From: Blautia sp. Marseille-P3201T | Lineage (GTDB): Bacteria; Bacillota; Clostridia; Lachnospirales; Lachnospiraceae | DNA: 64,000 bases | Assembly: GCF_900120295.1 (NCBI RefSeq) | Contig: NZ_LT635470.1 | Coordinates: forward strand, 372,001 to 436,000 | Direction of reading: 5' to 3' | Shown: positions 1 through 64,000 of the stretch, in pieces | Layout of the letters: each line of letters starts with the position of its first letter | How positions within the stretch are numbered: the first letter of the stretch is position 1 | The notes under the pieces: generated by a model | What the model saw: only the letters and a program-made list of their open reading frames with translations | The model's database searches: none | Told to the model about the DNA's origin: nothing | Program-made: the position numbers and the translations under genes

Positions 1-1
1 T

Positions 2-718
2 GTTGCTTTTACCGGTGTGGATCATATTCCTCTGGAATTATGTAAGAAAAAAGGAATTTGTGTATGTAATTGTGCCGGATATTCTACAGCGGCTGTATCA
101 GACTTAGTATTTGGTATGTTGATTTCCTTATATCGTAATATTGCGGCCTGTGATCATGCAGTAAGACAGGAAGGAACCAAGGATGGACTGGTAGGATTTG
201 AATTGGAAGGCAAAAAATTTGGTGTTGTGGGCGCTGGTGCAATCGGAACAAGGGTAGCGCATATTGCAAAGGCTTTTGGCTGTGAAGTTTATGCATACAG
301 CAGAACGAAGAAAGAAATAGAGGGTGTAAACTTTGTGTCTCTTCAGGAGCTTTTATCTGTTTGCGATATTGTTTCTCTGCATGTACCTTTAAATGGAGAA
401 ACAACACATCTGATAGATAAAGAAAAGCTGGTATGGATGAAAGAAAATGCGGTGCTGATTAATACTGCAAGAGGACCGGTGGTGGACAGTGAAGCTTTGG
501 CAGAAGCGTTAAATGAAGGGAAAATTGCAGGAGCCTGTGTAGATGTATTCGAAAAAGAACCACCTGTTGAAGTAGATCATCCTTTATTTCATGCTAAAAA
601 TATTCTGGTGACACCTCATGTGGCATTTGCTACAGAAGAAGCTATGGTGAAACGTGCACATATTGCATTTGAAAATGTAAGGGCATGGGAAAATGGGAAA
701 CCGCAGAATGTAATGTGA
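2..718 (+). CDS. D-2-hydroxyacid dehydrogenase (5' partial)
   Basis: NAD(P)-dependent D-isomer-specific 2-hydroxyacid dehydrogenase (hydroxypyruvate/glycerate/lactate type). The frame is open to the window edge, and the visible GTG at 17 falls inside the conserved 'FTGVDHI' motif, so the true start lies upstream; 238 residues are seen. The Rossmann dinucleotide loop 'GVVGAGAIG' is clear, followed by the family's catalytic triad: Arg in 'INTARGPVVD', Glu in 'FEKEPP' and His in 'TPHVAF'. The exact substrate cannot be read from the sequence. A strong terminator follows immediately, so this gene ends a transcription unit. Confidence 0.88.
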   Translation, partial: VAFTGVDHIPLELCKKKGICVCNCAGYSTAAVSDLVFGMLISLYRNIAACDHAVRQEGTKDGLVGFELEGKKFGVVGAGAIGTRVAHIAKAFGCEVYAYSRTKKEIEGVNFVSLQELLSVCDIVSLHVPLNGETTHLIDKEKLVWMKENAVLINTARGPVVDSEALAEALNEGKIAGACVDVFEKEPPVEVDHPLFHAKNILVTPHVAFATEEAMVKRAHIAFENVRAWENGKPQNVM

Positions 719-720
719 AT

Positions 721-756
721 AAAAACGATTTTCTCTTGACAGAGAAGATCGTTTTT
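721..756 (+). terminator. Rho-independent terminator after the dehydrogenase
   Basis: A 16-bp stem (721-736 with 741-756, one U.G wobble at 730/747) has a 4-nt TGAC loop, and the right arm ends in a T run. The TTGACA -35 box of the next promoter (736-741) lies in the loop and the stem base next to it, so terminator and promoter overlap. Confidence 0.9.
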
Positions 757-764
757 ATTATACT
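736..764 (+). promoter_or_regulatory. Sigma-A promoter of the GntR/ABC operon
   Basis: TTGACA (736-741), 17-bp spacer, TATACT (759-764). This is nearly perfect consensus. It sits inside the preceding terminator and directly abuts the palindromic operator at 765-795. Confidence 0.85.
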
Positions 765-795
765 TTAAGTGTACTAGGATACACAGTACACTTAA
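765..795. promoter_or_regulatory. Palindromic operator, probably for the GntR/YtrA-type repressor
   Basis: A perfect 11-bp inverted repeat, TTAAGTGTACT (765-775) and AGTACACTTAA (785-795), is separated by 9 bp. It begins one base after the -10 box and covers the expected transcription start, the usual site for repression. YtrA-subfamily GntR regulators typically autorepress their ABC operon from such a site. Assignment to the adjacent regulator is inference. Confidence 0.75.
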
Positions 796-831
796 TACAA
801 GATGTCATACACTGGGAAAGGAGGAAAAACC

Positions 832-1203
832 TTGATTGTTATTGATTATCGAGATCGGAAACCCATATATGAACAAATTGTGGAGAAGTTTCAAATGTTG
901 ATTATTAAAGGGGTTTTGGAGCCGGATACACAGATGCCATCTGTAAGGAGTTTGGCTACGGAACTGTCCATTAATCCTAATACAATACAAAAAGCATATT
1001 CTCTTCTGGAGCAGCAGGGGTTTATCTACCCTGTAAAAGGGAGAGGAAACTTTGTTTCCGGAAATCAAGCCTTAGTAGAGCAGAGAAAAAATGTTTTCTT
1101 ACAAAAGTTGAAAACACTGATAAAAGAAGGAAAAGAGATGGGAATTTCCGAAGAAATATGTGTAGCAAAAACGGCGGAATTCTATGAGGAGGTTGAAGCA
1201 TGA
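832..1203 (+). CDS. GntR-family regulator, YtrA subfamily
   Basis: 123-residue transcriptional regulator. The winged helix spans about residues 5-75 ('DRKPIYEQIVEKFQ', 'PSVRSLATELSINPNTIQKAYSLLE') and is followed by a short helical tail, the size and layout of the YtrA subfamily, which controls ABC exporters. The start is the TTG at 832, seven bases after AAGGAGG (818-824). An upstream in-frame ATG at 802 lacks a ribosome site and would begin within the leader. The stop overlaps the start of the ABC ATPase gene (ATGA at 1200-1203), indicating translational coupling. It probably represses its own operon through the palindrome at 765-795 until an envelope-active signal appears. Confidence 0.88.
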   Translation: MIVIDYRDRKPIYEQIVEKFQMLIIKGVLEPDTQMPSVRSLATELSINPNTIQKAYSLLEQQGFIYPVKGRGNFVSGNQALVEQRKNVFLQKLKTLIKEGKEMGISEEICVAKTAEFYEEVEA

Positions 1204-2102
1204 TAAAAACAGAAAAGCTATCCAAAGCGTTTGGTTCTTTGCAGGCGGTTCATGAAGTATCATTAAAAATTTCGGATAACAGTATTTTCGGATTGGCAGG
1301 AACAAACGGAGCAGGAAAAAGTACACTTTTACGCATGATGTCAGGAGTTTTAAAGCCGGATAGCGGAGATGTATTTATAGATAATAAGCCGGTATACGAA
1401 AATCCCTCTGTAAAAGAAGAAATTTTCTTTTTACCGGATGTGGCTTACTTTTTTCAGAATGCGACCATGAAAGAGATGGTGCAGTATTATTCCATGTATT
1501 ATCGGAAATATGATAAAGAACGTTTTCATAAGCTTGCTTCTAATTTGGGCTTGGATGAAAAAAGAAAAATCAGTACTTTCTCAAAAGGAATGAAACGACA
1601 GGCGGCTTTGCTGCTGGGAATATGTTCAGGGACAAAGTATTTATTTTGTGATGAGACCTTTGATGGTTTGGATCCGGTAATGCGGCAGGCAGCAAAGAGT
1701 ATTTTAGCTTACGAAGTGTCGGAAAGAGAATTTACACCTATCATTGCGTCACACAATTTACGTGAACTGGAAGATATTTGTGATCATGTGGGATTGCTGC
1801 ACAAAGGTGGTGTTCTTCTGTCAAAAGATGTAGAAGATATGAAACTGCATATTCATAAAGTACAGTGTGTAATACCGGATGAGAAAGAGGAGGAAGAGCT
1901 TTTACAAGAACTGGAAATTATGAAGTACGAAAAGAGACTTTCTCTTCTGACAATGGTAGTAAGAGGGGAACGGGAGGAAATTATGAGAAAAATCAATGCC
2001 AGAAAACCTTTGTTTGCAGAGGCAATTCCATTAACCTTAGAAGAAATCTTTATCAGTGAAACGGAGGTGGCAGGATATGACATCAAGAAATTATTTATTT
2101 AA
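1200..2102 (+). CDS. ABC transporter ATP-binding protein
   Basis: 300-residue ATPase of an ABC exporter. Walker A 'GTNGAGKST' is near residue 34, and the region 'STFSKGMKRQAALLLG' carries the signature in a divergent 'FSKGMKRQ' form. Walker B 'YLFCDETFDGLDP' and the switch histidine in 'IASHNL' follow. About 80 C-terminal residues after the nucleotide-binding domain have no recognisable domain. It overlaps the GntR gene by 4 bp and the permease gene by 26 bp, so the three form one translationally coupled operon. It would power the downstream membrane protein. The cargo is unknown; relatives respond to cell-wall-active peptides or antibiotics. Confidence 0.9.
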   Translation: MIKTEKLSKAFGSLQAVHEVSLKISDNSIFGLAGTNGAGKSTLLRMMSGVLKPDSGDVFIDNKPVYENPSVKEEIFFLPDVAYFFQNATMKEMVQYYSMYYRKYDKERFHKLASNLGLDEKRKISTFSKGMKRQAALLLGICSGTKYLFCDETFDGLDPVMRQAAKSILAYEVSEREFTPIIASHNLRELEDICDHVGLLHKGGVLLSKDVEDMKLHIHKVQCVIPDEKEEEELLQELEIMKYEKRLSLLTMVVRGEREEIMRKINARKPLFAEAIPLTLEEIFISETEVAGYDIKKLFI

Positions 2103-4155
2103 CAGTATAAAGGAAAATATTCGAAGAAATTTTTATCTGTTTATTCTCATAATACTGGGATTTTTAACAATATTTCCATTAAGAACTATTATGGTTTTAG
2201 ACAGAGCAAAGGGAATTATTCCTCCGACAGATATTGAGATACCTCCGATGCAGACAGAATTTTTAAATTGTATTGGAATGGAAAATGCTATAGCAACGAT
2301 TTTTATCGGAGTGATTGCTGTTTTGCTTGGAGTTACCGGCTTTTATTATCTGTATTCCGGTGAAAAAACAGATTTTTATCACAGTCTTCCTTTAAAAAGA
2401 GAAGAACTTTTTGTCATTCCTTTTTTTAGCGGCCTTTTCATGTTTCTTGTGCCGTACTTGCTGAGTGTAGGCATTACATACCTGGTTGGTATCGCTTATC
2501 ATGGAGTCAACGCCCAAAGCGGAGTTCAGGTTATAGCCGCAATTGGAATGAATATTTTGTTTTTTCTTGAACTATATGTGTTTGCAATTTTAGCTGTACT
2601 GCTTACCGGAAACTTATTTACAGGTGCTCTTGCTTTTATAGGTTTTATGTCTTATGGGTGGATTGTATATGGGGCATATTTTTATATGAACAATATGTTT
2701 TTTGATACATTGGCACAGTTTAAAGAACCGGGGATTACAAAATATTTAAGTCCTATTATTACACATTTAGATGCTGTAGACCTTTGGGCAGCAGAAATAG
2801 GTGATATAAAAGGGTATATTGTTTATGCAGTGATTTTAATTATTGTGGTTTTAGCGGCAGATGTTTGTATTTATAAAGTACGTCCCTCAGAGAGTTTCCA
2901 TAAATCCATAGCTTTTAAAAAGCTTCAGCCGGTGATTAAAGTTTGTGCAGTGCTGCCGATTTCTATTTTAGCATCCTTGTTTTTCTGCGCCGGTATGGAA
3001 CATGAATTTTTGTGGCTGTGTGTATCTGTAATTTTACTTTCACTTGTGTTGTCCTGTGTTTTTGAGTTTTTATTTACTATGGACATAAGGAAATGTATTC
3101 GGCCTAAAATGTCGACCGGTGTGATTTTAGCTGTTTTAACAGTGCTTTTGGCAGGATATAAGATAGATATTTTTGGTGTGGATGAATATTTGCCTGAAAA
3201 AGAAGAAATAGAAACGATGTCTGTGTATTTCCCTTCTATAAACGAGAGAATAAATGTTCCGGTGCATTATGATTATGGCCCTGATGAGCAGATGGAGAAA
3301 AACCAGACAAAAGATTTTGATGCTATATATGAAATTGCAAGGCTGGGTGTAAATTATTATCAGGAAAACGACAAAGAAAACAATCAGGTAGCGCCGGATT
3401 ACCTTCGCGGTGAAACTGTATGGGCTACTGCAGATGATGGCAGCGGAACCATGGTGTCTGTATATATTCGTTATCACCTGAAAAACGGAAGAACTGTAAA
3501 CAGAGCTTATTATCTGCCGGAAAGCAAAGAAATTTTAGCTTTAGCTTCTGACATTTATGATAATTGGGATTATAAAAAAGCAATGCTTCCTACCGGTTAT
3601 TTATCAGAAAAGGATATAGAATATTTATATGTAAAAGATATTTATGATAAAAGGCTGCAGATTAACGCATCAGAAGATGTGATAGACAATATTTATAAAA
3701 CCTATAAAGGGGAGCTGGAAAGTATGACTCTGGAGCAAAGCTCCAAAGACAGAATTCTGGGATATCTGTCAGTAGAAGAAAAGATAGAGGAAAATTACAA
3801 CCAGACGACAGATTTTCCTATTTATGAAAGCTTTACAAAAACAAAGGAACTTTTGGAAAGTGCAGGACAACCTTTAAAGGAACTTTCTGCAGATGAAGTT
3901 CTAAGCGTTACAGTTTATGGAACAAAAAGCGATGGTGAGTATGTTGAGGAAGTAATTACAGATAAAGAAGAACTTGAAAAACTTCTTCCAAATCTTACTT
4001 ATGAGATGGGACGCTATGGACTGGGAAGTAAAGTCAGCTATGAGCTCAATATGAATATTCTGTTTGAGGACAGAGGAACACAGATGCAGAGCAATCTGTA
4101 TGTCATGGAAGGAGAAGTATTAAACGACCTTCTGGAAAAAATGAATATTGACTAA
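2077..4155 (+). CDS. ABC-2-type permease with a large C-terminal extracytoplasmic domain
   Basis: 692-residue membrane component of the exporter. Hydrophobic segments fill the first ~360 residues (for example 'LFILIILGFLTIF', 'IFIGVIAVLLGV' and 'VILAVLTVLLAGYKI'). A soluble, acidic region of about 320 residues then runs to the C-terminus and probably faces outside. The ATG at 2077 was chosen because GGAGG (2063-2067) lies nine bases upstream; the in-frame GTG at 2056 has no such site. Similar fused permeases follow YtrA-type GntR/ATPase pairs in Lachnospiraceae (I recall the tail being called DUF6449, unverified). The tail could sense or bind an extracellular ligand. Confidence 0.8.
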   Translation: MTSRNYLFNSIKENIRRNFYLFILIILGFLTIFPLRTIMVLDRAKGIIPPTDIEIPPMQTEFLNCIGMENAIATIFIGVIAVLLGVTGFYYLYSGEKTDFYHSLPLKREELFVIPFFSGLFMFLVPYLLSVGITYLVGIAYHGVNAQSGVQVIAAIGMNILFFLELYVFAILAVLLTGNLFTGALAFIGFMSYGWIVYGAYFYMNNMFFDTLAQFKEPGITKYLSPIITHLDAVDLWAAEIGDIKGYIVYAVILIIVVLAADVCIYKVRPSESFHKSIAFKKLQPVIKVCAVLPISILASLFFCAGMEHEFLWLCVSVILLSLVLSCVFEFLFTMDIRKCIRPKMSTGVILAVLTVLLAGYKIDIFGVDEYLPEKEEIETMSVYFPSINERINVPVHYDYGPDEQMEKNQTKDFDAIYEIARLGVNYYQENDKENNQVAPDYLRGETVWATADDGSGTMVSVYIRYHLKNGRTVNRAYYLPESKEILALASDIYDNWDYKKAMLPTGYLSEKDIEYLYVKDIYDKRLQINASEDVIDNIYKTYKGELESMTLEQSSKDRILGYLSVEEKIEENYNQTTDFPIYESFTKTKELLESAGQPLKELSADEVLSVTVYGTKSDGEYVEEVITDKEELEKLLPNLTYEMGRYGLGSKVSYELNMNILFEDRGTQMQSNLYVMEGEVLNDLLEKMNID

Positions 4156-4174
4156 CCATTTGAATAGAAAAAAG

Positions 4175-4229
4175 AAGGAGTTGTCGTTTTAGATATTTGC
4201 GATATAATCTAATGCGATAACTCCTTTTT
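4175..4229 (+). terminator. Terminator of the GntR/ABC operon
   Basis: AAGGAGTTGTCG (4175-4186) pairs with CGATAACTCCTT (4215-4226, one G.U), followed by T5. The 28-nt loop is AT-rich with weak internal pairing. Confidence 0.75.
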
Positions 4230-4236
4230 GCAGCCA

Positions 4237-4266
4237 TTGACAAGCATTAGAAAACAAGGGTACAAT
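4237..4266 (+). promoter_or_regulatory. Promoter of the ArsR-type regulator
   Basis: TTGACA (4237-4242), 18-bp spacer, TACAAT (4261-4266). It lies just after the upstream terminator and about 38 bp before the ATG. Confidence 0.75.
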
Positions 4267-4303
4267 AGAATTAAAATTCGTAGGAAAATCGGGAGTAAGG
4301 AAA

Positions 4304-5215
4304 ATGAGCAGACAATTGAACTTAGAGGATGAAAAAGAACTGATGGCACTTGGAAAAGCCCTTTCTTCTGAGATTAGAATTCGCATTTTAGAGCTTTTGC
4401 AAAAGGAGCCTATTTGTGTAAATGAAATTGCGGAAATATTGGAGATACCGCCATCGTCAGCGGCACTACATGTAAGGGTATTGCAGGAAGCAAATTTAAT
4501 TCGTACAGAATTAAAACCGGGCATTCGTGGTTCTATGAAGCTGTGTATTCTTCAGGAAACCAGTATTTTATTACATTTACAAAAAAGAAAAGTTAAGAAA
4601 AGAGAAGAAGTTATTTCTATGCCGGTAGGGAATTATGTGGATTATAAAATTACGCCTACCTGTGGAATGGTAAATGAGGAAGAATATATTGACGGAGAGG
4701 ATGAACCCAGATGCTTTTATGATCCCAGGCGGACAACTGCAAAGCTAGTGTGGTTTTCCTCCGGTTATTTAGAATATCGCTTTCCCAATGCAGGATTACA
4801 AAGAGAAGATGCAAAAGGATTGGAATTTTCTGCTGAGTTGTGTTCAGAAACAGCAGATTATAATTTGGATTGTCCTTCTGATATTACTTTATGGATTAAT
4901 GGAATAGAAGCAGGAACATGGACATGTCCTTCAGACTTTGGAGGAAGACGCGGAAAATTAAATCCAGACTGGTGGGAAGACAAAAATACACAGTATGGAA
5001 ATTTGAAAATCTGGTACATTGATGAAACAGGAACATATTTAGATGGGCAACTGATTAGTAATACAAAAATTAAGGAATATTCTCTGGCGGCAGGCGATTA
5101 CATTTCTGTGAGAATTGGAATTAAAGAAGATGCTCATCACGTAGGCGGGGTAAATATTTTTGGAAATTGTTTTGGGGATTATCCGCAAGATTTAATAATG
5201 AAATTGAAATATTAG
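4304..5215 (+). CDS. ArsR-type winged-helix regulator with a beta-rich C-terminal domain
   Basis: 303 residues. Residues ~8-75 are an ArsR-like winged helix ('LGKALSSEIRIRILELL', 'EIAEILEIPPSSAALHVRVL'). Residues ~105-303 form a second domain rich in aromatic residues and beta-strand patterns ('ITLWINGIEAGTW', 'YISVRIGIKEDAHHVGGVN'), resembling a jelly-roll or carbohydrate-binding sandwich rather than the metal site of classical ArsR proteins. No CxC metal motif is seen. It has its own promoter and lies 116 bp before galK in the same direction, so a role as a sugar-responsive regulator of galK-galT is plausible but unproven. Confidence 0.75.
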   Translation: MSRQLNLEDEKELMALGKALSSEIRIRILELLQKEPICVNEIAEILEIPPSSAALHVRVLQEANLIRTELKPGIRGSMKLCILQETSILLHLQKRKVKKREEVISMPVGNYVDYKITPTCGMVNEEEYIDGEDEPRCFYDPRRTTAKLVWFSSGYLEYRFPNAGLQREDAKGLEFSAELCSETADYNLDCPSDITLWINGIEAGTWTCPSDFGGRRGKLNPDWWEDKNTQYGNLKIWYIDETGTYLDGQLISNTKIKEYSLAAGDYISVRIGIKEDAHHVGGVNIFGNCFGDYPQDLIMKLKY

Positions 5216-5225
5216 GAAAAAAGTC

Positions 5226-5253
5226 TTTACAAGGGGAATAGATATGCTATAAT
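5226..5253 (+). promoter_or_regulatory. galK-galT promoter with downstream dyad symmetry
   Basis: TTTACA (5226-5231), 16-bp spacer, TATAAT (5248-5253) with a TGC extended -10. Downstream, AAACAT (5281-5286) and ATGTTT (5292-5297) form a dyad with a 5-bp centre, and GAAACA occurs at 5261-5266. These could be repressor sites overlapping the leader. Confidence 0.7.
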
Positions 5254-5331
5254 TTCATTAGAAACAAAAAATATAAAATAAAACATAAAAAATGTTTCAA
5301 ATAAAGGGAAACACAAAATTGGGAGGTAAAG

Positions 5332-6498
5332 ATGGAGAAAAAGTTATTGGAAAAGTTTCAGGAACTTTATGGAGAAGGAGGAGATATTCGAAATTACTTT
5401 TCACCGGGACGTGTAAATCTTATTGGTGAACACACGGATTATAATGGGGGACATGTTTTTCCCTGTGCATTGACAATTGGAACCTATGCAGTAGTAAGAA
5501 AAAGAGAAGACCGAAAAATCCGTTTATATTCTGAGAACTTTAGCCGTTTAGGTGTTTTTGAAACCAGTTTGGATGACTTAGTATACAGAGAAGAAGCTAA
5601 TTGGGCAAACTATCCAAAGGGTGTGATTTGGACTTTTAAGGAAAAAGGCTATGTGGCAGACACAGGATTTGACATGGTTATGTACGGAAATATTCCAAAT
5701 GGTTCCGGACTGTCTTCTTCTGCTTCTGTAGAACTTTTGATGGGTGTGATTTTAGTAGACCTTTTTGGCTTTGAAGGACTTTCCATGATTGATTTGGCTT
5801 TGTACGGACAATATGCAGAAAACAAATTCAATGGTATGAACTGTGGGATTATGGATCAGTTTGCCATTGCTATGGGAAAAGAAAACCACGCTATTTTCTT
5901 AGATACAGGAAATCTGCATTATGAATATGCACCAATTCAGATGGATGGGGCAAAAATTGTAATTACAGCCAGCAATAAAAAAAGAAGGCTTACAGACTCC
6001 AAATATAATGAAAGACGGGCAGAATGTGAGGAAGCGCTGGCAGATATTCAGAAACACGAGAACATTCAGGCGCTTGGTGAGCTGACAGAAGAAAAATTTG
6101 AAGAAGTGAAAGACTTTATTACAAATCCAATATGCCGTAAAAGAGCAAAACATGCAGTATATGAAAACCAGAGAACCATTCAGGCAGTAAAAGCTCTGAA
6201 GGAAAATGACTTAGAAACCTTTGGAGAGCTTATGAATAAATCTCATATTTCTCTTCGTGATGATTATGAAGTGACAGGAAAAGAACTGGACACTCTTGTG
6301 GAAGCAGCATGGAAACAGGAAGGTGTCATTGGTTCTCGCATGACAGGTGCAGGTTTTGGCGGATGTACGGTCAGTATTGTTAAAGAAGATAAAATTGACT
6401 CCTTTATTCAAAATGTGGGAGAAATTTATGAAAAAGAAATTGGTTATGCAGCGGATTTCTATGTAGTACAGATTGGTGGTGGAGCCAGAAGAATTTAG
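5332..6498 (+). CDS. galK: Galactokinase
   Basis: 388-residue GHMP kinase that phosphorylates alpha-D-galactose to galactose-1-phosphate with ATP in the cytoplasm, the first committed Leloir step. The galactokinase signature 'GRVNLIGEHTDYNGG' lies near residues 26-40. The GHMP ATP loop is 'IPNGSGLSSSASVE', the catalytic Asp lies in 'NCGIMDQF', and the C-terminal GHMP motif is 'GSRMTGAGFGGC'. Length matches the family. The start follows GGGAGG with good spacing. galT follows after 22 bp in the same operon; no galE or galM is nearby, so epimerisation genes must be elsewhere. Confidence 0.97.
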   Translation: MEKKLLEKFQELYGEGGDIRNYFSPGRVNLIGEHTDYNGGHVFPCALTIGTYAVVRKREDRKIRLYSENFSRLGVFETSLDDLVYREEANWANYPKGVIWTFKEKGYVADTGFDMVMYGNIPNGSGLSSSASVELLMGVILVDLFGFEGLSMIDLALYGQYAENKFNGMNCGIMDQFAIAMGKENHAIFLDTGNLHYEYAPIQMDGAKIVITASNKKRRLTDSKYNERRAECEEALADIQKHENIQALGELTEEKFEEVKDFITNPICRKRAKHAVYENQRTIQAVKALKENDLETFGELMNKSHISLRDDYEVTGKELDTLVEAAWKQEGVIGSRMTGAGFGGCTVSIVKEDKIDSFIQNVGEIYEKEIGYAADFYVVQIGGGARRI

Positions 6499-6520
6499 TA
6501 AATAAAGAAAGGTGAAAAAG

Positions 6521-8008
6521 ATGTTAAATAAAGACATAAGAGATTTAGTACAGTATGGTATGGAAGCAGGGCTTGTACCTGCATGTGAAAAAAATTATAC
6601 AATTAATTTACTGCTTGATTTATTTCATGAAGATGATTATGAAGAACCAGCGGAAGAATGTAATACAGATTTAGAAGAAATTTTAAAAAATCTGTTAGAT
6701 GAAGCAGTAAAAAGAAATATTATTGAAGACAGCATCGGATACAGAGATTTATTTGATACAAAAATTATGAACTGCTTAATGCCACGTCCTTCCCAGGTAC
6801 AGGAGAAATTCTGGAAGGAATATGAAAAGAGTCCGGAAACAGCTACTGACTATTTTTATAAATTAAGTCAGGACAGCGACTATATCCGCCGTTACCGTAT
6901 TAAAAAAGACCAGAAATGGACAGTAGAAAGTCCTTATGGAACCATTGATATTACCATTAATCTTTCCAAGCCGGAAAAAGATCCAAAAGCCATTGCAGCA
7001 GCGAAAAATGCAAAGGCAAGTGCTTATCCAAAGTGTCAGCTTTGCATGGAGAATGAAGGGTATGCGGGAAGACTGAACCATCCGGCAAGAGAAAACCATA
7101 GAATTATTCCGATTACTATTAATGACAGTCAGTGGGGATTTCAGTATTCTCCGTATGTTTATTATAATGAACACTGTATCGTATTTAACGGACAGCATGT
7201 ACCAATGAAAATTGAAAGAAATACTTTTGTGAAATTATTTGATTTTATTAAGCTGTTTCCTCATTACTTCCTTGGCTCTAATGCAGACCTTCCAATCGTA
7301 GGCGGTTCTATTTTAAGCCATGATCATTTCCAGGGCGGTCATTATACTTTTGCAATGGCGAAAGCTCCAATGGAAGAAATGGTTACTATTCCGGGATATG
7401 AAGACGTAGAAGCCGGTATTGTAAAATGGCCGTTATCTGTGCTTAGAATTCGCAGCAAAGATGAGAAACGTCTCATTGATTTAGCAAGTCATGTTTTGGA
7501 TGTATGGAGAGGATATACAGATGAGGCTGCATTTGTTTTTGCAGAAACAGATGGAGAACCACATAATACAATTACACCGATTGCCAGAAAAAAAGGTGAT
7601 ATGTATGAATTGGATTTAACACTGAGAAATAATATTACAACGGAGGAGCATCCATTAGGTGTGTACCATCCTCATGCGGAGTATCACCATATTAAAAAAG
7701 AAAATATCGGTTTGATTGAAGTTATGGGACTGGCAGTGCTTCCTGCCCGTTTAAAAGAAGAAATGGAACTTTTAGCATCTTACCTTGTAGAAGGTAAAAA
7801 TCCTGCAGATAATGAGATGTTGGAGAAACATGCAGCATGGGTAGCAGAATTTGCACCGAAATATGAAAATATTACAGAAGAAAATGTAATGGATATTCTT
7901 CGTGAAGAAGTAGGACAGGTATTTGTTCATGTATTAGAAGATGCCGGTGTATACAAATGTACAGAAGAAGGAAGAGAAGCGTTTAAACGTTTTCTGGCTG
8001 TATTATAA
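6521..8008 (+). CDS. galT: UDP-glucose--hexose-1-phosphate uridylyltransferase, family 2
   Basis: 495-residue transferase exchanging UMP between UDP-glucose and galactose-1-phosphate. The length (~490-500) and the motifs 'LNHPARENHRIIPI' and 'GGSILSHDHFQGGHY' identify the Firmicutes-type second GalT family rather than the shorter E. coli type. The histidine pair in 'SHDHFQGG' is the catalytic region. The ATG at 6521 fits AGAAAGG (6506-6512); a GTG at 6512 lies on that ribosome site and is less likely. It is the last gene of the galK operon and is followed by a strong hairpin terminator. Confidence 0.95.
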   Translation: MLNKDIRDLVQYGMEAGLVPACEKNYTINLLLDLFHEDDYEEPAEECNTDLEEILKNLLDEAVKRNIIEDSIGYRDLFDTKIMNCLMPRPSQVQEKFWKEYEKSPETATDYFYKLSQDSDYIRRYRIKKDQKWTVESPYGTIDITINLSKPEKDPKAIAAAKNAKASAYPKCQLCMENEGYAGRLNHPARENHRIIPITINDSQWGFQYSPYVYYNEHCIVFNGQHVPMKIERNTFVKLFDFIKLFPHYFLGSNADLPIVGGSILSHDHFQGGHYTFAMAKAPMEEMVTIPGYEDVEAGIVKWPLSVLRIRSKDEKRLIDLASHVLDVWRGYTDEAAFVFAETDGEPHNTITPIARKKGDMYELDLTLRNNITTEEHPLGVYHPHAEYHHIKKENIGLIEVMGLAVLPARLKEEMELLASYLVEGKNPADNEMLEKHAAWVAEFAPKYENITEENVMDILREEVGQVFVHVLEDAGVYKCTEEGREAFKRFLAVL

Positions 8009-8014
8009 GAGCGG

Positions 8015-8047
8015 ACAAAAAAGATGGGCATTGCCTGTCTTTTTTGT
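8015..8047 (+). terminator. Terminator of galK-galT
   Basis: A 15-bp stem (8015-8029 with 8033-8047, two wobbles) has an ATT loop and a T6 tract inside the right arm. Confidence 0.85.
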
Positions 8048-8054
8048 ACTTTAT

Positions 8055-8201
8055 GTGGTATAATAATTGCACGATGTGCAATTTAAGCCGATTTCATCGG
8101 CTTACTGCCGTATGGCAGATTATACCAGGCAAGCCACGGCTTGAAAAGTAAATACCCTTGCAAGGTGCTTCCTTTTCTGCGCACGTGGTATAATAATTGC
8201 A
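8055..8201. repeat. Hairpin-array element flanked by 17-bp direct repeats
   Basis: GTGGTATAATAATTGCA occurs at 8055-8071 and again at 8185-8201, exactly 130 bp apart. The DNA between holds five successive perfect or near-perfect hairpins: 8065-8083, 8085-8103, 8105-8118, 8130-8143 and the palindrome 8156-8165. No coding frame fits. Each direct repeat contains TATAAT with a TGG extended -10, so the repeat itself carries promoter sequence, and the right copy probably drives polA. It looks like an inserted or duplicated small structured element (REP/MITE-like). Dispersal elsewhere in the genome cannot be tested from this window. Confidence 0.7.
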
Positions 8202-8225
8202 TTAAAAAATTTTAAGGAGAATTCA

Positions 8226-10868
8226 ATGAGGGAAAAAATCCTGCTGATAGATGGACACAGTATATTAAACAGGGCATTTTACGGACTGCCTGATTTGACA
8301 AATGCAGAAGGACTTCATACAAATGCGATTTATGGATTTTTAAATATTTTATTTAAGATTTTGGAGGAGGAAAAGCCGGATTATCTTACCGTTGCTTTTG
8401 ATTTGCATGCTCCTACCTTCCGTCACAAACAGTATGAAGCATATAAAGGAACGAGAAAGCCTATGCCAATGGAGTTGAGAGAGCAGATACCGGTTATGAA
8501 GGATGTGCTTTCTGCCATGGGTGTTACCATAATTACCAAAGAGGGATATGAAGCGGATGATCTTTTGGGAACCGTAGCAAAAAAAAGTGAAGAAAAGGGT
8601 ATGGATGTAACCATTCTTTCCGGTGACAGGGATTTACTGCAGTTGGCAACTTCTCATATTTGTATTCGTATACCAAAGACAAAAGGTGGAAAAACAACCA
8701 TTGAAGATTATTATGAAGAGGATGTAAAAGAGGCTTATCAACTTACACCTTTACAGATTATTGAATTGAAAGCATTGATGGGAGATACAGCCGACAATAT
8801 TCCTGGGCTTCCGGGTGTAGGAGAAAAGACAGCAACCAAAATTTTACTTGAATATGGAACAGTCGAGAATGCCAAGGCTCATGCGGAAGAATTAAAACCG
8901 AATAAAGCAAAGACTGCTTTTTTGGAACATTATGATTTGGCTGTATTAAGTAAAGAATTGGCAACCATTTGTATTGACAGTCCGATTGAATATGACTGGG
9001 AAGGTGCAAGAATTCATAATCTGTATACACCGGAAGCGTATGAATTTTTCAAAGAATTGGAATTTAAAAATTTTCTTTCCCGTTTTGAGGATACAGGAGA
9101 AGAAAATAAAATAGAAGAAAGTTTCCGGTATATTACGGATTTCACAGAAACAGAGGAAATCTTTAAAAGAGCTATACAGGAGCCGGTAGTGGGAATTGAG
9201 CTACTGGAAGAAAAAGGACAGATTTTAGGCTTAGGTCTTGCATGGGGAGAAGAAGAAACAGAGGTATACGGTATTTTACCACAGGGATTTGTGACAGAAG
9301 ACTATCTCATTGGAAAAGCGCAGGAGCTTTGCCAACAGGGAAAACTGGTTGCCTCTTTAAATATTAAGGCAATGCTGCGTTATATGGATTTAAAATCTCA
9401 CAACGATATGTTCGATGCCGGACTTGCAGCTTACCTTTTAAATCCTTTAAAGTCAGAGTACACTTACGATGATATTGCAAAAGAGTTTTTGGGAGAAATG
9501 CTTCCTGCAAAGGAAGATTTACTGGGTAAATTATCCTATATAAAGGCTGCTGATGAAAAAGAAGAAGAACTTGCCAAAAGCGTCTGCTATATGGCATATA
9601 CTGCTTTTAAATCCAGAACACCGCTTTTCGAAGCTCTGGAAAAGGAAAATATGAAAAAGCTTTATACAGATATGGAAATGCCTCTTTTATTTACCCTTGC
9701 AGATATGGAAAAAGAGGGCATTTTAGTAGAAGCGGAGGCATTAAAGGAATACGGAGAAAAGCTTCAGGTTCGTATTGAAGCTTTGGAAAAAGAAATCTGG
9801 GAGCAGGCAGGAGAAGAATTTAATATTAATTCCCCGAAACAGCTGGGTGTGATATTGTTTGAAAAATTAGAGCTTCCAGGAGGGAAGAAGACAAAGACAG
9901 GCTATTCTACAGCGGCAGATGTGTTGGAAAAATTAGCTCCTGAGCATAAACTGGTAGCTGATATTTTAGAATACAGACAGCTCACAAAGCTGAAATCGAC
10001 TTACGCAGATGGACTTGCCAATTATATTGCAGAGGACGGAAGAATACATTCTACTTTTAATCAGACAATTACTGCAACAGGCAGAATTAGCAGTACAGAG
10101 CCGAACTTACAGAATATACCGGTTCGTACAGAGCTTGGAAGAATGCTTCGAAAAGTATTTATTCCAAAAGATGGGTTTGTATTTTTAGATGCAGATTATT
10201 CGCAGATTGAACTTCGTGTGCTGGCGCATATGTCAGGAGATGAAAAATTAATTCAGGCATATCAGGAAGCGCAGGATATTCATAGAATTACAGCTTCTCA
10301 GGTATTTCATATTCCTTTTGATGAAGTTACACCTCTTCAAAGAAGAAATGCCAAAGCTGTAAATTTTGGAATTGTATATGGTATCAGTTCTTTTGGGCTT
10401 AGTCAGGATTTGAGTATCAGCAGAAAAGAAGCTGCTCAGTATATTGAAAGTTATTTTCATACTTATCCAAAAATAAAAGGATTTTTAGATGGATTAGTAG
10501 AAGAAGCAAAGGAAAAAGGTTATGTTTCCACGCTGTTTCACAGACGCAGACCAGTGCCTGAGCTAAAATCCAGCAACTTTATGCAGCGTTCTTTCGGAGA
10601 AAGAGTGGCTATGAACTCTCCAATTCAGGGAACAGCAGCAGATATCATTAAAATTGCCATGATACGGGTCAATAAGCGATTGAAGGAAGAAAATTTAAAG
10701 TCCAGATTAGTTCTGCAGGTACATGATGAACTTTTGATTGAAACAGCAAAAGACGAAGTGGAGCAGGTTTCTGCTATTTTGGAGCAGGAGATGAAAGAAG
10801 CAGCACATTTATCTGTAGCTCTTGAAATTGATATGCATACAGGGGAAAACTGGTACGAAGCAAAATAG
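8226..10868 (+). CDS. polA: DNA polymerase I
   Basis: 880 residues. The 5'-3' exonuclease domain (~1-290) has 'DLHAPTFRHKQYEAYKGTR' and the helix-3-turn-helix 'DNIPGLPGVGEKTA'. A degenerate 3'-5' exonuclease-like domain follows (~305-470): the proofreading DxE motif is replaced around 'VVGIELLEEKG', so proofreading is probably absent, as in many Gram-positive Pol I enzymes. The polymerase domain has motif A 'DADYSQIELR' (~655), motif B 'RRNAKAVNFGIVYG' (~706) and motif C 'VHDELLIE' (~831). It acts in Okazaki fragment processing and repair. It heads a same-strand run with coaE, a YycJ-like hydrolase, ACT and PFL genes. Confidence 0.97.
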   Translation: MREKILLIDGHSILNRAFYGLPDLTNAEGLHTNAIYGFLNILFKILEEEKPDYLTVAFDLHAPTFRHKQYEAYKGTRKPMPMELREQIPVMKDVLSAMGVTIITKEGYEADDLLGTVAKKSEEKGMDVTILSGDRDLLQLATSHICIRIPKTKGGKTTIEDYYEEDVKEAYQLTPLQIIELKALMGDTADNIPGLPGVGEKTATKILLEYGTVENAKAHAEELKPNKAKTAFLEHYDLAVLSKELATICIDSPIEYDWEGARIHNLYTPEAYEFFKELEFKNFLSRFEDTGEENKIEESFRYITDFTETEEIFKRAIQEPVVGIELLEEKGQILGLGLAWGEEETEVYGILPQGFVTEDYLIGKAQELCQQGKLVASLNIKAMLRYMDLKSHNDMFDAGLAAYLLNPLKSEYTYDDIAKEFLGEMLPAKEDLLGKLSYIKAADEKEEELAKSVCYMAYTAFKSRTPLFEALEKENMKKLYTDMEMPLLFTLADMEKEGILVEAEALKEYGEKLQVRIEALEKEIWEQAGEEFNINSPKQLGVILFEKLELPGGKKTKTGYSTAADVLEKLAPEHKLVADILEYRQLTKLKSTYADGLANYIAEDGRIHSTFNQTITATGRISSTEPNLQNIPVRTELGRMLRKVFIPKDGFVFLDADYSQIELRVLAHMSGDEKLIQAYQEAQDIHRITASQVFHIPFDEVTPLQRRNAKAVNFGIVYGISSFGLSQDLSISRKEAAQYIESYFHTYPKIKGFLDGLVEEAKEKGYVSTLFHRRRPVPELKSSNFMQRSFGERVAMNSPIQGTAADIIKIAMIRVNKRLKEENLKSRLVLQVHDELLIETAKDEVEQVSAILEQEMKEAAHLSVALEIDMHTGENWYEAK

Positions 10869-10892
10869 CAGATTTACAAAGGAGGAATGGGT

Positions 10893-11495
10893 ATGAGAAT
10901 TATAGGAGTAACAGGCGGAGTGGGTTCTGGAAAAAGTGCAGTTTTAAATTATATAGAAGAACATTTTGACAGCCGAATTGTAAAAGCAGATGATGTGGGA
11001 CACTTGTTAATGATGCCGGGACGAGCATGCTATGAGCCGGTTATTCAACTGTTCGGAGAGTGGATTGTAAAAGATGATACTTCTTTGAACAGGGAAGCCA
11101 TTGCCTCTATTGTATTTAAAGATCCGGAGATGCTAAAAAAACTGGATGACATCATACATCCTGCTGTGAAAAAATATATTTTAAAAGAAATTGAAAAATC
11201 AAAAGAAGAAGAAACTGAATTTTTCTTTATAGAGTCAGCTTTGCTTTTAGAAGAAAAATATGATGAAATTTGTGATGAGATGTGGTATATTTATTGCGAA
11301 AAAGAAGTACGCATGGAGCGATTACGTCGTGACAGAGGTTATTCAGAAGAAAAAATTCGTCAGATGATGGATAATCAGCTTCCTGATGAGGAGTTTGAAA
11401 CTCGATGCGACTTCCAGTTATATAACGATGAAGATGTAGCACATACTTATCTTCAAATTGAGCGAAAGATGAGAACCTATTATGAATTTATGTAG
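10893..11495 (+). CDS. coaE: Dephospho-CoA kinase
   Basis: 200-residue P-loop kinase for the last step of coenzyme A synthesis (ATP-dependent 3'-phosphorylation of dephospho-CoA). The N-terminal Walker A is 'GVTGGVGSGKS', followed by 'KADDVGH' and 'LDDIIHPAV', typical of CoaE, and a lid region with 'RLRRDRG'. The ATG at 10893 was chosen because GGAGG (10881-10885) is seven bases upstream; the ATG at 10887 is too close. It follows polA by 24 bp and overlaps the next gene by 14 bp, so it is translated in one operon. Confidence 0.95.
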   Translation: MRIIGVTGGVGSGKSAVLNYIEEHFDSRIVKADDVGHLLMMPGRACYEPVIQLFGEWIVKDDTSLNREAIASIVFKDPEMLKKLDDIIHPAVKKYILKEIEKSKEEETEFFFIESALLLEEKYDEICDEMWYIYCEKEVRMERLRRDRGYSEEKIRQMMDNQLPDEEFETRCDFQLYNDEDVAHTYLQIERKMRTYYEFM

Positions 11496-12279
11496 TATAG
11501 CCAGCGGAAGCAGTGGTAACTGTATTTATGTTGGAAGTGATACCACCAGTTTATTGGTGGATGTGGGAATTAGCGGAAAGCGTATTGAAGAGGGGCTTCG
11601 AAGTATTAATCATACCACAGGTGACTGTAATGGTATTTTGATTACCCATGAACATTCCGATCACATAAAAGGCCTGGGAGTGATTTCCAGAAAGCATAAA
11701 ATCCCTATTTATTGTACAAGAGGAACTATGGAAGCAATGCAGGGTATGAGTTCTTTAGGTAAGATGCCGGAGGGACTTTTTCATCCTATTGAAGCAAATA
11801 AAAAGTTTCAGGTGGGCGATTTAGAGGTACAGCCTTTTGCCATTTCTCACGATGCAGCAGAGCCAGTGGGATATCGGGTAAATCAAGGGGAAAAATCTGT
11901 AGGAATTGCAACGGATTTAGGGTATTATGATGAGTATATTGTTCAAAATTTATCCGGTCTGGATGTGCTTCTTTTAGAAGCAAACCATGATGTAAATATG
12001 TTGCAGGTAGGGAGTTATCCCTATTATTTAAAACAACGTATTTTAGGAAAAAGAGGCCACCTTTCTAATGAAACGGCAGGCCGCCTTTTATGCAGGCTTT
12101 TACATGACCAGATGAAAGCTGTTTTTCTGGGACATTTAAGTCGAGAAAATAACTATGAAGCTCTCGCTTATGAAACAGTGTGTTCTGAGGTTACTATGGG
12201 AGAAAATCCATGGAAATCTACAGATTTTAAAATCATGGTAGCACATAGAGAACAGGTTTCTGATTTAGTGACAGTATAA
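11482..12279 (+). CDS. MBL-fold metallohydrolase, YycJ/WalJ type
   Basis: 265-residue metallo-beta-lactamase-fold protein. It starts 'NLCSIASGSSGNCIYV', has the metal motif 'LITHEHSDHIKGL', later 'IATDLG' and 'LLLEANHD', and a C-terminal 'LGHLSRENN'. This arrangement matches YycJ/WalJ-type proteins, considered DNA-associated nucleases linked to replication or cell-wall regulation; the precise substrate is uncertain. The ATG lies inside the 3' end of coaE with no strong ribosome site, suggesting coupled translation. Its position beside polA fits a DNA metabolism role but is not proof. Confidence 0.85.
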   Translation: MNLCSIASGSSGNCIYVGSDTTSLLVDVGISGKRIEEGLRSINHTTGDCNGILITHEHSDHIKGLGVISRKHKIPIYCTRGTMEAMQGMSSLGKMPEGLFHPIEANKKFQVGDLEVQPFAISHDAAEPVGYRVNQGEKSVGIATDLGYYDEYIVQNLSGLDVLLLEANHDVNMLQVGSYPYYLKQRILGKRGHLSNETAGRLLCRLLHDQMKAVFLGHLSRENNYEALAYETVCSEVTMGENPWKSTDFKIMVAHREQVSDLVTV

Positions 12280-12304
12280 AAAAGAAAGAAATGAGGACAG
12301 AAGC

Positions 12305-12577
12305 ATGAAAAAAACCATTATCACAGTAGTAGGACAGGATACCGTAGGTATTACAGCAAAGGTTTGTACCTATCTGGCAGAAAACAATATTAACATTTTA
12401 GACATCACACAAACCATTGTAGACGGATACTTTAATATGATGATGATTACAGATACCAGTATGTGTTCTAAGAAAATCAGTGTAATTTCAGAAGAGCTGG
12501 ATGCAGTGGGCACAGAAATCGGTGTTGTTATTCATGCACAGTTAGAAGATATTTTCACAAAAATGCACCGTATTTAA
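12305..12577 (+). CDS. ACT domain protein (UPF0237)
   Basis: 90-residue protein made of a single ACT domain with a short C-terminal extension ('[35 protein letters not shown]'). ACT domains bind amino acids and act as allosteric sensors. This stand-alone UPF0237 family is almost always encoded next to UPF0210/PFL-family proteins, as here (32 bp gap to the next gene), so the two probably work together. The GcvR-like N-terminus suggests ligand sensing. No biochemical function is established that I can state. Confidence 0.88.
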
Positions 12578-12609
12578 AAGATGGCAGGAAGAAAGGACAG
12601 GAAACAATT

Positions 12610-13974
12610 ATGATTAACATGTATGAGGTAAATGAAACGAACAAAATGATTGAACAGGAAAATCTGGATGTTCGTACCATTACACTTGGAATTAGTCTTT
12701 TGGATTGTATTGATGCAGATTTACAGGAGTTAAATCGCAAAATTTATGAGAAGATTACCCGTCTTGCCAGCCGTCTGGTAGAAACAGGAGAGGACATTTC
12801 AAAGGAATTCGGAGTTCCCATTGTAAACAAGAGAATTTCTATTACACCCATTGCCCTTGTAGGTGGCGCTGCCTGCAAAACTCCTGAGGATTTCGTAACT
12901 CTGGCAAAAACCTTAGACAGAGCTGCAAAGGAAGTAGGCGTGAACTTTATCGGCGGATATTCTGCAACAGTATGTAAAGGAATGACACAGGCAGATGAGC
13001 TCTTAATTCGTTCTATTCCTCAGGCTTTGGCTAGTACAGAAAGAGTGTGCAGCTCCGTAAATTTAGGCTCTACAAAGACAGGCATCAATATGGATGCTGT
13101 GCGTCTTATGGGTGAAATTGTACTGGAAACAGCAGAAGCAACGAAAGAGGATGACTCTTTAGGATGTGCGAAGCTGGTAGTATTTTGTAATGCGCCGGAT
13201 GATAATCCTTTTATGGCCGGAGCTTTTCATGGGGTAACAGAAGCAGATGCCATTATTAACGTAGGTGTTTCAGGTCCGGGTGTTGTAAAAACAGCTTTGG
13301 AGCAAGTACGGGGAGAGAGCTTTGAGGTTCTCTGTGAAACTATTAAGAAAACAGCATTTAAGGTAACACGTGTGGGACAGCTGGTGGCACAGGAAGCATC
13401 TAAGCGTCTTGGCATTCCTTTTGGAATTGTGGATTTATCTCTTGCGCCTACACCGGCGATTGGAGACAGTGTGGCAGATATTCTCTGTGAAATCGGTCTG
13501 GAATATGCAGGAGCGCCGGGAACAACCGCAGCATTGGCTCTGTTAAACGATCAGGTAAAAAAAGGCGGCGTTATGGCGTCCTCTTATGTAGGCGGATTAA
13601 GCGGAGCTTTCATTCCTGTAAGTGAGGACCAGGGTATGATTGATGCTGTGGTAGCCAATGCTTTGACTATTGAAAAGCTGGAAGCTATGACTTGTGTATG
13701 CTCCGTAGGTCTGGATATGATTGCAATTCCGGGAGATACGAAGGCATCTACTATTTCCGGTATTATTGCAGATGAATGTGCAATCGGTATGGTAAACCAG
13801 AAAACAACAGCAGTTCGTATTATTCCTGTTATTGGAAAGGGAGTAGGAGAAACCGTTGAATTCGGCGGTTTACTGGGATATGCACCGATTATGCCGGTAA
13901 ATCCATATTCCTGTGAGGCTTTTGTCAGTCGTAAGGGAAGAATACCGGCACCAATTCACAGTTTTAAAAACTAA
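12610..13974 (+). CDS. PFL family protein (UPF0210/DUF711)
   Basis: 454-residue cytoplasmic protein of the UPF0210 family, structurally related to pyruvate formate-lyase-like barrels but without an obvious glycyl-radical motif. Conserved stretches include '[14 protein letters not shown]', '[15 protein letters not shown]' and '[20 protein letters not shown]'. Length matches the family. It is preceded by its usual ACT-domain partner and is the last gene of the polA transcription run. It ends three bases before the stop of the convergent tmcAL gene, and its terminator lies inside that gene. Function is unknown. Confidence 0.88.
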
Positions 13975-13977
13975 GAA

Positions 13978-15222
13978 TTAAAGAATAATCGGCGGCTTTT
14001 GCAAATCGTTTGTAAAGGCTGCCGGTTTTTTATTACACTTCACTGTTTCGTAAAGATTGGAAGCAAATAAATCTTTTTCAAAAAGAGAGTAAGCTTCTTT
14101 TGGCAATAATTTTTTATAATCGGCGACTTTTGTAATGATTGGAATATCACTGTTTTTCTGTAAAATACGCAAAAAGGAAGAACTTTCTTTTTTTAATCCC
14201 AAAAGTCTTACATACGCAGGAGAGACAGCAGGCAAATCAGAGGGAATATTTAATAATACATGGAGCAAAGCCCGGCAAATGCGGGTGTAAGTCAGCTCTT
14301 TTGTTTTTAATTGCTCTGCAAATTTTGTAAAGGTTTCAAAGGTATTCAGATGGTGATAAATCCGTCTGGCTAAATCAGGGGACATATCGGAAAAAGCACA
14401 CAGACTTTCCGGTGTGTTTTTCATCAGTTCATATTTTAAAAGTACCGAGAAATCATTTTCTGTGAGGAAAGCTTCTTTTTCCAATACAGAGCACAGGTAA
14501 TCCTTTACAGCAGGAGGCTGCGCATCTTTCAAGGTATCAGAAAGGGATTTCTGAGTATTCCAAGTGGCAGCAAGCTCTTTGCGTATGGCGGAAGCGCTGG
14601 GATAAGATAAAGACAGAGAAGTCTCATGGTAAGCGCTGCCAATTCTTTTTATGGTAACAGGAACAATACTGCTGTTTTGAGCAGCGAGAGACTTACAGTA
14701 TTCGATACCTAAAATATTGTTTGGAGTATCTAAAAAATCTTCGGAAAATGGAATGTTCTTTTCTTTCAAATATTCCGTCAATGCTGATTTTCTGGCAGCA
14801 GGAAAAGAGAGTCCCTGTTTTAAAAAACTGCGTAACTTTTCTTTATAAAGTTCTGGTTCGTCTGCAAGAAGCGCTCCCAAAAAGCGGCAGGTATCTATTT
14901 CGCCGCTTTCGCTTCCAAAGCATAGAAAATCAATGGAATTTAAGGCATTGAAAATAGAAACTGCTCCTGATGAAAAATATTCTGCACTGCCGCAGGCATA
15001 AAAGGAAGGAAGCTCGAAAACAATGTCAGCCCCTCCTAAAAGAGCCATAGCTGTTCTTTGGTGTTTTGCGAAAATGGCAGGAGTACCTCGCTGTACAAAA
15101 TCTCCGCTCATTAAAATAACGGCAATTTCTGCCCCTGTCTTTTCTTTTGCCTGTCGGATCTGATATTCATGTCCTTTGTGAAAAGGATTATATTCTGCGA
15201 TAATGCCCACTGCTTTTTTCAT
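13978..15222 (-). CDS. tmcAL: tRNA(Met) cytidine acetate ligase
   Basis: 414-residue nucleotidyltransferase-like enzyme (formerly YlbM/DUF795) that makes N4-acetylcytidine at the wobble position of elongator tRNA-Met from acetate and ATP. The N-terminal 'GIIAEYNPFHKGHEYQI' contains the HxGH adenylylation motif (H15, H18); 'LMSGDFVQRGTPAIFAKHQR' is the family hallmark. The helical C-terminal half is typical. A good ribosome site (CGGAGG) precedes the ATG. It is divergent from ackA, whose product also handles acetate, and this neighbourhood is common in clostridia. Its 3' end overlaps a terminator for the convergent operon. Confidence 0.93.
   Translation of the reverse strand: MKKAVGIIAEYNPFHKGHEYQIRQAKEKTGAEIAVILMSGDFVQRGTPAIFAKHQRTAMALLGGADIVFELPSFYACGSAEYFSSGAVSIFNALNSIDFLCFGSESGEIDTCRFLGALLADEPELYKEKLRSFLKQGLSFPAARKSALTEYLKEKNIPFSEDFLDTPNNILGIEYCKSLAAQNSSIVPVTIKRIGSAYHETSLSLSYPSASAIRKELAATWNTQKSLSDTLKDAQPPAVKDYLCSVLEKEAFLTENDFSVLLKYELMKNTPESLCAFSDMSPDLARRIYHHLNTFETFTKFAEQLKTKELTYTRICRALLHVLLNIPSDLPAVSPAYVRLLGLKKESSSFLRILQKNSDIPIITKVADYKKLLPKEAYSLFEKDLFASNLYETVKCNKKPAAFTNDLQKPPIIL
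13990..14031 (+). terminator. Terminator embedded in the 3' coding end of tmcAL
   Basis: A 16-bp stem (13990-14005 with 14009-14024, three G.U wobbles) has a TCG loop and is followed by GT6. It terminates the PFL-side operon while encoding, on the other strand, the last ~15 codons of tmcAL. Confidence 0.75.
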
Positions 15223-15267
15223 AAAGTACCTCCGTTTTCTGGTGAATGATACAGTACACTAGTATGT

Positions 15268-15297
15268 AGTATACAGGAAAAAGCAGAAAACTGACAA
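15268..15297 (-). promoter_or_regulatory. tmcAL promoter
   Basis: On the minus strand: TTGTCA (15297-15292), 18-bp spacer, TATACT (15273-15268), about 45 bp before the ATG. Confidence 0.65.
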
Positions 15298-15376
15298 TAG
15301 TTTTCTGTTTTATAAAAATGTTTGGAAAATAATACAAGAATAAGAGAGCTTTTCCGAGAAAATCTAAAAGCTTCTC

Positions 15377-15405
15377 TTGTTTGTGTTAAAGAAACAGTGT
15401 ATAAT
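15377..15405 (+). promoter_or_regulatory. ackA promoter with upstream hairpin
   Basis: TTGTTT (15377-15382), 17-bp spacer, TATAAT (15400-15405). A 12-bp imperfect inverted repeat (15342-15353 with 15366-15378, one bulge) ends exactly at the -35 box and could be a regulatory site. Confidence 0.6.
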
Positions 15406-15486
15406 AAAAAATAGAAATGGTCAAAATGACCAGAATTACAGAGCAATCTGTATATAGATTATCTTAAGATATCGGAGGAAGAGAAT

Positions 15487-16683
15487 ATGAACGTATTAGT
15501 AGTAAACTGCGGAAGTTCATCACTGAAATTCCAGTTAATCAACTCTGAAACAGAGGCAGTAGCAGCAAAAGGATTATGTGAACGTATTGGAATTGACGGA
15601 AGATTAGTATATCAGCCAACAGGCGGAGAAAAAGAAGTAACAGAAGCAGCAATGCCTACTCATACTGAAGCAATTAAAATGGTATTAGATGCTTTAGTAA
15701 ATCCAAATACAGGTGTTTTAAAAAGCTTAGATGAAGTAGAAGCAATCGGACATCGTGTACTGCACGGCGGAGCAAAAATTTCTGACTCCTGCATTATCAA
15801 CGACGAAGTTATTTCCGTAATCGAAGAATGCTGCGATTTAGGACCTCTGCACAACCCTGCAAACTTAATGGGTATCCGTGCATGTATGGAATTGATGCCG
15901 GGCAAACCAAACGTAGCCGTATTTGACACAGCTTTCCATCAGACAATGCCGGAAAAAGCATATATGTATGCAATTCCTTACGAATACTATGATAAATATA
16001 AAGTTCGTAAATATGGTTTCCACGGAACATCTCACAGATTTGTATCCAAAGAAACAATCAAATTTTTAGGATTAGATCCTGATAACTCTAAAGTTATCGT
16101 AGCTCACTTAGGAAACGGTTCTTCCATCAGTGCAGTTGTAAACGGTAAATGTGTAGATACTTCTATGGGACTTACACCATTGGAAGGTCTTGTTATGGGA
16201 ACACGTTCCGGTGACTTGGATCCGGCAGTTCTTGACTTTATCTGCAAAAAAGAAAACATTGACGTAACAGAAATGGTAAATATCCTGAACAAAAAATCCG
16301 GTTTACTGGGACTTTCCAGAGGGCTTTCCAGTGACTTCCGTGACTTAAACGAAGCAAGAGAACAGGGTAACGAAGATGCAAAACGTGCAGTAGACTGCTT
16401 ATGTTACAGAATTGTAAAATATATCGGTTCTTATGTAGCAGCTATGAACGGTGTAGATGCCATTGCATTTACAGGCGGTATCGGTGAAAACGCAATTCCT
16501 GTACGTGAAGCAGTAGTAAAAAGCTTAGGATACCTTGGAATTACATTGGATGAAGAAGCAAACCAGACAAGAGGAGAGAACAAAATCATCTCTACTCCGG
16601 ACTCTAAAGTAACAGTAGCAATCGTTCCTACAAATGAAGAATTAGCTATTTGTCAGGAAACTGCCGAATTAGTTTCAAAATAA
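15487..16683 (+). CDS. ackA: Acetate kinase
   Basis: 398-residue kinase interconverting acetyl phosphate + ADP and acetate + ATP, a main energy-yielding fermentative step. It opens with the ASKHA motif 'VVNCGSSSLKFQL', then shows 'HRVLHGG', 'PNVAVFDTAFHQTMP', 'RKYGFHGTSHRFV' and 'FTGGIGENA', all diagnostic. Length matches the family. The codon choice is uniform and suggests high expression. It is preceded by an AGGAGG-like site and its own promoter. pta, usually adjacent, is not in the immediate neighbourhood, and the next gene starts a new unit behind a consensus promoter. Confidence 0.97.
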   Translation: MNVLVVNCGSSSLKFQLINSETEAVAAKGLCERIGIDGRLVYQPTGGEKEVTEAAMPTHTEAIKMVLDALVNPNTGVLKSLDEVEAIGHRVLHGGAKISDSCIINDEVISVIEECCDLGPLHNPANLMGIRACMELMPGKPNVAVFDTAFHQTMPEKAYMYAIPYEYYDKYKVRKYGFHGTSHRFVSKETIKFLGLDPDNSKVIVAHLGNGSSISAVVNGKCVDTSMGLTPLEGLVMGTRSGDLDPAVLDFICKKENIDVTEMVNILNKKSGLLGLSRGLSSDFRDLNEAREQGNEDAKRAVDCLCYRIVKYIGSYVAAMNGVDAIAFTGGIGENAIPVREAVVKSLGYLGITLDEEANQTRGENKIISTPDSKVTVAIVPTNEELAICQETAELVSK

Positions 16684-16686
16684 TGG

Positions 16687-16715
16687 TTGACAAACTGTAA
16701 ATCCCTATGTATAAT
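16687..16715 (+). promoter_or_regulatory. Perfect consensus promoter of yceD-rpmF
   Basis: TTGACA (16687-16692), exactly 17 bp, TATAAT (16710-16715). It starts 4 bp after the ackA stop, with no terminator seen between. Confidence 0.85.
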
Positions 16716-16741
16716 TTACAAGGTGTGATTAGGAGACTATT

Positions 16742-17269
16742 ATGCTAATTGATTTATCAGAAATTTTATCCATAGAAGGAAAGACACAGGTTGTTGAAGC
16801 ACCTGTTTCCATGGATTTCTTTCAATCAAAGCTGGGAAGTTTCCCGGTTATTGAAAAAAAGCCAATCTGTGTAACTTTAGTTAATACAGGTAAGAAGGTT
16901 GTCAAAATAGAAGCAAAGGGTTTTATTACTCTTGCGATACCTTGCGATAAGTGCTTAAAGGATGTTCCCACTGAATTTGAGATTGATATATCGGAAGAAA
17001 TTGACATGAAGGCTTCGAGGGAAGACAGGATAAAAGACTTAGATGAAATTAATTATGTCACAGGTTGCAGCCTGGACGTAGAGCAGTTAGTGCATAATGA
17101 GATTTTAATCCATTGGCCTTTAAGGGTTCTATGTAAAGAGGACTGCCGGGGAATTTGCCCCAAATGCGGCAAAGATTTGAATGAAGGTTCTTGCGAATGC
17201 GACCAGACAAGTCCAGATCCCCGAATGGCGGTAATCAGTGATATATTTAGCAAATTTAAGGAGGTGTAA
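16742..17269 (+). CDS. yceD: DUF177 (YceD) family protein
   Basis: 175-residue protein of the YceD/DUF177 family. A beta-rich N-terminal region is followed by a cysteine pair 'IPCDKCLKDV' (~65) and a C-terminal zinc-ribbon-like 'CKEDCRGICPKCGKDLNEGSCEC', the usual pattern of Gram-positive members. In bacteria it is nearly always encoded directly before rpmF, as here (3 bp gap), and has been linked to 23S rRNA accumulation or 50S assembly in plants and E. coli. A role in ribosome assembly is inferred from that linkage. Confidence 0.9.
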   Translation: MLIDLSEILSIEGKTQVVEAPVSMDFFQSKLGSFPVIEKKPICVTLVNTGKKVVKIEAKGFITLAIPCDKCLKDVPTEFEIDISEEIDMKASREDRIKDLDEINYVTGCSLDVEQLVHNEILIHWPLRVLCKEDCRGICPKCGKDLNEGSCECDQTSPDPRMAVISDIFSKFKEV

Positions 17270-17272
17270 CCT

Positions 17273-17458
17273 ATGTCTATATGTCCAAAAAATAAATCTT
17301 CTAAAGCAAGAAGAGATAAAAGACGTGCAAACTGGAAAATGAGTGCTCCAAACTTAGTAAAATGCAGCAAATGTGGTGCTTTAATGATGCCTCACAGAGT
17401 TTGCCGTGCATGCGGAAGCTACAATAAAAAAGAAATTATTAAAACAGAGGAAGCATAA
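17273..17458 (+). CDS. rpmF: 50S ribosomal protein L32
   Basis: 61-residue ribosomal protein. The basic N-terminus 'SKARRDKRRANWKM' is followed by the zinc-binding CxxC...CxxC set 'CSKCGALMMPHRVCRACG', so this is the zinc-containing (C+) paralogue. GGAGGTG just before the ATG is a strong ribosome site lying on the end of yceD. In many Bacillota rpmF is followed by plsX; here plsX lies about 9 kb downstream with a different leader, and this operon ends with a terminator. Confidence 0.96.
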   Translation: MSICPKNKSSKARRDKRRANWKMSAPNLVKCSKCGALMMPHRVCRACGSYNKKEIIKTEEA

Positions 17459-17471
17459 GATTTCCTGTAAG

Positions 17472-17510
17472 ATAGAGGGTTGTGATTTATTTCACTGCCC
17501 TCTATTTTGT
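17472..17510 (+). terminator. Terminator after rpmF
   Basis: ATAGAGGG (17472-17479) pairs with CCCTCTAT (17498-17505), with additional pairing of GTGA and TCAC inside, followed by TTTTGT. Confidence 0.75.
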
Positions 17511-17523
17511 GTTTAGAGAGAGT

Positions 17524-17590
17524 AAAAAAGAGACTGTTTTATTAAGCAACAAATATTTTTTGTTTGTACTTAAGGAAACAGTCTTTTTTT
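17524..17590 (-). terminator. Terminator of the GntR/LacI-type regulator (bidirectional)
   Basis: An A6-GA-GACTGTTT arm (17524-17540) pairs with AAACAGTC-T7 (17576-17590). On the minus strand the left arm supplies the T run. It lies 9 bp after the regulator's stop. Confidence 0.65.
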
Positions 17591-17598
17591 CTATGAAT

Positions 17599-18732
17599 TT
17601 ATAAAAGTATTCGAGGTGCATTGGTGGAACTGCGGGGGAACAGCTCTACCGGAATTGTGATTTTCTGTATGGGATAATCAGGATTATTCACAGACTCTGT
17701 AAATATGTGTCCGATTTCCTGTCCCATGCGTGTGAAGTCTTGACCGATGGTGGTGATATTCAGATTGCGAATGGCGTCATCATTATCAAATCCGCAAAGG
17801 CTGATGTCTTCGGGAATACGAATGTCCATAGCTTTACAGGTCATGGACAGCAGTTGTGCAACACGGTCATTCTCGGCAATAATCGCCGTCGTTCCTGCCT
17901 GATATAAACTGCGTAAGGTATCCTGAAGGGAATTGCTGTTTGAGGCAAAGCAGTCTTCTTCTGTAAGCTTATGAGGATAATAGACAAAATTGGAAGAATT
18001 TGGCTGAATACCTCCTTCATGTAAAGCATGAAGAAATCCGGCAAAGCGGTTGCGGACAGTTGAAGTTTCTTCCAATGGTGCAGTTGTAAAAAATGTGATG
18101 TTGCGATGTCCCAACTGAATGAGGTGTTCGCCTAATAATCTTCCGCCCTCAAAGTTGTCTGAAACAATATTATGAATATAGGGACAATCGGTTGTCTTAT
18201 CGATTACAATAATCGGTATATTCATAAAAACAAATTCATTGAGAAGCTCCAGATGAATTTTATCTCTCTCAGGATAGTAAATGAGTCCGGAAAGATTTTG
18301 TGAGAGGAGAAGACGCAAATTAGACTTTTCCTTTGCACCGGATACATAAATGCTCATAATACATCCGTTAGCATTTAAGGTATTATTTACCACCTCAACA
18401 GTCTTAAACATTCCTCCTTTTGTGATGTCAAAAGGAAGGAGGAAAGATACCATTTTTGAAGTGATATGCTTTGGCGGCGTAAGGCGGTTTAAATTATTTG
18501 CTGCATTTGGAGCGACGAAGCTGCCTACACCTCGTTTTCGATATAAAACACCCATTTGTTCTAAATCTGTCAGCGCATGCTTGGCTGTAATTCGACTGAC
18601 TTGATATTGCTCGGATAATTGTTTCTCTGTACAGAGGGGCTCTGAATAAGAAAAATCGTTTTTGCGAATTTGAGCAAGAATGTCTTCTTTTATTCTTTCA
18701 TATTTTGGTTTACTTGAATTTCCTTGTTTCAT
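17599..18732 (-). CDS. GntR-type HTH / LacI-type sensor regulator
   Basis: 377 residues with an AraR-like layout: an N-terminal GntR winged helix (~9-75: 'YERIKEDILAQIRKNDF', 'TEKQLSEQYQVSRITAKHALTDLEQMG', 'RKRGVGSFV') and a periplasmic-binding-protein-like effector domain (~95-370: 'LSGLIYYPERDK', 'TTAIIAENDRVAQLL', 'DISLCGFDNDD'). It is divergent from a GH38 mannosidase, so a mannoside or mannosylated-sugar effector is likely. Two matching palindromes lie in the shared intergenic region, one on its own -35 box, pointing to autorepression and control of the mannosidase. Confidence 0.88.
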   Translation of the reverse strand: MKQGNSSKPKYERIKEDILAQIRKNDFSYSEPLCTEKQLSEQYQVSRITAKHALTDLEQMGVLYRKRGVGSFVAPNAANNLNRLTPPKHITSKMVSFLLPFDITKGGMFKTVEVVNNTLNANGCIMSIYVSGAKEKSNLRLLLSQNLSGLIYYPERDKIHLELLNEFVFMNIPIIVIDKTTDCPYIHNIVSDNFEGGRLLGEHLIQLGHRNITFFTTAPLEETSTVRNRFAGFLHALHEGGIQPNSSNFVYYPHKLTEEDCFASNSNSLQDTLRSLYQAGTTAIIAENDRVAQLLSMTCKAMDIRIPEDISLCGFDNDDAIRNLNITTIGQDFTRMGQEIGHIFTESVNNPDYPIQKITIPVELFPRSSTNAPRILL

Positions 18733-18779
18733 AAATTTCCATCTTTCTGAAAATGTATTGGTTAATTTGTTCTATTCTT

Positions 18780-18865
18780 ATTTTATAATATCCGGTTTGA
18801 TATGTCAAATTCTATATTTATATTGACAAATTTCCATGGAAAAGTTAATATATGATATATCAAAT
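18780..18865. promoter_or_regulatory. Divergent promoters with two operator-like palindromes
   Basis: The minus promoter TTGACA (18808-18803) N17 TAAAAT (18785-18780) serves the regulator. The plus promoter TTGACA (18823-18828) has a TTAATA/TAATAT -10 near 18846-18852 for the mannosidase. Two related palindromes, TTTGATATGTCAAA (about 18796-18809) and TATGATATATCAAA (about 18852-18865), overlap the regulator's -35 and the mannosidase start region. Positions may be off by one base. Confidence 0.65.
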
Positions 18866-18912
18866 ACAATAGAAACTATCATGTGAGAAAATATGAAAAG
18901 GTGGTAAATGAG

Positions 18913-21624
18913 ATGAAAACAACAGTACATATTATTTCACATTCTCATTGGGACAGAGAATGGTACATGGCATTTGAAAAACACAGAATGAAGCTGGTGG
19001 ATTTGTTGGATACAGCATCCGATTTGCTGGAAAATGACGAAAATTATCGCAGCTTCCACATGGACGGATATACTGCTGCGTATGATGATTATCTGGAAAT
19101 CAAACCGGAACAGCAGGAGAGAATTAAAAAATTAGTTAAAGAAGGAAAGCTTACAGCAGGACCTTGGTATGTGTTACAGGATGAATTCCTGACAAGCGGA
19201 GAGGCTTGTGTTCGAAACTTATTAACAGGTCGCAAAGAAGCGCTGAAATTAGGAAAATTATGTCCAATCGGATATTTTCCGGACGCTTTTGGAAATGCAG
19301 GACAGATGCCACAGGTGCTTGCACAGGCAGGCATGGAAGCAGTTGCTTTTGGACGTGGAGTAAAATCCATTGGTTTTAATAACGAAACTTTGGAAAAAGG
19401 AACTTACGAAACTGCATATTCCGAAATTAACTGGCAGTCACCGGACGGAAGCACATTATTGGGTATTTTATTCCCAAACTGGTATAATAACGGAATGGAA
19501 ATTCCTGTTGAGCCGGAAGAAGCGAAGAAATTCTGGGATAAGAAGCTTGCAGACGTAAGACAATATGCAGGAACCAGCCATCTCCTCTTTATGAATGGAT
19601 GTGACCATCAGCCGGTACAGAAGGACTTGTCACAGGCTATTGAAACAGCCAGAAAATTATATCCGGAAATTGAATTTATCCATTCTGATTTTGAAACTTA
19701 TGTAAAAGCCGTAAAAGAAGAACTTGGGGAAAATATTTCTGTTGTAAAAGGAGAATTAACAAGTCAGGAAACAGACGGACGTTTTACACTGGTGAATACC
19801 GCTTCCAACAGAGTTGACTTAAAACTGTTAAACAGAAAGGGCGAAACAGCGTTGGAACGTAAGGCAGAACCGGCAGCAGTTTTGGCAGGACTGGCAGGAA
19901 AGAAATATCCGAAGGAGCTCTTAGAATATAGCTGGAAGGTTCTGATGCAGAACCACCCACACGACAGTATTTGCAGTTGCAATGTAGATGAAGTAAATGA
20001 TGAAGTAGCCATTCGTTTTGTAAAGAGCAGACAGGTAGCAGAGCAGTTGTGCAAAGAAAGTATGGAATATTTGGCAGAGCAGATAGATACCTCAAATCTG
20101 AGCAGCGAAAACGGAAAGGTACTTCCATTTGCAGTATACAACTTTACCGGTTGGGACAAGACAGATGTGGTAAGCGTTGTATTAGACGTAGACAGATGCT
20201 TTGAGAATATTCAGGAAAAAGCTTACTGGGAAATGCAGAATATGGAATTGCCTGTATTTGTATTAAAAGATATGAACGGCAATACCGTAGAAGCTAAGAT
20301 GGAAGATATTGGCACAGCCTTTGACTATTTACTTCCTGATGATAAGTTCCGCCAGCCTTATATGGCAAGACAGGTTCGTGTGACTTTTGAAGCAAAAGAC
20401 GTTCCGGCAATGGGATACCGTGTATATCATTTGGAGGAAACAGCGGCAGAACAGACAGATGATAAAAAGACATTGATTAGCGGCAGCAATACAATGGAAA
20501 ATGAAAATATCCGTGTGAAAATTCACGAAGACGGAAGCTATACACTTACAAATTTAAAAACAGGACGTGTATATTCCCAGATTGGATATTATGAAGATAC
20601 CGGTGATATCGGAAACGAATACATTTATGTGCAGGATACAAACGGTCAGGCGATTACAACACAGAATAAACCGGCAAAAATCACTCTTACAGAAGATACT
20701 CCATTCTGTGCAAAATATCATATCTGCCAGAGCATAGAAGTACCGGAAAGCGCTGCAAAAGAATTGGAAATTGCGCAGAAATCCTTCCAAGAGTGCTATA
20801 ACCGCCATATCGGCCGCAGCGATAAAATGGTTGAACTGGCAATCGAAACAGAGCTTACTTTGGAGAAATCCGCTAAGAGTTTGAAAGTGCAGACAACAAT
20901 CCATAATACAGCAAAAGACCACAGAGTACGTGTTGTAATTCCAACGGGCTTGAAAGCAGATACACATTTTGCAGACTCTGCTTTTGAAGTAGTGGAAAGA
21001 AACAACCGTCACAGTAAACAGTGGGAAAATCCAAGTGGCTGTGACCGTCAGCAGAGCTTTGTGGCAATACAGGGTGAAAAAGATGGTATGTTGATTGCCA
21101 ATCATGGTCTTTATGAGTATGAGGTACTGCCGGATATGGAAAACGCCATTGCAGTTACACTTCTTCGTTGCATCGGAGAACTGGGAGACTGGGGATATTT
21201 CCCGACTCCAAAGGCACAGATGCAGGGAACTTATACACTTTCTTATGAAATTCTGCCATTTGCAGATGGAGAAAAATTAAATGCTTATACGTTGGGATAT
21301 CAGTTCCAGAATGAACTGATGGCAGTTCCTACAAGTATCCATGCAGGTGCTTATCCACAGGAAAAAGGCTTCTTTAACTGGATAGGAGAAGGAGTAAACT
21401 TCAGTGGATTGAAACAGCAGGAGGATGGTTCTGACATTATGGTTCGTTTTGTAAATGTTACAGAATTACCTCGTGAAATCCAAATTCAGAAACAGAATTG
21501 GATGGAAAACATGTATAAGAGTAATGTCATTGAGGAAGAAAAAGAAGGTCTGGAAGTAAGCGAAGACGGAATGTATCATGTGGTATTGAAACCATTTGAA
21601 ATTCTGACTTTAGGTATAAAATAG
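18913..21624 (+). CDS. GH38 alpha-mannosidase
   Basis: 903-residue cytoplasmic glycoside hydrolase of family 38 (no signal peptide) that cleaves alpha-mannosides; bacterial relatives include mannosylglycerate hydrolases. The N-terminal metal-binding 'HIISHSHWDREWY' is diagnostic, the nucleophile Asp lies in 'GYFPDAFGNAGQMP', and further active-site motifs are 'FMNGCDHQPVQ' and 'QNHPHDSICSCNVDEV'. The C-terminal two thirds is the beta-rich GH38 region. The ATG at 18913 follows AAGGTGG; an upstream GTG near 18883 lacks a ribosome site. A divergent GntR/LacI-type regulator probably controls it. No transporter gene is adjacent. Confidence 0.93.
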   Translation: MKTTVHIISHSHWDREWYMAFEKHRMKLVDLLDTASDLLENDENYRSFHMDGYTAAYDDYLEIKPEQQERIKKLVKEGKLTAGPWYVLQDEFLTSGEACVRNLLTGRKEALKLGKLCPIGYFPDAFGNAGQMPQVLAQAGMEAVAFGRGVKSIGFNNETLEKGTYETAYSEINWQSPDGSTLLGILFPNWYNNGMEIPVEPEEAKKFWDKKLADVRQYAGTSHLLFMNGCDHQPVQKDLSQAIETARKLYPEIEFIHSDFETYVKAVKEELGENISVVKGELTSQETDGRFTLVNTASNRVDLKLLNRKGETALERKAEPAAVLAGLAGKKYPKELLEYSWKVLMQNHPHDSICSCNVDEVNDEVAIRFVKSRQVAEQLCKESMEYLAEQIDTSNLSSENGKVLPFAVYNFTGWDKTDVVSVVLDVDRCFENIQEKAYWEMQNMELPVFVLKDMNGNTVEAKMEDIGTAFDYLLPDDKFRQPYMARQVRVTFEAKDVPAMGYRVYHLEETAAEQTDDKKTLISGSNTMENENIRVKIHEDGSYTLTNLKTGRVYSQIGYYEDTGDIGNEYIYVQDTNGQAITTQNKPAKITLTEDTPFCAKYHICQSIEVPESAAKELEIAQKSFQECYNRHIGRSDKMVELAIETELTLEKSAKSLKVQTTIHNTAKDHRVRVVIPTGLKADTHFADSAFEVVERNNRHSKQWENPSGCDRQQSFVAIQGEKDGMLIANHGLYEYEVLPDMENAIAVTLLRCIGELGDWGYFPTPKAQMQGTYTLSYEILPFADGEKLNAYTLGYQFQNELMAVPTSIHAGAYPQEKGFFNWIGEGVNFSGLKQQEDGSDIMVRFVNVTELPREIQIQKQNWMENMYKSNVIEEEKEGLEVSEDGMYHVVLKPFEILTLGIK

Positions 21625-21654
21625 AAGATATAAGCCTTAATGGATAAGAAGGGG

Positions 21655-21705
21655 GCTGTTGCATTAAGTAGAAAATCGCTTAATGTAACAGCTTTTCCTT
21701 TTTAC
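21655..21705 (+). terminator. Terminator after the alpha-mannosidase
   Basis: A 14-bp stem (21655-21668 with 21679-21692, one G.U) is followed by TTTTCCTTTTT. Confidence 0.8.
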
Positions 21706-22163
21706 AGTAACTCCATATTGATGCTTTTGGGGGTAAAACCATATTTTGTATACAATTCCATGGCGGGAAGATTTTTGGCATTTACCTGTAATTCTAATCC
21801 GTCGTACTGTAAATCTTTATAGAGACGGACAAGGTAATCTAAAAGCTGATGTCCAAAACCGTTTCCACGTTCCTTTTCATCCACAGCTAAGGCGTCAATG
21901 AATAACACTTTTCTGTCCTGCATAGGTCCGCCGGATATGTTTCGGGTAAGATAAATCATTATACCTATAACAGAGCCTTCTTTTTCCAATACCACAATTT
22001 CTTCGTTTTTAATATGTTCAAGAAATCGTTCCTCTGATAAGATCACAGAGCAATGCTTATAAATATCAGGTCTCCAGTTTGCATGCAGGATATGAACCTG
22101 CTGCATAAGTTGCTCAACTTGCTGGTAATCTAAAGCGTTGGCTTTACGGATACTCGTATTCAT
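21702..22163 (-). CDS. GNAT family N-acetyltransferase
   Basis: 153-residue GNAT-fold acyltransferase. The acetyl-CoA pyrophosphate loop reads 'ALAVDEKERGNGFGHQLLDYLV' (Q/RxxGxG/A-like 'RGNGFG'), preceded by beta strands 'VGIMIY'-like and followed by 'GLELQVNAKNLPAMELYTKYGF', the usual C-terminal motif. The substrate cannot be inferred. It is transcribed alone, convergent with the mannosidase, and its last codons meet that gene's terminator T run. A GGAGG-type site precedes its ATG. Confidence 0.88.
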   Translation of the reverse strand: MNTSIRKANALDYQQVEQLMQQVHILHANWRPDIYKHCSVILSEERFLEHIKNEEIVVLEKEGSVIGIMIYLTRNISGGPMQDRKVLFIDALAVDEKERGNGFGHQLLDYLVRLYKDLQYDGLELQVNAKNLPAMELYTKYGFTPKSINMELL

Positions 22164-22303
22164 CAGTTGTGTCCTCCTTATAAAAAGCTATGATGCCTAA
22201 GTATAGCACAAATAAAATAGTTCTGTTTATAAATATTAAAAATAAATAAAATTTTTATTGCTTTTTTTGGCTGTATCCATTATTATGGTTAGGTAAGAAA
22301 AAA

Positions 22304-22404
22304 CTGCAGAGTAGATTTGTATGCGTAAAGTGCCCTCTGGATAGAGAGTTGCTGGAAGGACGAAAAGGTAAATCTTACGGTATACAAACTCGCATCTCGC
22401 TGCA
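22304..22404 (+). ncRNA. Tetrahydrofolate (THF) riboswitch
   Basis: The leader of folT has the THF-I layout. The P1 halves GCAG (22306-22309) and CTGC (22400-22403) are joined to conserved 'AGAGTAGA', 'GCGTAAAGTG', 'GGACGAAA' and 'CGGTATACAAA...CGCATCTCGCTGC' blocks. It lies 64 bp before the folT ATG. Downstream, GATAA/TTATC can form a small hairpin before AAGGAGG, suggesting control of translation initiation. The remaining 22164-22303 holds only AT-rich spacer and presumably the promoter. Confidence 0.88.
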
Positions 22405-22467
22405 ACAGAAGATAAGGCTGAGATTATCTCCTATTGTGGTAGTTTTGATGAAGGAGGTATTTTTTTT

Positions 22468-23037
22468 ATGTTCAAAAATAATTCTAAAGAGAACATTTTT
22501 TTGTCTTCAGCAAAAGAGCTGAAGAAAGTTCAGGCATTATCTGTATGTGCCATGTTTGCAGCTTTATCTTTAATTTTAAATCAGGTAGCGTCCATTACCC
22601 TTGGACCATATATTAAAATCGGATTTTCCGGTATTCCAAACCAGTTGGCAGACTATTTATTCGGTCCTGTTACCGGTGGTTTGTTTGCGGGAATTTTGGA
22701 TGTTGTAAAATATTTTATGAAACCGGATGGTCCGTTTTTCTTTGGTTTTACTTTTAATGCAATTTTAGCATCTTTGATTTACGGTTGTTTTTATTATAAA
22801 AAGAAATTAACTTTAAAGAGAGTATTGCTTGCGAAATTTGTTGTATTTTTAGTAGTAAACGTTATTTTAAGTACTTTGTGGCTGGATATGCTTTATGGAA
22901 AAGGATTTCTTGCATTACTGCCTATGCGTGCGTTGAAGAATGTGATTATGTGGCCGATTGACTCTTTTATCTTTTTTAGTATTACAAAGGTAATTGAGCA
23001 GACAGGAGTATTCAGACCATTAAAAAGAACTGCATAA
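22468..23037 (+). CDS. folT: Folate ECF transporter S component
   Basis: 189-residue membrane protein with about six hydrophobic helices ('VCAMFAALSLILNQV', 'FGPVTGGLFAGILDVVKYF', 'FGFTFNAILASLIYG'). Members of this S-component family bind reduced folates and dock onto the shared EcfAA'T energy module, encoded elsewhere. The motif 'KIGFSGIPNQLADYLFGPVTG' is typical of FolT. A THF riboswitch sits directly upstream, strongly supporting the substrate. AAGGAGG lies about 10 bp before the ATG. The gene is monocistronic with its own terminator. Confidence 0.93.
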   Translation: MFKNNSKENIFLSSAKELKKVQALSVCAMFAALSLILNQVASITLGPYIKIGFSGIPNQLADYLFGPVTGGLFAGILDVVKYFMKPDGPFFFGFTFNAILASLIYGCFYYKKKLTLKRVLLAKFVVFLVVNVILSTLWLDMLYGKGFLALLPMRALKNVIMWPIDSFIFFSITKVIEQTGVFRPLKRTA

Positions 23038-23051
23038 AGATAAATATGGAA

Positions 23052-23086
23052 GGGATTGAGCAGACAGCCATGTTCAGTCCTTTTTT
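23052..23086 (+). terminator. folT terminator
   Basis: An 11-bp stem with wobbles (23052-23062 with 23071-23081) has an 8-nt loop and is followed by T5C. It ends at the stop of the convergent Abi_2 gene. Confidence 0.65.
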
Positions 23087-24025
23087 CTATAATTTGTATT
23101 GTGTAATATTCTCCCAATTTTCCGGAAAACCCATGAAGCCGTATAAGTTAGAACGACAAATGCGTGTTGAAGTATATAGATAATGGTTAATACATTTCGT
23201 GAGCTCTTTTTTGAAAGAAAAGAAACTTTCGGAGGGAAGAAGATATCTGAGAGCAATTACCATACTGAAAAGATCATTTTTCCCATAAATATATTGTTCA
23301 CCGTTCATTGGAATATGAAGCTTTTGATGAAGTGAAGTATTAGGAAAGTCTTTATCAAAGTGAAAAGAATAGAGGCGCTCATTATGAGCACAGACATTTC
23401 GGATTAGACAGAGTTTTTCAAGATAATTACCTAATATCACTTCATCTATATTTATAAATTCTTGACAGATATCACTTTTCATGGGGAATTTTAGAACAGA
23501 GTAGAATTTAGAGATTTGACCAAAAGTTAAAGCTTTCATGGTTACCCATAAAGGTACATTTCCATGATGATTTCTTTGATGGATAAGATATTTGTGTTCT
23601 TTATTTTTTATGGCATGGAACGAAAGTATATTGATTAGTTTATTTACAGATATTTTTTTGCTTTTACTACTACAATCAAAATTGGATGATGATAGATATG
23701 CTTCTTGCATTACACCATGTCGATTACAGAAATAATAAGAGATGAGTTGTCGGATGTGGATTTCAATTTTACATAAGCTACGAAAAAAGGTGTCTCGTAA
23801 TTCACGGTCAAAAGAGTATAGAGCCAAAATATCTTCAAAAGTTGTGCCGTTTTGGTAGACTCGTGTCATAGGGTTTATAAATGGTGTTTTATATCCTCCA
23901 ATAACAGGAAAATATCCGATATTTTTTAGTGTTTCCAAAGCCAGAGAAGGATTATTGATAATAAGCCCTTTTTCGTTTGTTAATTTATTTATTTGTTCAT
24001 TATATGTAAGAAATGGTTTTATCAG
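23087..24025 (-). CDS. Abi_2/AbiF-family HEPN protein (candidate toxin)
   Basis: Abi family (AbiD/F type) protein of 312 residues if read from a CTG at 24025. The frame is open upstream of the first canonical start (TTG at 23938), and the added residues 'KPFLTYNEQINKL' match the normal family N-terminus. CTG at 24025 lies eight bases after GAAAGGAG, so a rare CTG start or a mutated ATG is likely. The core 'YSFDRELRDTFFRSLCKIEIHIR' and the C-terminal HEPN motif 'RNVCAHNERLY' (R209-x4-H214) are intact, suggesting an active RNase-type toxin or abortive infection protein. A GC-rich structured RNA with a terminator lies immediately upstream on the same strand. Confidence 0.85.
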   Translation of the reverse strand: MIKPFLTYNEQINKLTNEKGLIINNPSLALETLKNIGYFPVIGGYKTPFINPMTRVYQNGTTFEDILALYSFDRELRDTFFRSLCKIEIHIRQLISYYFCNRHGVMQEAYLSSSNFDCSSKSKKISVNKLINILSFHAIKNKEHKYLIHQRNHHGNVPLWVTMKALTFGQISKFYSVLKFPMKSDICQEFINIDEVILGNYLEKLCLIRNVCAHNERLYSFHFDKDFPNTSLHQKLHIPMNGEQYIYGKNDLFSMVIALRYLLPSESFFSFKKELTKCINHYLYTSTRICRSNLYGFMGFPENWENITQYKL

Positions 24026-24049
24026 ATAAAGCGCTCCTTTCTATAAAAT

Positions 24050-24118
24050 AAAAAAAGGAGGGCCCGCAGGTCCTCCCGCGGCCTCAGACCTCGCAAGGTT
24101 TCTGAAACCTGATCACTA
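24050..24118 (-). ncRNA. Structured RNA upstream of Abi_2, candidate RNA antitoxin
   Basis: This ~65-nt segment is strikingly GC-rich against its AT-rich surroundings. On the minus strand it holds the hairpin AGGTTTC-A-GAAACCT (24110-24096), then ACCT-TGCG-AGGT, a CCGCGG palindrome, and a strong terminator stem (24076-24057, TGCG loop, one mismatch) followed by T7. It lies between a promoter and the Abi_2 ribosome site, the order seen in type III RNA-antitoxin operons. From memory, structured RNAs have been described upstream of abiF genes; this identity is inference. Confidence 0.6.
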
Positions 24119-24124
24119 AAATAC

Positions 24125-24153
24125 AGCTTACCATAAAAGGGATGAAAAATCAA
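24125..24153 (-). promoter_or_regulatory. Promoter of the Abi_2-associated RNA
   Basis: Minus strand: TTGATT (24153-24148), 17-bp spacer ending in TGG (extended -10), TAAGCT (24130-24125). The predicted start is near 24118, just before the first hairpin. Confidence 0.5.
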
Positions 24154-24209
24154 GATGGAAAATAAGAGATTTTTAACTGCCGGTTAAATTTCTCGCCTCA
24201 AAATTAAAT

Positions 24210-24247
24210 CACAGTTAATTGTGCCGACAGTCTTCCCTTGTTATAAT
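24210..24247 (+). promoter_or_regulatory. Promoter of the XRE regulator with overlapping palindrome
   Basis: TTGTGC (24219-24224), 17 bp, TATAAT (24242-24247) with a TGT extended -10. The palindrome CACAGTTAATTGTG (24210-24223) overlaps the -35 and could be an autoregulatory site. A second dyad, TTTAAC/GTTAAA, lies at 24172-24188. Confidence 0.6.
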
Positions 24248-24283
24248 ATTCAAAAGAGAAAATTTAATATAAGGTAGGGGCTT

Positions 24284-25348
24284 ATGAAAATAAATGAAAC
24301 TATCCGACAGAGACGTATAGAGAGAAATTTAACTCAGGAGCAGGTGGCAAATTATCTGGGAGTTACAGCTCCCGCAGTAAACAAATGGGAGAAAGGAGCT
24401 TCTTATCCTGACATTACCATTTTACCTGCATTGGCAAGAATTTTAGAAACGGATTTAAACACTTTATTATCCTTTAAAGAGGAACTGACGGAGCAAGAAA
24501 TCGCAATTTTCTTAAACACTTTATCAGAGATACTGGAAAAAGAAGGGTTTTTAAAGGTCTACGAAATAGCTATGGAAAAAATCAGAGAATATCCGGTATG
24601 TTATCCGTTGCTTCTAAATGTGGCGATGTTTTTAGAAGGAGCAGGGATGTACAGTAAGGAAGGCAGAAAAGACTTAGAAACACATAAAAAAGAAATTGAA
24701 GCCTTATATCAGAGGGTATTGAACAGTCCAAATCAGAATGAAAAAAATTATGCCCAGTCCATGCTGATTTCCAAGTATATTCAGCGAAAAGAATACGAAA
24801 AAGCAGAAGAAATGCTACAGTCTCTACCAGAGAAGACTTCCGTGGACAAGAAACAACTACAGATAAATCTTTTTCTTTCCCGTGGAAAATTAGAAGAAGC
24901 TGCAAAGCTGGAGGAAGAAAAACTATTTTCATCCATTACAGAAATTCAGAGTGTTTTGCTGATGCTGATGGAGATTGCATTAAAACAAGGGAGAGCAGAG
25001 GACGCAGAATATTTCGCAGAAGTGTCAAAGCAGGCAGCTAAATTATTTGATTTATGGGAATATTATTCTTATGCAGCGCATTTTCAGTTATATCTTGCCA
25101 AAAAAGACAGAGTAAAATGTTTGAAAACACTGTTTCCTATGATGAAATCTTTGACGAAGAGCTGGGAAATCAATCAATCTCCGTTGTATCGCCATATTAA
25201 AACAAAGAAGACGGAAAAGGGATTTGGATTGAAATTAAGAAAAGCGCTTATTCAAGAGATATGTGAAGATGAGGAAGCGTCTTTTTTAAGAGAGTGTCAA
25301 GAAGTACAGAAGTTTTTGAGAGAAACAGAAGTAGATAAAAAAATGTAA
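24284..25348 (+). CDS. XRE-family HTH regulator with TPR-like helical C-terminus
   Basis: 354 residues. Residues ~3-60 are a Cro/C1-type helix-turn-helix ('IRQRRIERNLTQEQVANYLGVTAPAVNKWEKGASYPD', here cited as one motif in parts: 'LTQEQVANYLGV' and 'AVNKWEKGASYPD'). The remaining ~290 residues are almost wholly helical with repeated helix pairs suggestive of tetratricopeptide-like repeats. Such proteins are common stand-alone regulators in Lachnospiraceae, and peptide sensing (Rgg/PlcR style) is one possibility. It is divergent from the Abi_2/ncRNA locus with ~165 bp between promoters, so cross-control is possible but unsupported. Confidence 0.82.
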   Translation: MKINETIRQRRIERNLTQEQVANYLGVTAPAVNKWEKGASYPDITILPALARILETDLNTLLSFKEELTEQEIAIFLNTLSEILEKEGFLKVYEIAMEKIREYPVCYPLLLNVAMFLEGAGMYSKEGRKDLETHKKEIEALYQRVLNSPNQNEKNYAQSMLISKYIQRKEYEKAEEMLQSLPEKTSVDKKQLQINLFLSRGKLEEAAKLEEEKLFSSITEIQSVLLMLMEIALKQGRAEDAEYFAEVSKQAAKLFDLWEYYSYAAHFQLYLAKKDRVKCLKTLFPMMKSLTKSWEINQSPLYRHIKTKKTEKGFGLKLRKALIQEICEDEEASFLRECQEVQKFLRETEVDKKM

Positions 25349-25376
25349 TATTTATGTAATATTTAGAAAGAAAAAC

Positions 25377-25405
25377 TTGCGGTTTTTGAAAAAATAAGTT
25401 AATAT
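25377..25405 (+). promoter_or_regulatory. Promoter of the lipoprotein gene
   Basis: TTGCGG (25377-25382), 17-bp spacer, TAATAT (25400-25405), followed by AAGGAGG at 25431-25437. Confidence 0.55.
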
Positions 25406-25445
25406 AGGAAGCGCAGAGAGTTATTTGTCTAAGGAGGAAGAAACA

Positions 25446-26048
25446 GTGAAAAACAAATGGCTGAAAAAAGGAATGGTTGTCTTAACGATTGGATGTATGG
25501 CGCTTCCTATGACCGGTTGTAAAGCTGAAAAGATATTTGATAAAGTATTAGAAAAATCCGACTCAAAAAAGGAAGAAAATACAGAGGAGGAGAAAAAGGA
25601 GGCAGAGCCGGAAGTACCAGTGGAAAAACCACAGTGGACAACAGATTTAAGCGGTTCTGTTACTTATACAAAGGATACTGAAGCAGAAGCATTGCAGGTA
25701 GAGGCAACGGCTTCCGATAATGGAACAATTTCTTATCAGTGGTATAAAAGCCTGACTAATACAAATGGTGGAGGCACAGTGATTGAAGGCGAAACTTCAA
25801 ATACATTTACACCGCCTACTAATGAAGCAGGTACTGTTTATTATTATGTGGTTGCCATTAATACAATTGGAAGCTCTACGAACAGAGTGACCAGTGAAAC
25901 TATGGAAGTAATTGTGTCAGAAGCTGCTCCGGAGGAAACAACTCCAGAAGAAACACCAACAGAAGGCGAAGCAGCAGAGGGAGAGGCAGCCGAAGGAAGC
26001 GAAACAACAGAGGAAACTACACCAGCAGAGGAGCAGCCGGCAGAATAA
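25446..26048 (+). CDS. Secreted lipoprotein with Ig-like domain and acidic repeat tail
   Basis: 200 residues from the GTG at 25446 (AAGGAGG eight bases upstream; an earlier in-frame start at 25425 would precede that site). The basic N-terminus and hydrophobic core end in a lipobox 'PMTGC' (Cys25), so it is probably lipid-anchored outside the membrane. A Lys/Glu-rich spacer leads to one Ig-like/bacterial beta-sandwich unit (~70-145, 'ATASDNGTISYQWYKSLTNT'). The C-terminal ~40 residues are low-complexity Glu/Thr/Pro/Ala with 'GEAAEGEAAEG' repeats. Function is unknown; surface binding or a wall spacer are options. Confidence 0.78.
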   Translation: MKNKWLKKGMVVLTIGCMALPMTGCKAEKIFDKVLEKSDSKKEENTEEEKKEAEPEVPVEKPQWTTDLSGSVTYTKDTEAEALQVEATASDNGTISYQWYKSLTNTNGGGTVIEGETSNTFTPPTNEAGTVYYYVVAINTIGSSTNRVTSETMEVIVSEAAPEETTPEETPTEGEAAEGEAAEGSETTEETTPAEEQPAE

Positions 26049-26067
26049 TTTAAAATTATGATGTTTT

Positions 26068-26101
26068 CAAGGATTCTCTTAGGAGAGTCCTTGCATTTTT
26101 T
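26068..26101 (+). terminator. Terminator after the lipoprotein gene
   Basis: An 11-bp stem (26068-26078 with 26083-26093, one U.G) has a TTAG loop and is followed by CAT6. Confidence 0.85.
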
Positions 26102-26147
26102 ATAGATGTTTAGTAAAATCATGTTAGATATAACAGGAGGCCAAAAC

Positions 26148-27176
26148 ATGGAAGAAATGATAAAAGTGGCTGTAGATGCCATGGGCGGTGACTATGCTCC
26201 TTCCGAAGCGATTAAAGGCGCGGTAGCTGCTGTAAATGAAAAGGAAAATGTGGAAGTCTTTTTAGTGGGGAAACAGGAAATTCTGGAAAGAGAATTATCA
26301 TCCTGTACATATCCGAAAGAGAGAATTCATGTTGTAGGAGCAACGGAAGTAATTGAAACCGGAGAGCCGCCGGTAGCCGCTATTCGTGGAAAGAAGAATT
26401 CCTCTATTGTAGTGGGAATGAAGCTGGTAAGACAGGGCGAAGCAGATGCTTTTGTATCAGCGGGAAGTTCAGGGGCTATTTTGGTAGGAGGAACTACAAT
26501 TGTAGGAAGGATTAAAGGAGTAGAAAGAGCGCCGTTAGCTCCACTTATTCCTACGAAAGACGGGGTATCCCTGCTTATTGACTGTGGGGCGAATGTAGAT
26601 GCAAGAGCTTCTCATTTGGTACAGTTTGCCCGCATGGGTTCTATTTACATGGAACACGTTATGGGGGTAAAAAATCCCAGAGTGGGAATTGTAAATATCG
26701 GTGTAGAAGAAGAAAAGGGAAATGCTCTGGTGAAAGAAACCTATCCTTTGCTGAAAGAATGTAAAGATATTAACTTTATCGGCAGCATTGAGGCAAGAGA
26801 AATTCCGGCAGGAGCAGCAGATGTTATTGTATCAGAAGCTTTTGTGGGAAATGTAATTTTAAAGTTATATGAAGGTCTGGGAGCTACTTTGATATCTAAA
26901 ATCAAAGGAAGCATGATGTCCAGCTTCCGCAGCAAAATGGGAGCGCTTCTTGTAAAGCCTGCCATGAAAAAAACACTGAAATCCTTTGATGCCAGCCAGT
27001 ATGGAGGCGCACCTCTTTTGGGATTGAAAGGTCTGGTAGTGAAGTGCCATGGTAATTCAAAGGAAACAGAATTTAAAAATGCCATTATTCAGTGCATTTC
27101 ATTTAAAGAACAGCATATCAGTCAGCGAATAGGTGAAAATTTAATAGCTGTACAAGAGAAAAAAGAGGAGATTTAG
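26148..27176 (+). CDS. plsX: Phosphate acyltransferase PlsX
   Basis: 342-residue enzyme transferring acyl groups from acyl-ACP to phosphate, giving acyl phosphate for PlsY in phospholipid synthesis. The start 'MIKVAVDAMGGDYAPSEAIKGA' region is diagnostic; 'SAGSSGAILVGG' and 'DCGANVDARASHLVQFA' also fit. The ATG at 26148 was chosen because AGGAGG (26135-26140) is seven bases upstream; the frame extends to 26106 without another good site. It opens the lipid/RNA-processing/chromosome operon and is followed by acpP after 11 bp. Confidence 0.95.
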   Translation: MEEMIKVAVDAMGGDYAPSEAIKGAVAAVNEKENVEVFLVGKQEILERELSSCTYPKERIHVVGATEVIETGEPPVAAIRGKKNSSIVVGMKLVRQGEADAFVSAGSSGAILVGGTTIVGRIKGVERAPLAPLIPTKDGVSLLIDCGANVDARASHLVQFARMGSIYMEHVMGVKNPRVGIVNIGVEEEKGNALVKETYPLLKECKDINFIGSIEAREIPAGAADVIVSEAFVGNVILKLYEGLGATLISKIKGSMMSSFRSKMGALLVKPAMKKTLKSFDASQYGGAPLLGLKGLVVKCHGNSKETEFKNAIIQCISFKEQHISQRIGENLIAVQEKKEEI

Positions 27177-27187
27177 GAGGATATATC

Positions 27188-27418
27188 ATGGAATTGGAAA
27201 AATTACAGCAGATAATAGCAGAGGTTTTAAATGTGGATACAGAGGAAATAACAAGGGATACCACATTTGTAGATGATTTGGGTGCAGACTCTCTGGATAT
27301 TTTCCAAATTGTGATGGGTATCGAGGAAGAATTTGATATTGAAATCCCAACAGAAGAAGTAGAGCAAATTGTTTCTGTCGGAGATGCGGTAGAACAGATT
27401 AAGCGTTTAATCGGGTAA
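27188..27418 (+). CDS. acpP: Acyl carrier protein
   Basis: 76-residue acidic carrier of fatty-acid intermediates. The phosphopantetheine attachment Ser lies in 'DDLGADSLDIFQIVMGIE'. Length and charge match type II ACP. An AGGAGG site precedes the ATG. It is encoded between plsX, which consumes acyl-ACP, and rnc, a widely conserved order. Confidence 0.97.
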   Translation: MELEKLQQIIAEVLNVDTEEITRDTTFVDDLGADSLDIFQIVMGIEEEFDIEIPTEEVEQIVSVGDAVEQIKRLIG

Positions 27419-27424
27419 AAGCGA

Positions 27425-27475
27425 AATGTCTTCCCGTAAAGTCAGAAGTATTCTGATGAAGGGAGGACATTTTTG
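27425..27475 (+). terminator. Nested hairpin between acpP and rnc (attenuator or weak terminator)
   Basis: The outer stem AATGTCTTCCC (27425-27435) pairs with GGGAGGACATT (27461-27471, one wobble), enclosing a perfect inner hairpin TCAGAA-GTA-TTCTGA; T4 follows. Within a conserved operon it probably lowers read-through into rnc-smc or acts as an RNA-processing site. Confidence 0.6.
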
Positions 27476-27507
27476 TATCATAAAGAAAAAGAATAAAAGG
27501 AGTAGAG

Positions 27508-28218
27508 ATGAAGAATTCGAAGAAATTTTTAGAACTGGAGAGAAAAATTGGATATGAGTTTGAGAACTTTGATCTTTTAGTCAATGCATTGACTCACAGT
27601 TCTTATGCAAATGAACATCATATTGCTTATAAAGGAAATAATGAAAGACTGGAATTTTTGGGAGATGCTGTATTAGAGCTTACTTCCAGTGAATTTTTAT
27701 TTTATCAATATGCAGATTTACCGGAAGGAAAGCTGACGAAGAAACGTGCCAGTATTGTATGTGAGCCTACTCTTGCTCTTTGTGCAAAGGAGATTTCATT
27801 AGGAGATTATTTGCTTTTAGGTAAAGGGGAAGAGGCAACAGGAGGCAGAAATCGAAATTCTATTATTTCAGATGCAATGGAAGCGCTAATTGGGGCAATT
27901 TATCTGGACGGCGGTTTTGCTAATGCAAAAGAGTTTATTCATAAATATATATTAAATGACATTGAGAATAAGCAGCTCTTTTATGATAGCAAGACTACAC
28001 TTCAGGAAATTGTGCAGGCACAGTATGAAGATGATGTACAATATGTGCTGGTGAAGGAAGAAGGACCGGACCATAACAAATCTTTTTATGTAGAAGCACT
28101 TCTGGGGGACAGAAAACTGGGAGAAGGCTGTGGACATACAAAGAAAGCAGCAGAGCAGCAGGCAGCATACTGCGCTATTAAAAAGCTGAGAAATGAAAAG
28201 GGAGATTTATGTATTTAA
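27508..28218 (+). CDS. rnc: Ribonuclease III
   Basis: 236-residue double-strand-specific endoribonuclease that processes rRNA precursors and structured mRNAs. The catalytic signature 'NERLEFLGDAVLEL' is present, as is the second acidic cluster 'SDAMEALIGAIYLDGG'. The C-terminal ~70 residues are a dsRNA-binding domain ('KTTLQEIVQAQ...', 'GHTKKAAEQQAAYCAI'). It overlaps the smc start by 10 bp, showing translational coupling. The nested hairpin upstream at 27425 is a possible target of its own product. Confidence 0.96.
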   Translation: MKNSKKFLELERKIGYEFENFDLLVNALTHSSYANEHHIAYKGNNERLEFLGDAVLELTSSEFLFYQYADLPEGKLTKKRASIVCEPTLALCAKEISLGDYLLLGKGEEATGGRNRNSIISDAMEALIGAIYLDGGFANAKEFIHKYILNDIENKQLFYDSKTTLQEIVQAQYEDDVQYVLVKEEGPDHNKSFYVEALLGDRKLGEGCGHTKKAAEQQAAYCAIKKLRNEKGDLCI

Positions 28219-31200
28219 AAAGTATTGAAGTGCAGGGATTTAAGTCTTTTGCCAATAAAATTACATTTGAATTTCATAACGGAATTACGGGAATTGTAGG
28301 ACCAAATGGAAGTGGGAAAAGTAATGTAGGCGATGCAGTGCGCTGGGTTCTGGGGGAACAAAGCGCCAAGCAGCTTCGAGGCGGTAATATGCAGGACGTT
28401 ATTTTCTCAGGAACAGAAACGAGAAAACCGCTGGGTTTTGCCTATGTGGCAATTACACTGGATAACAGTGACCACAAATTACCGATTGACTATCAGGAAG
28501 TTACCATTGCCCGAAGACTGTATCGTTCAGGGGAAAGTGAATACCTTTTAAACGGAACATCCTGTCGCTTAAAAGATGTAAATGAACTTTTTTATGATAC
28601 AGGTATTGGAAAAGAAGGATACTCCATTATCGGACAGGGACAGATTGATAAAATATTAAGTGGAAAACCAGAGGAAAGACGAGAGCTTTTTGACGAGGCA
28701 GCAGGAATTGTAAAGTTTAAAAGAAGAAAGAATACAGCTATTAAAAAGCTGGAGGAAGAACAGCAAAATCTTACCCGTGTCAATGATATTTTATCAGAGC
28801 TTACAAGACAGTTAGCGCCGCTGGAGAAACAGGCAGAGACAGCCAAGGTATATCTAAAGAAAAAAGAAACTTTAAAGCAGTTAGATATTCAGATGTTTTT
28901 GGTGGAAATGGCAAGAATTCGAGAGCAGTTAAAGGCTGTGGAAGAAAAGTATGAAATTGCTCAGTCTGATTTGGAAGAAACCTGTAAGAACTTTGATGTG
29001 ACGAAAACAGAATATGAGAATTTAGAAAAAGAGCTGGAAGCTTTAGAAGAAGAAATTCAGAAATCCAGAGAGCAGTCTACACAGAAAACTTTAGAAAAAC
29101 AAAATCTGGAAAACCAAATTCACCTTTTGCAGGAGCAAATTCACTCCGCAAAGCAAAATGAAACACAGTATCAGGAAAGAAGTTTTGCTTTGGAAGTGGA
29201 TATTGAGAAACGAAAAAAAGAAGAGCAGGGGTATCTGGAAGAAAAATTACAGTTAGAAGAAAAAGCAGCAGAGTTTTCCAAGGTACAGTTTCAGGCACAG
29301 GAAGCATTTAAGGGGATAGCCATTGAAATCCATAATTTAGAGGAAGCTATTGAAGCAGGAAAAAATGAGATTATTGAAATCTTAAACCAGAGAGCTTCTA
29401 TTAAAGGAAAATTACAGCGTTATGACACGATGATGGAGCAGATTTCCATTCGGAAAGTCGCTTTAAATCAGAGAAATTTGACCTTGCGAAGTGAAGCTGC
29501 ACAGTTAGATGCTTCAGAAGAACAGTATAAAATACAAAAACAGGAAATTGAAGAAACTATTGAAAAGCTTATTCGTCAGGGAAATCGCTGTGAGGACCAG
29601 ATTAAAAAATACCAGGCGGAAATTTCAAGAACTACACAGCAGCTGGAAAATGAAAAGACCGCTTATCACAGAGAAGCATCCAGACTGGAGTCTTTGAAAA
29701 ATATTACGGAGCGTTATGATGGTTATGGAAACAGTATTCGCCGTGTTATGGAGCAGAAGAAAAATGTTTCTGGAATTAAAGGTGTTGTGGCAGACCTCTT
29801 AAAAGTAGAGAAAAATTATGAGACAGCCATTGAAACGGCTTTGGGAGGCAGTATTCAGAACATTGTTACAGATAATGAGAATACAGCCAAGGGAATGATT
29901 GAATTTCTAAAGAAGAACAAGTATGGCCGCGCTACCTTCCTCCCTCTTACCAGTATGAAGAATAAAAAGACCTTTAATAATCCGGCAGCATTAAAAGAAC
30001 CGGGAGTAATCGGTGTTGCCAGTGATTTGGTTCAGGTAGAGGCTGCGTATGAAGGACTGGCAAATTATCTTCTTGGCAGAACTCTGGTAGTAGACCATAT
30101 TGACCATGGAATTGCCATTGCAAAGAAATACCAGTATACCATTCGTATGGTTACCATAGAAGGAGAGTCTTTAAATCCCGGCGGTTCTCTTACCGGTGGT
30201 GCTTTTAAGAATAACAGTAATCTTCTGGGAAGACGAAGGGAAATTGATGAGCTTCACGGAAATGTAGAAAAGCTGAAATTAAATATTGAAAAATTGCAGG
30301 CGGCACTGGAAGAATACCGCAATAAGCGAAATCATTTCCGTGATGAGGCCGCCCATATGCAGGAAAGTCTGCAGGAGCAGTATATTCAGGAAAATACTGT
30401 GCAGATGAACTTAAATTCCATGTCAGATAAAAGAGCAGAGATTAAGCAGGGATATGAGAATTTAAAAAGAGAAAATGCAGAGCTTGAAAAGCAGACAAAA
30501 GAGATTGAGGAAAACAGCCAGTCTATTCAGTTGGAAATGGAAGCCAGCGCCAGTCAGGAAACGGCATTGGAAAAATCCATTAATGAAAAGCAGGAAGAAT
30601 TGGAGAATAAGAAAAAGCAAGAGACAGATATTTCCAAAGAACTGGAGAAAAGCCAGTTAGAGGGAGCAGGTATTACTTCCAGAAAAGGCTTTATTCAGGA
30701 AAACCTAAGACGTATTAAAGAAGAATTGGAAAGTCTTACAAAGCAAAAAGAGGTTCTCTTTGCAGGAATGGAAGAAGGCAAAGAGGAAGCTTTGAAAAAA
30801 GAAGGGGAAATTCTAAAAATTCGTCAGGAAATAGAGCTTGCAGCAAAAGAGGAAGAAGAAGATAAAGAAAAATTGCAGGAAGCTCTTTTGAAAAAAGAGA
30901 AAATGACACAAGAACATAAGGCGTTTTTTTCAAAGAGAGATGAATTATCTGCAAGGATGAATTTGCTGGATAAGGAAAGCTATCGTTTGTTGGGACAAAA
31001 AGAAAAGCTGGAAGAAAATCAGGAAACTCAGGTAAATTATATGTGGGAAGAGTATGAAATCACATATAGTCAGGCGTTAATTGATATGCCGGATGAACTG
31101 CAGGAAAGAGCAGAGATAAAAAATGCGATTTCCAATATGAGAAGTGAAATCAGGCAGCTGGGTAATGTGAATGTCAATGCTATTGAGGAATACAAAGAGC

Positions 31201-31769
31201 TTTCTGAGCGTCACACTTTTATGAAGACGCAGCATGATGATTTAGTTCAGGCAGAAGAAACCTTACAGGGAATTATTAATGAGCTGGATACCGGAATGCG
31301 ACGTCAGTTTGAGGAAAAGTTCGGACAAATCCGTATAGAATTTGATAAGGCATTTAAGGAACTTTTCGGAGGAGGAAAGGGTACGCTGGAGCTTGACGAG
31401 GAAGAAGATATTCTGGAGGCGGGAATTCGCATTATTTCTCAGCCACCGGGAAAGAAATTACAGAATATGATGCAGCTTTCCGGTGGAGAAAAGGCGCTGA
31501 CAGCCATTGCCCTTTTATTTGCCATCCAAAATCTGAAACCATCTCCGTTCTGTTTGTTAGATGAGATTGAGGCGGCACTTGATGACTCGAATGTCACAAG
31601 ATATGCAAAATATCTTCATAAGTTGACAAAGAATACACAGTTTATTATTATAACACATAGAAGAGGTACGATGACAGCAGCAGACCGCTTGTACGGTATT
31701 ACCATGCAGGAAAAAGGTGTGTCAACGCTGGTATCTGTAGATCTTATTGAAAATGACTTGGATAAATAG
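28209..31769 (+). CDS. smc: Chromosome segregation protein SMC
   Basis: 1186-residue condensin ATPase that forms a dimeric ring with ScpA/ScpB. N-terminal Walker A 'GPNGSGKSNV' (residues 31-40), a long coiled coil (~170-500), a hinge (~510-670, 'GVVADLLKVEKNYETAIETALG'), a second coiled coil (~680-1010), and a C-terminal ABC signature 'LSGGEKAL' (1090) with Walker B 'FCLLDEIEAALDDSN'. Length and order match bacterial SMC. It overlaps rnc upstream and is followed after 9 bp by ftsY, the classic rnc-smc-ftsY arrangement. Confidence 0.97.
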   Translation: MYLKSIEVQGFKSFANKITFEFHNGITGIVGPNGSGKSNVGDAVRWVLGEQSAKQLRGGNMQDVIFSGTETRKPLGFAYVAITLDNSDHKLPIDYQEVTIARRLYRSGESEYLLNGTSCRLKDVNELFYDTGIGKEGYSIIGQGQIDKILSGKPEERRELFDEAAGIVKFKRRKNTAIKKLEEEQQNLTRVNDILSELTRQLAPLEKQAETAKVYLKKKETLKQLDIQMFLVEMARIREQLKAVEEKYEIAQSDLEETCKNFDVTKTEYENLEKELEALEEEIQKSREQSTQKTLEKQNLENQIHLLQEQIHSAKQNETQYQERSFALEVDIEKRKKEEQGYLEEKLQLEEKAAEFSKVQFQAQEAFKGIAIEIHNLEEAIEAGKNEIIEILNQRASIKGKLQRYDTMMEQISIRKVALNQRNLTLRSEAAQLDASEEQYKIQKQEIEETIEKLIRQGNRCEDQIKKYQAEISRTTQQLENEKTAYHREASRLESLKNITERYDGYGNSIRRVMEQKKNVSGIKGVVADLLKVEKNYETAIETALGGSIQNIVTDNENTAKGMIEFLKKNKYGRATFLPLTSMKNKKTFNNPAALKEPGVIGVASDLVQVEAAYEGLANYLLGRTLVVDHIDHGIAIAKKYQYTIRMVTIEGESLNPGGSLTGGAFKNNSNLLGRRREIDELHGNVEKLKLNIEKLQAALEEYRNKRNHFRDEAAHMQESLQEQYIQENTVQMNLNSMSDKRAEIKQGYENLKRENAELEKQTKEIEENSQSIQLEMEASASQETALEKSINEKQEELENKKKQETDISKELEKSQLEGAGITSRKGFIQENLRRIKEELESLTKQKEVLFAGMEEGKEEALKKEGEILKIRQEIELAAKEEEEDKEKLQEALLKKEKMTQEHKAFFSKRDELSARMNLLDKESYRLLGQKEKLEENQETQVNYMWEEYEITYSQALIDMPDELQERAEIKNAISNMRSEIRQLGNVNVNAIEEYKELSERHTFMKTQHDDLVQAEETLQGIINELDTGMRRQFEEKFGQIRIEFDKAFKELFGGGKGTLELDEEEDILEAGIRIISQPPGKKLQNMMQLSGGEKALTAIALLFAIQNLKPSPFCLLDEIEAALDDSNVTRYAKYLHKLTKNTQFIIITHRRGTMTAADRLYGITMQEKGVSTLVSVDLIENDLDK

Positions 31770-31778
31770 GAGGTAAGA

Positions 31779-32732
31779 ATGGCAGAAGGAAAAGAAAAGA
31801 AGGGTTTTTTTAAGCGGCTGGTAGAAGGACTTTCCAAAACAAGAGAAAATATTGTTTCGGGAATAGACTCTATTTTCAGTGGCTATTCCAGTATTGATGA
31901 TGATTTTTATGAAGAAATTGAAGAAATTTTAGTAATGGGTGACCTTGGCATTAACACTACAACAGCTATTATTGAACGTTTAAAGGAACAAGTATCTAAA
32001 CAGCATATTAAAGAACCTATGGAATGTAAAAAAATTCTCATGGACAGTATTAAGGAGCAGATGCAGGTAGGGGAAACCGCTTATGAGTTTGAAAATCGTA
32101 AGTCTGTTATTCTGGTAATCGGTGTCAATGGTGTGGGAAAAACAACTTCTGTAGGAAAGTTGGCAGGAAAGCTGAAAGGCCAGGGAAAAAAAGTTATTAT
32201 GGCAGCGGCAGATACCTTCCGTGCAGCAGCAGGAGAGCAGCTTACTCAATGGGCGAACAGAGCGGGAGTGGAACTTATTGGCGGTCAGGACGGAGCAGAC
32301 CCGGCGTCTGTGGTATATGATGCAATTGCAGCTACAAAAGCCAGAAATGCAGACGTTTTGATTTGTGATACAGCAGGAAGACTTCATAATAAGAAAAATC
32401 TTATGGAGGAGCTTCGCAAGATTTATCGCATTATTGAGAAGGAATATCCGGAAGCATATCTGGAAACACTGGTAGTTTTAGACGGCACAACAGGACAGAA
32501 TGCACTTGCACAGGCACGTCAGTTTAACGAAGTGGCAAATGTTACGGGAATTATTCTTACAAAGCTGGATGGTACGGCAAAAGGCGGTATTGCAGTGGCA
32601 ATTCAGTCAGAATTAGACATTCCGGTAAAATATATCGGAGTGGGTGAAGGCATTGATGATTTGCAGAAATTTAATTCCGATGAATTTGTAAATGCCCTGT
32701 TTAATATGGAAAACAATACACAAGAAAATTAA
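31779..32732 (+). CDS. ftsY: Signal recognition particle receptor FtsY
   Basis: 317-residue GTPase that receives SRP-ribosome complexes at the membrane. The N domain is residues ~1-100, then the G1 loop 'GVNGVGKTTSVGKLAG' (~115-130), 'DTAGRLHNKKNLMEEL' and 'TKLDGTAKGG'. It lacks the long acidic A domain, as is usual in Gram-positive bacteria. It is encoded right after smc. Its functional partner ffh lies nearly 30 kb away at 61.8 kb, whereas in many Bacillota the two are close together. Confidence 0.96.
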   Translation: MAEGKEKKGFFKRLVEGLSKTRENIVSGIDSIFSGYSSIDDDFYEEIEEILVMGDLGINTTTAIIERLKEQVSKQHIKEPMECKKILMDSIKEQMQVGETAYEFENRKSVILVIGVNGVGKTTSVGKLAGKLKGQGKKVIMAAADTFRAAAGEQLTQWANRAGVELIGGQDGADPASVVYDAIAATKARNADVLICDTAGRLHNKKNLMEELRKIYRIIEKEYPEAYLETLVVLDGTTGQNALAQARQFNEVANVTGIILTKLDGTAKGGIAVAIQSELDIPVKYIGVGEGIDDLQKFNSDEFVNALFNMENNTQEN

Positions 32733-32752
32733 AAGAGAGTGGGGAGATGCAC

Positions 32753-33964
32753 ATGCTTACATTAGAAAAATTTGAAGAGGCCTCAGAAGTGGTAAAACAG
32801 GTAACACAGGAAACAAAGCTTGTATACAGCGATTATTTCAGCAAAAGCACAGGTAATAAGGTTTATTTAAAACCGGAAAATATGCAGGTGACAGGGGCTT
32901 ACAAAATCAGAGGAGCTTATTATAAAATCAGTACCCTTTCTGAAGAGGAAAGAGCAAAAGGTTTAATTACGGCATCTGCGGGAAATCATGCACAGGGCGT
33001 AGCTTATGCTGCAAAGGCTTTTGGTGCAAAGGCGGTCATTGTAATGCCAACCACCACACCGCTGATTAAAGTGGAGAGAACAAAGAGCTACGGAGCAGAA
33101 GTTATTCTTCATGGCGATGTATATGATGAAGCATGTGCACATGCATATGAGCTGGCAGATAAACACGGCTATACTTTTATTCATCCCTTTGATGATCCTG
33201 CTGTGGCGACCGGTCAGGGAACCATTGCTATGGAGGTTATCAAAGAACTCCCACTGGTGGATTATGTTTTAGTACCAATTGGAGGCGGTGGTCTGGCAAC
33301 CGGTGTTTCTACTCTGGTAAAACTTTTAAATCCCAATATTAAGGTAATCGGTGTAGAGCCGGAAGGCGCTAATTGTATGCAGGCGTCTATTTTAAATGGA
33401 GAAGTAATGACACTTCCTACAGTCAATACGATTGCAGATGGTACTGCAGTGAAACGTCCTGGAGAAAAGATTTTTCCATATATTCAAAAGAATGTAGATG
33501 AAATCATCACAGTAAAAGACGAAGAACTGGTTGTTGCTTTTCTGGATATGGTAGAAAATCATAAGATGATTGTAGAAAATTCAGGCCTTCTTACTGTAGC
33601 AGCATTAAAACATCTGAAATTCCAGAACAAAAAGGTTGTGTCCATTTTAAGTGGTGGAAACATGGACGTAATTACCATGGCATCTGTGGTACAAAACGGA
33701 CTCATTGCCAGAGACAGAATTTTCACTGTTTCCGTACTTCTTCCGGATAAACCGGGTGAACTGGTACGTGTAGCTGCTGTAATTGCAAAACATCAGGGTA
33801 ATGTAATTAAGCTGGAGCATAATCAGTTTGTAAGTACCAACAGAACGGCAGCAGTGGAATTAAAAATCACTTTGGAAGCTTTCGGCACAGAACATAAGCA
33901 GGAAATTATGAAAGCATTAGAGGAAGAAGGATATCGTCCGAAACTGAAAATGGCAAGCTTATAA
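32753..33964 (+). CDS. ilvA: Threonine ammonia-lyase (medium form)
   Basis: 403-residue PLP enzyme converting L-threonine to 2-oxobutanoate and ammonia. The PLP lysine lies in 'QVTGAYKIRGAYYK', the glycine-rich phosphate-binding loop is 'PIGGGGLATGV', and a single C-terminal ACT-like domain (~330-403, 'SVLLPDKPGELVRVAAVIAKHQGNV') marks the medium form, intermediate between catabolic TdcB and long biosynthetic IlvA. The ATG at 32753 fits GGGGAG six bases upstream. It follows ftsY after 20 bp and so may be co-transcribed. Whether it serves isoleucine synthesis or threonine catabolism is not decided by the sequence. Confidence 0.93.
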   Translation: MLTLEKFEEASEVVKQVTQETKLVYSDYFSKSTGNKVYLKPENMQVTGAYKIRGAYYKISTLSEEERAKGLITASAGNHAQGVAYAAKAFGAKAVIVMPTTTPLIKVERTKSYGAEVILHGDVYDEACAHAYELADKHGYTFIHPFDDPAVATGQGTIAMEVIKELPLVDYVLVPIGGGGLATGVSTLVKLLNPNIKVIGVEPEGANCMQASILNGEVMTLPTVNTIADGTAVKRPGEKIFPYIQKNVDEIITVKDEELVVAFLDMVENHKMIVENSGLLTVAALKHLKFQNKKVVSILSGGNMDVITMASVVQNGLIARDRIFTVSVLLPDKPGELVRVAAVIAKHQGNVIKLEHNQFVSTNRTAAVELKITLEAFGTEHKQEIMKALEEEGYRPKLKMASL

Positions 33965-33992
33965 TCCTTTGGAAAAAGGTAAAGGGGGTATT

Positions 33993-34424
33993 TTGAAGAA
34001 AGAGAAGATTTTGACTTATTCTATGATTGGATTTTATTGTCTTTGGTGTATGTTGGAAATATATATGATATTTTCAGGCACTCGATTAAGCGGGCAGAGC
34101 GTATCAGAAAATACGATGCAGATACGAATGGGACTATATAATGTAAAAAATGTATTGGGATATGCCCTTGCTTTTGTTTTTGCACTGGATTGCTGGTATT
34201 TTGGGTTTTATAAAACAAAATCCACGAAAGCGCTGTTTCTGAAAATACTGAAAAACATGACAGTTTTATTGGCATTATACGTTGTAATAACCGGAATTGC
34301 AAGTTTTATCAATTCGGGAATAGGCGGTTATATGAACTATTTTGAACCTCTTTATTTGGTAATTAGCGTTACAATTATGAGCTTTCTTGTGGGAACTTAT
34401 TTAAAAACCATTAAAAAATATTAG
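33993..34424 (+). CDS. Small multi-pass membrane protein, unknown function
   Basis: 143 residues if read from the TTG at 33993, just after AAAGGGGG (33981-33988). About four hydrophobic segments are visible ('SMIGFYCLWCMLEIYMIF', 'VLGYALAFVFALDCWYFGFY', 'VLLALYVVITGIASF', 'LYLVISVTIMSFLVGTYL'). I do not recognise a family. It starts a run of small accessory genes directly after ilvA. The start is uncertain; an ATG at 34022 is the alternative. Confidence 0.55.
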   Translation: MKKEKILTYSMIGFYCLWCMLEIYMIFSGTRLSGQSVSENTMQIRMGLYNVKNVLGYALAFVFALDCWYFGFYKTKSTKALFLKILKNMTVLLALYVVITGIASFINSGIGGYMNYFEPLYLVISVTIMSFLVGTYLKTIKKY

Positions 34425-34464
34425 TGCGGAAACTTATTAGCTAATATGCTAAGAGGGTGAGCAG

Positions 34465-34740
34465 ATGAAAAAGTTAAAAGATATTTGTTTAACAATTATT
34501 ATTGTATTAGCTGCTTTATGGGGTACTATGTTTCTCACAGATTATTTTCGATGTTCTTCCTTTGAAGAGCCGATATTTGTTGTCCCAAAGGATATTGTTG
34601 ATGAAAGTGGTTCAGGAACGTATCAAGGCTTAGGATATACTGTTGAGATTGAAAAGTATAATCATGAAGTATATGGGAAGGGAATACTGGCAATAGATAT
34701 GAAGCTGTTTGGCAAAAGAATTATTAGTACGATTACATAA
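34465..34740 (+). CDS. Small membrane-anchored protein, unknown function
   Basis: 91 residues. A single N-terminal hydrophobic segment ('[22 protein letters not shown]') suggests a signal anchor, followed by a ~65-residue extracytoplasmic domain with the beta-like stretch '[16 protein letters not shown]'. A good AAGAGGGTGAG site precedes the ATG. Only one cysteine is present and no lipobox. No family recognised. It is followed by an 11-bp hairpin (34759-34769 with 34775-34785) without a T tract. Confidence 0.6.
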
Positions 34741-34814
34741 GGCTCTATGCTAATGATTGGGGCGGAATTTTCGGAATTCCGCTCCAAAGCTATATTAGGG
34801 TGAAAGGGGAAAGT

Positions 34815-35420
34815 ATGATTTTAGAAAACAAATTGAATATCACAGACTCCACAGAATTAGCCAGAATGGAAGAAAAGATAAGTAAGAAAAAAGCAGTTGA
34901 ATTATTTGAAAATGGATATTTGGATAATTATGAAGTAGGAACATTTCAGATGCTTGCAGCCATTCACAAATATTTATTTGGTGAGATATATGAGTTTGCA
35001 GGAAAAGTACGAACTGTAAATGTTGCAAAAGGAAATTTTCGATTTGCACCAGTAATGTATTTACAGGCAGCTATTAAAAATATTGAGAAGATGCCGCAGT
35101 CAACTTTTGATGAAATTATTGAAAAATATGTAGAGATGAATATAGCGCATCCATTCCGAGAAGGGAATGGCAGAAGCACAAGAATATGGCTTGATTTAAT
35201 TTTGAAAAAAGAGTTAAACATGGTTATTGACTGGAGCGTTGTTGATAAAGAAGATTATCTACTTGCAATGGAAAGAAGTCCGATAAAAGATATTGAAATA
35301 AAATATATATTGAAACAGGCTTTGACTGATAAAGTAGAAAACAGAGAAGTGTATATGAAGGGAATAGACCATAGTTACTATTATGAGGGATATTTCATAT
35401 ATAAAGCAGAAGATTTATAA
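34815..35420 (+). CDS. Fic family protein, class III (self-inhibited AMP-transferase)
   Basis: 201-residue Fic-domain enzyme that would transfer AMP from ATP to a target protein hydroxyl. The full catalytic motif 'HPFREGNGR' (H112-R120) is intact. The C-terminus carries an (S/T)xxxE(G/N) inhibitory helix, 'SYYYEG' (S187-E191-G192), which defines class III Fic proteins such as the Neisseria enzyme, active only when that helix is displaced. The start at ATG 34815 follows AAAGGGGA; an upstream GTG at 34800 is less likely. No separate antitoxin is needed or seen. Confidence 0.87.
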
Positions 35421-35450
35421 AAACATTTCCATATCAACGAAGAAAAGAGC

Positions 35451-35472
35451 CGAGGCTGTTGTGGCAGCCTCG
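35451..35472 (-). terminator. Hairpin terminator after traX
   Basis: A perfect 8-bp stem CGAGGCTG (35451-35458)/CAGCCTCG (35465-35472). On the minus strand it is followed by a pyrimidine-rich CTCTTTTCTTC tract. Confidence 0.55.
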
Positions 35473-35492
35473 AAGACAGAAGTGTAAGATAC

Positions 35493-36260
35493 TTATGACA
35501 TTGCCGGAAGACCAAAGAGAGCATATCGAATAAGAAATAGAATAAGGAGATGAACCGGATAGAAAAAGTAAAAGAAATATTTCGGTCCGTTTCCTTTTTT
35601 ATGATTATAAAGGTTCATAGGAATAAAAGCCAGACACGCTGTCGGCTCCCAATACAATGCCAGACAGCCTGCAATGGTTTTTTCTACAGGATAGAAGTAG
35701 AAAACATATAAAACAAGTATAAGGACAATTCCCTTCCAATTATAATCTGCCTGAAAGAGAAATCCGGTTAAAATTCCAAGGACAGCAGGAATGATACCAA
35801 GGATTTCCTTTTTTTCTTTTAAGATTTCCATTGCCCACATAGTCAGAAAACCAAAAAGTAAAGTGAACATTACATTTTGATAGGAAAATTCCAGAATTTT
35901 TCCCTGAAAGCATAAATCAAATGGGATTTCTGAAATACAGGCAAACAGGAAAAGACGCAGAGCATATTTTTTTCTGTTGGAAGTATGATAAAATCCTTCT
36001 ACAAGGAGAAAACAAAAAATTGGAAAGGAAATTCGTCCAATCTGCCGAATAAGAAAATCCATTTTTGAAAGGAGAAGGCTGGTATCATAAGAAAGCGCCG
36101 TGGGAAGTCCCTGGTTATAAGCAGAAATTGCACCTTTTTCTAATATAACAGCTCCAATATGGTCTATGAACATAGTAATAAGAGCAATCCATTTTAAAGC
36201 TCCCGAAGTCAGTACAGGAGGAAGTAATTGCTTCTTTGATAAAGAAAAATTTGCTTTCAT
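35493..36260 (-). CDS. TraX family membrane protein
   Basis: 255-residue integral membrane protein with about seven hydrophobic helices. The start 'LTSGALKWIALITMFIDHIGAV' is the TraX family hallmark, and 'IGRISFPIFCFLLVEGFYHT' also fits. F-plasmid TraX acetylates pilin; chromosomal Firmicutes homologues are of unknown substrate but are probably membrane acyltransferases acting on surface molecules. Here it is monocistronic with its own promoter side near 36290 and no conjugation genes nearby, so a transfer function is unlikely. Confidence 0.87.
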   Translation of the reverse strand: MKANFSLSKKQLLPPVLTSGALKWIALITMFIDHIGAVILEKGAISAYNQGLPTALSYDTSLLLSKMDFLIRQIGRISFPIFCFLLVEGFYHTSNRKKYALRLFLFACISEIPFDLCFQGKILEFSYQNVMFTLLFGFLTMWAMEILKEKKEILGIIPAVLGILTGFLFQADYNWKGIVLILVLYVFYFYPVEKTIAGCLALYWEPTACLAFIPMNLYNHKKGNGPKYFFYFFYPVHLLILFLIRYALFGLPAMS

Positions 36261-36430
36261 AAGAGATCCTTTCTGGTTGATTTTAAGTTATTTTGTGCTG
36301 TACTAATTTAAGAGTATACCATAAATTCTAATTGTATGAAATAAAATACCTGGATTTTCTTGCAATCTTTTGGGAAAATAGGTATGATTGCTGTGCAGTA
36401 TATTTAGAACAGAATGGAAAGGAATTTAAG

Positions 36431-37936
36431 ATGAGAGGTTTAGATACAAACGTAAAACGGATTCGCCGAAAAGTATTTAAAGAGATTGCAAAAGCCGGTT
36501 TTCAGTCATCGGATGAAACACTGGTAGCAGATATCGAAGCAATACCTTATAAAATTGTAAAGGAAAGAGCGACTTATAGAGAGAGTATTTATCGTGAAAG
36601 AGCAGTAGCCAGTGAAAGAGTACGTCTGGCAATGGGAATGTCTCTTAGACCGGAAAATACAGCAGTTCATATTACTTCCGGTCTGGAAGCCAGTAATATT
36701 GATGAAAAATATTATGAGCCGCCTTTGATGCAGGTTATTCCTTCCGCTTGTGATGCCTGCGAGACAAAAATGTATGAGGTTTCCAATATGTGCAGAGGCT
36801 GTGTGGCTCATCCATGTAAGGAAGTTTGCCCTAAAGGAGCAATTTCTATAGTAAAAGGAAAATCTGTCATTGATCAGGAAAAGTGTATTAAGTGCGGAAA
36901 ATGCAAAAATGTCTGTCCTTATGACGCCATTGCAAAGAAAGAACGCCCCTGTGCCAGAGCTTGTGGTGTCAATGCCATTGAAAGTGATGAAATGGGAAGG
37001 GCAACTATCAATAATGAAAAATGTGTTTCCTGCGGTATGTGTATGGTAAGCTGTCCTTTTGGTGCGATTTCTGATAAATCTCAGATTTTTCAGTTGGCAC
37101 ATGCTTTAAAAGAAGGAAAACAGATTATTGCAGAAGTCGCTCCTGCTTTTGTAGGGCAGTTTGGAGATGAGGTGACTCCGAGAAAATTAAAAGCAGCGCT
37201 TTTAGAGCTGGGATTTTCAGAAGTTTATGAGGTTGCGCTGGGAGCTGATATCGGGGCAGTGGCAGAGGCGCATCATTATGCAGAAAAAGTCAGCACAGGA
37301 GAGCTTCCGTTTTTACTTACTTCCTGTTGTCCGTCATGGATTATGATGGCGAAAAAATTCTTCCCTGATATGATTGAGAATATTTCTCAGGAATTAACAC
37401 CTATGGTAGCAACTGCCAGAACCATTAAAAAAGAATATCCAGACGCACAGGTGGTTTTTATAGGCCCATGTGCATCTAAAAAATTAGAAGCTTCCAGAAC
37501 AAGTGTCAGAAGTGATGTAGATTTTGTCATTACATTTGAAGAGCTGGCGGGAATGTTTGAAGCAAAAGAAATCAATCCGAAGGAGTGTGAAGGGGACAGC
37601 TCTTTCCACAATGCAACAGCAGCAGGAAGGGGATATGCAGTTTCCGGAGGGGTTTCCAGTGCAGTGGGAGACTGCCTGAAAGAATATTATCCTGAAGTGG
37701 AAGTCCATATCGAGCATGCAGAAGGATTAAGTGAATGTAAAAAGCTTTTGACAAAAGCAAAGGCAGGAAAATTAAAAGGCTGTATGATTGAAGGTATGGG
37801 ATGTCCGGGAGGCTGTATGGCAGGAGCCGGAACAAATATACCGTTTACAAAAGCGGCAGCAGAATTGAAAAAATATCAGCAGGCATCATCCAGAAAGCTC
37901 CCTTCATCAGAATTAGCAGAAATTAAGTTAGATTAG
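36431..37936 (+). CDS. Monomeric [FeFe] hydrogenase, group B-like
   Basis: 501 residues, cytoplasmic, reversible H2 production or uptake. After ~110 residues without the usual [2Fe-2S] domain come a Cys-rich stretch ('CDACETKMYEVSNMCRGC') and two 4Fe-4S motifs, 'CIKCGKCKNVCP' (~151) and 'CVSCGMCMVSCP' (~197). H-cluster motifs are 'TSCCPSW' (~296, keeping the proton-relay Cys), 'GPCASKK' (~345) and 'GMGCPGGCMAGAG' (~455). The altered second and third motifs and the N-terminus fit group B enzymes rather than electron-bifurcating group A. The ATG at 36431 follows GAAAGGAA; longer in-frame starts lack a site. Confidence 0.87.
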   Translation: MRGLDTNVKRIRRKVFKEIAKAGFQSSDETLVADIEAIPYKIVKERATYRESIYRERAVASERVRLAMGMSLRPENTAVHITSGLEASNIDEKYYEPPLMQVIPSACDACETKMYEVSNMCRGCVAHPCKEVCPKGAISIVKGKSVIDQEKCIKCGKCKNVCPYDAIAKKERPCARACGVNAIESDEMGRATINNEKCVSCGMCMVSCPFGAISDKSQIFQLAHALKEGKQIIAEVAPAFVGQFGDEVTPRKLKAALLELGFSEVYEVALGADIGAVAEAHHYAEKVSTGELPFLLTSCCPSWIMMAKKFFPDMIENISQELTPMVATARTIKKEYPDAQVVFIGPCASKKLEASRTSVRSDVDFVITFEELAGMFEAKEINPKECEGDSSFHNATAAGRGYAVSGGVSSAVGDCLKEYYPEVEVHIEHAEGLSECKKLLTKAKAGKLKGCMIEGMGCPGGCMAGAGTNIPFTKAAAELKKYQQASSRKLPSSELAEIKLD

Positions 37937-37954
37937 GGAAAATAAAAATAATAT

Positions 37955-38004
37955 AAAAGAACCATGAATTCATTTTTATAAGGAATTTATGGTTCTTTTT
38001 TTTA
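37955..38004 (+). terminator. Hydrogenase terminator
   Basis: A 17-bp stem (37955-37971 with 37983-37999, one G.U) ends in T8. Confidence 0.9.
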
Positions 38005-38103
38005 AATCTTTAGAAAAACTTTAAAAAGCTATACCTGTTCTCTTTAAATATCTCCATTAATATAAAGATAACTTAAGAGAAGATAGAAAAAGGGGGAACC
38101 TTT

Positions 38104-39372
38104 ATGAAGATATTATTAACGAGTGATTGGTACAAGCCGATTGTCAACGGAGTGGTGACATCTGTTGTAAATTTAAAGAAAGAATTGGAAGAAAGAGGAC
38201 ATGAAGTAAAAATTTTGACATTATCACCGACCTATGAGTCTTATAGAAATGAAAATGTCTATTACATAAAATCTTTAAATCTGGAAATGATTTATCCAAA
38301 TGCAAGAGCAGTTCTTCCCCATGTGGAAAAGCTTATTCAGGAATTAATTGAATGGAAACCGGATATTGTACATTCTCAGTGCGAATTTATGACTTTTTCT
38401 TACGCAGTGAAAATCAGTAAGAAATGTAAATGTCCATTGCTTCATACTTATCATACGATTTATGAAGATTATATCCATTATTTTCCTGGAGGCTTGTCCT
38501 CCTATAAGCTTGGGGCAGCTTTTGAGAAAAAAATCGTTGCACAGCTTTCCAGAAGTATTTTAAATAAAACAAATCAGGTAATTGTACCTACGGAAAAAGT
38601 AGAAAAAATTTTAGAAAAGTATGAAGTAGAAGAACCGATTTCTGTTATACCTACGGGAATTGATTTAAAAAATTTTCAAAACAGAATGTCTAAATCAGAA
38701 TGTGAAAATCTGAAAAAGAAATGGAACATTCCTCTTGAGAATAAGGTGCTTGTCAGTGTGGGAAGATTAGCAAAAGAGAAAAATCTGGAAGAAATCTTAA
38801 ATTATTTTGCCCGTCTTATCTATGAGAAAGAAAAACAGAATTTAACGCTTTTAATCGTAGGAGACGGTCCTGACAGAGAACGGCTGGAAAAAATCAGCGA
38901 GAGCTTGTCTTTGACAGGAAAAGTAATCTTTACAGGTATGGTAAATCCGAAGGACGTGGGAATTTACTATCAATTAGGAGACGTTTTTGTATGTGCCTCT
39001 AACAGTGAGACACAGGGAATTACCTATATTGAAGCCTTAGCCAGCGGAAGACCGGCGCTGTGCCGTAAGGATGAATGCCTAAATCAGGTAATTACAGACG
39101 GGTATAATGGTTTCCAATATGAAACTTATGAATATTTTAAAATGCACTTGGAGTATATTCTGGAGGATGAAACAAGAAAAGCAGAAATGGGATTAAGAGC
39201 AAAAGAAACCGCTTATCTCTATTCCACATGGAATTTCTGTACAATGGCAGAAAGATTATACAAAGAAGTGCTGAAACGTCAGGAAGCAGAGAAAGAAGCT
39301 ACTGTATGGGCACATAGAGCTTATAACAGAATTTTATGGAACAGAAAAGGACTGTTAAAGAGAGGGGTATGA
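38104..39372 (+). CDS. Glycosyltransferase, GT4 family
   Basis: 422-residue GT-B fold transferase. The N-terminal 'LLTSDWYKPIVNGVVTSVVNL' acceptor-domain motif, 'PDIVHSQCEFMTFSYA' and 'TYHTIYEDYIHYFPGG' resemble diacylglycerol glucosyl- or mannosyltransferases. The donor-binding half has 'VSVGRLAKEKNLEEIL', 'GDGPDRERL' and the E-x7-E region 'NSETQGITYIEALASGRP'. It overlaps a second glycosyltransferase gene by 4 bp, and a VTT membrane protein gene follows, so glycolipid or lipoteichoic-acid anchor synthesis is the best guess. Confidence 0.88.
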   Translation: MKILLTSDWYKPIVNGVVTSVVNLKKELEERGHEVKILTLSPTYESYRNENVYYIKSLNLEMIYPNARAVLPHVEKLIQELIEWKPDIVHSQCEFMTFSYAVKISKKCKCPLLHTYHTIYEDYIHYFPGGLSSYKLGAAFEKKIVAQLSRSILNKTNQVIVPTEKVEKILEKYEVEEPISVIPTGIDLKNFQNRMSKSECENLKKKWNIPLENKVLVSVGRLAKEKNLEEILNYFARLIYEKEKQNLTLLIVGDGPDRERLEKISESLSLTGKVIFTGMVNPKDVGIYYQLGDVFVCASNSETQGITYIEALASGRPALCRKDECLNQVITDGYNGFQYETYEYFKMHLEYILEDETRKAEMGLRAKETAYLYSTWNFCTMAERLYKEVLKRQEAEKEATVWAHRAYNRILWNRKGLLKRGV

Positions 39373-40406
39373 AAATGATGAAGAAGATAAATATGTTATC
39401 AAAAGCAGATATGGTAAAAGGGCAGGGCGTGCTTTCGGCTCATGATGAGCAAGTTGCATTGGCAAAGCAGGTAATGAAGCAGGAAGCAGTTGTTTTGGAA
39501 AATGCAAAAGCTCCATGTGAGATTGTGCATTATCATTCCATTAATCCGGAATATTACTTTTCTATTCCGGCAAAGAGAAAGCAAAGCGCTTTAGTGGGAT
39601 ATGTACATTTTCTTCCGGAAACAGTAGAAAATAGTATTTCTCTTCCAAGAGTTGCAAAAAATGCCTTTTATAAGTATATGATATCTTTTTATAAAAAGAT
39701 GGATTATCTGGTTACTGTTAACCCGGTTTTTATTGATAAACTGGCAGCTTATGGCATACCAAGAGAAAAAGTGACCTATATTCCCAATGTTGTTTCAGAG
39801 AAGAATTTTTATCCTTTAAGTACGGAAAAAAGAAATGCAATTCGAAAGAAATGCAAAATAGGGAAAGACAAATTTACTGTATTATGTGTAGGACAGCTTC
39901 AAAAAAGAAAAGGTGTGCTGGAATTTATTGAAATTGCAAGAAAGATGCCGGATTGCCAGTTTGTCTGGGCAGGAGGATTTTCTTTCGGAAAGATTTCTGA
40001 AGGATATGAAGAAATACGGGAAGCTATGAAACATGCACCAGAGAATATCAAATTTTTGGGAATTGTAGACAGGGAGAAAATGAATGAGGTCTATAATATG
40101 GCAGATGTAATGTTCCTGCCGTCTTATGAAGAATTATTTCCAATGACAATTTTAGAGTCCATGAATTGTGCGCTGCCGGTTCTGGTGCGAGATCTTTCCA
40201 TTTATGACCCGATTTTGTTTGACTATGCTTTACGAGGAAAAGGAACTTCTGATTTTATCAGAATTTTGACACAGTTAAAAGAAGAACCGGATTTTTATCA
40301 GAGAAGTGCACATGCTTCTTATGAGGGGCATTTAAGATACAGTACAGAGGAGGTGGGAGAACAATGGAAAAAGTTTTACCACAGAGTTTTACAGCAATGT
40401 GTTTAA
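39369..40406 (+). CDS. Glycosyltransferase, GT4 family (second of pair)
   Basis: 345 residues. The start overlaps the previous stop (ATGA at 39369-39372); ATGs at 39375 and 39378 are alternatives. The N-terminus 'INMLSKADMVKGQGVLSAHDEQVALAKQ' (quoted in part: 'KGQGVLSAHDEQVAL') is typical of enzymes adding a second sugar to glycosyl-diacylglycerol in lactic bacteria. The C-terminal half shows 'LCVGQLQKRKGVLEFIEIA' and 'FLPSYEELFPMTILESMNC'. Acting after the upstream enzyme to give a diglycosyl lipid is inference. It overlaps the following gene by 43 bp. Confidence 0.87.
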   Translation: MKMMKKINMLSKADMVKGQGVLSAHDEQVALAKQVMKQEAVVLENAKAPCEIVHYHSINPEYYFSIPAKRKQSALVGYVHFLPETVENSISLPRVAKNAFYKYMISFYKKMDYLVTVNPVFIDKLAAYGIPREKVTYIPNVVSEKNFYPLSTEKRNAIRKKCKIGKDKFTVLCVGQLQKRKGVLEFIEIARKMPDCQFVWAGGFSFGKISEGYEEIREAMKHAPENIKFLGIVDREKMNEVYNMADVMFLPSYEELFPMTILESMNCALPVLVRDLSIYDPILFDYALRGKGTSDFIRILTQLKEEPDFYQRSAHASYEGHLRYSTEEVGEQWKKFYHRVLQQCV

Positions 40407-40969
40407 ATCTATGCACAATTCTTGGCATGGCGGGAATGATATGGTTCATCTGGTATGGAATTGAAAATCAGTTGTTTGTATCTTCTGAGTCTTTGCAGGC
40501 ATTTTTAGACCGTTTTGGACTTTTTGCTCCCGCACTCTTTATCCTGATACAGATGGTACAGGTAGTCATTCCTATTTTGCCGGGGGCAATCGGATGTCTG
40601 GGAGGTGTACTGATATTTGGACCGGTCTGGGGCTTTGTATATAATTATGTGGGAATAGCCATGGGTTCTGTTCTGGCATTTCTTTTGTCAAAGCACTATG
40701 GAAGACCATTTGTCCATCATATTATCGGAGAGAAAAACTATAATAAATATATTGGCTGGTTGGACAAAGGAAAAGCTTTTGATAAAGCCTTTGCCGTAGC
40801 GATTTTTCTTCCCGTTGCACCGGATGATTTACTTTGCTACATAGCAGGACTGACAAAAATGTCCTTAAAGAAATTTACATGTATTATTCTTTTGGGAAAA
40901 CCGGGTTCTATCTTTTTATACAGTCTGGGACTTACAGGAGCTATGGAACTTATAAAATATGTGTTTTAG
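40364..40969 (+). CDS. TVP38/TMEM64 (VTT/DedA-like) membrane protein
   Basis: 201-residue inner-membrane protein with about five hydrophobic segments. The VTT core 'VIPILPGAIGCLGGVLIFGPVWGF' and 'FLPVAPDDLLCYIAG' matches the TVP38/TMEM64 group, whose eukaryotic and bacterial members are lipid scramblases or flippases. GGTGGGAG precedes the ATG inside the upstream gene, so translation is coupled. Its place behind two glycolipid-type glycosyltransferases suggests it moves lipid or glycolipid across the membrane. Confidence 0.85.
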   Translation: MEKVLPQSFTAMCLNLCTILGMAGMIWFIWYGIENQLFVSSESLQAFLDRFGLFAPALFILIQMVQVVIPILPGAIGCLGGVLIFGPVWGFVYNYVGIAMGSVLAFLLSKHYGRPFVHHIIGEKNYNKYIGWLDKGKAFDKAFAVAIFLPVAPDDLLCYIAGLTKMSLKKFTCIILLGKPGSIFLYSLGLTGAMELIKYVF

Positions 40970-40975
40970 ATAGAA

Positions 40976-41016
40976 AAAGGACTTTGCAAATCATAGTTGG
41001 ATTTGTAAAGTCCTTT
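40976..41016 (-). terminator. Bidirectional terminator between VTT and GGGtGRT genes
   Basis: A 17-bp stem (40976-40992 with 41000-41016, one wobble) has a 7-nt loop. The T5 tract is on the minus strand; the plus side has only CGCATTTT. Confidence 0.8.
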
Positions 41017-41049
41017 CGCATTTTAAGTATTTACTTTAGAAAGCTGGAA

Positions 41050-42060
41050 TTAAAATCTTCCTTCTTTCGCAGCTTCTTCGATAGCAACAGCAACAGCAAC
41101 CGTCATACCAACCATTGGGTTGTTACCAGCGCCGATAAGTCCCATCATCTCTACGTGAGCAGGAACAGAAGAAGAACCAGCGAACTGAGCGTCAGAGTGC
41201 ATACGTCCCATAGTATCTGTCATACCGTAGGAAGCTGGACCTGCAGCCATGTTGTCTGGGTGAAGTGTACGTCCTGTACCACCACCGGAAGCAACAGAGA
41301 AGTATTTTTTACCCTGTTCAACACATTCTTTTTTGTATGTACCAGCTACCGGATGCTGGAAACGTGTTGGGTTTGTAGAGTTACCTGTAATAGAAACGTC
41401 AACACCTTCTTTGTGCATGATAGCAACACCTTCTGTTACATCGTTTGCACCGTAGCAGTTAACTTTTGCACGAAGTCCGTCAGAGTAAGCTTTGCGGAAT
41501 ACTTCTTTCACTTCGCCTGTGTAGTAATCCATTTCAGTTTCTACATAAGTAAATCCGTTGATACGAGCGATAATCTGAGCAGCGTCTTTTCCTAAACCGT
41601 TTAAGATAACGCGCAGAGGCTCTTTACGAACTTTGTTTGCTTTTTCAGCGATACCGATAGCACCTTCAGCAGCAGCGAAGGATTCGTGACCTGCTAAGAA
41701 AGCGAAACATTTTGTATCTTCTTCCAGTAACATTTTTCCTAAGTTACCATGTCCAAGACCTACTTTACGCTGGTCTGCAACAGAACCCGGAATACAGAAA
41801 GACTGAAGACCTTCACCGATTGCAGCAGCAGCGTCAGCAGCTCTTTTGCAGCCTTTTTTGATTGCGATAGCAGCACCTACAGTGTAAGCCCATTTTGCAT
41901 TTTCAAAACAGATTGGCTGAATTCCTTCAACCATTTTGTATACATCTAAACCAGCAGCTTTTGTAACTTCAGCTGCTTCTTCGATAGAGTTAATTCCGTA
42001 CTCTTTTAAAACAGCCAGAATTTGTTTCTCTCTTCTTTCATATGATTCAAATAAAGCCAT
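41050..42060 (-). CDS. GGGtGRT protein
   Basis: 336 residues. It contains the name-giving 'SVASGGGTGRTLHPDNM' motif near the C-terminus plus 'GCKRAADAAAAIGEGLQSFCIPGS' and 'FLAGHESFAAAEGAIGIAEKANK' (shortened here: 'AFLAGHESFAAAEGAIGI'). The protein looks soluble and Gly/Ala-rich. The family is widespread in anaerobes, with no established function I can state. It follows the NifU-like gene after 41 bp in one operon. Codon use is strongly biased, as in ackA and rpsP, suggesting high expression. An iron-sulphur maturation or storage role is inferred only from its partner. Confidence 0.88.
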   Translation of the reverse strand: MALFESYERREKQILAVLKEYGINSIEEAAEVTKAAGLDVYKMVEGIQPICFENAKWAYTVGAAIAIKKGCKRAADAAAAIGEGLQSFCIPGSVADQRKVGLGHGNLGKMLLEEDTKCFAFLAGHESFAAAEGAIGIAEKANKVRKEPLRVILNGLGKDAAQIIARINGFTYVETEMDYYTGEVKEVFRKAYSDGLRAKVNCYGANDVTEGVAIMHKEGVDVSITGNSTNPTRFQHPVAGTYKKECVEQGKKYFSVASGGGTGRTLHPDNMAAGPASYGMTDTMGRMHSDAQFAGSSSVPAHVEMMGLIGAGNNPMVGMTVAVAVAIEEAAKEGRF

Positions 42061-42101
42061 TATTCTATCCTCCTGATTTCTATTCTGACAAATCCCGTTG
42101 A

Positions 42102-42794
42102 TTACTCTTTACGTGGATCGATGATCTTAACAGCGTCAGCTACACGACCATACTGTCCCTGAGCTTTTTCAAATGCTGTGTTTGCGTCATCACCAGCTTT
42201 GATGAAGTCCATCATCTTACCAAAGCTTACGAATTTGTAACCAATGATTTCATCATCTTCGTTTAAAGCGATGCCTGTTACATAGCCATCTGTCATTTCA
42301 AGATAACGAGGACCTTTCTTTAATGTTCCGTACATTGTACCAACCTGAGAACGTAATCCTTTACCTAAGTCTTCAAGACCTGCACCGATTGGAAGTCCGT
42401 CTTCAGAGAAAGCACTCTGTGTACGTCCGTATACAATCTGTAAGAATAATTCTCTCATAGCTGTGTTGATAGCATCACATACTAAGTCAGTGTTTAATGC
42501 TTCCAGAATTGTTCTTCCAGGTAAAATTTCAGATGCCATAGCAGCGGAATGAGTCATACCGGAACATCCGATTGTTTCTACTAATGCTTCCTGAATGATA
42601 CCTTCTTTAACATTTAATGTCAGTTTACAAGTACCCTGCTGAGGAGCACACCAGCCTACACCATGTGTTAAACCGGATATATCTTTGATTTCTTTTGCCT
42701 TTACCCACTTTGCTTCTTCCGGAATTGGAGCTGCACCGTGATTCACGCCCTGTGCTACTGGGCACATTGTTTCTACTTCATGTGAATAAATCAT
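42102..42794 (-). CDS. NifU-like iron-sulphur scaffold protein
   Basis: 230 residues. The N-terminal ~150 residues contain a NifU_N/IscU-type fold signature with Cys in 'GVGWCAPQQGTC' and 'VETIGCSGMTHSAAMASEIL' (cf. GC-x-A-S-x-A-S of NifU) and 'DLVCDAINTAMRELFLQ'. The C-terminal ~60 residues are family-specific. Annotated relatives are called iron-sulphur cluster assembly scaffold proteins and sit with GGGtGRT genes, as here. It probably binds or transfers Fe-S clusters; its clients are unknown. AAAGGAG lies before the ATG, and a perfect palindrome is found just upstream. Confidence 0.85.
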   Translation of the reverse strand: MIYSHEVETMCPVAQGVNHGAAPIPEEAKWVKAKEIKDISGLTHGVGWCAPQQGTCKLTLNVKEGIIQEALVETIGCSGMTHSAAMASEILPGRTILEALNTDLVCDAINTAMRELFLQIVYGRTQSAFSEDGLPIGAGLEDLGKGLRSQVGTMYGTLKKGPRYLEMTDGYVTGIALNEDDEIIGYKFVSFGKMMDFIKAGDDANTAFEKAQGQYGRVADAVKIIDPRKE

Positions 42795-42809
42795 TTTAAA
42801 ACTCCTTTC

Positions 42810-42823
42810 AAGTATATATACTT
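42810..42823. promoter_or_regulatory. Palindrome in the leader of the NifU-like/GGGtGRT operon
   Basis: AAGTATATATACTT is a perfect 14-bp palindrome lying just upstream of the AAAGGAG site of the minus-strand operon. It could be an operator or an RNA hairpin near the ribosome site; no clear -35/-10 pair could be fixed with confidence in 42830-42960. Confidence 0.4.
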
Positions 42824-43072
42824 CAAATGCGTCAATAATTTAACGCTTTATTCAAACCTATTTTCTCATAAAGTGACAAAAAAATCCAGACCTATTTTAT
42901 CTTTTCTATAAAATGTTGCAGGTTTCTTTCTTGACTGAATTCAGATAATAACAGATAAAAATAAAATAGTTGAAAAATAAAATAGAAATTATGTATATAT
43001 CTGGTAATTTTATGGAAATTATGTTATTATATAAAAAATATTAACTGGAATTTTATGAAGGAGGTTTCTGCC

Positions 43073-43291
43073 ATGAAAAAATATGAGCTTATTCGGGAAA
43101 TCAATAATATGTGCCGCGGAGAGATGGAGTCCAATATTACAGAAATTGAAACAGATGACTTAGATGTGTATATGAAAGAGCATATCAGCAAAGCTGCTTC
43201 CTGTGAAAAGACAGTACTGGATAATGGTTCTGTTACTTATGATGTTATTACAAATGGATTGAAAGAAAAGTATACTTTTTCAGAAATCTGA
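43073..43291 (+). CDS. Small conserved-looking acidic protein, unknown function
   Basis: 72 residues, no signal or membrane segment. AAGGAGG lies ten bases before the ATG and the start is clear. The sequence has two cysteines (in 'NNMCRGEM' and 'AASCEKTV') and a predicted beta-hairpin tail ('NGSVTYDVITNGLKEKYTF'). I do not recognise a family. It is divergent from the NifU-like/GGGtGRT operon with ~280 bp between and has its own strong terminator, so it is a discrete gene, perhaps linked to Fe-S or redox functions. Confidence 0.65.
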   Translation: MKKYELIREINNMCRGEMESNITEIETDDLDVYMKEHISKAASCEKTVLDNGSVTYDVITNGLKEKYTFSEI

Positions 43292-43312
43292 TCGTTTTCT
43301 AAAATCCCCCTT

Positions 43313-43353
43313 ATACCTCTGAATGTTTTAAGGAACATTTGGAGGTATTTTTG
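43313..43353 (+). terminator. Terminator of the 72-residue protein gene
   Basis: A 15-bp stem (43313-43327 with 43334-43348, two central wobbles) has a 6-nt loop and is followed by T5. Its T run enters the next hairpin (43351). Confidence 0.85.
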
Positions 43354-43411
43354 TATAGGAAAGTGCGTCCTATACAATAAAAACGCTCCGCAAGGATGTG
43401 CAGCTTGCGGA
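43351..43411. repeat. Two further perfect hairpins in tandem
   Basis: TTGTATAGGA (43351-43360) and TCCTATACAA (43368-43377) form a perfect 10-bp stem; TCCGCAAG (43387-43394) and CTTGCGGA (43404-43411) a perfect 8-bp stem. With the terminator before them, three hairpins lie in 100 bp, recalling the array at 8065-8165. Confidence 0.6.
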
Positions 43412-43516
43412 AATGAAATTATGTTCTTGCATAAAATGATAGACGAAGGGATAAACATAGAGTATAATGTAGAAATTCAAAAAAACCATAAGGTAGTATA
43501 GAAAGGAAAGAAGACA

Positions 43517-44710
43517 GTGAAAAAATTATTTAACAACTTGCCTTTTCGCCTGCTTTTAGGAGTCGTAATCGGTATTCTTGCAGGGCAGGTGGCAAATCTC
43601 CCGGTGATGCATGTAGTTGTGACAGCCAAGTTTATTTTGGGTCAGGTCATTACCTTTTGTGTACCACTGATTATTATTGGGTTTATTGCACCGTCCATTA
43701 CAAAATTGGGAAATAATGCATCTAAAATACTGGGAGTGGCAATTTTTTGCGCATATTCATCATCTGTTTTAGCCGCATTGTTTTCTATGGGAGCAGGATA
43801 TACTTTAATTCCTCATTTATCCATAGTTTCAGAGGTAGATGGTTTAAAAGAGCTTCCAAAGCTGGTATTTAAACTGGAAATACCACAGATTATGCCGGTT
43901 ATGAGCGCTCTGGTTTTATCAGTTCTGCTTGGCCTTGCTGCAACATGGACAAAAGCAAAGACTACAATCAAGCTTTTAGATGAATTTCAAAAGATTGTGC
44001 TTTTAATTGTATCAAAAGTGCTTATCCCTATTTTGCCATTTTTTATTGCAGTTACTTTTTGTGCGTTATCTTATGAAGGAACGATTACAAAACAGCTTCC
44101 TGTATTTTTAAAAGTAATTTTAATTGTAATGGCAGGGCATTATATCTGGCTGGCGCTCCTGTATCTGGCAGGTGGAATTTATTCCGGTAAAAATCCATGG
44201 AAGGTATTAAAAAATTATGGTCCGGCTTATCTGACAGCAGTGGGAACGATGTCATCTGCAGCAACATTGGCTGTTGCTCTGCGCTGTGCAAAGAAATCTG
44301 AGCCGGAGCTGCGTGATGATATGGTAGATTTTGGAATTCCACTTTTTGCCAACATTCATTTATGTGGTTCTGTTTTAACTGAGGTATTTTTTGTTATGGT
44401 AGTTTCTAAGATTTTATACGGAGAACTGCCTTCCATGGGAAGTATGATATTGTTTTGTGTCCTTTTAGGTGTGTTTGCCATTGGAGCACCGGGAGTGCCG
44501 GGCGGTACAGTTATGGCATCTCTGGGCTTGATTATCAGCGTTTTAGGATTTGATGAAACAGGTACAGCTTTGATATTGACAATTTTTGCATTGCAGGACA
44601 GCTTTGGTACTGCTTGTAACGTCACCGGTGACGGAGCGCTGACTATGATTTTAACAGGATTTGCGGAGAAGCATAAAATAGAACAACAAAAAATAGAAAT
44701 CGACTTGTAA
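43517..44710 (+). CDS. Dicarboxylate/amino acid:cation symporter (DAACS family)
   Basis: 397-residue multi-pass transporter (about eight helices and re-entrant loops). The start is the GTG at 43517 after GAAAGGAAAG. Motifs of the glutamate/serine symporter family are visible: 'AVGTMSSAATLAVALRCAKK' (serine-rich re-entrant loop, equivalent of SSSTAATLP) and 'GAPGVPGGTVMASLGLI', with the cation-site region 'DSFGTACNVTGDGALTMI'. The substrate could be serine/threonine, glutamate/aspartate or a dicarboxylate; the short size and loop sequence do not decide. Monocistronic with a terminator. Confidence 0.88.
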   Translation: MKKLFNNLPFRLLLGVVIGILAGQVANLPVMHVVVTAKFILGQVITFCVPLIIIGFIAPSITKLGNNASKILGVAIFCAYSSSVLAALFSMGAGYTLIPHLSIVSEVDGLKELPKLVFKLEIPQIMPVMSALVLSVLLGLAATWTKAKTTIKLLDEFQKIVLLIVSKVLIPILPFFIAVTFCALSYEGTITKQLPVFLKVILIVMAGHYIWLALLYLAGGIYSGKNPWKVLKNYGPAYLTAVGTMSSAATLAVALRCAKKSEPELRDDMVDFGIPLFANIHLCGSVLTEVFFVMVVSKILYGELPSMGSMILFCVLLGVFAIGAPGVPGGTVMASLGLIISVLGFDETGTALILTIFALQDSFGTACNVTGDGALTMILTGFAEKHKIEQQKIEIDL

Positions 44711-44732
44711 ATAAAGCATATTGCACAGAAAG

Positions 44733-44773
44733 AACCCGGAAACATGGAAATTGAACATGTTTCTGGGTTTTTT
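44733..44773 (+). terminator. Symporter terminator
   Basis: A 14-bp stem (44733-44746 with 44756-44769, one G.U) has a 9-nt loop and is followed by T5. Confidence 0.85.
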
Positions 44774-44800
44774 ATTATATTTTTTTCATTTCTGCATAGA

Positions 44801-44806
44801 TATAAT
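44801..44806 (+). promoter_or_regulatory. -10 box of the sugar ABC operon
   Basis: TATAAT (44801-44806) lies 44 bp before the ATG; the -35 position (44778-44783) is only TATTTT, so activation by the downstream AraC-type response regulator is plausible. Confidence 0.5.
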
Positions 44807-44850
44807 ATAGACAAACAAAAAAGCACGTAAATAAAGGGAGGTAACCAATT

Positions 44851-46227
44851 ATGAAATTTAAAAAAGTATTTGCAATGCTGATGACAGCAACGATGCTTAC
44901 ATCTATGTTGGCAGGCTGCGGCGGCAGCACAGAAAACGAAGACAAAGAAACACCAAAGAAAGAGTCTTCCGAAGCAAAAGGTGACAAGGAAAAAGGCGGA
45001 GACGGAAAGGTATATTATCTGAACTTTAAACCGGAGCAGGCAGACCAGTGGGTAGAGCTGGCAAAAACTTATACAGATGAAACCGGTGTGGAAGTAGAGG
45101 TACAGACAGCCGCAGCCGGCACTTATGAGTCTACCTTGAAATCTGAAATGGCAAAGGACGAGCCTCCTACACTGTTTCAGGTAAACGGCCCGGTGGGACT
45201 GGCTTCATGGAAGGATTACTGTTATGACTTATCCGACTCTCAGATTTATAAAGATGTGAGCAGTGACGACTATGTATTAAAAGACGGAGACGCTGTTCAG
45301 GGTATCGCTTATGTAATTGAAACTTATGGTTTGATTTATAACAAAGCGTTGCTGAATAAATACTTTGAACTTCCGGATGCAGAAATCAAATCCATTGATG
45401 AATTAAACAATTTTGAAGCACTGAAAAAAGTAGCAGACGGTATTCAGAAAAACAAAGATGAGTTAGGTGTTTCCGGTGCATTTACATCTGCCGGTATGGA
45501 TGCTTCTTCTGACTGGAGATTTAAAACACATTTAGCGAACCTTCCGGTTTACTATGAATATAAAGAAGACGGAATTACTTCCTCAGAGGCAATCAAAGGC
45601 ACTTATCTTGAAAACTTCAAAAATGTATGGGATTTATATTTAAAAGACTCCACTTGTGAACCTTCTATGATTTCCTCTAAGACAGGTGAAGATGCAGCTT
45701 CAGAATTTGCACTTGGAGAAGCAGTTTTCTACCAGAACGGAACATGGGCTTACAATGATATTAAAGACATGGAAGTAGCAGATGAAGATATGGGAATGCT
45801 TCCTATCTATATCGGTGCAGAAGGTGAAGAAAATCAGGGACTTTGTACAGGTTCTGAAAACTACTGGTGCGTAAATAAGAAAGCGTCAGAAGAGGATATT
45901 CAGGCAACCTTGGACTTCCTTACATGGGTTGTAGAAAGTGATGAAGGACGAGATATGCTTGCAAATGAAATGGGATTTATTACACCGTTTAAGACCTTTG
46001 ATGAATATCTGCCGGAAAATCCGTTGGTAAAAGCAAATGATGAATATGCAAAAGCAGGCAAAACACCGGTAAGCTGGAACTTTACAACTATGCCTTCCGA
46101 AGAATGGAAGAATAAGGTTGGTTCTGCAATGCTGGAATATGCACAGGGAACAGGAGAATGGGACGCTGTGAAAGCTGCATTTGTAGATGGCTGGGCTTCT
46201 GAATACGAAGCAGCACACGCAGAATAA
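44851..46227 (+). CDS. Sugar ABC transporter substrate-binding lipoprotein
   Basis: 458-residue extracellular solute-binding protein (family 1). A typical lipoprotein signal ends in lipobox 'MLAGC' (Cys23), followed by a Ser/Glu/Lys linker and a two-lobed periplasmic-binding fold ('GVEVEVQTAAAGTYESTLKS', 'PPTLFQVNGP', 'FALGEAVFYQNGTWAYNDI', 'NYWCVNKKASEEDIQATLDF'). It delivers a sugar or oligosaccharide to the two permeases encoded next. A leaky terminator follows it, which would give excess binding protein over permease. Confidence 0.93.
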   Translation: MKFKKVFAMLMTATMLTSMLAGCGGSTENEDKETPKKESSEAKGDKEKGGDGKVYYLNFKPEQADQWVELAKTYTDETGVEVEVQTAAAGTYESTLKSEMAKDEPPTLFQVNGPVGLASWKDYCYDLSDSQIYKDVSSDDYVLKDGDAVQGIAYVIETYGLIYNKALLNKYFELPDAEIKSIDELNNFEALKKVADGIQKNKDELGVSGAFTSAGMDASSDWRFKTHLANLPVYYEYKEDGITSSEAIKGTYLENFKNVWDLYLKDSTCEPSMISSKTGEDAASEFALGEAVFYQNGTWAYNDIKDMEVADEDMGMLPIYIGAEGEENQGLCTGSENYWCVNKKASEEDIQATLDFLTWVVESDEGRDMLANEMGFITPFKTFDEYLPENPLVKANDEYAKAGKTPVSWNFTTMPSEEWKNKVGSAMLEYAQGTGEWDAVKAAFVDGWASEYEAAHAE

Positions 46228-46242
46228 AGAAGATGAGAAACA

Positions 46243-46283
46243 GGGCTGCTGTGTAAAAGTTTTTTATACAGGCAGCCCTTTTC
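46243..46283 (+). terminator. Internal (leaky) terminator between binding protein and permeases
   Basis: A stem of about 16 bp with one bulged C (46243-46258 with 46262-46278) is followed by TTTTCC. The position inside the operon suits differential expression. Confidence 0.7.
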
Positions 46284-46304
46284 CTGATAAAAGGGGGAAG
46301 AAAA

Positions 46305-47147
46305 TTGGAAAAGTCAATTAAAAAATATTTTCCTGTGTTTGTATTGCCCACCATGCTGGCATTTGTTTTAGGATTTATTGCACCCTTTGCTTTGGGTATT
46401 TATCTTTCCTTTTGCAAATTTACAACGGTAACAGATGCCAGATGGGTAGGGTTTCAAAATTATTTAAAAGCTTTTCAGGACACAGAATTTTATCACGCTT
46501 TATGGTATACGGTTCTATTTACCGCAGTATCCGTTATTTTGATTAACGTATTGGCATTTACCGTGGCAATGCTTTTAACAAAGGGAATTAAAGGAACAAA
46601 CCTTTTCCGTACAGTATTTTTTATGCCGAACTTAATCGGCGGTATTATTTTAGGTTATATCTGGCAGCTTTTGTTAAACGGTGTGTTGGCACAGTACGGA
46701 AAAACTTTAACTTTTTCCTCTACCTACGGTTTCTGGGGACTGGTTATTCTGGTGTGTTGGCAGCAAGTAGGTTATATGATGATTATCTATATTTCAGGCA
46801 TTCAGAATATACCGGGTGAGCTCATTGAAGCAGCAAAGATTGACGGGGCAAATGCAAGACAGCTTCTTCGTCATGTTACCCTTCCGATGGTCATGCCGTC
46901 TATTACCATCTGTACGTTTTTGACACTGACCAACGGCTTTAAGTTATTTGACCAGAACTTAGCTCTTACCAACGGCGCACCGTCAAATATGTCAGAGCTT
47001 ATAGCAATGAATATTTACAGAACCTTCTATGGTCGTCCCGGCTATGAAGGCGTAGGACAGGCAAAAGCCGTTATTTTCTTTGTCTTAGTGGGAATTATTG
47101 CTTTAGTACAAAATCGATTAACCAGAACAAAGGAGGTGCAGCAGTAA
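46305..47147 (+). CDS. Sugar ABC transporter permease (MalF type)
   Basis: 280-residue membrane protein with six hydrophobic helices. The start is a TTG at 46305, placed by AAAGGGGGAAG about eight bases upstream. The EAA loop that contacts the ATPase reads 'ELIEAAKIDGANARQLLRHVTLPMV' (quoted part: 'EAAKIDGANARQLL'). It pairs with the next permease; their genes overlap at one base (TAATG at 47145-47149). No ATPase gene is in the operon, so a shared MsmK/UgpC-type ATPase encoded elsewhere must energise it. Confidence 0.92.
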   Translation: MEKSIKKYFPVFVLPTMLAFVLGFIAPFALGIYLSFCKFTTVTDARWVGFQNYLKAFQDTEFYHALWYTVLFTAVSVILINVLAFTVAMLLTKGIKGTNLFRTVFFMPNLIGGIILGYIWQLLLNGVLAQYGKTLTFSSTYGFWGLVILVCWQQVGYMMIIYISGIQNIPGELIEAAKIDGANARQLLRHVTLPMVMPSITICTFLTLTNGFKLFDQNLALTNGAPSNMSELIAMNIYRTFYGRPGYEGVGQAKAVIFFVLVGIIALVQNRLTRTKEVQQ

Positions 47148-47986
47148 TGAAAGCAAGAAAAGCAAAACATGGTTGGCTGCTGACACTGATTTTTTCAGTT
47201 ATCAGCGTACTGTATATGTACCCTATTGTATTGGTATTTATCAACTCTTTTAAAAAGAAAGCTTATATCAGCCGTTATCCTTTTAAAATTCCAAAGGGAA
47301 ATATGTTCGTAGGCTGGGAAAACTATATTCGTGGTTTGGAAAAGACAGGATTTTTCGATGCGTTTTTATGGACCTTATTTATTACCGTGTGCTCGGTGGC
47401 TTTGATTGTAGTTTGCTGCTCCATGTGTGCGTGGTATATCAGCAGAGTGAAAACGTTGAGCACGAAAATTATTTATGTTTTATGTCTGTTTGCAATGGTA
47501 GTTCCTTTCCAGATGGAAATGTATACGTTGTCTAAAATTGCAAATATGCTGAAGCTGGATAACCCATGGGGATTGATTATAATCTATCTGGGCTTTGGCG
47601 CAGGTCTTGCAGTCTTTATGTTTACGGGATTTGTAAAGGCAATTCCCATTGAAATTGAAGAAGCAAGTATGATTGACGGATGCACGCCGCTGCAATGTTA
47701 TTTTAAGGTGGTATTTCCTATTATGAAACCCACTTGTATTACGGTGGCAATTTTGGATGCCATGTGGATATGGAATGACTATCTACTGCCTGTGCTGGTG
47801 TTAGACACAAAGAAATATAAAACCATTTCCATCGCAATTCAGTATCTGAAGGGCGGATACGGTTCCATTGATATGGGAGCTATGATGGGAGTTTTGGTTT
47901 TATCCATTATTCCGATTATTGTGTTCTATCTTTTCTGCCAGCGCTATATTATTGAAGGTGTTGCAGCAGGCGCTGTAAAAGGGTGA
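47147..47986 (+). CDS. Sugar ABC transporter permease (MalG type)
   Basis: 279-residue permease with six hydrophobic helices. The EAA loop reads 'IEEASMIDGCTPLQCYFKVVFP'-like (key part 'EEASMIDGCTPLQ'), and the C-terminal 'QRYIIEGVAAGAVKG' is the standard MalG-type tail. It completes the heterodimeric channel with the preceding gene. A new promoter starts six bases after its stop. Confidence 0.92.
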   Translation: MKARKAKHGWLLTLIFSVISVLYMYPIVLVFINSFKKKAYISRYPFKIPKGNMFVGWENYIRGLEKTGFFDAFLWTLFITVCSVALIVVCCSMCAWYISRVKTLSTKIIYVLCLFAMVVPFQMEMYTLSKIANMLKLDNPWGLIIIYLGFGAGLAVFMFTGFVKAIPIEIEEASMIDGCTPLQCYFKVVFPIMKPTCITVAILDAMWIWNDYLLPVLVLDTKKYKTISIAIQYLKGGYGSIDMGAMMGVLVLSIIPIIVFYLFCQRYIIEGVAAGAVKG

Positions 47987-47991
47987 TTTCG

Positions 47992-48067
47992 TTGACAGAA
48001 TAAAAATACATGTTAAAATAAAAGAAAATGTGGGAAAACAGGACTGGCAGAAAGCGTCAGTCCTGTT
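47992..48067 (+). promoter_or_regulatory. Promoter and stem-loop leader of the two-component operon
   Basis: TTGACA (47992-47997), 16-bp spacer, TAAAAT (48014-48019) with a TGT extended -10. In the leader, AACAGGACTG (48037-48046) pairs perfectly with CAGTCCTGTT (48058-48067), followed by only a short T stretch. The hairpin could weakly terminate the ABC operon or attenuate this one. Confidence 0.65.
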
Positions 48068-48090
48068 TGGTGATTATAAAGGTGGGAGAT

Positions 48091-49617
48091 ATGTACAGGA
48101 TTTTAATTGTAGATGATGAGAAGCTGGAGCGAAACGGTATTCAGTTTTTATTGAAAAAGACAGGGACAGAACTGGAGATTTTTGAAGCAGCCAACGGAAG
48201 GGATGCGTTGGAGCTTTTAGCACACCAAAAAGCAGAAATTCTTCTGACAGATATTAAGATGCCCTATATGAACGGCTTGGAGCTGGCAGAGAAAGTATCT
48301 TCACAATATCCGGAAACAAAAATTATTATGTTCAGCGGATACAGCGATTTTTCTTATGCACAGACGGCAATCCGATATGGGGTATCCGATTATATTTTAA
48401 AGCCCGTAGACCCTTGGGAATTTCAGAAGACCATGAAAAAACTGCTGGAAGAAATCAAAAGAGAAAAGGCGGAAGAGGTACAGCAGATTAAAACACAGGA
48501 TTATTTATATCAGTTCTTTTTGCAGAATTACTTATATGGCGGAAAAACGGATATAGAGGAAATAAAAAAGGCTTTGGATTTTCAACAATATCATTATATG
48601 GTTTTAATTCAGACCTCCAGCAGCTTTTTTGAAATGGAAGAAGAGATTTTTAAAGAAAAATTAAAAGAGGAAATTCGCCGTGATTTCTTTTATCTGAACT
48701 TAAATGCGGGGGAAGGGCTTTTCTTCTTTAAGGAAAAGCACAGCGATTATACGCTTTTGTGCAGGGAAATTTATCAGTTTTTTAAGCTTCGTTATAATAC
48801 GGAATGTTTATTGGCTGTCAGCGAGGAATTAAAAAGCTTTGAGGAACTGCCGGCAGTTTTCGGAGCTTTGGAGAAAGTGCTGGAAGACCAGTTTTATCAG
48901 CCGGAGAAGCATATCTTTTCTTTAAAAGAGAGCAAGAATGAGGAGGTAAACACAGCTCTTGGGGACGCAGAGCTTTTAAAACGAATTTTGGAAGATATCA
49001 ATCATCGGGATATGACACATTTAAAAAATCATTTCGAGCAGCTGAAGATTGTGTATCATCCGGAAAAAGCATATTCTGAAATGTATGTGAAATTTTTATT
49101 TTCCAGTATTATAAAGGAAATCTACGAAGTTATGGATTTGCCGGATGAGAAGAGACTGAGCAGAGAAATTGACCGATTATACCGTGCTAAAAGGCTGCAA
49201 GACGTGTGGAAGCTTACCGAAAAAGCCATGAAGGAGCTGGAGGAATATCTGGCAGAGGAAGAAAAAGGTACGAGAAGCGAAGTGACGCAGGTGAAAAATT
49301 ACATTTATCAGAATTATCAGGAAGAGTTAAGCGTAGATATTTTGGCAGAAAAAGTCTATTTATCACCGGGGTATTTAAGCTATATTTTTAAGCAGGAAAC
49401 AGGGATGAATTTAAACCGCTTTATTAAGGCTTTTCGCATGGATAAGGCAAAAGAGCTGTTGGAAAGCAGTCAGAAAAAGATTTCACAGATTGCAAAAGAA
49501 GTGGGCTTTTCCAATAATTCCTATTTTTGCCGAAGCTTTCGGGAATATTTCGGAGTAACGCCGGAGTCTTGCAGGAAAGGAACTGCGGAGTATGAAAAAA
49601 TGGATACAGAAATATAA
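48091..49617 (+). CDS. Response regulator with AraC-type HTH (YesN-like)
   Basis: 508 residues. The N-terminal receiver (~1-120) has the acidic pocket 'VDDEKLER', phospho-acceptor Asp54 in 'LLTDIKMPYMNG' and the Lys in 'DYILKPVDPWE'. A ~270-residue middle region of unknown fold follows, then a C-terminal AraC double helix-turn-helix (~405-505, 'SVDILAEKVYLSPGYLSYIFK', 'ISQIAKEVGFSNNSYFCRSFR'; both shown in part). The ATG at 48091 follows AAAGGTGGGAG. With the sensor kinase next to it, it probably activates the adjacent sugar ABC operon. Confidence 0.92.
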   Translation: MYRILIVDDEKLERNGIQFLLKKTGTELEIFEAANGRDALELLAHQKAEILLTDIKMPYMNGLELAEKVSSQYPETKIIMFSGYSDFSYAQTAIRYGVSDYILKPVDPWEFQKTMKKLLEEIKREKAEEVQQIKTQDYLYQFFLQNYLYGGKTDIEEIKKALDFQQYHYMVLIQTSSSFFEMEEEIFKEKLKEEIRRDFFYLNLNAGEGLFFFKEKHSDYTLLCREIYQFFKLRYNTECLLAVSEELKSFEELPAVFGALEKVLEDQFYQPEKHIFSLKESKNEEVNTALGDAELLKRILEDINHRDMTHLKNHFEQLKIVYHPEKAYSEMYVKFLFSSIIKEIYEVMDLPDEKRLSREIDRLYRAKRLQDVWKLTEKAMKELEEYLAEEEKGTRSEVTQVKNYIYQNYQEELSVDILAEKVYLSPGYLSYIFKQETGMNLNRFIKAFRMDKAKELLESSQKKISQIAKEVGFSNNSYFCRSFREYFGVTPESCRKGTAEYEKMDTEI

Positions 49618-51292
49618 AGACCTGAAATATCGGTATAAGCTGACGATTATGATGATTTTGTGCAGCCTGATACCGGTATGCGTCATCAGCGGTTATACCC
49701 AGATAAGAACCGTACAGATTATGCGGGAAAAAGAACAAATCGGATTAGAGCAGGTGCTGGAGCAGTCCGTGAACAGTATTGATAATCGGATACAGATTTA
49801 CACAAACCTGATAAATTATTTAACCTATTCCTCGGATTTACGGGAAATTATGGAAAAAGAGTATTCCTCTGATTACGAGGCATATCTGGCGTATACGGAA
49901 ATAGCTGACCCGATGTTTACCATGCCACAGCTATACCATGAGGAAATCAGAAGCATTACGTTGTATACTGAAAACATTCAGGTAGAACACGGCAATACCT
50001 TAGCGCCTCTGTCTGTGGCACAAAACCAGACCTGGTATTCCAAAATCAATGAAAAGGGCACAGTGCAGTGGCTGGTAAAGCAGGGAAATAAAAAAGAAAT
50101 TTTGGCAGTGCGTAAGTTTTATCGGCAGGACAGCATACAGGCAATGCTGGTTTTGACCTTGGATTACAATCGGGTATTAGAGCCTTTTGCCGATTTGCTG
50201 ACAGAAAACAGAGGCGGCTTGATTTTAGATGAACAGGAAAATGTGGTGTATTCCGGATATAACATGGATAAGCATTATAAACCGGATAAGGAAACCTCGT
50301 TAAAATATTTGAAAGAGCATTATGTATGTATAGAGAAAAAAATAGAAGATACGAAATGGGATTTCTGTCTGTATCAGCCAAAGGAAGAGCTGGAAAAATC
50401 GGTTTGGACATTGCTTCTTGGAAATATTCCTGTGTTGCTTCTCTGTCTTTTGCTGATTTTATTTTTAGGATATTTTTTCTCAAGGAAAATGGTGGAACGT
50501 CTGGAACAGCTTACAGAAAATATGAACCAGATTAATCTGGGGCTTCGCAAGGTTACGGTAGTGAGCCAATCCAAAGATGAAATCGGCGTGCTGGTGCGTA
50601 CTTTTACCAGAATGATGGAGGAAATTAACAAGCTGATTTCTCAGGTATATGAAGCAAAGATTAAATTGCAGAAAACAGAGATGAAAGCCCTTCAGGCACA
50701 GATTAATCCCCATTTTCTGTATAATTCCCTTTCCATTATTAACTGGAAAGCCATTGAAGCAGATAATGAGGAAATCAGCAGGATTACGCTGTCATTGTCA
50801 ACCTATTACCGCACCAGTTTGAATAAGGGAGAGACTATGACGATTGCAGCTAATGAAATCCGAAATATTGATGCCTATCTTCATATTCAGCTTGTTATGC
50901 ACGACAATAGTTTTCAGGTTATCAAGGAGATAGAGGAAGCTGCTTTAAGTTATTCCGTTCCGAAGCTGATTTTACAGCCGCTGGTGGAAAATGCCATTGA
51001 GCATGGTCTGGATGTATCGGAGAAGGAGGAAAAGTGGCTGAAGCTTTCTGTGTGCAAAGAGGGCGATACCTTGCTTATGGCAGTGGAGGACAATGGTATG
51101 GGAATGTCAGAAGAGCAGGCAAGGGCTATGCTTACTTATCGTTCTAAGGGCTATGGGGTGCGAAATGTCAATGAACGAATAACGCTGCTTTACGGAGAGG
51201 AATATCATCTGAGAGTAAAAAGCCGTCAGGGAGAGGGATGCAGAATTGAGATTGTAATTCCTGTGAATAAGGAGGAAAACCGATATGAATAA
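49592..51292 (+). CDS. Sensor histidine kinase (YesM-like)
   Basis: 566 residues. A first transmembrane helix (~17-37), an extracytoplasmic sensor domain (~40-275, probably dCache), a second helix (~280-300, 'IPVLLLCLLLILFLGYFF'), a HAMP linker, then the His_kinase domain with the phospho-accepting His in 'QINPHFLYNSL' (~373) and the ATPase boxes 'LVENAIEHGL' and 'VEDNGMGMS'. It overlaps the regulator gene by 26 bp and the next gene by 8 bp. It likely senses an extracellular sugar, perhaps together with the solute-binding protein encoded downstream. Confidence 0.93.
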   Translation: MKKWIQKYKDLKYRYKLTIMMILCSLIPVCVISGYTQIRTVQIMREKEQIGLEQVLEQSVNSIDNRIQIYTNLINYLTYSSDLREIMEKEYSSDYEAYLAYTEIADPMFTMPQLYHEEIRSITLYTENIQVEHGNTLAPLSVAQNQTWYSKINEKGTVQWLVKQGNKKEILAVRKFYRQDSIQAMLVLTLDYNRVLEPFADLLTENRGGLILDEQENVVYSGYNMDKHYKPDKETSLKYLKEHYVCIEKKIEDTKWDFCLYQPKEELEKSVWTLLLGNIPVLLLCLLLILFLGYFFSRKMVERLEQLTENMNQINLGLRKVTVVSQSKDEIGVLVRTFTRMMEEINKLISQVYEAKIKLQKTEMKALQAQINPHFLYNSLSIINWKAIEADNEEISRITLSLSTYYRTSLNKGETMTIAANEIRNIDAYLHIQLVMHDNSFQVIKEIEEAALSYSVPKLILQPLVENAIEHGLDVSEKEEKWLKLSVCKEGDTLLMAVEDNGMGMSEEQARAMLTYRSKGYGVRNVNERITLLYGEEYHLRVKSRQGEGCRIEIVIPVNKEENRYE

Positions 51293-52952
51293 AAAATTAT
51301 TCGGGGGAATTATTGTAACGGCGGCAGTCTTTGGTGTTTTGCTTTTTTCGTGGGAAAAAGAGCCGGCAAAAGAGATACCTCAGGAGACGGACATGCAGGC
51401 AAAGTGGCAGGAAGCAGAGCATACTCCTTATGGGAAATATCCGGAAACAATTACCTATACCTTAGGGAAAATATCAGGAGGCAACCACTCTAATCTTCCG
51501 GCAGGAGACACCTATGAAGACAACGGCTATACACGTTATTTAAAGAAAATGCTGAATATTCAAAACAAGGATGTATTTGAACTGGAAGAGGGAAATCAGT
51601 ATGAGGAAGCAGTAGAAATCGCCATAAAGGACAACAATTTACCGGACATTATGGTGGTGAAAGGGCAGGAAACGGTGCAAAAGCTGGCAGAGGCAGGCAT
51701 GATAGAGGATTTGACTGAGGTTTATGAGGAATGTACCACATGGCGAATTAAAGATATGTATGCCAGTTATACAGACGCACTTTTAAATTCGGCAAAATAT
51801 GAGGGCAGGCTTTACGGGCTGCCGGATACGGTTATCGACCACGGTCCAACGCTTTTATGGATGCGAAAGGATTGGCTGGATAAGCTGGGCTTGGCAGAGC
51901 CTGCCACTATGGAAGAAGCAATGAATTGTATTTTAGAATTTGTCAATCAAGACGCAGCCGGAAACGGAGAGACTATCGGCCTTGCCTGCACGCCGGAGCT
52001 GGTAGCCGGAAGCAGCGAAACCTATTCTGCTGACGGAATTTTTTCTATGTTTCATGCAAGTCCCAGAAAATGGGTGCAGGATGCAGAGGGAGAAATTGTG
52101 TATGGCTCTGTGACACAGGAGTGTAAGGCAGCGCTGGAATATCTGCATACACTGTATACAAGAGGTGTTTTGGATAAAAAATTTCTTTTACGTACCTCAG
52201 AGAATATAGAGGAGCTAATCAAGAATGGGAAATGCGGAGCTTTTTTCGGGAAATGGTGGGCGCCGAATAATCCTCTGATGGAGTCTTATGATTATGATAA
52301 AAATGCGGAATGGACGCCTTATTTCTTTACAAAAGAGGATGAAAATGTATTGCAGGAATATGAAACCTTTGAGGACAGACTTTATGTGGTGGTGCGAAAT
52401 GGATATGAGCATCCGGAAATTGTGGCAAAGTATATCAGTGTGATTTTTGATTATTCCCGCTATGATGACAAAGAGGCAAATGAAGTAAATGAGTATTTTT
52501 CATTAAATGTAGACCCTACGGCAAGACCGTTGAACATTAACGTGGATTATCGGGATACACTGTATCAGACAACGGAAAATATTAGAAATGCGCTGAACAA
52601 TGAAAAACCGTCCTCTTCCTTGACAGGGCTTGAAAAGTCTTATTATCGTACCTGTAAGGCTTATTTAGACGGAAATCTGACTACGGCAAATGCTTGGGCT
52701 GCCTATACCTCCCGTATTACGGCAGTAGGCACACTGGTGGACTTGAATTTTAAAAGCCGTCAGCCTCTGCCTCTTTCGGGAGAGGGCTTAAAGGTCGGAG
52801 AAGACCTTTTGAAATTGGAGCAGCAGACCTTTATACAGATTGTCTGCGGTGAAAAACCGGTGGGCTATTTTGATACTTTTGTGAAAGAATGGTATGCAGC
52901 GGGAGGAAAGGATTTTACTCAAAAGGCTCGCACAGCAGCAGAAAACAAGTGA
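51285..52952 (+). CDS. Extracellular solute-binding protein, membrane-anchored, lacking a lipobox cysteine
   Basis: 555-residue family 1 solute-binding protein of the long LplA/YtcQ type. The N-terminal hydrophobic stretch 'LFGGIIVTAAVFGVLLF' is followed by 'SWEKEP', with no cysteine at the position where relatives have a lipobox, so it is probably a signal-anchored rather than lipidated protein. The binding fold is visible from 'NGYTRYLKKMLNIQ' through 'LPDIMVVKGQETVQKLAEAG' to 'EWYAAGGKDFTQKA'. Its translational coupling to the sensor kinase, with no permease alongside, suggests a sensory role or a second substrate for the upstream ABC system. Confidence 0.85.
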   Translation: MNKKLFGGIIVTAAVFGVLLFSWEKEPAKEIPQETDMQAKWQEAEHTPYGKYPETITYTLGKISGGNHSNLPAGDTYEDNGYTRYLKKMLNIQNKDVFELEEGNQYEEAVEIAIKDNNLPDIMVVKGQETVQKLAEAGMIEDLTEVYEECTTWRIKDMYASYTDALLNSAKYEGRLYGLPDTVIDHGPTLLWMRKDWLDKLGLAEPATMEEAMNCILEFVNQDAAGNGETIGLACTPELVAGSSETYSADGIFSMFHASPRKWVQDAEGEIVYGSVTQECKAALEYLHTLYTRGVLDKKFLLRTSENIEELIKNGKCGAFFGKWWAPNNPLMESYDYDKNAEWTPYFFTKEDENVLQEYETFEDRLYVVVRNGYEHPEIVAKYISVIFDYSRYDDKEANEVNEYFSLNVDPTARPLNINVDYRDTLYQTTENIRNALNNEKPSSSLTGLEKSYYRTCKAYLDGNLTTANAWAAYTSRITAVGTLVDLNFKSRQPLPLSGEGLKVGEDLLKLEQQTFIQIVCGEKPVGYFDTFVKEWYAAGGKDFTQKARTAAENK

Positions 52953-53007
52953 TTGTAAACCTTAAAATAAAATATAGTTGACAATTAAAGGCGGATTGTG
53001 ATACGAT
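52952..53007 (+). promoter_or_regulatory. BirA-like operator overlapping the bioY promoter
   Basis: ATTGTAAACC (52952-52961) and AGTTGACAAT (52976-52985) are imperfect inverted halves 14 bp apart, closely matching the Firmicutes BirA operator pattern TTGTTAAC-N14/16-GTTAACAA. The right half contains the -35 TTGACA (52978-52983); TACGAT (53002-53007, 18-bp spacer) is the likely -10. Biotin-BirA would block the promoter. Confidence 0.75.
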
Positions 53008-53045
53008 ACCTTTGCAAAAATAAGGACAGAAGAAAGGTAACAAAA

Positions 53046-53597
53046 ATGATAATGGCAAAGGAAAACAACAAAACTTATGATTTAGTGTATATTAGCATGT
53101 TTACGGTATTGATTGCAATCTGTTCATGGATTTCCATTCCGGCAGCAGTTCCTTTTACCTTGCAAACCTTAGGTGTTTTTCTGGCAGTGGGAATTCTGGG
53201 CGGCAAAAGGGGAACGATGGCTGTTTTGGTTTACATTTTACTGGGAGCTATCGGAATTCCTGTTTTTGCAGGCTTTTCCGGTGGAATTGGTGTTCTCACA
53301 GGAACAACAGGAGGCTATATTGTAGGATTTCTAGCATCAGCTCTTGTTATGTGGGGCATGGAAATTGCTTTTGGAAAAGGAAAAAAGATACAAATTCTTT
53401 CTATGCTTTTAGGATTATTGGCATGTTATGCAGTGGGAACCTTATGGTTTATGGCAGTGTATACCCATCAGACAGGTGAAGTAGGAATTTTAGCGGTTCT
53501 GGGCTGGTGCGTATTTCCATTTGTAATACCGGATATTTTAAAAATTGCTTTGGCAGTGGTATTAACCGGAAGATTAAAAGGAGCAGTCAGAAGATGA
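53046..53597 (+). CDS. bioY: Biotin transporter BioY (ECF S component)
   Basis: 183-residue membrane protein with about six helices. The family motif 'PAAVPFTLQTLGVFLAVGILGGKRG' (key part 'VPFTLQTLGVFLA') and 'GAIGIPVFAGFSGGIGVLTGTTGGYIVGF' (key part 'GIPVFAGFSGG') are unmistakable. It binds biotin and works alone or with the EcfAA'T module. The ATG at 53046 follows AGAAAGG with eight-base spacing; the longer frame from 52998 lies across the promoter. A BirA-like operator upstream supports biotin regulation. It overlaps a DUF1284 gene by 4 bp. Confidence 0.95.
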   Translation: MIMAKENNKTYDLVYISMFTVLIAICSWISIPAAVPFTLQTLGVFLAVGILGGKRGTMAVLVYILLGAIGIPVFAGFSGGIGVLTGTTGGYIVGFLASALVMWGMEIAFGKGKKIQILSMLLGLLACYAVGTLWFMAVYTHQTGEVGILAVLGWCVFPFVIPDILKIALAVVLTGRLKGAVRR

Positions 53598-54019
53598 AAC
53601 AGGAATGCTTGAAAATCAGGGCACATCATGGTATGTGCCTTCATTTTTTTGAGGGAAAAGGATATAGTGATGAGTTTACAGCTCATATGCAGAAAATTTA
53701 TGAAGAAATGCAGAAAAATCCGGAGATTGAAGTGGTTGCCTGTGGGGATGAAATCTGTAAAAAATGTCCGAATTTGGAAAATGGAATTTGTAATACATGG
53801 GAGCTTGTTCTGCATTATGACAAAGAAGTTTTAAAACGCTGTGGGCTGTCTGAAGGCAAGAAAATTTTATGGGATGATTTTTCAAATTTAGTAGAAGAAA
53901 AAATTATTTTGTCAGGGGAACGTCAAAAGATATGCGGAAATTGTCAGTGGTCGTCTATTTGTGAAAAGAAAGTGGAAAAAATTCTATTGGAAACTGAAAA
54001 AAATTGTGTTACACTATAG
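53594..54019 (+). CDS. DUF1284 family cysteine-rich protein
   Basis: 141 residues. The start 'RAHHGMCLHFFEGKGYS' is the DUF1284 hallmark. Two cysteine clusters, 'CGDEICKKCPNLENGIC' and 'CGNCQWSSIC', could hold an Fe-S cluster or zinc. No membrane segment. The ATG overlaps the bioY stop (ATGA 53594-53597), so translation is coupled to the biotin transporter, suggesting a biotin- or Fe-S-related role; this is inference. The frame could extend upstream within bioY but has no ribosome site there. Confidence 0.85.
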   Translation: MKQECLKIRAHHGMCLHFFEGKGYSDEFTAHMQKIYEEMQKNPEIEVVACGDEICKKCPNLENGICNTWELVLHYDKEVLKRCGLSEGKKILWDDFSNLVEEKIILSGERQKICGNCQWSSICEKKVEKILLETEKNCVTL

Positions 54020-54042
54020 GAAAACCACTGGAGGGAAAGAAA

Positions 54043-54465
54043 ATGAGAGCAGAATTTGATGAAACATTAGTAACCGGAAATGAAATGATTGATGGACAAC
54101 ATAAAGAACTGATTGAACGTATCAACCAGCTGTTAGAAAGCTGCGAAGACGGACAGGGAAAAGTAAAAGCAATTAAAATGCTGGATTACTTATTAGATTA
54201 TACAGAGTTCCATTTCAGCGCAGAAGAAAAATTACAGGAAGAAATTCAGTATCCGGGAATTAACGAACATAAAGCAAAACATGCAGAATTTAAAAACGCT
54301 GTAAAAGAGCTTCAGGAAATGCTGGAAGAGGAAGAAGGACCGACAGAAGCATTTGTAGCTCAGGTTAAGAAAAATGTAGTAGATTGGTTATTCGACCACA
54401 TTAAAGGTTTTGACCGCTCTGTGGCAGAATACAAATTTATGGCTTCTAACGCAGACAGATTATAA
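54043..54465 (+). CDS. Bacteriohemerythrin
   Basis: 140-residue four-helix oxygen-binding or diiron protein. All seven expected ligands are present: H20 ('DGQHKE'), H57 and E61 ('HFSAEE'), H76 and H80 ('HKAKH'), H119 and D124 ('HIKGFD'). In anaerobes these bind O2 or iron for protection or sensing. GGAGGG precedes the ATG by eight bases; a small frame upstream is not part of it. Fused domains are absent. The adjacent ArsC/Spx-like gene, 13 bp downstream, suggests a shared redox-stress context. Confidence 0.93.
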   Translation: MRAEFDETLVTGNEMIDGQHKELIERINQLLESCEDGQGKVKAIKMLDYLLDYTEFHFSAEEKLQEEIQYPGINEHKAKHAEFKNAVKELQEMLEEEEGPTEAFVAQVKKNVVDWLFDHIKGFDRSVAEYKFMASNADRL

Positions 54466-54478
54466 TAAGAGGTTGCCT

Positions 54479-54832
54479 ATGATATTATTTGTAGAATATC
54501 CCAAATGCAGTACCTGTCAGAAGGCAAAGAAATGGCTTTCGGAAAATCAGGTGGAATTTGAGGACCGTCATATTGTAGAAGATAATCCTTCGAAGGAAGA
54601 ACTCAAGGCTTGGTATGAAAAAAGCGGACTTCCTTTGAAGCGTTTCTTTAATACCAGCGGAATGAAATACAAAGAATTGAAGTTAAAGGATAAGCTGCCT
54701 GATATGTCAGAGGAAGAACAGCTTGAGCTTCTGGCTTCAGACGGTATGCTGGTAAAAAGACCTGTGCTTGTAGGCGATGATTTTGTCCTTACAGGCTTTA
54801 AGGAAAAAGAGTGGACAGAAAAATTAAATTAA
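54479..54832 (+). CDS. ArsC/Spx family protein (YffB-like)
   Basis: 117 residues with the thioredoxin-like ArsC/Spx fold. 'EYPKCSTCQKAKKWLSENQ' carries a CxxC pair (Cys near residues 10 and 13), followed by 'IVEDNPSKEEL', 'LPLKRFFNTSG' and 'RPVLVGDDFVLTGF', with the Arg-Pro-[VI] motif of the family. Family members include glutaredoxin-dependent arsenate reductases and the RNAP-binding Spx; the sequence alone does not separate them, though the RPxLV region resembles the arsenate-reductase-like YffB branch. It ends just before the TPP riboswitch. Confidence 0.85.
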   Translation: MILFVEYPKCSTCQKAKKWLSENQVEFEDRHIVEDNPSKEELKAWYEKSGLPLKRFFNTSGMKYKELKLKDKLPDMSEEEQLELLASDGMLVKRPVLVGDDFVLTGFKEKEWTEKLN

Positions 54833-54836
54833 AGTC

Positions 54837-54921
54837 AGCAGGGGAGCCCGTGAGCGGGCTGAGAGGAAGTTATCAACTTCGACCCTTTAACCTGATATGG
54901 GTAATGCCAGCGTAGGGAGAT
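54837..54921 (+). ncRNA. TPP riboswitch (THI element)
   Basis: All hallmark blocks are present in order: GGGGAGCCC, GGGCTGAGAGG, CGACCCTTTAACCTGAT, GGGTAATGCCAGCGTAGGGA. P1 pairs at both ends. It regulates thiE-thiD through the terminator at 54931-54964, giving transcription attenuation when thiamin pyrophosphate is abundant. Confidence 0.97.
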
Positions 54922-54930
54922 GAGTGTGAG

Positions 54931-54964
54931 AACCGGGAAACGTGCAGGCGTTTTCCGGTTTTTT
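54931..54964 (+). terminator. Riboswitch-controlled terminator before thiE
   Basis: A 12-bp stem (54931-54942 with 54949-54960, one G.U) has a TGCAGG loop and is followed by T6, ten bases after the aptamer. Confidence 0.92.
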
Positions 54965-55008
54965 ATATCACAGTCATTGTAATATAAAAAACAGGATAGG
55001 GGAAAAAA

Positions 55009-55677
55009 ATGAAATTAGAAAGAAAAAATATGTGTTTATATGCCGTTACGGACAGAAGCTGGGTGGGTGAAAAGAGTTTTTTAGAGCAGCTTGAGGACTC
55101 GTTAAAGGGTGGAGTTACTTTATTGCAGCTTCGTGAAAAGAATTTAAGCAGGGTGGAGTTTTTAAAGGAGGCACAAGAGGTGAAAAAATTGACCGATAAG
55201 TATGGTGTGCCTTTGATTATCAATGATGATGTGGAAATTGCTTTGCTGGCAGATGCAGCCGGTGTTCATGTAGGGCAAAAGGATATGGAAGCGGGGGAAG
55301 CCAGAAAAAAGCTGGGAGCAGATAAAATTCTCGGTGTATCCTGCCGTACCGTAGAGGCTGCAAAAAGAGCAGAGCAAATGGGAGCAGATTATCTGGGGGT
55401 AGGAGCGATGTTTGCGACATCCACAAAGACAGAGGCAGAGGTGATTACAAAGGAACGCCTGATGTCTATTTGTCAGGCGGTTTCTATTCCGGTTGTGGCA
55501 ATCGGGGGAATTAAGGAAGAGAATATAGAAGCTTTAAAGGGCAGCGGTATTTCCGGTGTTGCGGTGATTTCGGGAATTTATGCACAAAAGGATATAGAGG
55601 GCGCTTGTCAGAGACTTTTGAAGCTTTCAAAGGACATCACAAAAGAGGAGGCAGAGGAAAAATGCGAAAAGTGTTGA
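55009..55677 (+). CDS. thiE: Thiamine-phosphate synthase
   Basis: 222-residue TIM-barrel enzyme joining HMP-PP and THZ-P to make thiamin phosphate. Motifs: 'LYAVTDRSW', 'GGVTLLQLREKNLS', 'LIINDDVEIALLADAAGVHVGQKDM' (key 'INDDVEIALLADAAGVHVGQ'), 'GVGAMFATSTK' and 'VAIGGIKEENI'. It lies directly under the TPP riboswitch and overlaps thiD by 16 bp. With only thiE and thiD here, the locus looks like salvage or part of a scattered pathway; no thiM or thiC is adjacent. Confidence 0.96.
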   Translation: MKLERKNMCLYAVTDRSWVGEKSFLEQLEDSLKGGVTLLQLREKNLSRVEFLKEAQEVKKLTDKYGVPLIINDDVEIALLADAAGVHVGQKDMEAGEARKKLGADKILGVSCRTVEAAKRAEQMGADYLGVGAMFATSTKTEAEVITKERLMSICQAVSIPVVAIGGIKEENIEALKGSGISGVAVISGIYAQKDIEGACQRLLKLSKDITKEEAEEKCEKC

Positions 55678-56447
55678 GTATTGCGGGTTCGGATTGCAGC
55701 GGAGGCGCAGGTATTCAGGCGGATATGAAAACTATTTGCGCGCATAATATGTATGCCATGACTGCTATTACTGCGTTGACAGCGCAGAATACCACAGGTG
55801 TTTATGATATTATGGAAGTATCTCCGGAATTTCTGGCAAATCAGCTGGACTGTATTTTTCAGGATATTTATCCGGATGCCGTAAAAATCGGAATGGTTCC
55901 AAACAGTGAACTTGTCTGTGTGATTGCTGAAAAATTGCGGGAATATCAGGTGAAAAATATTGTAGTAGATACAGTTATGGTTTCTACAAGCGGAAGCAGG
56001 CTGATGCAGGAGGAAGCCTGTAAAGTGATGAAGGAACAGCTCTTTCCATTAGGAACAGTATTGACGCCAAATCTTTTTGAGGCAGAGGTTTTAGCAGGAA
56101 CAGAGATTAAAAATTCAAAAGATATGGTGTTGGCGGCGGCAGAAATCGGAAAATATACGAAAGGGGCAGTCTTAGTAAAGGGAGGACATTTGACTCAGGG
56201 AGCAGATGACCTTCTCTATGAAAATGAGAAAGAAATCTGGTATTGCAAAGAAAAAATTGATAATCCAAATACGCACGGTACAGGCTGTACCCTTTCCTCT
56301 GCCATTGCATGTAATCTTGCCCAGGGATATTCCTTACAGGAAAGCGTGAAAAATGCAAAAGAATATCTTACAGGAGCTATTCGGGCAGGTCTTGATTTGG
56401 GAAAAGGCAGAGGACCGTTAAATCATCTTTACATGGGAAATCGTTGA
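55662..56447 (+). CDS. thiD: Hydroxymethylpyrimidine/phosphomethylpyrimidine kinase
   Basis: 261-residue ribokinase-fold kinase phosphorylating HMP and HMP-P for thiamin synthesis. 'SIAGSDCSGGAGIQADMKT', 'AITALTAQNTTGV', 'LTPNLFEAEVL' and the anion-hole 'NTHGTGCTLSSAIA' motif are diagnostic. The ATG at 55662 lies within thiE after AGAGG; the frame extends to 55605 without a ribosome site. Its stop codon lies within the -35 box of the next promoter. Confidence 0.96.
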   Translation: MRKVLSIAGSDCSGGAGIQADMKTICAHNMYAMTAITALTAQNTTGVYDIMEVSPEFLANQLDCIFQDIYPDAVKIGMVPNSELVCVIAEKLREYQVKNIVVDTVMVSTSGSRLMQEEACKVMKEQLFPLGTVLTPNLFEAEVLAGTEIKNSKDMVLAAAEIGKYTKGAVLVKGGHLTQGADDLLYENEKEIWYCKEKIDNPNTHGTGCTLSSAIACNLAQGYSLQESVKNAKEYLTGAIRAGLDLGKGRGPLNHLYMGNR

Positions 56448-56473
56448 CAGAACAAAATGTATTTAGATAGAAT
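56444..56473 (+). promoter_or_regulatory. Promoter on the thiD stop codon
   Basis: TTGACA (56444-56449) contains the thiD TGA stop; an 18-bp spacer leads to TAGAAT (56468-56473). It drives the GNAT gene starting at 56504. Confidence 0.65.
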
Positions 56474-56503
56474 ACTGTTAAAAAACAGAAGGGGATAGGA
56501 AAC

Positions 56504-57139
56504 ATGGTTATTATTCGACAGGAAACAGAAGCAGATTATCAGAGAGTAGAAGAGATTACCAGAAAAGCTTTTTATAATCTTTATATTCCAGGGTGTTGTG
56601 AGCATTATCTGGTTCATGTGATGAGGGGGCATGAAGATTTTATTTCGGAATTGGATTTTGTAATCGAAGTCGATGGAAAAGTCATTGGAAATATCATGCA
56701 TACAAAAGCCAAGCTGGTAGATGAAGAAGGAATAGAGAAAGAAATTCTGACCTTCGGACCGGTTTGCGTTTTGCCGGAATACCAAAGACAGGGGTACGGC
56801 AAGATGCTGATAGAACATTCCTTTAAAAAAGCAACGGAAATGGGATACGATACGGTTGTGATTTTCGGAAGTCCTGCTAATTACGTAAGCCGAGGCTTTA
56901 AAAGCTGTAAAAAATATAATGTTTGTGTAGAAAACGGAACATATCCGGCTGCAATGATGGTAAAAGAATTAAAAGCAGGTGTGTTAGATGGAGGAAAATG
57001 GGTATATTACGACAGCCCGGTGATGCAGATTGATGAAAAAGCAGCAGCAGAATTTGACAGAACATTAGAGCCAATGGAAAAGAAAGAGCTGCCTTGTCAG
57101 GAAGAGTTTTACATTCTCAGTCAGGCGTGTCTGCAATAA
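56504..57139 (+). CDS. GNAT family N-acetyltransferase
   Basis: 211-residue acyltransferase. The GNAT core 'TFGPVCVLPEYQRQGYGKMLIEHSFKKA' (key acetyl-CoA loop 'QRQGYG') is clear, with 'VIFGSPANYVSRGFKSC' as the following motif. The C-terminal ~60 residues form an extra domain seen in YhbS-like members. The substrate is unknown. It is transcribed from its own promoter behind thiD, and an ECF sigma gene follows. Confidence 0.88.
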   Translation: MVIIRQETEADYQRVEEITRKAFYNLYIPGCCEHYLVHVMRGHEDFISELDFVIEVDGKVIGNIMHTKAKLVDEEGIEKEILTFGPVCVLPEYQRQGYGKMLIEHSFKKATEMGYDTVVIFGSPANYVSRGFKSCKKYNVCVENGTYPAAMMVKELKAGVLDGGKWVYYDSPVMQIDEKAAAEFDRTLEPMEKKELPCQEEFYILSQACLQ

Positions 57140-57140
57140 T

Positions 57141-57178
57141 TTATAAAAATTTCTTCATTTTTTGTAACGTTTTTATAA
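57141..57178 (+). promoter_or_regulatory. Candidate ECF-type promoter of the sigma/anti-sigma genes
   Basis: TGTAACG (57163-57169) resembles the AAC-containing -35 of ECF sigma factors and lies 45 bp before the sigma gene. It is bracketed by a perfect 9-bp inverted repeat (57141-57149 and 57170-57178). Autoregulation is inferred. Confidence 0.45.
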
Positions 57179-57213
57179 GTGATGAGTTAATAGGGTGAAA
57201 GGAGGGAAGGAAC

Positions 57214-57717
57214 ATGGAGTTTGAACAGATATACGAACTGTATTTTAAGGATGTTTTTTTATATTTACGCAGCTTATCTGCAACAGCACAAACCGCAGAG
57301 GAAATTGCGCAGGAAGCTTTTGTAAAAGCGTGGAAATCCATAGAGAGTTATGATGGCACAAAGGATATTCGTGCATGGCTTTTTACCATTGCAAAAAATA
57401 CATATTATACACATTGCAGACGAGAAAAATTTTATGCGGACTATGAAAGAAATGAAAATCAGTCGGAAACGTCCGTAGAGTTTGTTCAAATGCTGGCAGA
57501 TAAAGAGAGAGCTTTTTCCATTCATAAATTTCTGCATGATATGAAAGAACCTTACAAAGAAGTGTTCAGTCTCCGTGTTTTCGGGGAATTGCCCTTTGAG
57601 AAAATCGGAGAGCTGTTTGGAAAAAGCGACAGTTGGGCAAGAGTTACCTTTTACCGTGCCAAAAAACAAATTGCAGAATATATGGAGGTGTCAGAAAATG
57701 AAGAAAATAACTTGTGA
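57214..57717 (+). CDS. ECF-type RNA polymerase sigma factor
   Basis: 167-residue sigma-70 family protein with region 2 (~1-75: 'FEQIYELYFKDVFLYLRSL', 'AEEIAQEAFVKAWKSIESYDG', 'IRAWLFTIAKNTYYTHCRRE') and region 4 (~105-160: 'EPYKEVFSLRVFGELPFEKIGELFGKS', shown as key parts). Region 3 is missing, as in ECF sigmas. GGAGGG precedes the ATG. The downstream gene encodes a membrane anti-sigma factor overlapping by 20 bp, so it should respond to an envelope signal. Confidence 0.92.
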   Translation: MEFEQIYELYFKDVFLYLRSLSATAQTAEEIAQEAFVKAWKSIESYDGTKDIRAWLFTIAKNTYYTHCRREKFYADYERNENQSETSVEFVQMLADKERAFSIHKFLHDMKEPYKEVFSLRVFGELPFEKIGELFGKSDSWARVTFYRAKKQIAEYMEVSENEENNL

Positions 57718-58324
57718 GATTATAAAAGATATTTTGCCGTTATACGTGGATGATGCGGTAAGCTCGGATACAAGAGCTATGGTGGAGGAGCATCTGGCAG
57801 AATGTAAAAGCTGTAAAAAAGAGGCGGAAGCTATGAGCAAAGCCATAAAAATTCCTATTCATAAAACAGTGGAAAAAGAACAGGCAGAGGTTTTGAAAAA
57901 TATTAAAAAAACTTTCAAAAATAAGAAAATCAGAGCTTCTATAATCTCTGTTTTGGTGACAGCAGGAGTGATTGCAGGAGCTTACAGTGCCTTGGTGCTT
58001 CCGAAAATTTATATTCCCTATGAGGAAAAAGATTTTTCTATTGAAATCGTTGACGGAAAGGTTTATGCCAATTATAAAGGGGCAATAGAATATGATGGTT
58101 CAGTAGCATTCACCTCTACGGAAGATAAAAAAACGGTTTTTTACCTGTATACAAATCCTTGGAAAACTTATATTCAGCCTCTCTTTAAAAAAGAAAAAGA
58201 AGAACCTCTTATTTACATCGAAAAAGCAGAGGAAATGCAAAAAATCTATTACGGAAAATTTGATTTGCCGCAGGAAGATTATGAAACAACATGGGAGAAT
58301 GCGGAGAAGGTCTGGATAAAATAA
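57698..58324 (+). CDS. Membrane anti-sigma factor with zf-HC2 domain
   Basis: 208 residues. An N-terminal zinc-binding anti-sigma domain has H-x3-C-x2-C in 'VEEHLAECKSCKKEAE' with an earlier Cys in 'TCEIIKDILPLYVDDAVS'. One transmembrane helix (~88-108, 'ASIISVLVTAGVIAGAYSALV') is followed by a ~100-residue extracytoplasmic tail. It would hold the sigma factor at the membrane until signalling releases it. The ATG at 57698 follows GGAGG inside the sigma gene. It ends at a strong bidirectional terminator. Confidence 0.9.
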   Translation: MKKITCEIIKDILPLYVDDAVSSDTRAMVEEHLAECKSCKKEAEAMSKAIKIPIHKTVEKEQAEVLKNIKKTFKNKKIRASIISVLVTAGVIAGAYSALVLPKIYIPYEEKDFSIEIVDGKVYANYKGAIEYDGSVAFTSTEDKKTVFYLYTNPWKTYIQPLFKKEKEEPLIYIEKAEEMQKIYYGKFDLPQEDYETTWENAEKVWIK

Positions 58325-58370
58325 AAAAATGTGCTTCCTGCTGTAATTGGCAACAGGAAGCACATTTTTA
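58324..58370. terminator. Bidirectional terminator between the anti-sigma and DUF362 genes
   Basis: A perfect 12-bp GC-rich core stem ATGTGCTTCCTG/CAGGAAGCACAT, flanked by A runs on the left and T5 on the right, ends both convergent genes. Confidence 0.9.
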
Positions 58371-58377
58371 TAGCTGT

Positions 58378-59502
58378 TTATTTTACTGTAATCAGGTTAT
58401 ATTTGCTGTTTCCAATTCCGATTTTTTCTCCGTGAGTGATAGCGCTTTCCCAACAGGTTTCCGGGAAAATACTGTGGAAATGGTCGTGGTTGTGGGAAGC
58501 TCGTTCCTCTTCACTGCAATCTCCCAGCATGCTGTTTGAGAGAACAGGCTGGGCGTTTACTGCATCTGCACATGCCACATCAAGAGCTACCGGGTCAAAG
58601 GAAGCAAACATTCCTACATTTGGAACAATGGCAGCGTCATTTTCTCCGTGACAGTCACAGTATGGAGATACGTCAATGACCAGACTGATATGGAAATGAG
58701 GGCGATTGTCAATAACAGCCTTTGTATATTCTGCAATTTTGCAGTTTAAGATTTCATTGGACTCGTCAGAAGCAGATAAAATGGCGTCTTTTGGACAGAC
58801 ACCGATACATCTTCCGCAGCCAACGCATTTATCATGGTTAATGGTTGCTTTTTTATTTTCAAATTCAGGGGCGTCATGAGCGCAAATTTTTGCACACATT
58901 TGACAGCCGATACATAAATCTTGGTCTACATGAGGTTTTCCGGCAGAGTGCATTTCCATTTTTCCGGCTCTGGAGCCGCAGCCCATTCCGATATTTTTCA
59001 AAGCGCCGCCAAAACCTGTTGCTTCATGGCCTTTGAAATGATTTAAAGAAATGAATACGTCTGCATCCATAACCGCATGTCCGATTTTGGCTTCCTTGAC
59101 GTAGGTTCCGCCTTCTACGGGAACCAGCGCTTCGTCTGTACCCTTCAGACCATCGGCAATGATAATCTGACAACCGGTTGTGGTTGGGTTAAAACCATTT
59201 AAATTGGCGCTGTCTAAATGGTCAAGGGCATTTTTTCTTCCGCCTACATATAAAGTGTTGCAGTCTGTAAGAAAAGGCTTTCCTCCTAATTCCTTTACCA
59301 CATCGGCAACTGCTTTTGCATAATTCGGGCGCAGAAACGCAAGATTTCCGGGCTCTCCGAAGTGCATTTTAATAGCAACATATTTGTCTGTGAAATCAAT
59401 ATTTCCAATTCCGGCAGTTTTGATGAGTCTCTGCAATTTTGTGAGAAGATTATCGCCGTTTTTTACTCTTAAATCTGTAAAATATACATTTGATACTTCC
59501 AT
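58378..59502 (-). CDS. DUF362 protein with two 4Fe-4S clusters
   Basis: 374 residues. The DUF362 core (~1-190 and ~265-374) contains 'VAIKMHFGEPGNLAFLRP' and 'HFKGHEATGFGGALKNIGMGCGSRAGK' (key 'GFGGALKNIGMGC'). Inserted between is a ferredoxin module with 'CIGCQMCAKICAHD' and 'CVGCGRCIGVCPKD'. The protein is cytoplasmic; family function is uncertain though electron transfer or iron-sulphur redox work is likely. The ATG at 59502 follows AGGAGG; the longer frame to 59556 is not needed. It is transcribed alone. Confidence 0.88.
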   Translation of the reverse strand: MEVSNVYFTDLRVKNGDNLLTKLQRLIKTAGIGNIDFTDKYVAIKMHFGEPGNLAFLRPNYAKAVADVVKELGGKPFLTDCNTLYVGGRKNALDHLDSANLNGFNPTTTGCQIIIADGLKGTDEALVPVEGGTYVKEAKIGHAVMDADVFISLNHFKGHEATGFGGALKNIGMGCGSRAGKMEMHSAGKPHVDQDLCIGCQMCAKICAHDAPEFENKKATINHDKCVGCGRCIGVCPKDAILSASDESNEILNCKIAEYTKAVIDNRPHFHISLVIDVSPYCDCHGENDAAIVPNVGMFASFDPVALDVACADAVNAQPVLSNSMLGDCSEEERASHNHDHFHSIFPETCWESAITHGEKIGIGNSKYNLITVK

Positions 59503-59646
59503 TGTCAATCCTCCTGTTAAATATTTATAAAAGAATTTTATCATTGGAAAAACCAAGATACAATAGAAAATATGGATTTTCTTTAGGCTGTTCAGGGAAA
59601 GAGAAATGTGGTAAAATTTACTGAAAAATGACGAAGGGATTGTAAA

Positions 59647-60618
59647 ATGGGAAACAGACTTTATATGACATGCAAAAACGGATTAAATTGTAATGCTTTA
59701 ATACAGGCTTTAACAAAGCTGGTAAATCGGCAGAACTTATTTGTGAAAGAAAAATTGAATGAAGAAACCAAGCAGAGACTTGCAAAAGTCTATGCCCTGC
59801 TAGAGGAAGCAGGAGAAGATTGGGAAGAAGACAGAAAGCAGCAGGAAGAATTGGGAAGGCTTTTGGATACTCTGGAATGTGAGAAAATTTGTTTTTCGTC
59901 CTTGCCGGAGGGGAATAATGAGGAAACTCTTGAGGAAAAATCCGTTTCTGTTTTTCGGATTTTACAGAAATATCATATTCCCATAGAATTGCAGCCCCAA
60001 AAGGGAGAGCTTTTAAGCTTGGGTACAGTTTGCTTTCTGGCTGTTTTCGGAGAATGGGGAACAGAGAAAACATTGGATTGCATTGTACAGACAGTGATAG
60101 AAAAAGCGGACAGAGATATTATGGTAAAGCTTTTGCTTTGTTCTGATAAGGAAAATTTGGAGAAGACAAAAGATACGGTACAGGTTTTGGAAACTAATGT
60201 GGATGATTGCAGCGGAGAGCAGCTGGGATATGCCATTGAATGTTTAATGAAGGCAGGAGCGCTGGATGCCTCATGCTTCCCCATTTATATGAAGAAAAAC
60301 CGAGTTGCCTATATGCTTCAGGTGCTATGTAAAAAGGAGCGGCAGGAAGCATTGGAGGATATTATTTTTCGGGAAACTACCAGTATCGGATTACGCAGAT
60401 ATGAAGAAAGGCGCAGAATTTTACCCAGAACCTTTAAGGAAATTCTGCTAAAAGACGGTCATACGGTAACGGTAAAAGTATGTGAGCACCACGGGCAGAA
60501 ATTCTGTTATCCGGAATTTGAAACTGTAAAAAAAGTATGCGAAGAAACGGGCAGAGCTTACAGAGATGTGTACGATGAAGCATCTGCCGCAGCGGGAGGG
60601 TATTATGAAAACCTATGA
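59647..60618 (+). CDS. larC: LarC-family nickel insertion protein with a reduced N-terminus
   Basis: 323 residues. The C-terminal half matches LarC, the CTP-dependent cyclometallase that inserts nickel into the NPN cofactor: 'VLETNVDDCSGEQLGYAIECLMKAGALDAS' (key 'ETNVDDCSGEQLG'), 'PIYMKKNRVAYMLQVLC' and 'ETTSIGLRRYEERRRILPR'. The N-terminal half is short and degenerate: the usual DxFSGISGDM start is replaced by 'RLYMTCKNGLNCNAL' and there is no His-rich loop. It is a single continuous frame, unlike Lactobacillus larC, which needs a frameshift. It overlaps larE by 14 bp. Confidence 0.8.
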   Translation: MGNRLYMTCKNGLNCNALIQALTKLVNRQNLFVKEKLNEETKQRLAKVYALLEEAGEDWEEDRKQQEELGRLLDTLECEKICFSSLPEGNNEETLEEKSVSVFRILQKYHIPIELQPQKGELLSLGTVCFLAVFGEWGTEKTLDCIVQTVIEKADRDIMVKLLLCSDKENLEKTKDTVQVLETNVDDCSGEQLGYAIECLMKAGALDASCFPIYMKKNRVAYMLQVLCKKERQEALEDIIFRETTSIGLRRYEERRRILPRTFKEILLKDGHTVTVKVCEHHGQKFCYPEFETVKKVCEETGRAYRDVYDEASAAAGGYYENL

Positions 60619-61453
60619 AGAAAAGAAGCGGGATTTATATAAAAAAATGAAAGAATATACAAAGAAAGATATTTGTATTGCTTTTTCAGGAGGAGTGGAC
60701 AGCAGTCTTCTTTTAATGCTGGCAAGAGAATGTTTACAACAGCATAAAAAAGCAGGAAAAATTCATGCGGTAACTTTTCATACTGTTCTGCATCCATCCT
60801 GCGATTTGGAAATTGCTCAAAAGGTAGCCAAGGAAGCCGGCGCAGTTCATAAAGTGGTTTTTGTTAATGAATTAGAACAGGAAGAAATTCGGTTTAATCC
60901 TGAAAACAGATGTTATCTTTGCAAAAAAACTTTATTCCAAAAGCTTATGGAATATGCCGAAAGTCAGGGAATTTCTGTTATCATGGAAGGAACAAACGAG
61001 GACGATTTGCATGTGTATCGTCCGGGATTAAGGGCAATCAAAGAGCTGGGAGTATTAAGTCCGCTGGCTGAAGCCGGTTTTACCAAAGCAGAAGTAAGAA
61101 AATTGGCAGAGGAGTTGGGCGTTTCTGTGGCAAGCCGCCCTTCAACACCCTGCCTTGCTACAAGACTTCCTTATGGAACAGAAATTAAAACAGAAGAATT
61201 AGAGAGAATTGCTTTAGGAGAGGAATATTTAAAAGATTGCGGTTTTTCTGTGGTTAGAATAAGACTTCATGGAGAAATTTGCAGAATTGAAATTCCGAAA
61301 GATGATTTTTCTGATTTTTTGGGAAAATCTCAGGAAGTAGCGGAACATTTACAAAAAATTGGATTTCGGTATATTACTTTAGATGTACAGGGATTTCGAA
61401 GCGGAAGTATGGACGAATTCAGAAATAAAAAGTTGTCAAGAAAAAATACTTGA
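60605..61453 (+). CDS. larE: LarE sulfur transferase (possible [4Fe-4S] type)
   Basis: 282-residue PP-loop enzyme that adds sulphur to adenylylated pyridinium intermediates for the nickel-pincer (NPN) cofactor. The PP-loop '[12 protein letters not shown]' (~25-36) is intact. Besides the conserved Cys183 ('[13 protein letters not shown]', equivalent to the sacrificial Cys of Lactobacillus LarE) it has Cys103 and Cys106 ('NRCYLCKK'). Three-cysteine LarE proteins in other organisms bind a [4Fe-4S] cluster and can turn over catalytically. The ATG at 60605 follows GGGAGGG. No larA racemase or larB is in this window. Confidence 0.88.
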
Positions 61454-61478
61454 CAGTATGGAAAGTCTGTTGTATGAT
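61450..61478 (+). promoter_or_regulatory. Promoter of ylxM-ffh-rpsP on the larE stop codon
   Basis: TTGACA (61450-61455) contains the larE TGA stop; exactly 17 bp then TATGAT (61473-61478). It starts the SRP/ribosome operon. Confidence 0.8.
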
Positions 61479-61494
61479 AAGCAAGGTGATGCGA

Positions 61495-61839
61495 ATGGAG
61501 AAATTTGTAGAGCAGACTTTACTGTATGATTTTTATGGTGAACTGCTGACAGTTCATCAAAGAAGAATTTATGAAGATGTGGTCTTGAATGACTACTCGC
61601 TCAGTGAAGTAGCTGACGACTTGGGAATTAGCCGTCAGGGAGTACATGATAACATCAAGCGCTGCAATAAAGCTTTGCAGGATTATGAAGCAAAGCTGCA
61701 TTTGGTAGAAAAGTTTTTAAATATCAAAGAGAAAGTTCATCGTATTCACGAACTGAGTAAAAAATGTGAAAAGCTTAGCAAACAGGAATTAGTTTTCCAA
61801 GTGGAAAATATTTCTCAGGAAATTTTAGAGGAGTTATAA
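61495..61839 (+). CDS. ylxM: YlxM-like putative SRP-associated HTH protein
   Basis: 114 residues. A sigma-70 region 4-like helix-turn-helix spans ~12-68 ('[40 protein letters not shown]', key '[20 protein letters not shown]'), followed by a coiled-coil tail. YlxM is encoded directly before ffh in most Bacillota, as here with 3 bp between, and has been linked to SRP function, stimulating Ffh/FtsY GTPase in streptococci. The ATG at 61495 fits AAGG eight bases upstream; the earlier ATG at 61489 is too close. Confidence 0.92.
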
Positions 61840-61842
61840 CAG

Positions 61843-63189
61843 ATGGCATTTGAAAGCTTAACAGACAAACTACAGAATGTATTCAAAAACTTAAGAAAAA
61901 AAGGCCGTCTGACGGAAGCCGATGTAAAAGCTGCCTTAAAAGAAGTAAAAATGGCTTTATTAGAAGCTGATGTAAGCTTTAAGGTAGTAAAACAGTTTAT
62001 GAAAGCGGTACAGGAAAGAGCCATTGGACAGGATGTAATGTCCGGTTTAAATCCGGGACAGATGGTAATCAAAATCGTAAACGAAGAGCTTGTCAAGCTT
62101 ATGGGAAGCGAGACAACGGAGATTGCCTTAAAGCCGGGAAATGAAGTGACTGTTCTTATGATGGTGGGACTTCAAGGTGCCGGTAAAACAACGACTACTG
62201 CAAAGCTGGCAGGAAAGTTGAAATCCAAAGGCAAAAAGCCTCTTTTAGCAGCCTGTGACGTATATCGTCCTGCGGCGATTAAACAGCTTCAGGTAAATGG
62301 TGAAAAACAGGGTGTGGACGTATTTTCCATGGGCGATAAAAACAGTCCTGTGGACATTGCGAAAGCTGCTTATGAACATGCCAAAAATGAGAAGTATAAT
62401 GTTTTGATTTTAGATACGGCAGGTCGCCTTCATATTGATGAAGATATGATGGAAGAGCTGGAGAAAATCAAAGAAGCTATTACTGTGGATCAGACTTTGC
62501 TGGTAGTAGATGCCATGACAGGTCAGGACGCTGTAAATGTTGCAGAAACCTTTGGCGAAAAAGTAGGCATTGATGGCGTAATACTGACGAAGATGGATGG
62601 TGACACCCGAGGCGGTGCTGCTCTTTCTATAAAGGCAATCAGCGGAAAACCGATTTTATATGTTGGTATGGGTGAGAAACTTTCTGATTTGGAACAGTTT
62701 TATCCGGAACGTATGGCATCCCGTATTTTAGGTATGGGAGATGTTATGAGTCTGATTGAAAAGGCACAGGCAAATCTGGATGAAGAAAAAGCAAAGGAAA
62801 TGGAGCAGAAGTTCCGTAAAAATTCTTTTGGTTTTGATGATTATCTGGAAAGTATGAACCAGATGAAGAACATGGGCGGCTTATCCAGCGTACTGAGTAT
62901 GCTGCCAGGTGTAGGTTCTCAGATGAAAGATTTGGAAGGTATGGTTGATGAAAAGGATATGGCTCGCAAAGAGGCAATTATCCTGTCTATGACACCGAGA
63001 GAACGCTCTCATCCGGAAATTTTAAATCCATCAAGAAAATACCGCATTGCAAAAGGTGCCGGTGTGGATGTGTCAGAAGTTAATCGTATGGTAAAGCAGT
63101 TTGAACAGGCTAAGAAAATGATGAAACAGATGCCCGGTTTAATGGGTGGCAAAGGTGGTAAAAGAGGAAAATTCAAACTTCCCTTTTAA
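61843..63189 (+). CDS. ffh: Signal recognition particle protein Ffh
   Basis: 448-residue SRP GTPase that binds signal sequences and 4.5S/6S RNA. N domain (~1-90), G domain with 'GLQGAGKTTTTAKLAG' (~107), 'DVYRPAAIKQL', 'DTAGRLHIDEDMMEEL' and 'TKMDGDTRGGAALS', then a methionine-rich M domain (~300-448) with the RNA-binding 'SMTPRERSHPEIL' and tail 'MMKQMPGLMGG'. Its partner ftsY is ~29 kb upstream. It is co-transcribed with ylxM and rpsP. Confidence 0.97.
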   Translation: MAFESLTDKLQNVFKNLRKKGRLTEADVKAALKEVKMALLEADVSFKVVKQFMKAVQERAIGQDVMSGLNPGQMVIKIVNEELVKLMGSETTEIALKPGNEVTVLMMVGLQGAGKTTTTAKLAGKLKSKGKKPLLAACDVYRPAAIKQLQVNGEKQGVDVFSMGDKNSPVDIAKAAYEHAKNEKYNVLILDTAGRLHIDEDMMEELEKIKEAITVDQTLLVVDAMTGQDAVNVAETFGEKVGIDGVILTKMDGDTRGGAALSIKAISGKPILYVGMGEKLSDLEQFYPERMASRILGMGDVMSLIEKAQANLDEEKAKEMEQKFRKNSFGFDDYLESMNQMKNMGGLSSVLSMLPGVGSQMKDLEGMVDEKDMARKEAIILSMTPRERSHPEILNPSRKYRIAKGAGVDVSEVNRMVKQFEQAKKMMKQMPGLMGGKGGKRGKFKLPF

Positions 63190-63231
63190 CATATATGAAA
63201 GATAATGAAATAAACCAGGAGGTGAAATGAA

Positions 63232-63477
63232 ATGGCAGTAAAAATCAGATTAAGAAGAATGGGACAGAAAAAGGCTCCTTTTTATAGAATCGTTGTAGCA
63301 GATTCCAAATCTCCAAGAGACGGAAGATTTATCGAAGAAATCGGAACATACGACCCAACTCAGGAACCAAGCGTATATAAAGTAGATGAAGAAGCAGCTA
63401 AAAAATGGCTTGCAAACGGTGCTCAGCCAACAGATGTTGTTGCTAAAATCTTTAAACTGGCTGGTATCGAAAAATAA
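63232..63477 (+). CDS. rpsP: 30S ribosomal protein S16
   Basis: 81 residues, basic. '[23 protein letters not shown]' (key '[19 protein letters not shown]') and '[13 protein letters not shown]' identify S16. GGAGGTG precedes the ATG. It lies in the conserved order ffh-rpsP-khpA-rimM, and codon use is strongly biased as expected for a ribosomal protein. Confidence 0.98.
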
Positions 63478-63495
63478 TCTGGGGGGTGTCTTGTA

Positions 63496-63726
63496 ATGAA
63501 AGAATTAGTTGAAGTAATTGCAAAATCTCTCGTAGATTGTCCTGATGAAGTCGTTGTGACGGAAACAGAAGATAATGATGCGATTTTCGTGGAGCTCAAA
63601 GTGGCGGCTTCCGATATGGGTAAAGTAATCGGCCGTCAGGGACGCATTGCAAAAGCAATTCGTACTGTCGTAAAAGCAGCTTCTTCCAAGAGTGACAAGA
63701 AAGTAGTCGTAGATATTTTACAGTAA
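63496..63726 (+). CDS. khpA: KH-domain RNA-binding protein KhpA
   Basis: 76-residue single KH domain. The RNA-binding GxxG loop lies in 'SDMGKVIGRQGRIAKAIRTV' (G-R-Q-G). In streptococci KhpA works with KhpB/Jag in small-RNA and cell-division control; formerly YlqC. GGGGGGTG is its ribosome site. It is encoded between rpsP and rimM, the usual position. Confidence 0.95.
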   Translation: MKELVEVIAKSLVDCPDEVVVTETEDNDAIFVELKVAASDMGKVIGRQGRIAKAIRTVVKAASSKSDKKVVVDILQ

Positions 63727-63765
63727 GCAAGAGGTGAGCGCTATATGCGCCCCTTTTGCTTTTTG
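63727..63765 (+). terminator. Hairpin between khpA and rimM (attenuator candidate)
   Basis: The outer stem GCAAGAGG (63727-63734) pairs with CCTTTTGC (63752-63759, one wobble), inner GCGC/GCGC, then T5G. It lies inside the operon, so it probably only reduces read-through. Confidence 0.55.
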
Positions 63766-63786
63766 TTTTCATAGGAGATATAACTG

Positions 63787-64000
63787 ATGGAAGATTTATT
63801 GCAAGTGGGCGTAATTACCACTACACATGGAATCAGAGGAGAAGTAAAGGTTTTTCCTACCACAGATGATGCACATAGATTTGATTATTTACAAAGTGTA
63901 CTTTTAGATACAGGGAAAGAGCTGTGTGAGCTTGATATAGAGAGAGTAAAATATTTTAAACAGTATGTTATTTTAAAATTTAAAGACGTAGATAACATCA
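63787..64000 (+). CDS. rimM: Ribosome maturation factor RimM (3' partial)
   Basis: The first 71 residues, cut by the window edge. '[25 protein letters not shown]' (key '[16 protein letters not shown]') is the RimM N-terminal PRC-like beta-barrel motif, which binds S19 and assists 16S processing and 30S head assembly. AGGAGAT lies eight bases before the ATG at 63787. It was not listed as a complete frame because no stop is reached. trmD and rplS usually follow. Confidence 0.93.

Follow-up and report, generated by a model that had tools for sequence, protein, structure and literature searches.

The hairpin block before polA in a Blautia genome as a likely copy of a small non-autonomous mobile element targeting −10 promoter boxes

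The hairpin block between galT and polA

The window analysed here is a stretch of 64,000 nucleotides from a Blautia genome of 2.94 Mb (10 contigs). In it, the intergenic spot between a galT-like gene and a gene that we take, by recognition of its translation, to be polA holds two exact copies of GTGGTATAATAATTGCA, at 8055–8071 and 8185–8201, which form 17-bp direct repeats 130 bp apart. There is no further exact copy within the window and one further site with up to three mismatches (shuffle expectation, mean 0.42). Each repeat carries the extended −10 box TGGTATAAT, at 8056–8064 and 8186–8194, and about this sequence is what the sites have in common as direct repeat. Repeats, spacing and boxes are as given in the original prediction, which was made from the letters of the DNA. 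The block folds better than shuffled sequence on either strand (z −4.5 for the plus strand, 8055–8225; z −5.8 for the minus strand, 8055–8201). The features of the locus are as follows.

8056–8064, plus strand: left box TGGTATAAT, an extended −10; a single extended −10 lies at the matching place in nine relatives
8065–8194, plus strand: putatively inserted class A unit, 130 bp, from 3′ of the left box through the end of the right box (alignment A1)
8065–8083, plus strand: hairpin 1, AATTGCAC/GTGCAATT; 4 of 8 pairs with compensatory change
8084–8104, plus strand: hairpin 2, TAAGCCGA/TCGGCTTA; 7 of 8 pairs with compensatory change
8105–8118, plus strand: hairpin 3, CTGCC/GGCAG; 4 of 5 pairs with compensatory change
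8119–8126, plus strand: antibox ATTATACC, able to pair with GGTATAAT of the left and right boxes
8134–8188, plus strand: right long hairpin with internal-loop motif AGNAAAT...GCTTCCT; consensus helices 5 and 6, 9 of 19 pairs compensated
8186–8194, plus strand: right box TGGTATAAT, the element end, with which most copies of class A close on the right
8195–8201, plus strand: AATTGCA; at the same place G008 has GTTTGCATTAAAAA and G003 a truncated unit
8226–10868, plus strand: polA, an ORF of 880 aa with a match in 20 of 20 genus genomes

Of the five hairpins originally described, those at 8065–8083, 8085–8103 and 8105–8118 are real and conserved, whereas those placed at 8130–8143 and 8156–8165 are better taken as parts of the single long hairpin at 8134–8188, the pairing of which is conserved between copies. 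Absent from that account was the antibox, a perfect reverse complement of GGTATAAT. The complementarity of left box and antibox closes the three hairpins into a cloverleaf, and the block is better described as a three-hairpin cloverleaf followed by one long hairpin. That it encodes no protein and belongs to no known RNA family was borne out, all Rfam matches at the locus lying below the gathering score.

The element had also been thought to have copied the polA promoter at its edges, which is not how we now see the two boxes. In the best reading, the left box is the native −10 of polA and the insertion target, and the right box is the element's own, because its TGG pairs inside the element's right hairpin. 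The right box is possibly a new proximal extended −10 of polA. The bases AATTGCA beyond it are a probable remnant of an older truncated unit, since G003 and G008 keep related bases there.

Dispersal, insertion point and orientation

Class A units are dispersed. The window's genome (G000) holds full copies at seven sites, three of them in tandem, and fragments only at four; the closest copies, with 99% and 97% identity, are at C10:738427 and C5:85451, and further sites are less alike. Within the genus, 6 of 20 genomes have class A matches at E 0.1 or better, G011 with a single weak match (E 0.0145) and G003 with two. A family-wide search, stricter than the genus search in its filters and threshold (E 1e-6), found class A in 5 of 150 genomes from 149 genera, the window's own among the five. 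Scanning a collection of 84,980 species genomes with the conserved internal-loop motif of the right hairpin returned 113 named stretches, 109 of which are titled Lachnospiraceae or its genera, while the other 4 say just Bacillota or Eubacteriales. The titles name Mediterraneibacter, Acetatifactor, Blautia, Dorea, Lachnoclostridium, Roseburia, Extibacter, Mordavella, Scybalocola and unnamed Lachnospiraceae, genera that we take to be members of the family. Over 115 sites, one unit is present in 95, two in 15, three in 3 and four in 2. Phage and plasmid records held no match to the class A unit, and viral contigs none to the class A right hairpin, the class A left part or the class F pattern. Assembly contigs start or stop inside the element at L083, L105, L112, L142 and L147, a hint that draft genomes undercount its copies.

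The original prediction, that the block is an inserted structured element, is supported by this dispersal in its own genome and in relatives. Its stated counter-case was a fixed leader, present at polA of all relatives and nowhere else. Copies do lie elsewhere, and a full class A unit at polA is absent from all 19 other genomes of the genus. Sites with a single box and no unit, of the kind it had proposed to compare, also exist, at polA and beyond. Among the 20 genus genomes, G000 has the class A unit at polA, G008 a class B unit (period 81 bp) and G003 the box followed by a truncated unit; nine (G001, G002, G006, G012, G014, G015, G017, G018 and G019) carry one TGCTATACT or TGCTATAAT downstream of the galT terminator; and the remaining eight have a different upstream gene.

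Single boxes without a unit were found at L230 (TATGGTATAATGCG), L234 (TATGCTATAATACA), L233 (GTGTGGTATAATGGG) and L248 (AGGTGTTATAATGAGCGGTAAC), the bases at L248 resembling those past the right box in G000. Where G000 carries two units and a partial one (L036), a single TGGTATAAT or TGCTATAAT stands behind the same upstream flank in G003 and G004; G008 has a single box followed by a possible trace of hairpin 1. A single TGGTATAAT or TGCTATAAT likewise stands at the L038 locus in G003 and G004, and at the L035 locus G003 has TGTTATAAT and then GAGCGGTAAC, similar to the sequence past the right box in G000. The comparison of filled and single-box sites thus places insertion exactly 3′ of a fixed target that is kept on the left, and its simplest reading is that the left box is native and the right box was brought by the element.

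Copy number also differs between orthologous sites: L037 has two units and L047 one; elsewhere L046 has one unit and a part, L041 a part and L013 a box with a trace. Age and decay mark many of the sites. Remnants of units persist at L040 in G008 and G003, which makes these deletions rather than empty sites, and at the L042 (mutS2-like) site the right box is missing and relatives lack a clear box. At two promoters of G008 (L247/L249 and L241), class A units contain, or are directly followed by, a separate element of ~150 bp that has terminal inverted repeats (GAAGTTGTCGCATTAA...AAGTGACAACTTC at L247).

The units usually face their genes. Among the named sites, 109 have a right box; at 89 of these a start codon on the same strand, accompanied by a ribosome-binding-like sequence, follows at 9–138 nt (median 46), as against opposite-facing starts behind the left box at 21 of 103 named sites, the count over named sites taking in all 113 stretches; in a mixed set the figures were 75 of 87 and 19 of 87. 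The downstream genes, surveyed at 24 genus loci and in 80 of the 113 named stretches, look functionally unrelated and include what we presume, from reading translations, to be polA, thyA-like, uvrA-like, HAD-like and other genes.

Fold and pairing in class A and other cassettes

In the consensus of 23 units (alignment A1), box GGTATAAT is followed by three hairpins, the antibox ATTATACC, a long hairpin whose internal loop is conserved, and a second box. Of 48 pairs, 24 show compensatory change, a number not reached in any of 500 shuffles, and 96.7% of cells pair, compared with 31–41% for slid partners, in a test whose structure was derived from the same alignment and whose shuffles ignore relatedness. 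One of its five measures, that of further pair types, was reached by 58 of 500 shuffles.

Plus-strand RNA under selection should favour G–U over A–C pairs. In 77 class A copies (the best 77 of the 139 rows of alignment A2) there are 3,441 Watson–Crick cells, 36 wobbles, 46 A–C and 91 others, a count that leaves out one invariant U–G pair (77 cells). A crude count over 19 tRNAs from the same loci gave 20 wobbles to 8 A–C (28 odd cells of 228). These figures speak for selection on the folding of DNA, or on both strands alike; free decay after insertion would also blur a wobble signal.

The box–antibox stem is nearly invariant in alignment A1 and has no compensatory change there. Perfect pairing of GGTATAAT with ATTATACC is found in 92 of 127 class A-like matches, the rarer of which include chance matches such as L253. 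Covariation is seen in exceptions to this pairing. In L180, from a Roseburia sp. MAG, the left box is TGGTACAAT, the antibox ATTGTACC and the right box TGGTACAAT, all three having changed together (GGTACAAT/ATTGTACC/GGTACAAT in box/antibox/box form). One compensated pair each is seen in L100 (GATATAAT/ATTCTATC) and L078 (GATATAAT/ATTATATT), next to one mismatch in the former and one wobble in the latter. A G at the left box is found in 95% of 86 left boxes and in 26 of 80 native TGnTATAAT boxes, a preference that carries a bias from the use of GG in searching for the box.

Some copies depart from the consensus. Hairpins 2 and 3 are lacking in L083, L102, L042 and L281, and the antibox is also missing in L102/L284, L281, L285 and L288, so that the antibox would either have been lost later from such copies or be dispensable. 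In Lachnoclostridium sp. An76 (L288/L291), internally deleted class A units with a period of 78 bp and no antibox are tandemly repeated. Shortened units of this kind may still multiply, in which case the antibox would be unneeded, or it may have been lost afterwards.

Class A is not the only cassette at these promoters. A scan of 22 genomes for two boxes 60–110 nt apart gave 13 matches in 6 genomes, comprising three of class D (Acetatifactor muris), four of class E (G016), one of class B and five of shortened class A, whereas the reversed-pattern control gave zero in 22 of 22. Class B, in which an antibox is not evident, occurs in G008 at polA and at one more gene. Different classes sit behind the same upstream flank, both at polA (A in G000, B in G008) and at a HAD-like gene (A in G013, E in G016). 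The orthologous HAD-like gene with another upstream flank has class F in G001 (one unit) and G014 (two) and a box only in G002; all three carry, upstream, the decayed right half of a class F unit, and units may therefore have been lost from G002. Dispersed copies of class F, with up to 19 matches, occur in 8 of 20 genus genomes, and none of the eight is among the six with class A. At gathering score, Rfam gave nothing in five loci of classes B, D, E (two) and F. At L334 (G018:C87), a class F unit is apparently interrupted by an insert of ~160 bp with inverted ends (AGTGTGCTGTATCA...TGATACAGCACACT).

In classes F and E, too, box and antibox largely match. The class F box TATACTAG and antibox CTAGTATC give seven Watson–Crick pairs in 18 of 20 units, the eighth pair not forming, and the first pairs are partly built in because CTAG in the antibox and TA....AG in the box were set by the search pattern. 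One compensated pair and one mismatch are seen in L323 and one wobble in L316. In class E, GTATAATGT/ACATATGCC stands against GTATAATAT/ATATATGCC; of its four units, L292 fits more poorly and the other three fit, L287 among them by way of a compensated pair. A tentative generalization, which we would sooner doubt than assert, is that these cassettes form an undescribed superclass of promoter-parasitic Lachnospiraceae elements, with at least two populous classes unrelated in sequence, A (TATAAT) and F (TATACT), and the three small classes B, D and E. Their layout (box, hairpins, antibox, hairpin, box) would be converged or inherited, the core promoter would be found by DNA–DNA pairing, and the mover would not be a recognizable Y1 transposase.

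Mechanism, alternatives and known systems

We lean towards reading the hairpin block before polA as a copy of a small, non-autonomous mobile element that inserts 3′ of a −10 box, perhaps as folded single-stranded DNA in the manner of IS200/IS605. That it is a mobile element of some kind we regard as highly likely; on the single-strand route we are nearly evenly divided, with doubt slightly ahead. New copies would enter directly 3′ of TATAAT in an extended −10 box, usually in the direction of transcription. The element's last bases being TGGTATAAT, the gene would keep a −10 box, and the new right box would again be a target, which would explain the head-to-tail tandem arrays. Dispersal, the unit-free sites with a single box, the boundary at the box, the tandem arrays, the bias in orientation, the covariation of box with antibox and the other cassettes at these promoters are seen in the sequences themselves. 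We infer a folded single strand cut 3′ of the left and right boxes, an antibox 5′ of the right hairpin that would select the target by pairing, as IS200/IS605 guides do, and an enzyme that would act in trans. With each unit bringing an extended −10 of its own close to the gene, silencing need not follow from insertion. Effects on expression of the stacked 5′ hairpins in the leader and of one −10 per unit would be a tolerated by-product, and no host function of the element need be supposed. By analogy, an IS608-type mechanism would be expected to give a target left in place on the left side, an element end that repeats this target, an antibox on the 5′ side of a hairpin, a strong bias in orientation and growth in tandem; according to PMC5934647, IS608 inserts precisely 3′ of a target recognized by guide pairing, and for IS608-type single-strand transposition we also draw on PMC8266576.

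If this is right, using a −10 box as target is an unusual solution to a parasite's problem. The element would land where open complexes presumably expose single-stranded DNA, leave the coding region unbroken and a −10 box behind, and alter the 5′ leader of housekeeping genes, with −10 boxes stackable in tandem. It would offer, in common gut bacteria, a testable case of target choice by simple DNA–DNA pairing over ~8 nt, as against the tetranucleotide of IS608.

Direct repeats at the bounds of the unit, together with the existence of antibox-less copies, would also suit a satellite of a site-specific integrase, in which the unit circularises and recombines at the TGGTATAAT core through a serine or tyrosine recombinase encoded elsewhere, the hairpins being incidental or enzyme-binding. 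TGGTATAAT is tabulated in PMC11357604 as the attachment site of two serine-integrase prophages of Streptococcus agalactiae, next to a HAD hydrolase. Such a satellite nevertheless leaves the box–antibox covariation, the common layout of different cassettes and the conserved folding unexplained, and the unit is unmatched in phage and plasmid records, as is its right-hairpin pattern in viral contigs; we consider it unlikely. We think it very unlikely that the block is a conserved regulatory RNA leader (riboswitch-like or an attenuator) spread with its promoter by duplication, even though the fold is strong and conserved, the internal loop is conserved and the unit usually lies between promoter box and gene. 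The downstream genes look unrelated, orthologous promoters lack the unit or hold another cassette, wobbles do not exceed A–C mismatches in the 77 copies, Rfam gave no match above gathering score, and the box half of the closing stem would lie upstream of the expected transcript start.

A last alternative needs no transposition enzyme, invoking local duplication in tandem together with gene conversion between −10 boxes. It would fit the varying copy number between close relatives and the near identity of neighbouring units in some arrays. Alone, however, it cannot carry a unit to unrelated promoters or put different classes behind the same flank, and as a full account we hold it highly improbable. 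It probably contributes to the growth and loss of arrays.

The candidate mover we pursued was a Y1 transposase. Y1_Tnp (PF01797) is present in 14 of 22 genomes, carriers and non-carriers alike, and was not detected in G000, G013, G016 or A. muris (G198), all of which have class A or E, G013 and G016 as drafts. There were 31 Y1 matches overall; none of the 12 Y1 loci examined, of 15 fetched, holds a class A copy. With neither linkage nor clear co-occurrence, a Y1 transposase as linked mobiliser was set aside. RAYT-like Y1 proteins of 258–315 aa are encoded in six carriers reached via named loci (G196, G197 and G199–G202; G202 and G170 look like one genome, with identical coordinates). At L273, L274 and L276, where the flanks fetched hold no class A copy, such proteins lie beside housekeeping-like genes.

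Among the open-licence papers listed in our searches, no title or opening of an abstract describes the element, and among the matches listed for its sequence strings there was only an 11-letter string, in unrelated papers. Some classical MITEs carry promoters, and MITEs target the TA dinucleotide. In size and lack of coding the element resembles classical MITEs (Correia, RUP, ERIC), but it targets a −10 box and has no terminal inverted repeats, the repeat search at the locus giving the ends as direct repeats only. With IS200/IS605 it has in common that a short target, retained in the left flank, lies exactly 5′ of the insertion (PMC5934647). In IS200/IS605, guides beside a hairpin pair with the cleavage sites (PMC5934647), and the antibox 5′ of the right hairpin, covarying in L180, L100 and L323, may be such a guide, although some copies lack it. 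PATEs, the ends-only derivatives of IS200/IS605, are often moved in trans (PMC7290912). Unlike IS200/IS605, the element has as target a 9-bp promoter element rather than 4–5 nt and, with pairing longer and simpler than in IS608, a single 8-nt antibox for both boxes and ends; no linked tnpA was found, and the IS200-type loci tested hold no class A copy. Since the Y1 loci tested gave no positive evidence of ends shared with an autonomous Y1 element, we do not file it as an IS200/IS605 member.

The BOX elements of streptococci are likewise modular, structured intergenic repeats of variable internal copy number that were judged parasitic, whereas the same passages of PMC3049150 report terminal inverted repeats and target duplications for them and mention no promoter box as boundary. 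How REP-like repeats move is a question on which the element, if correctly read, would bear. REP/BIME repeats with TnpA-REP (RAYT) are also short, palindromic, extragenic and non-autonomous, and repeats of the CGTC kind are reported without a linked transposase in PMC3733652. They differ in that REPs are 20–40 bp with a GTAG/CGTC tag, while the units here are ~80–130 bp, bounded by −10 boxes and co-oriented with genes. The class A unit is ~130 bp with several hairpins, and no GTAG/CGTC tag is seen at its aligned ends. GTGG, which is reported as a variant tag of one family of such repeats, does occur where its right box starts.
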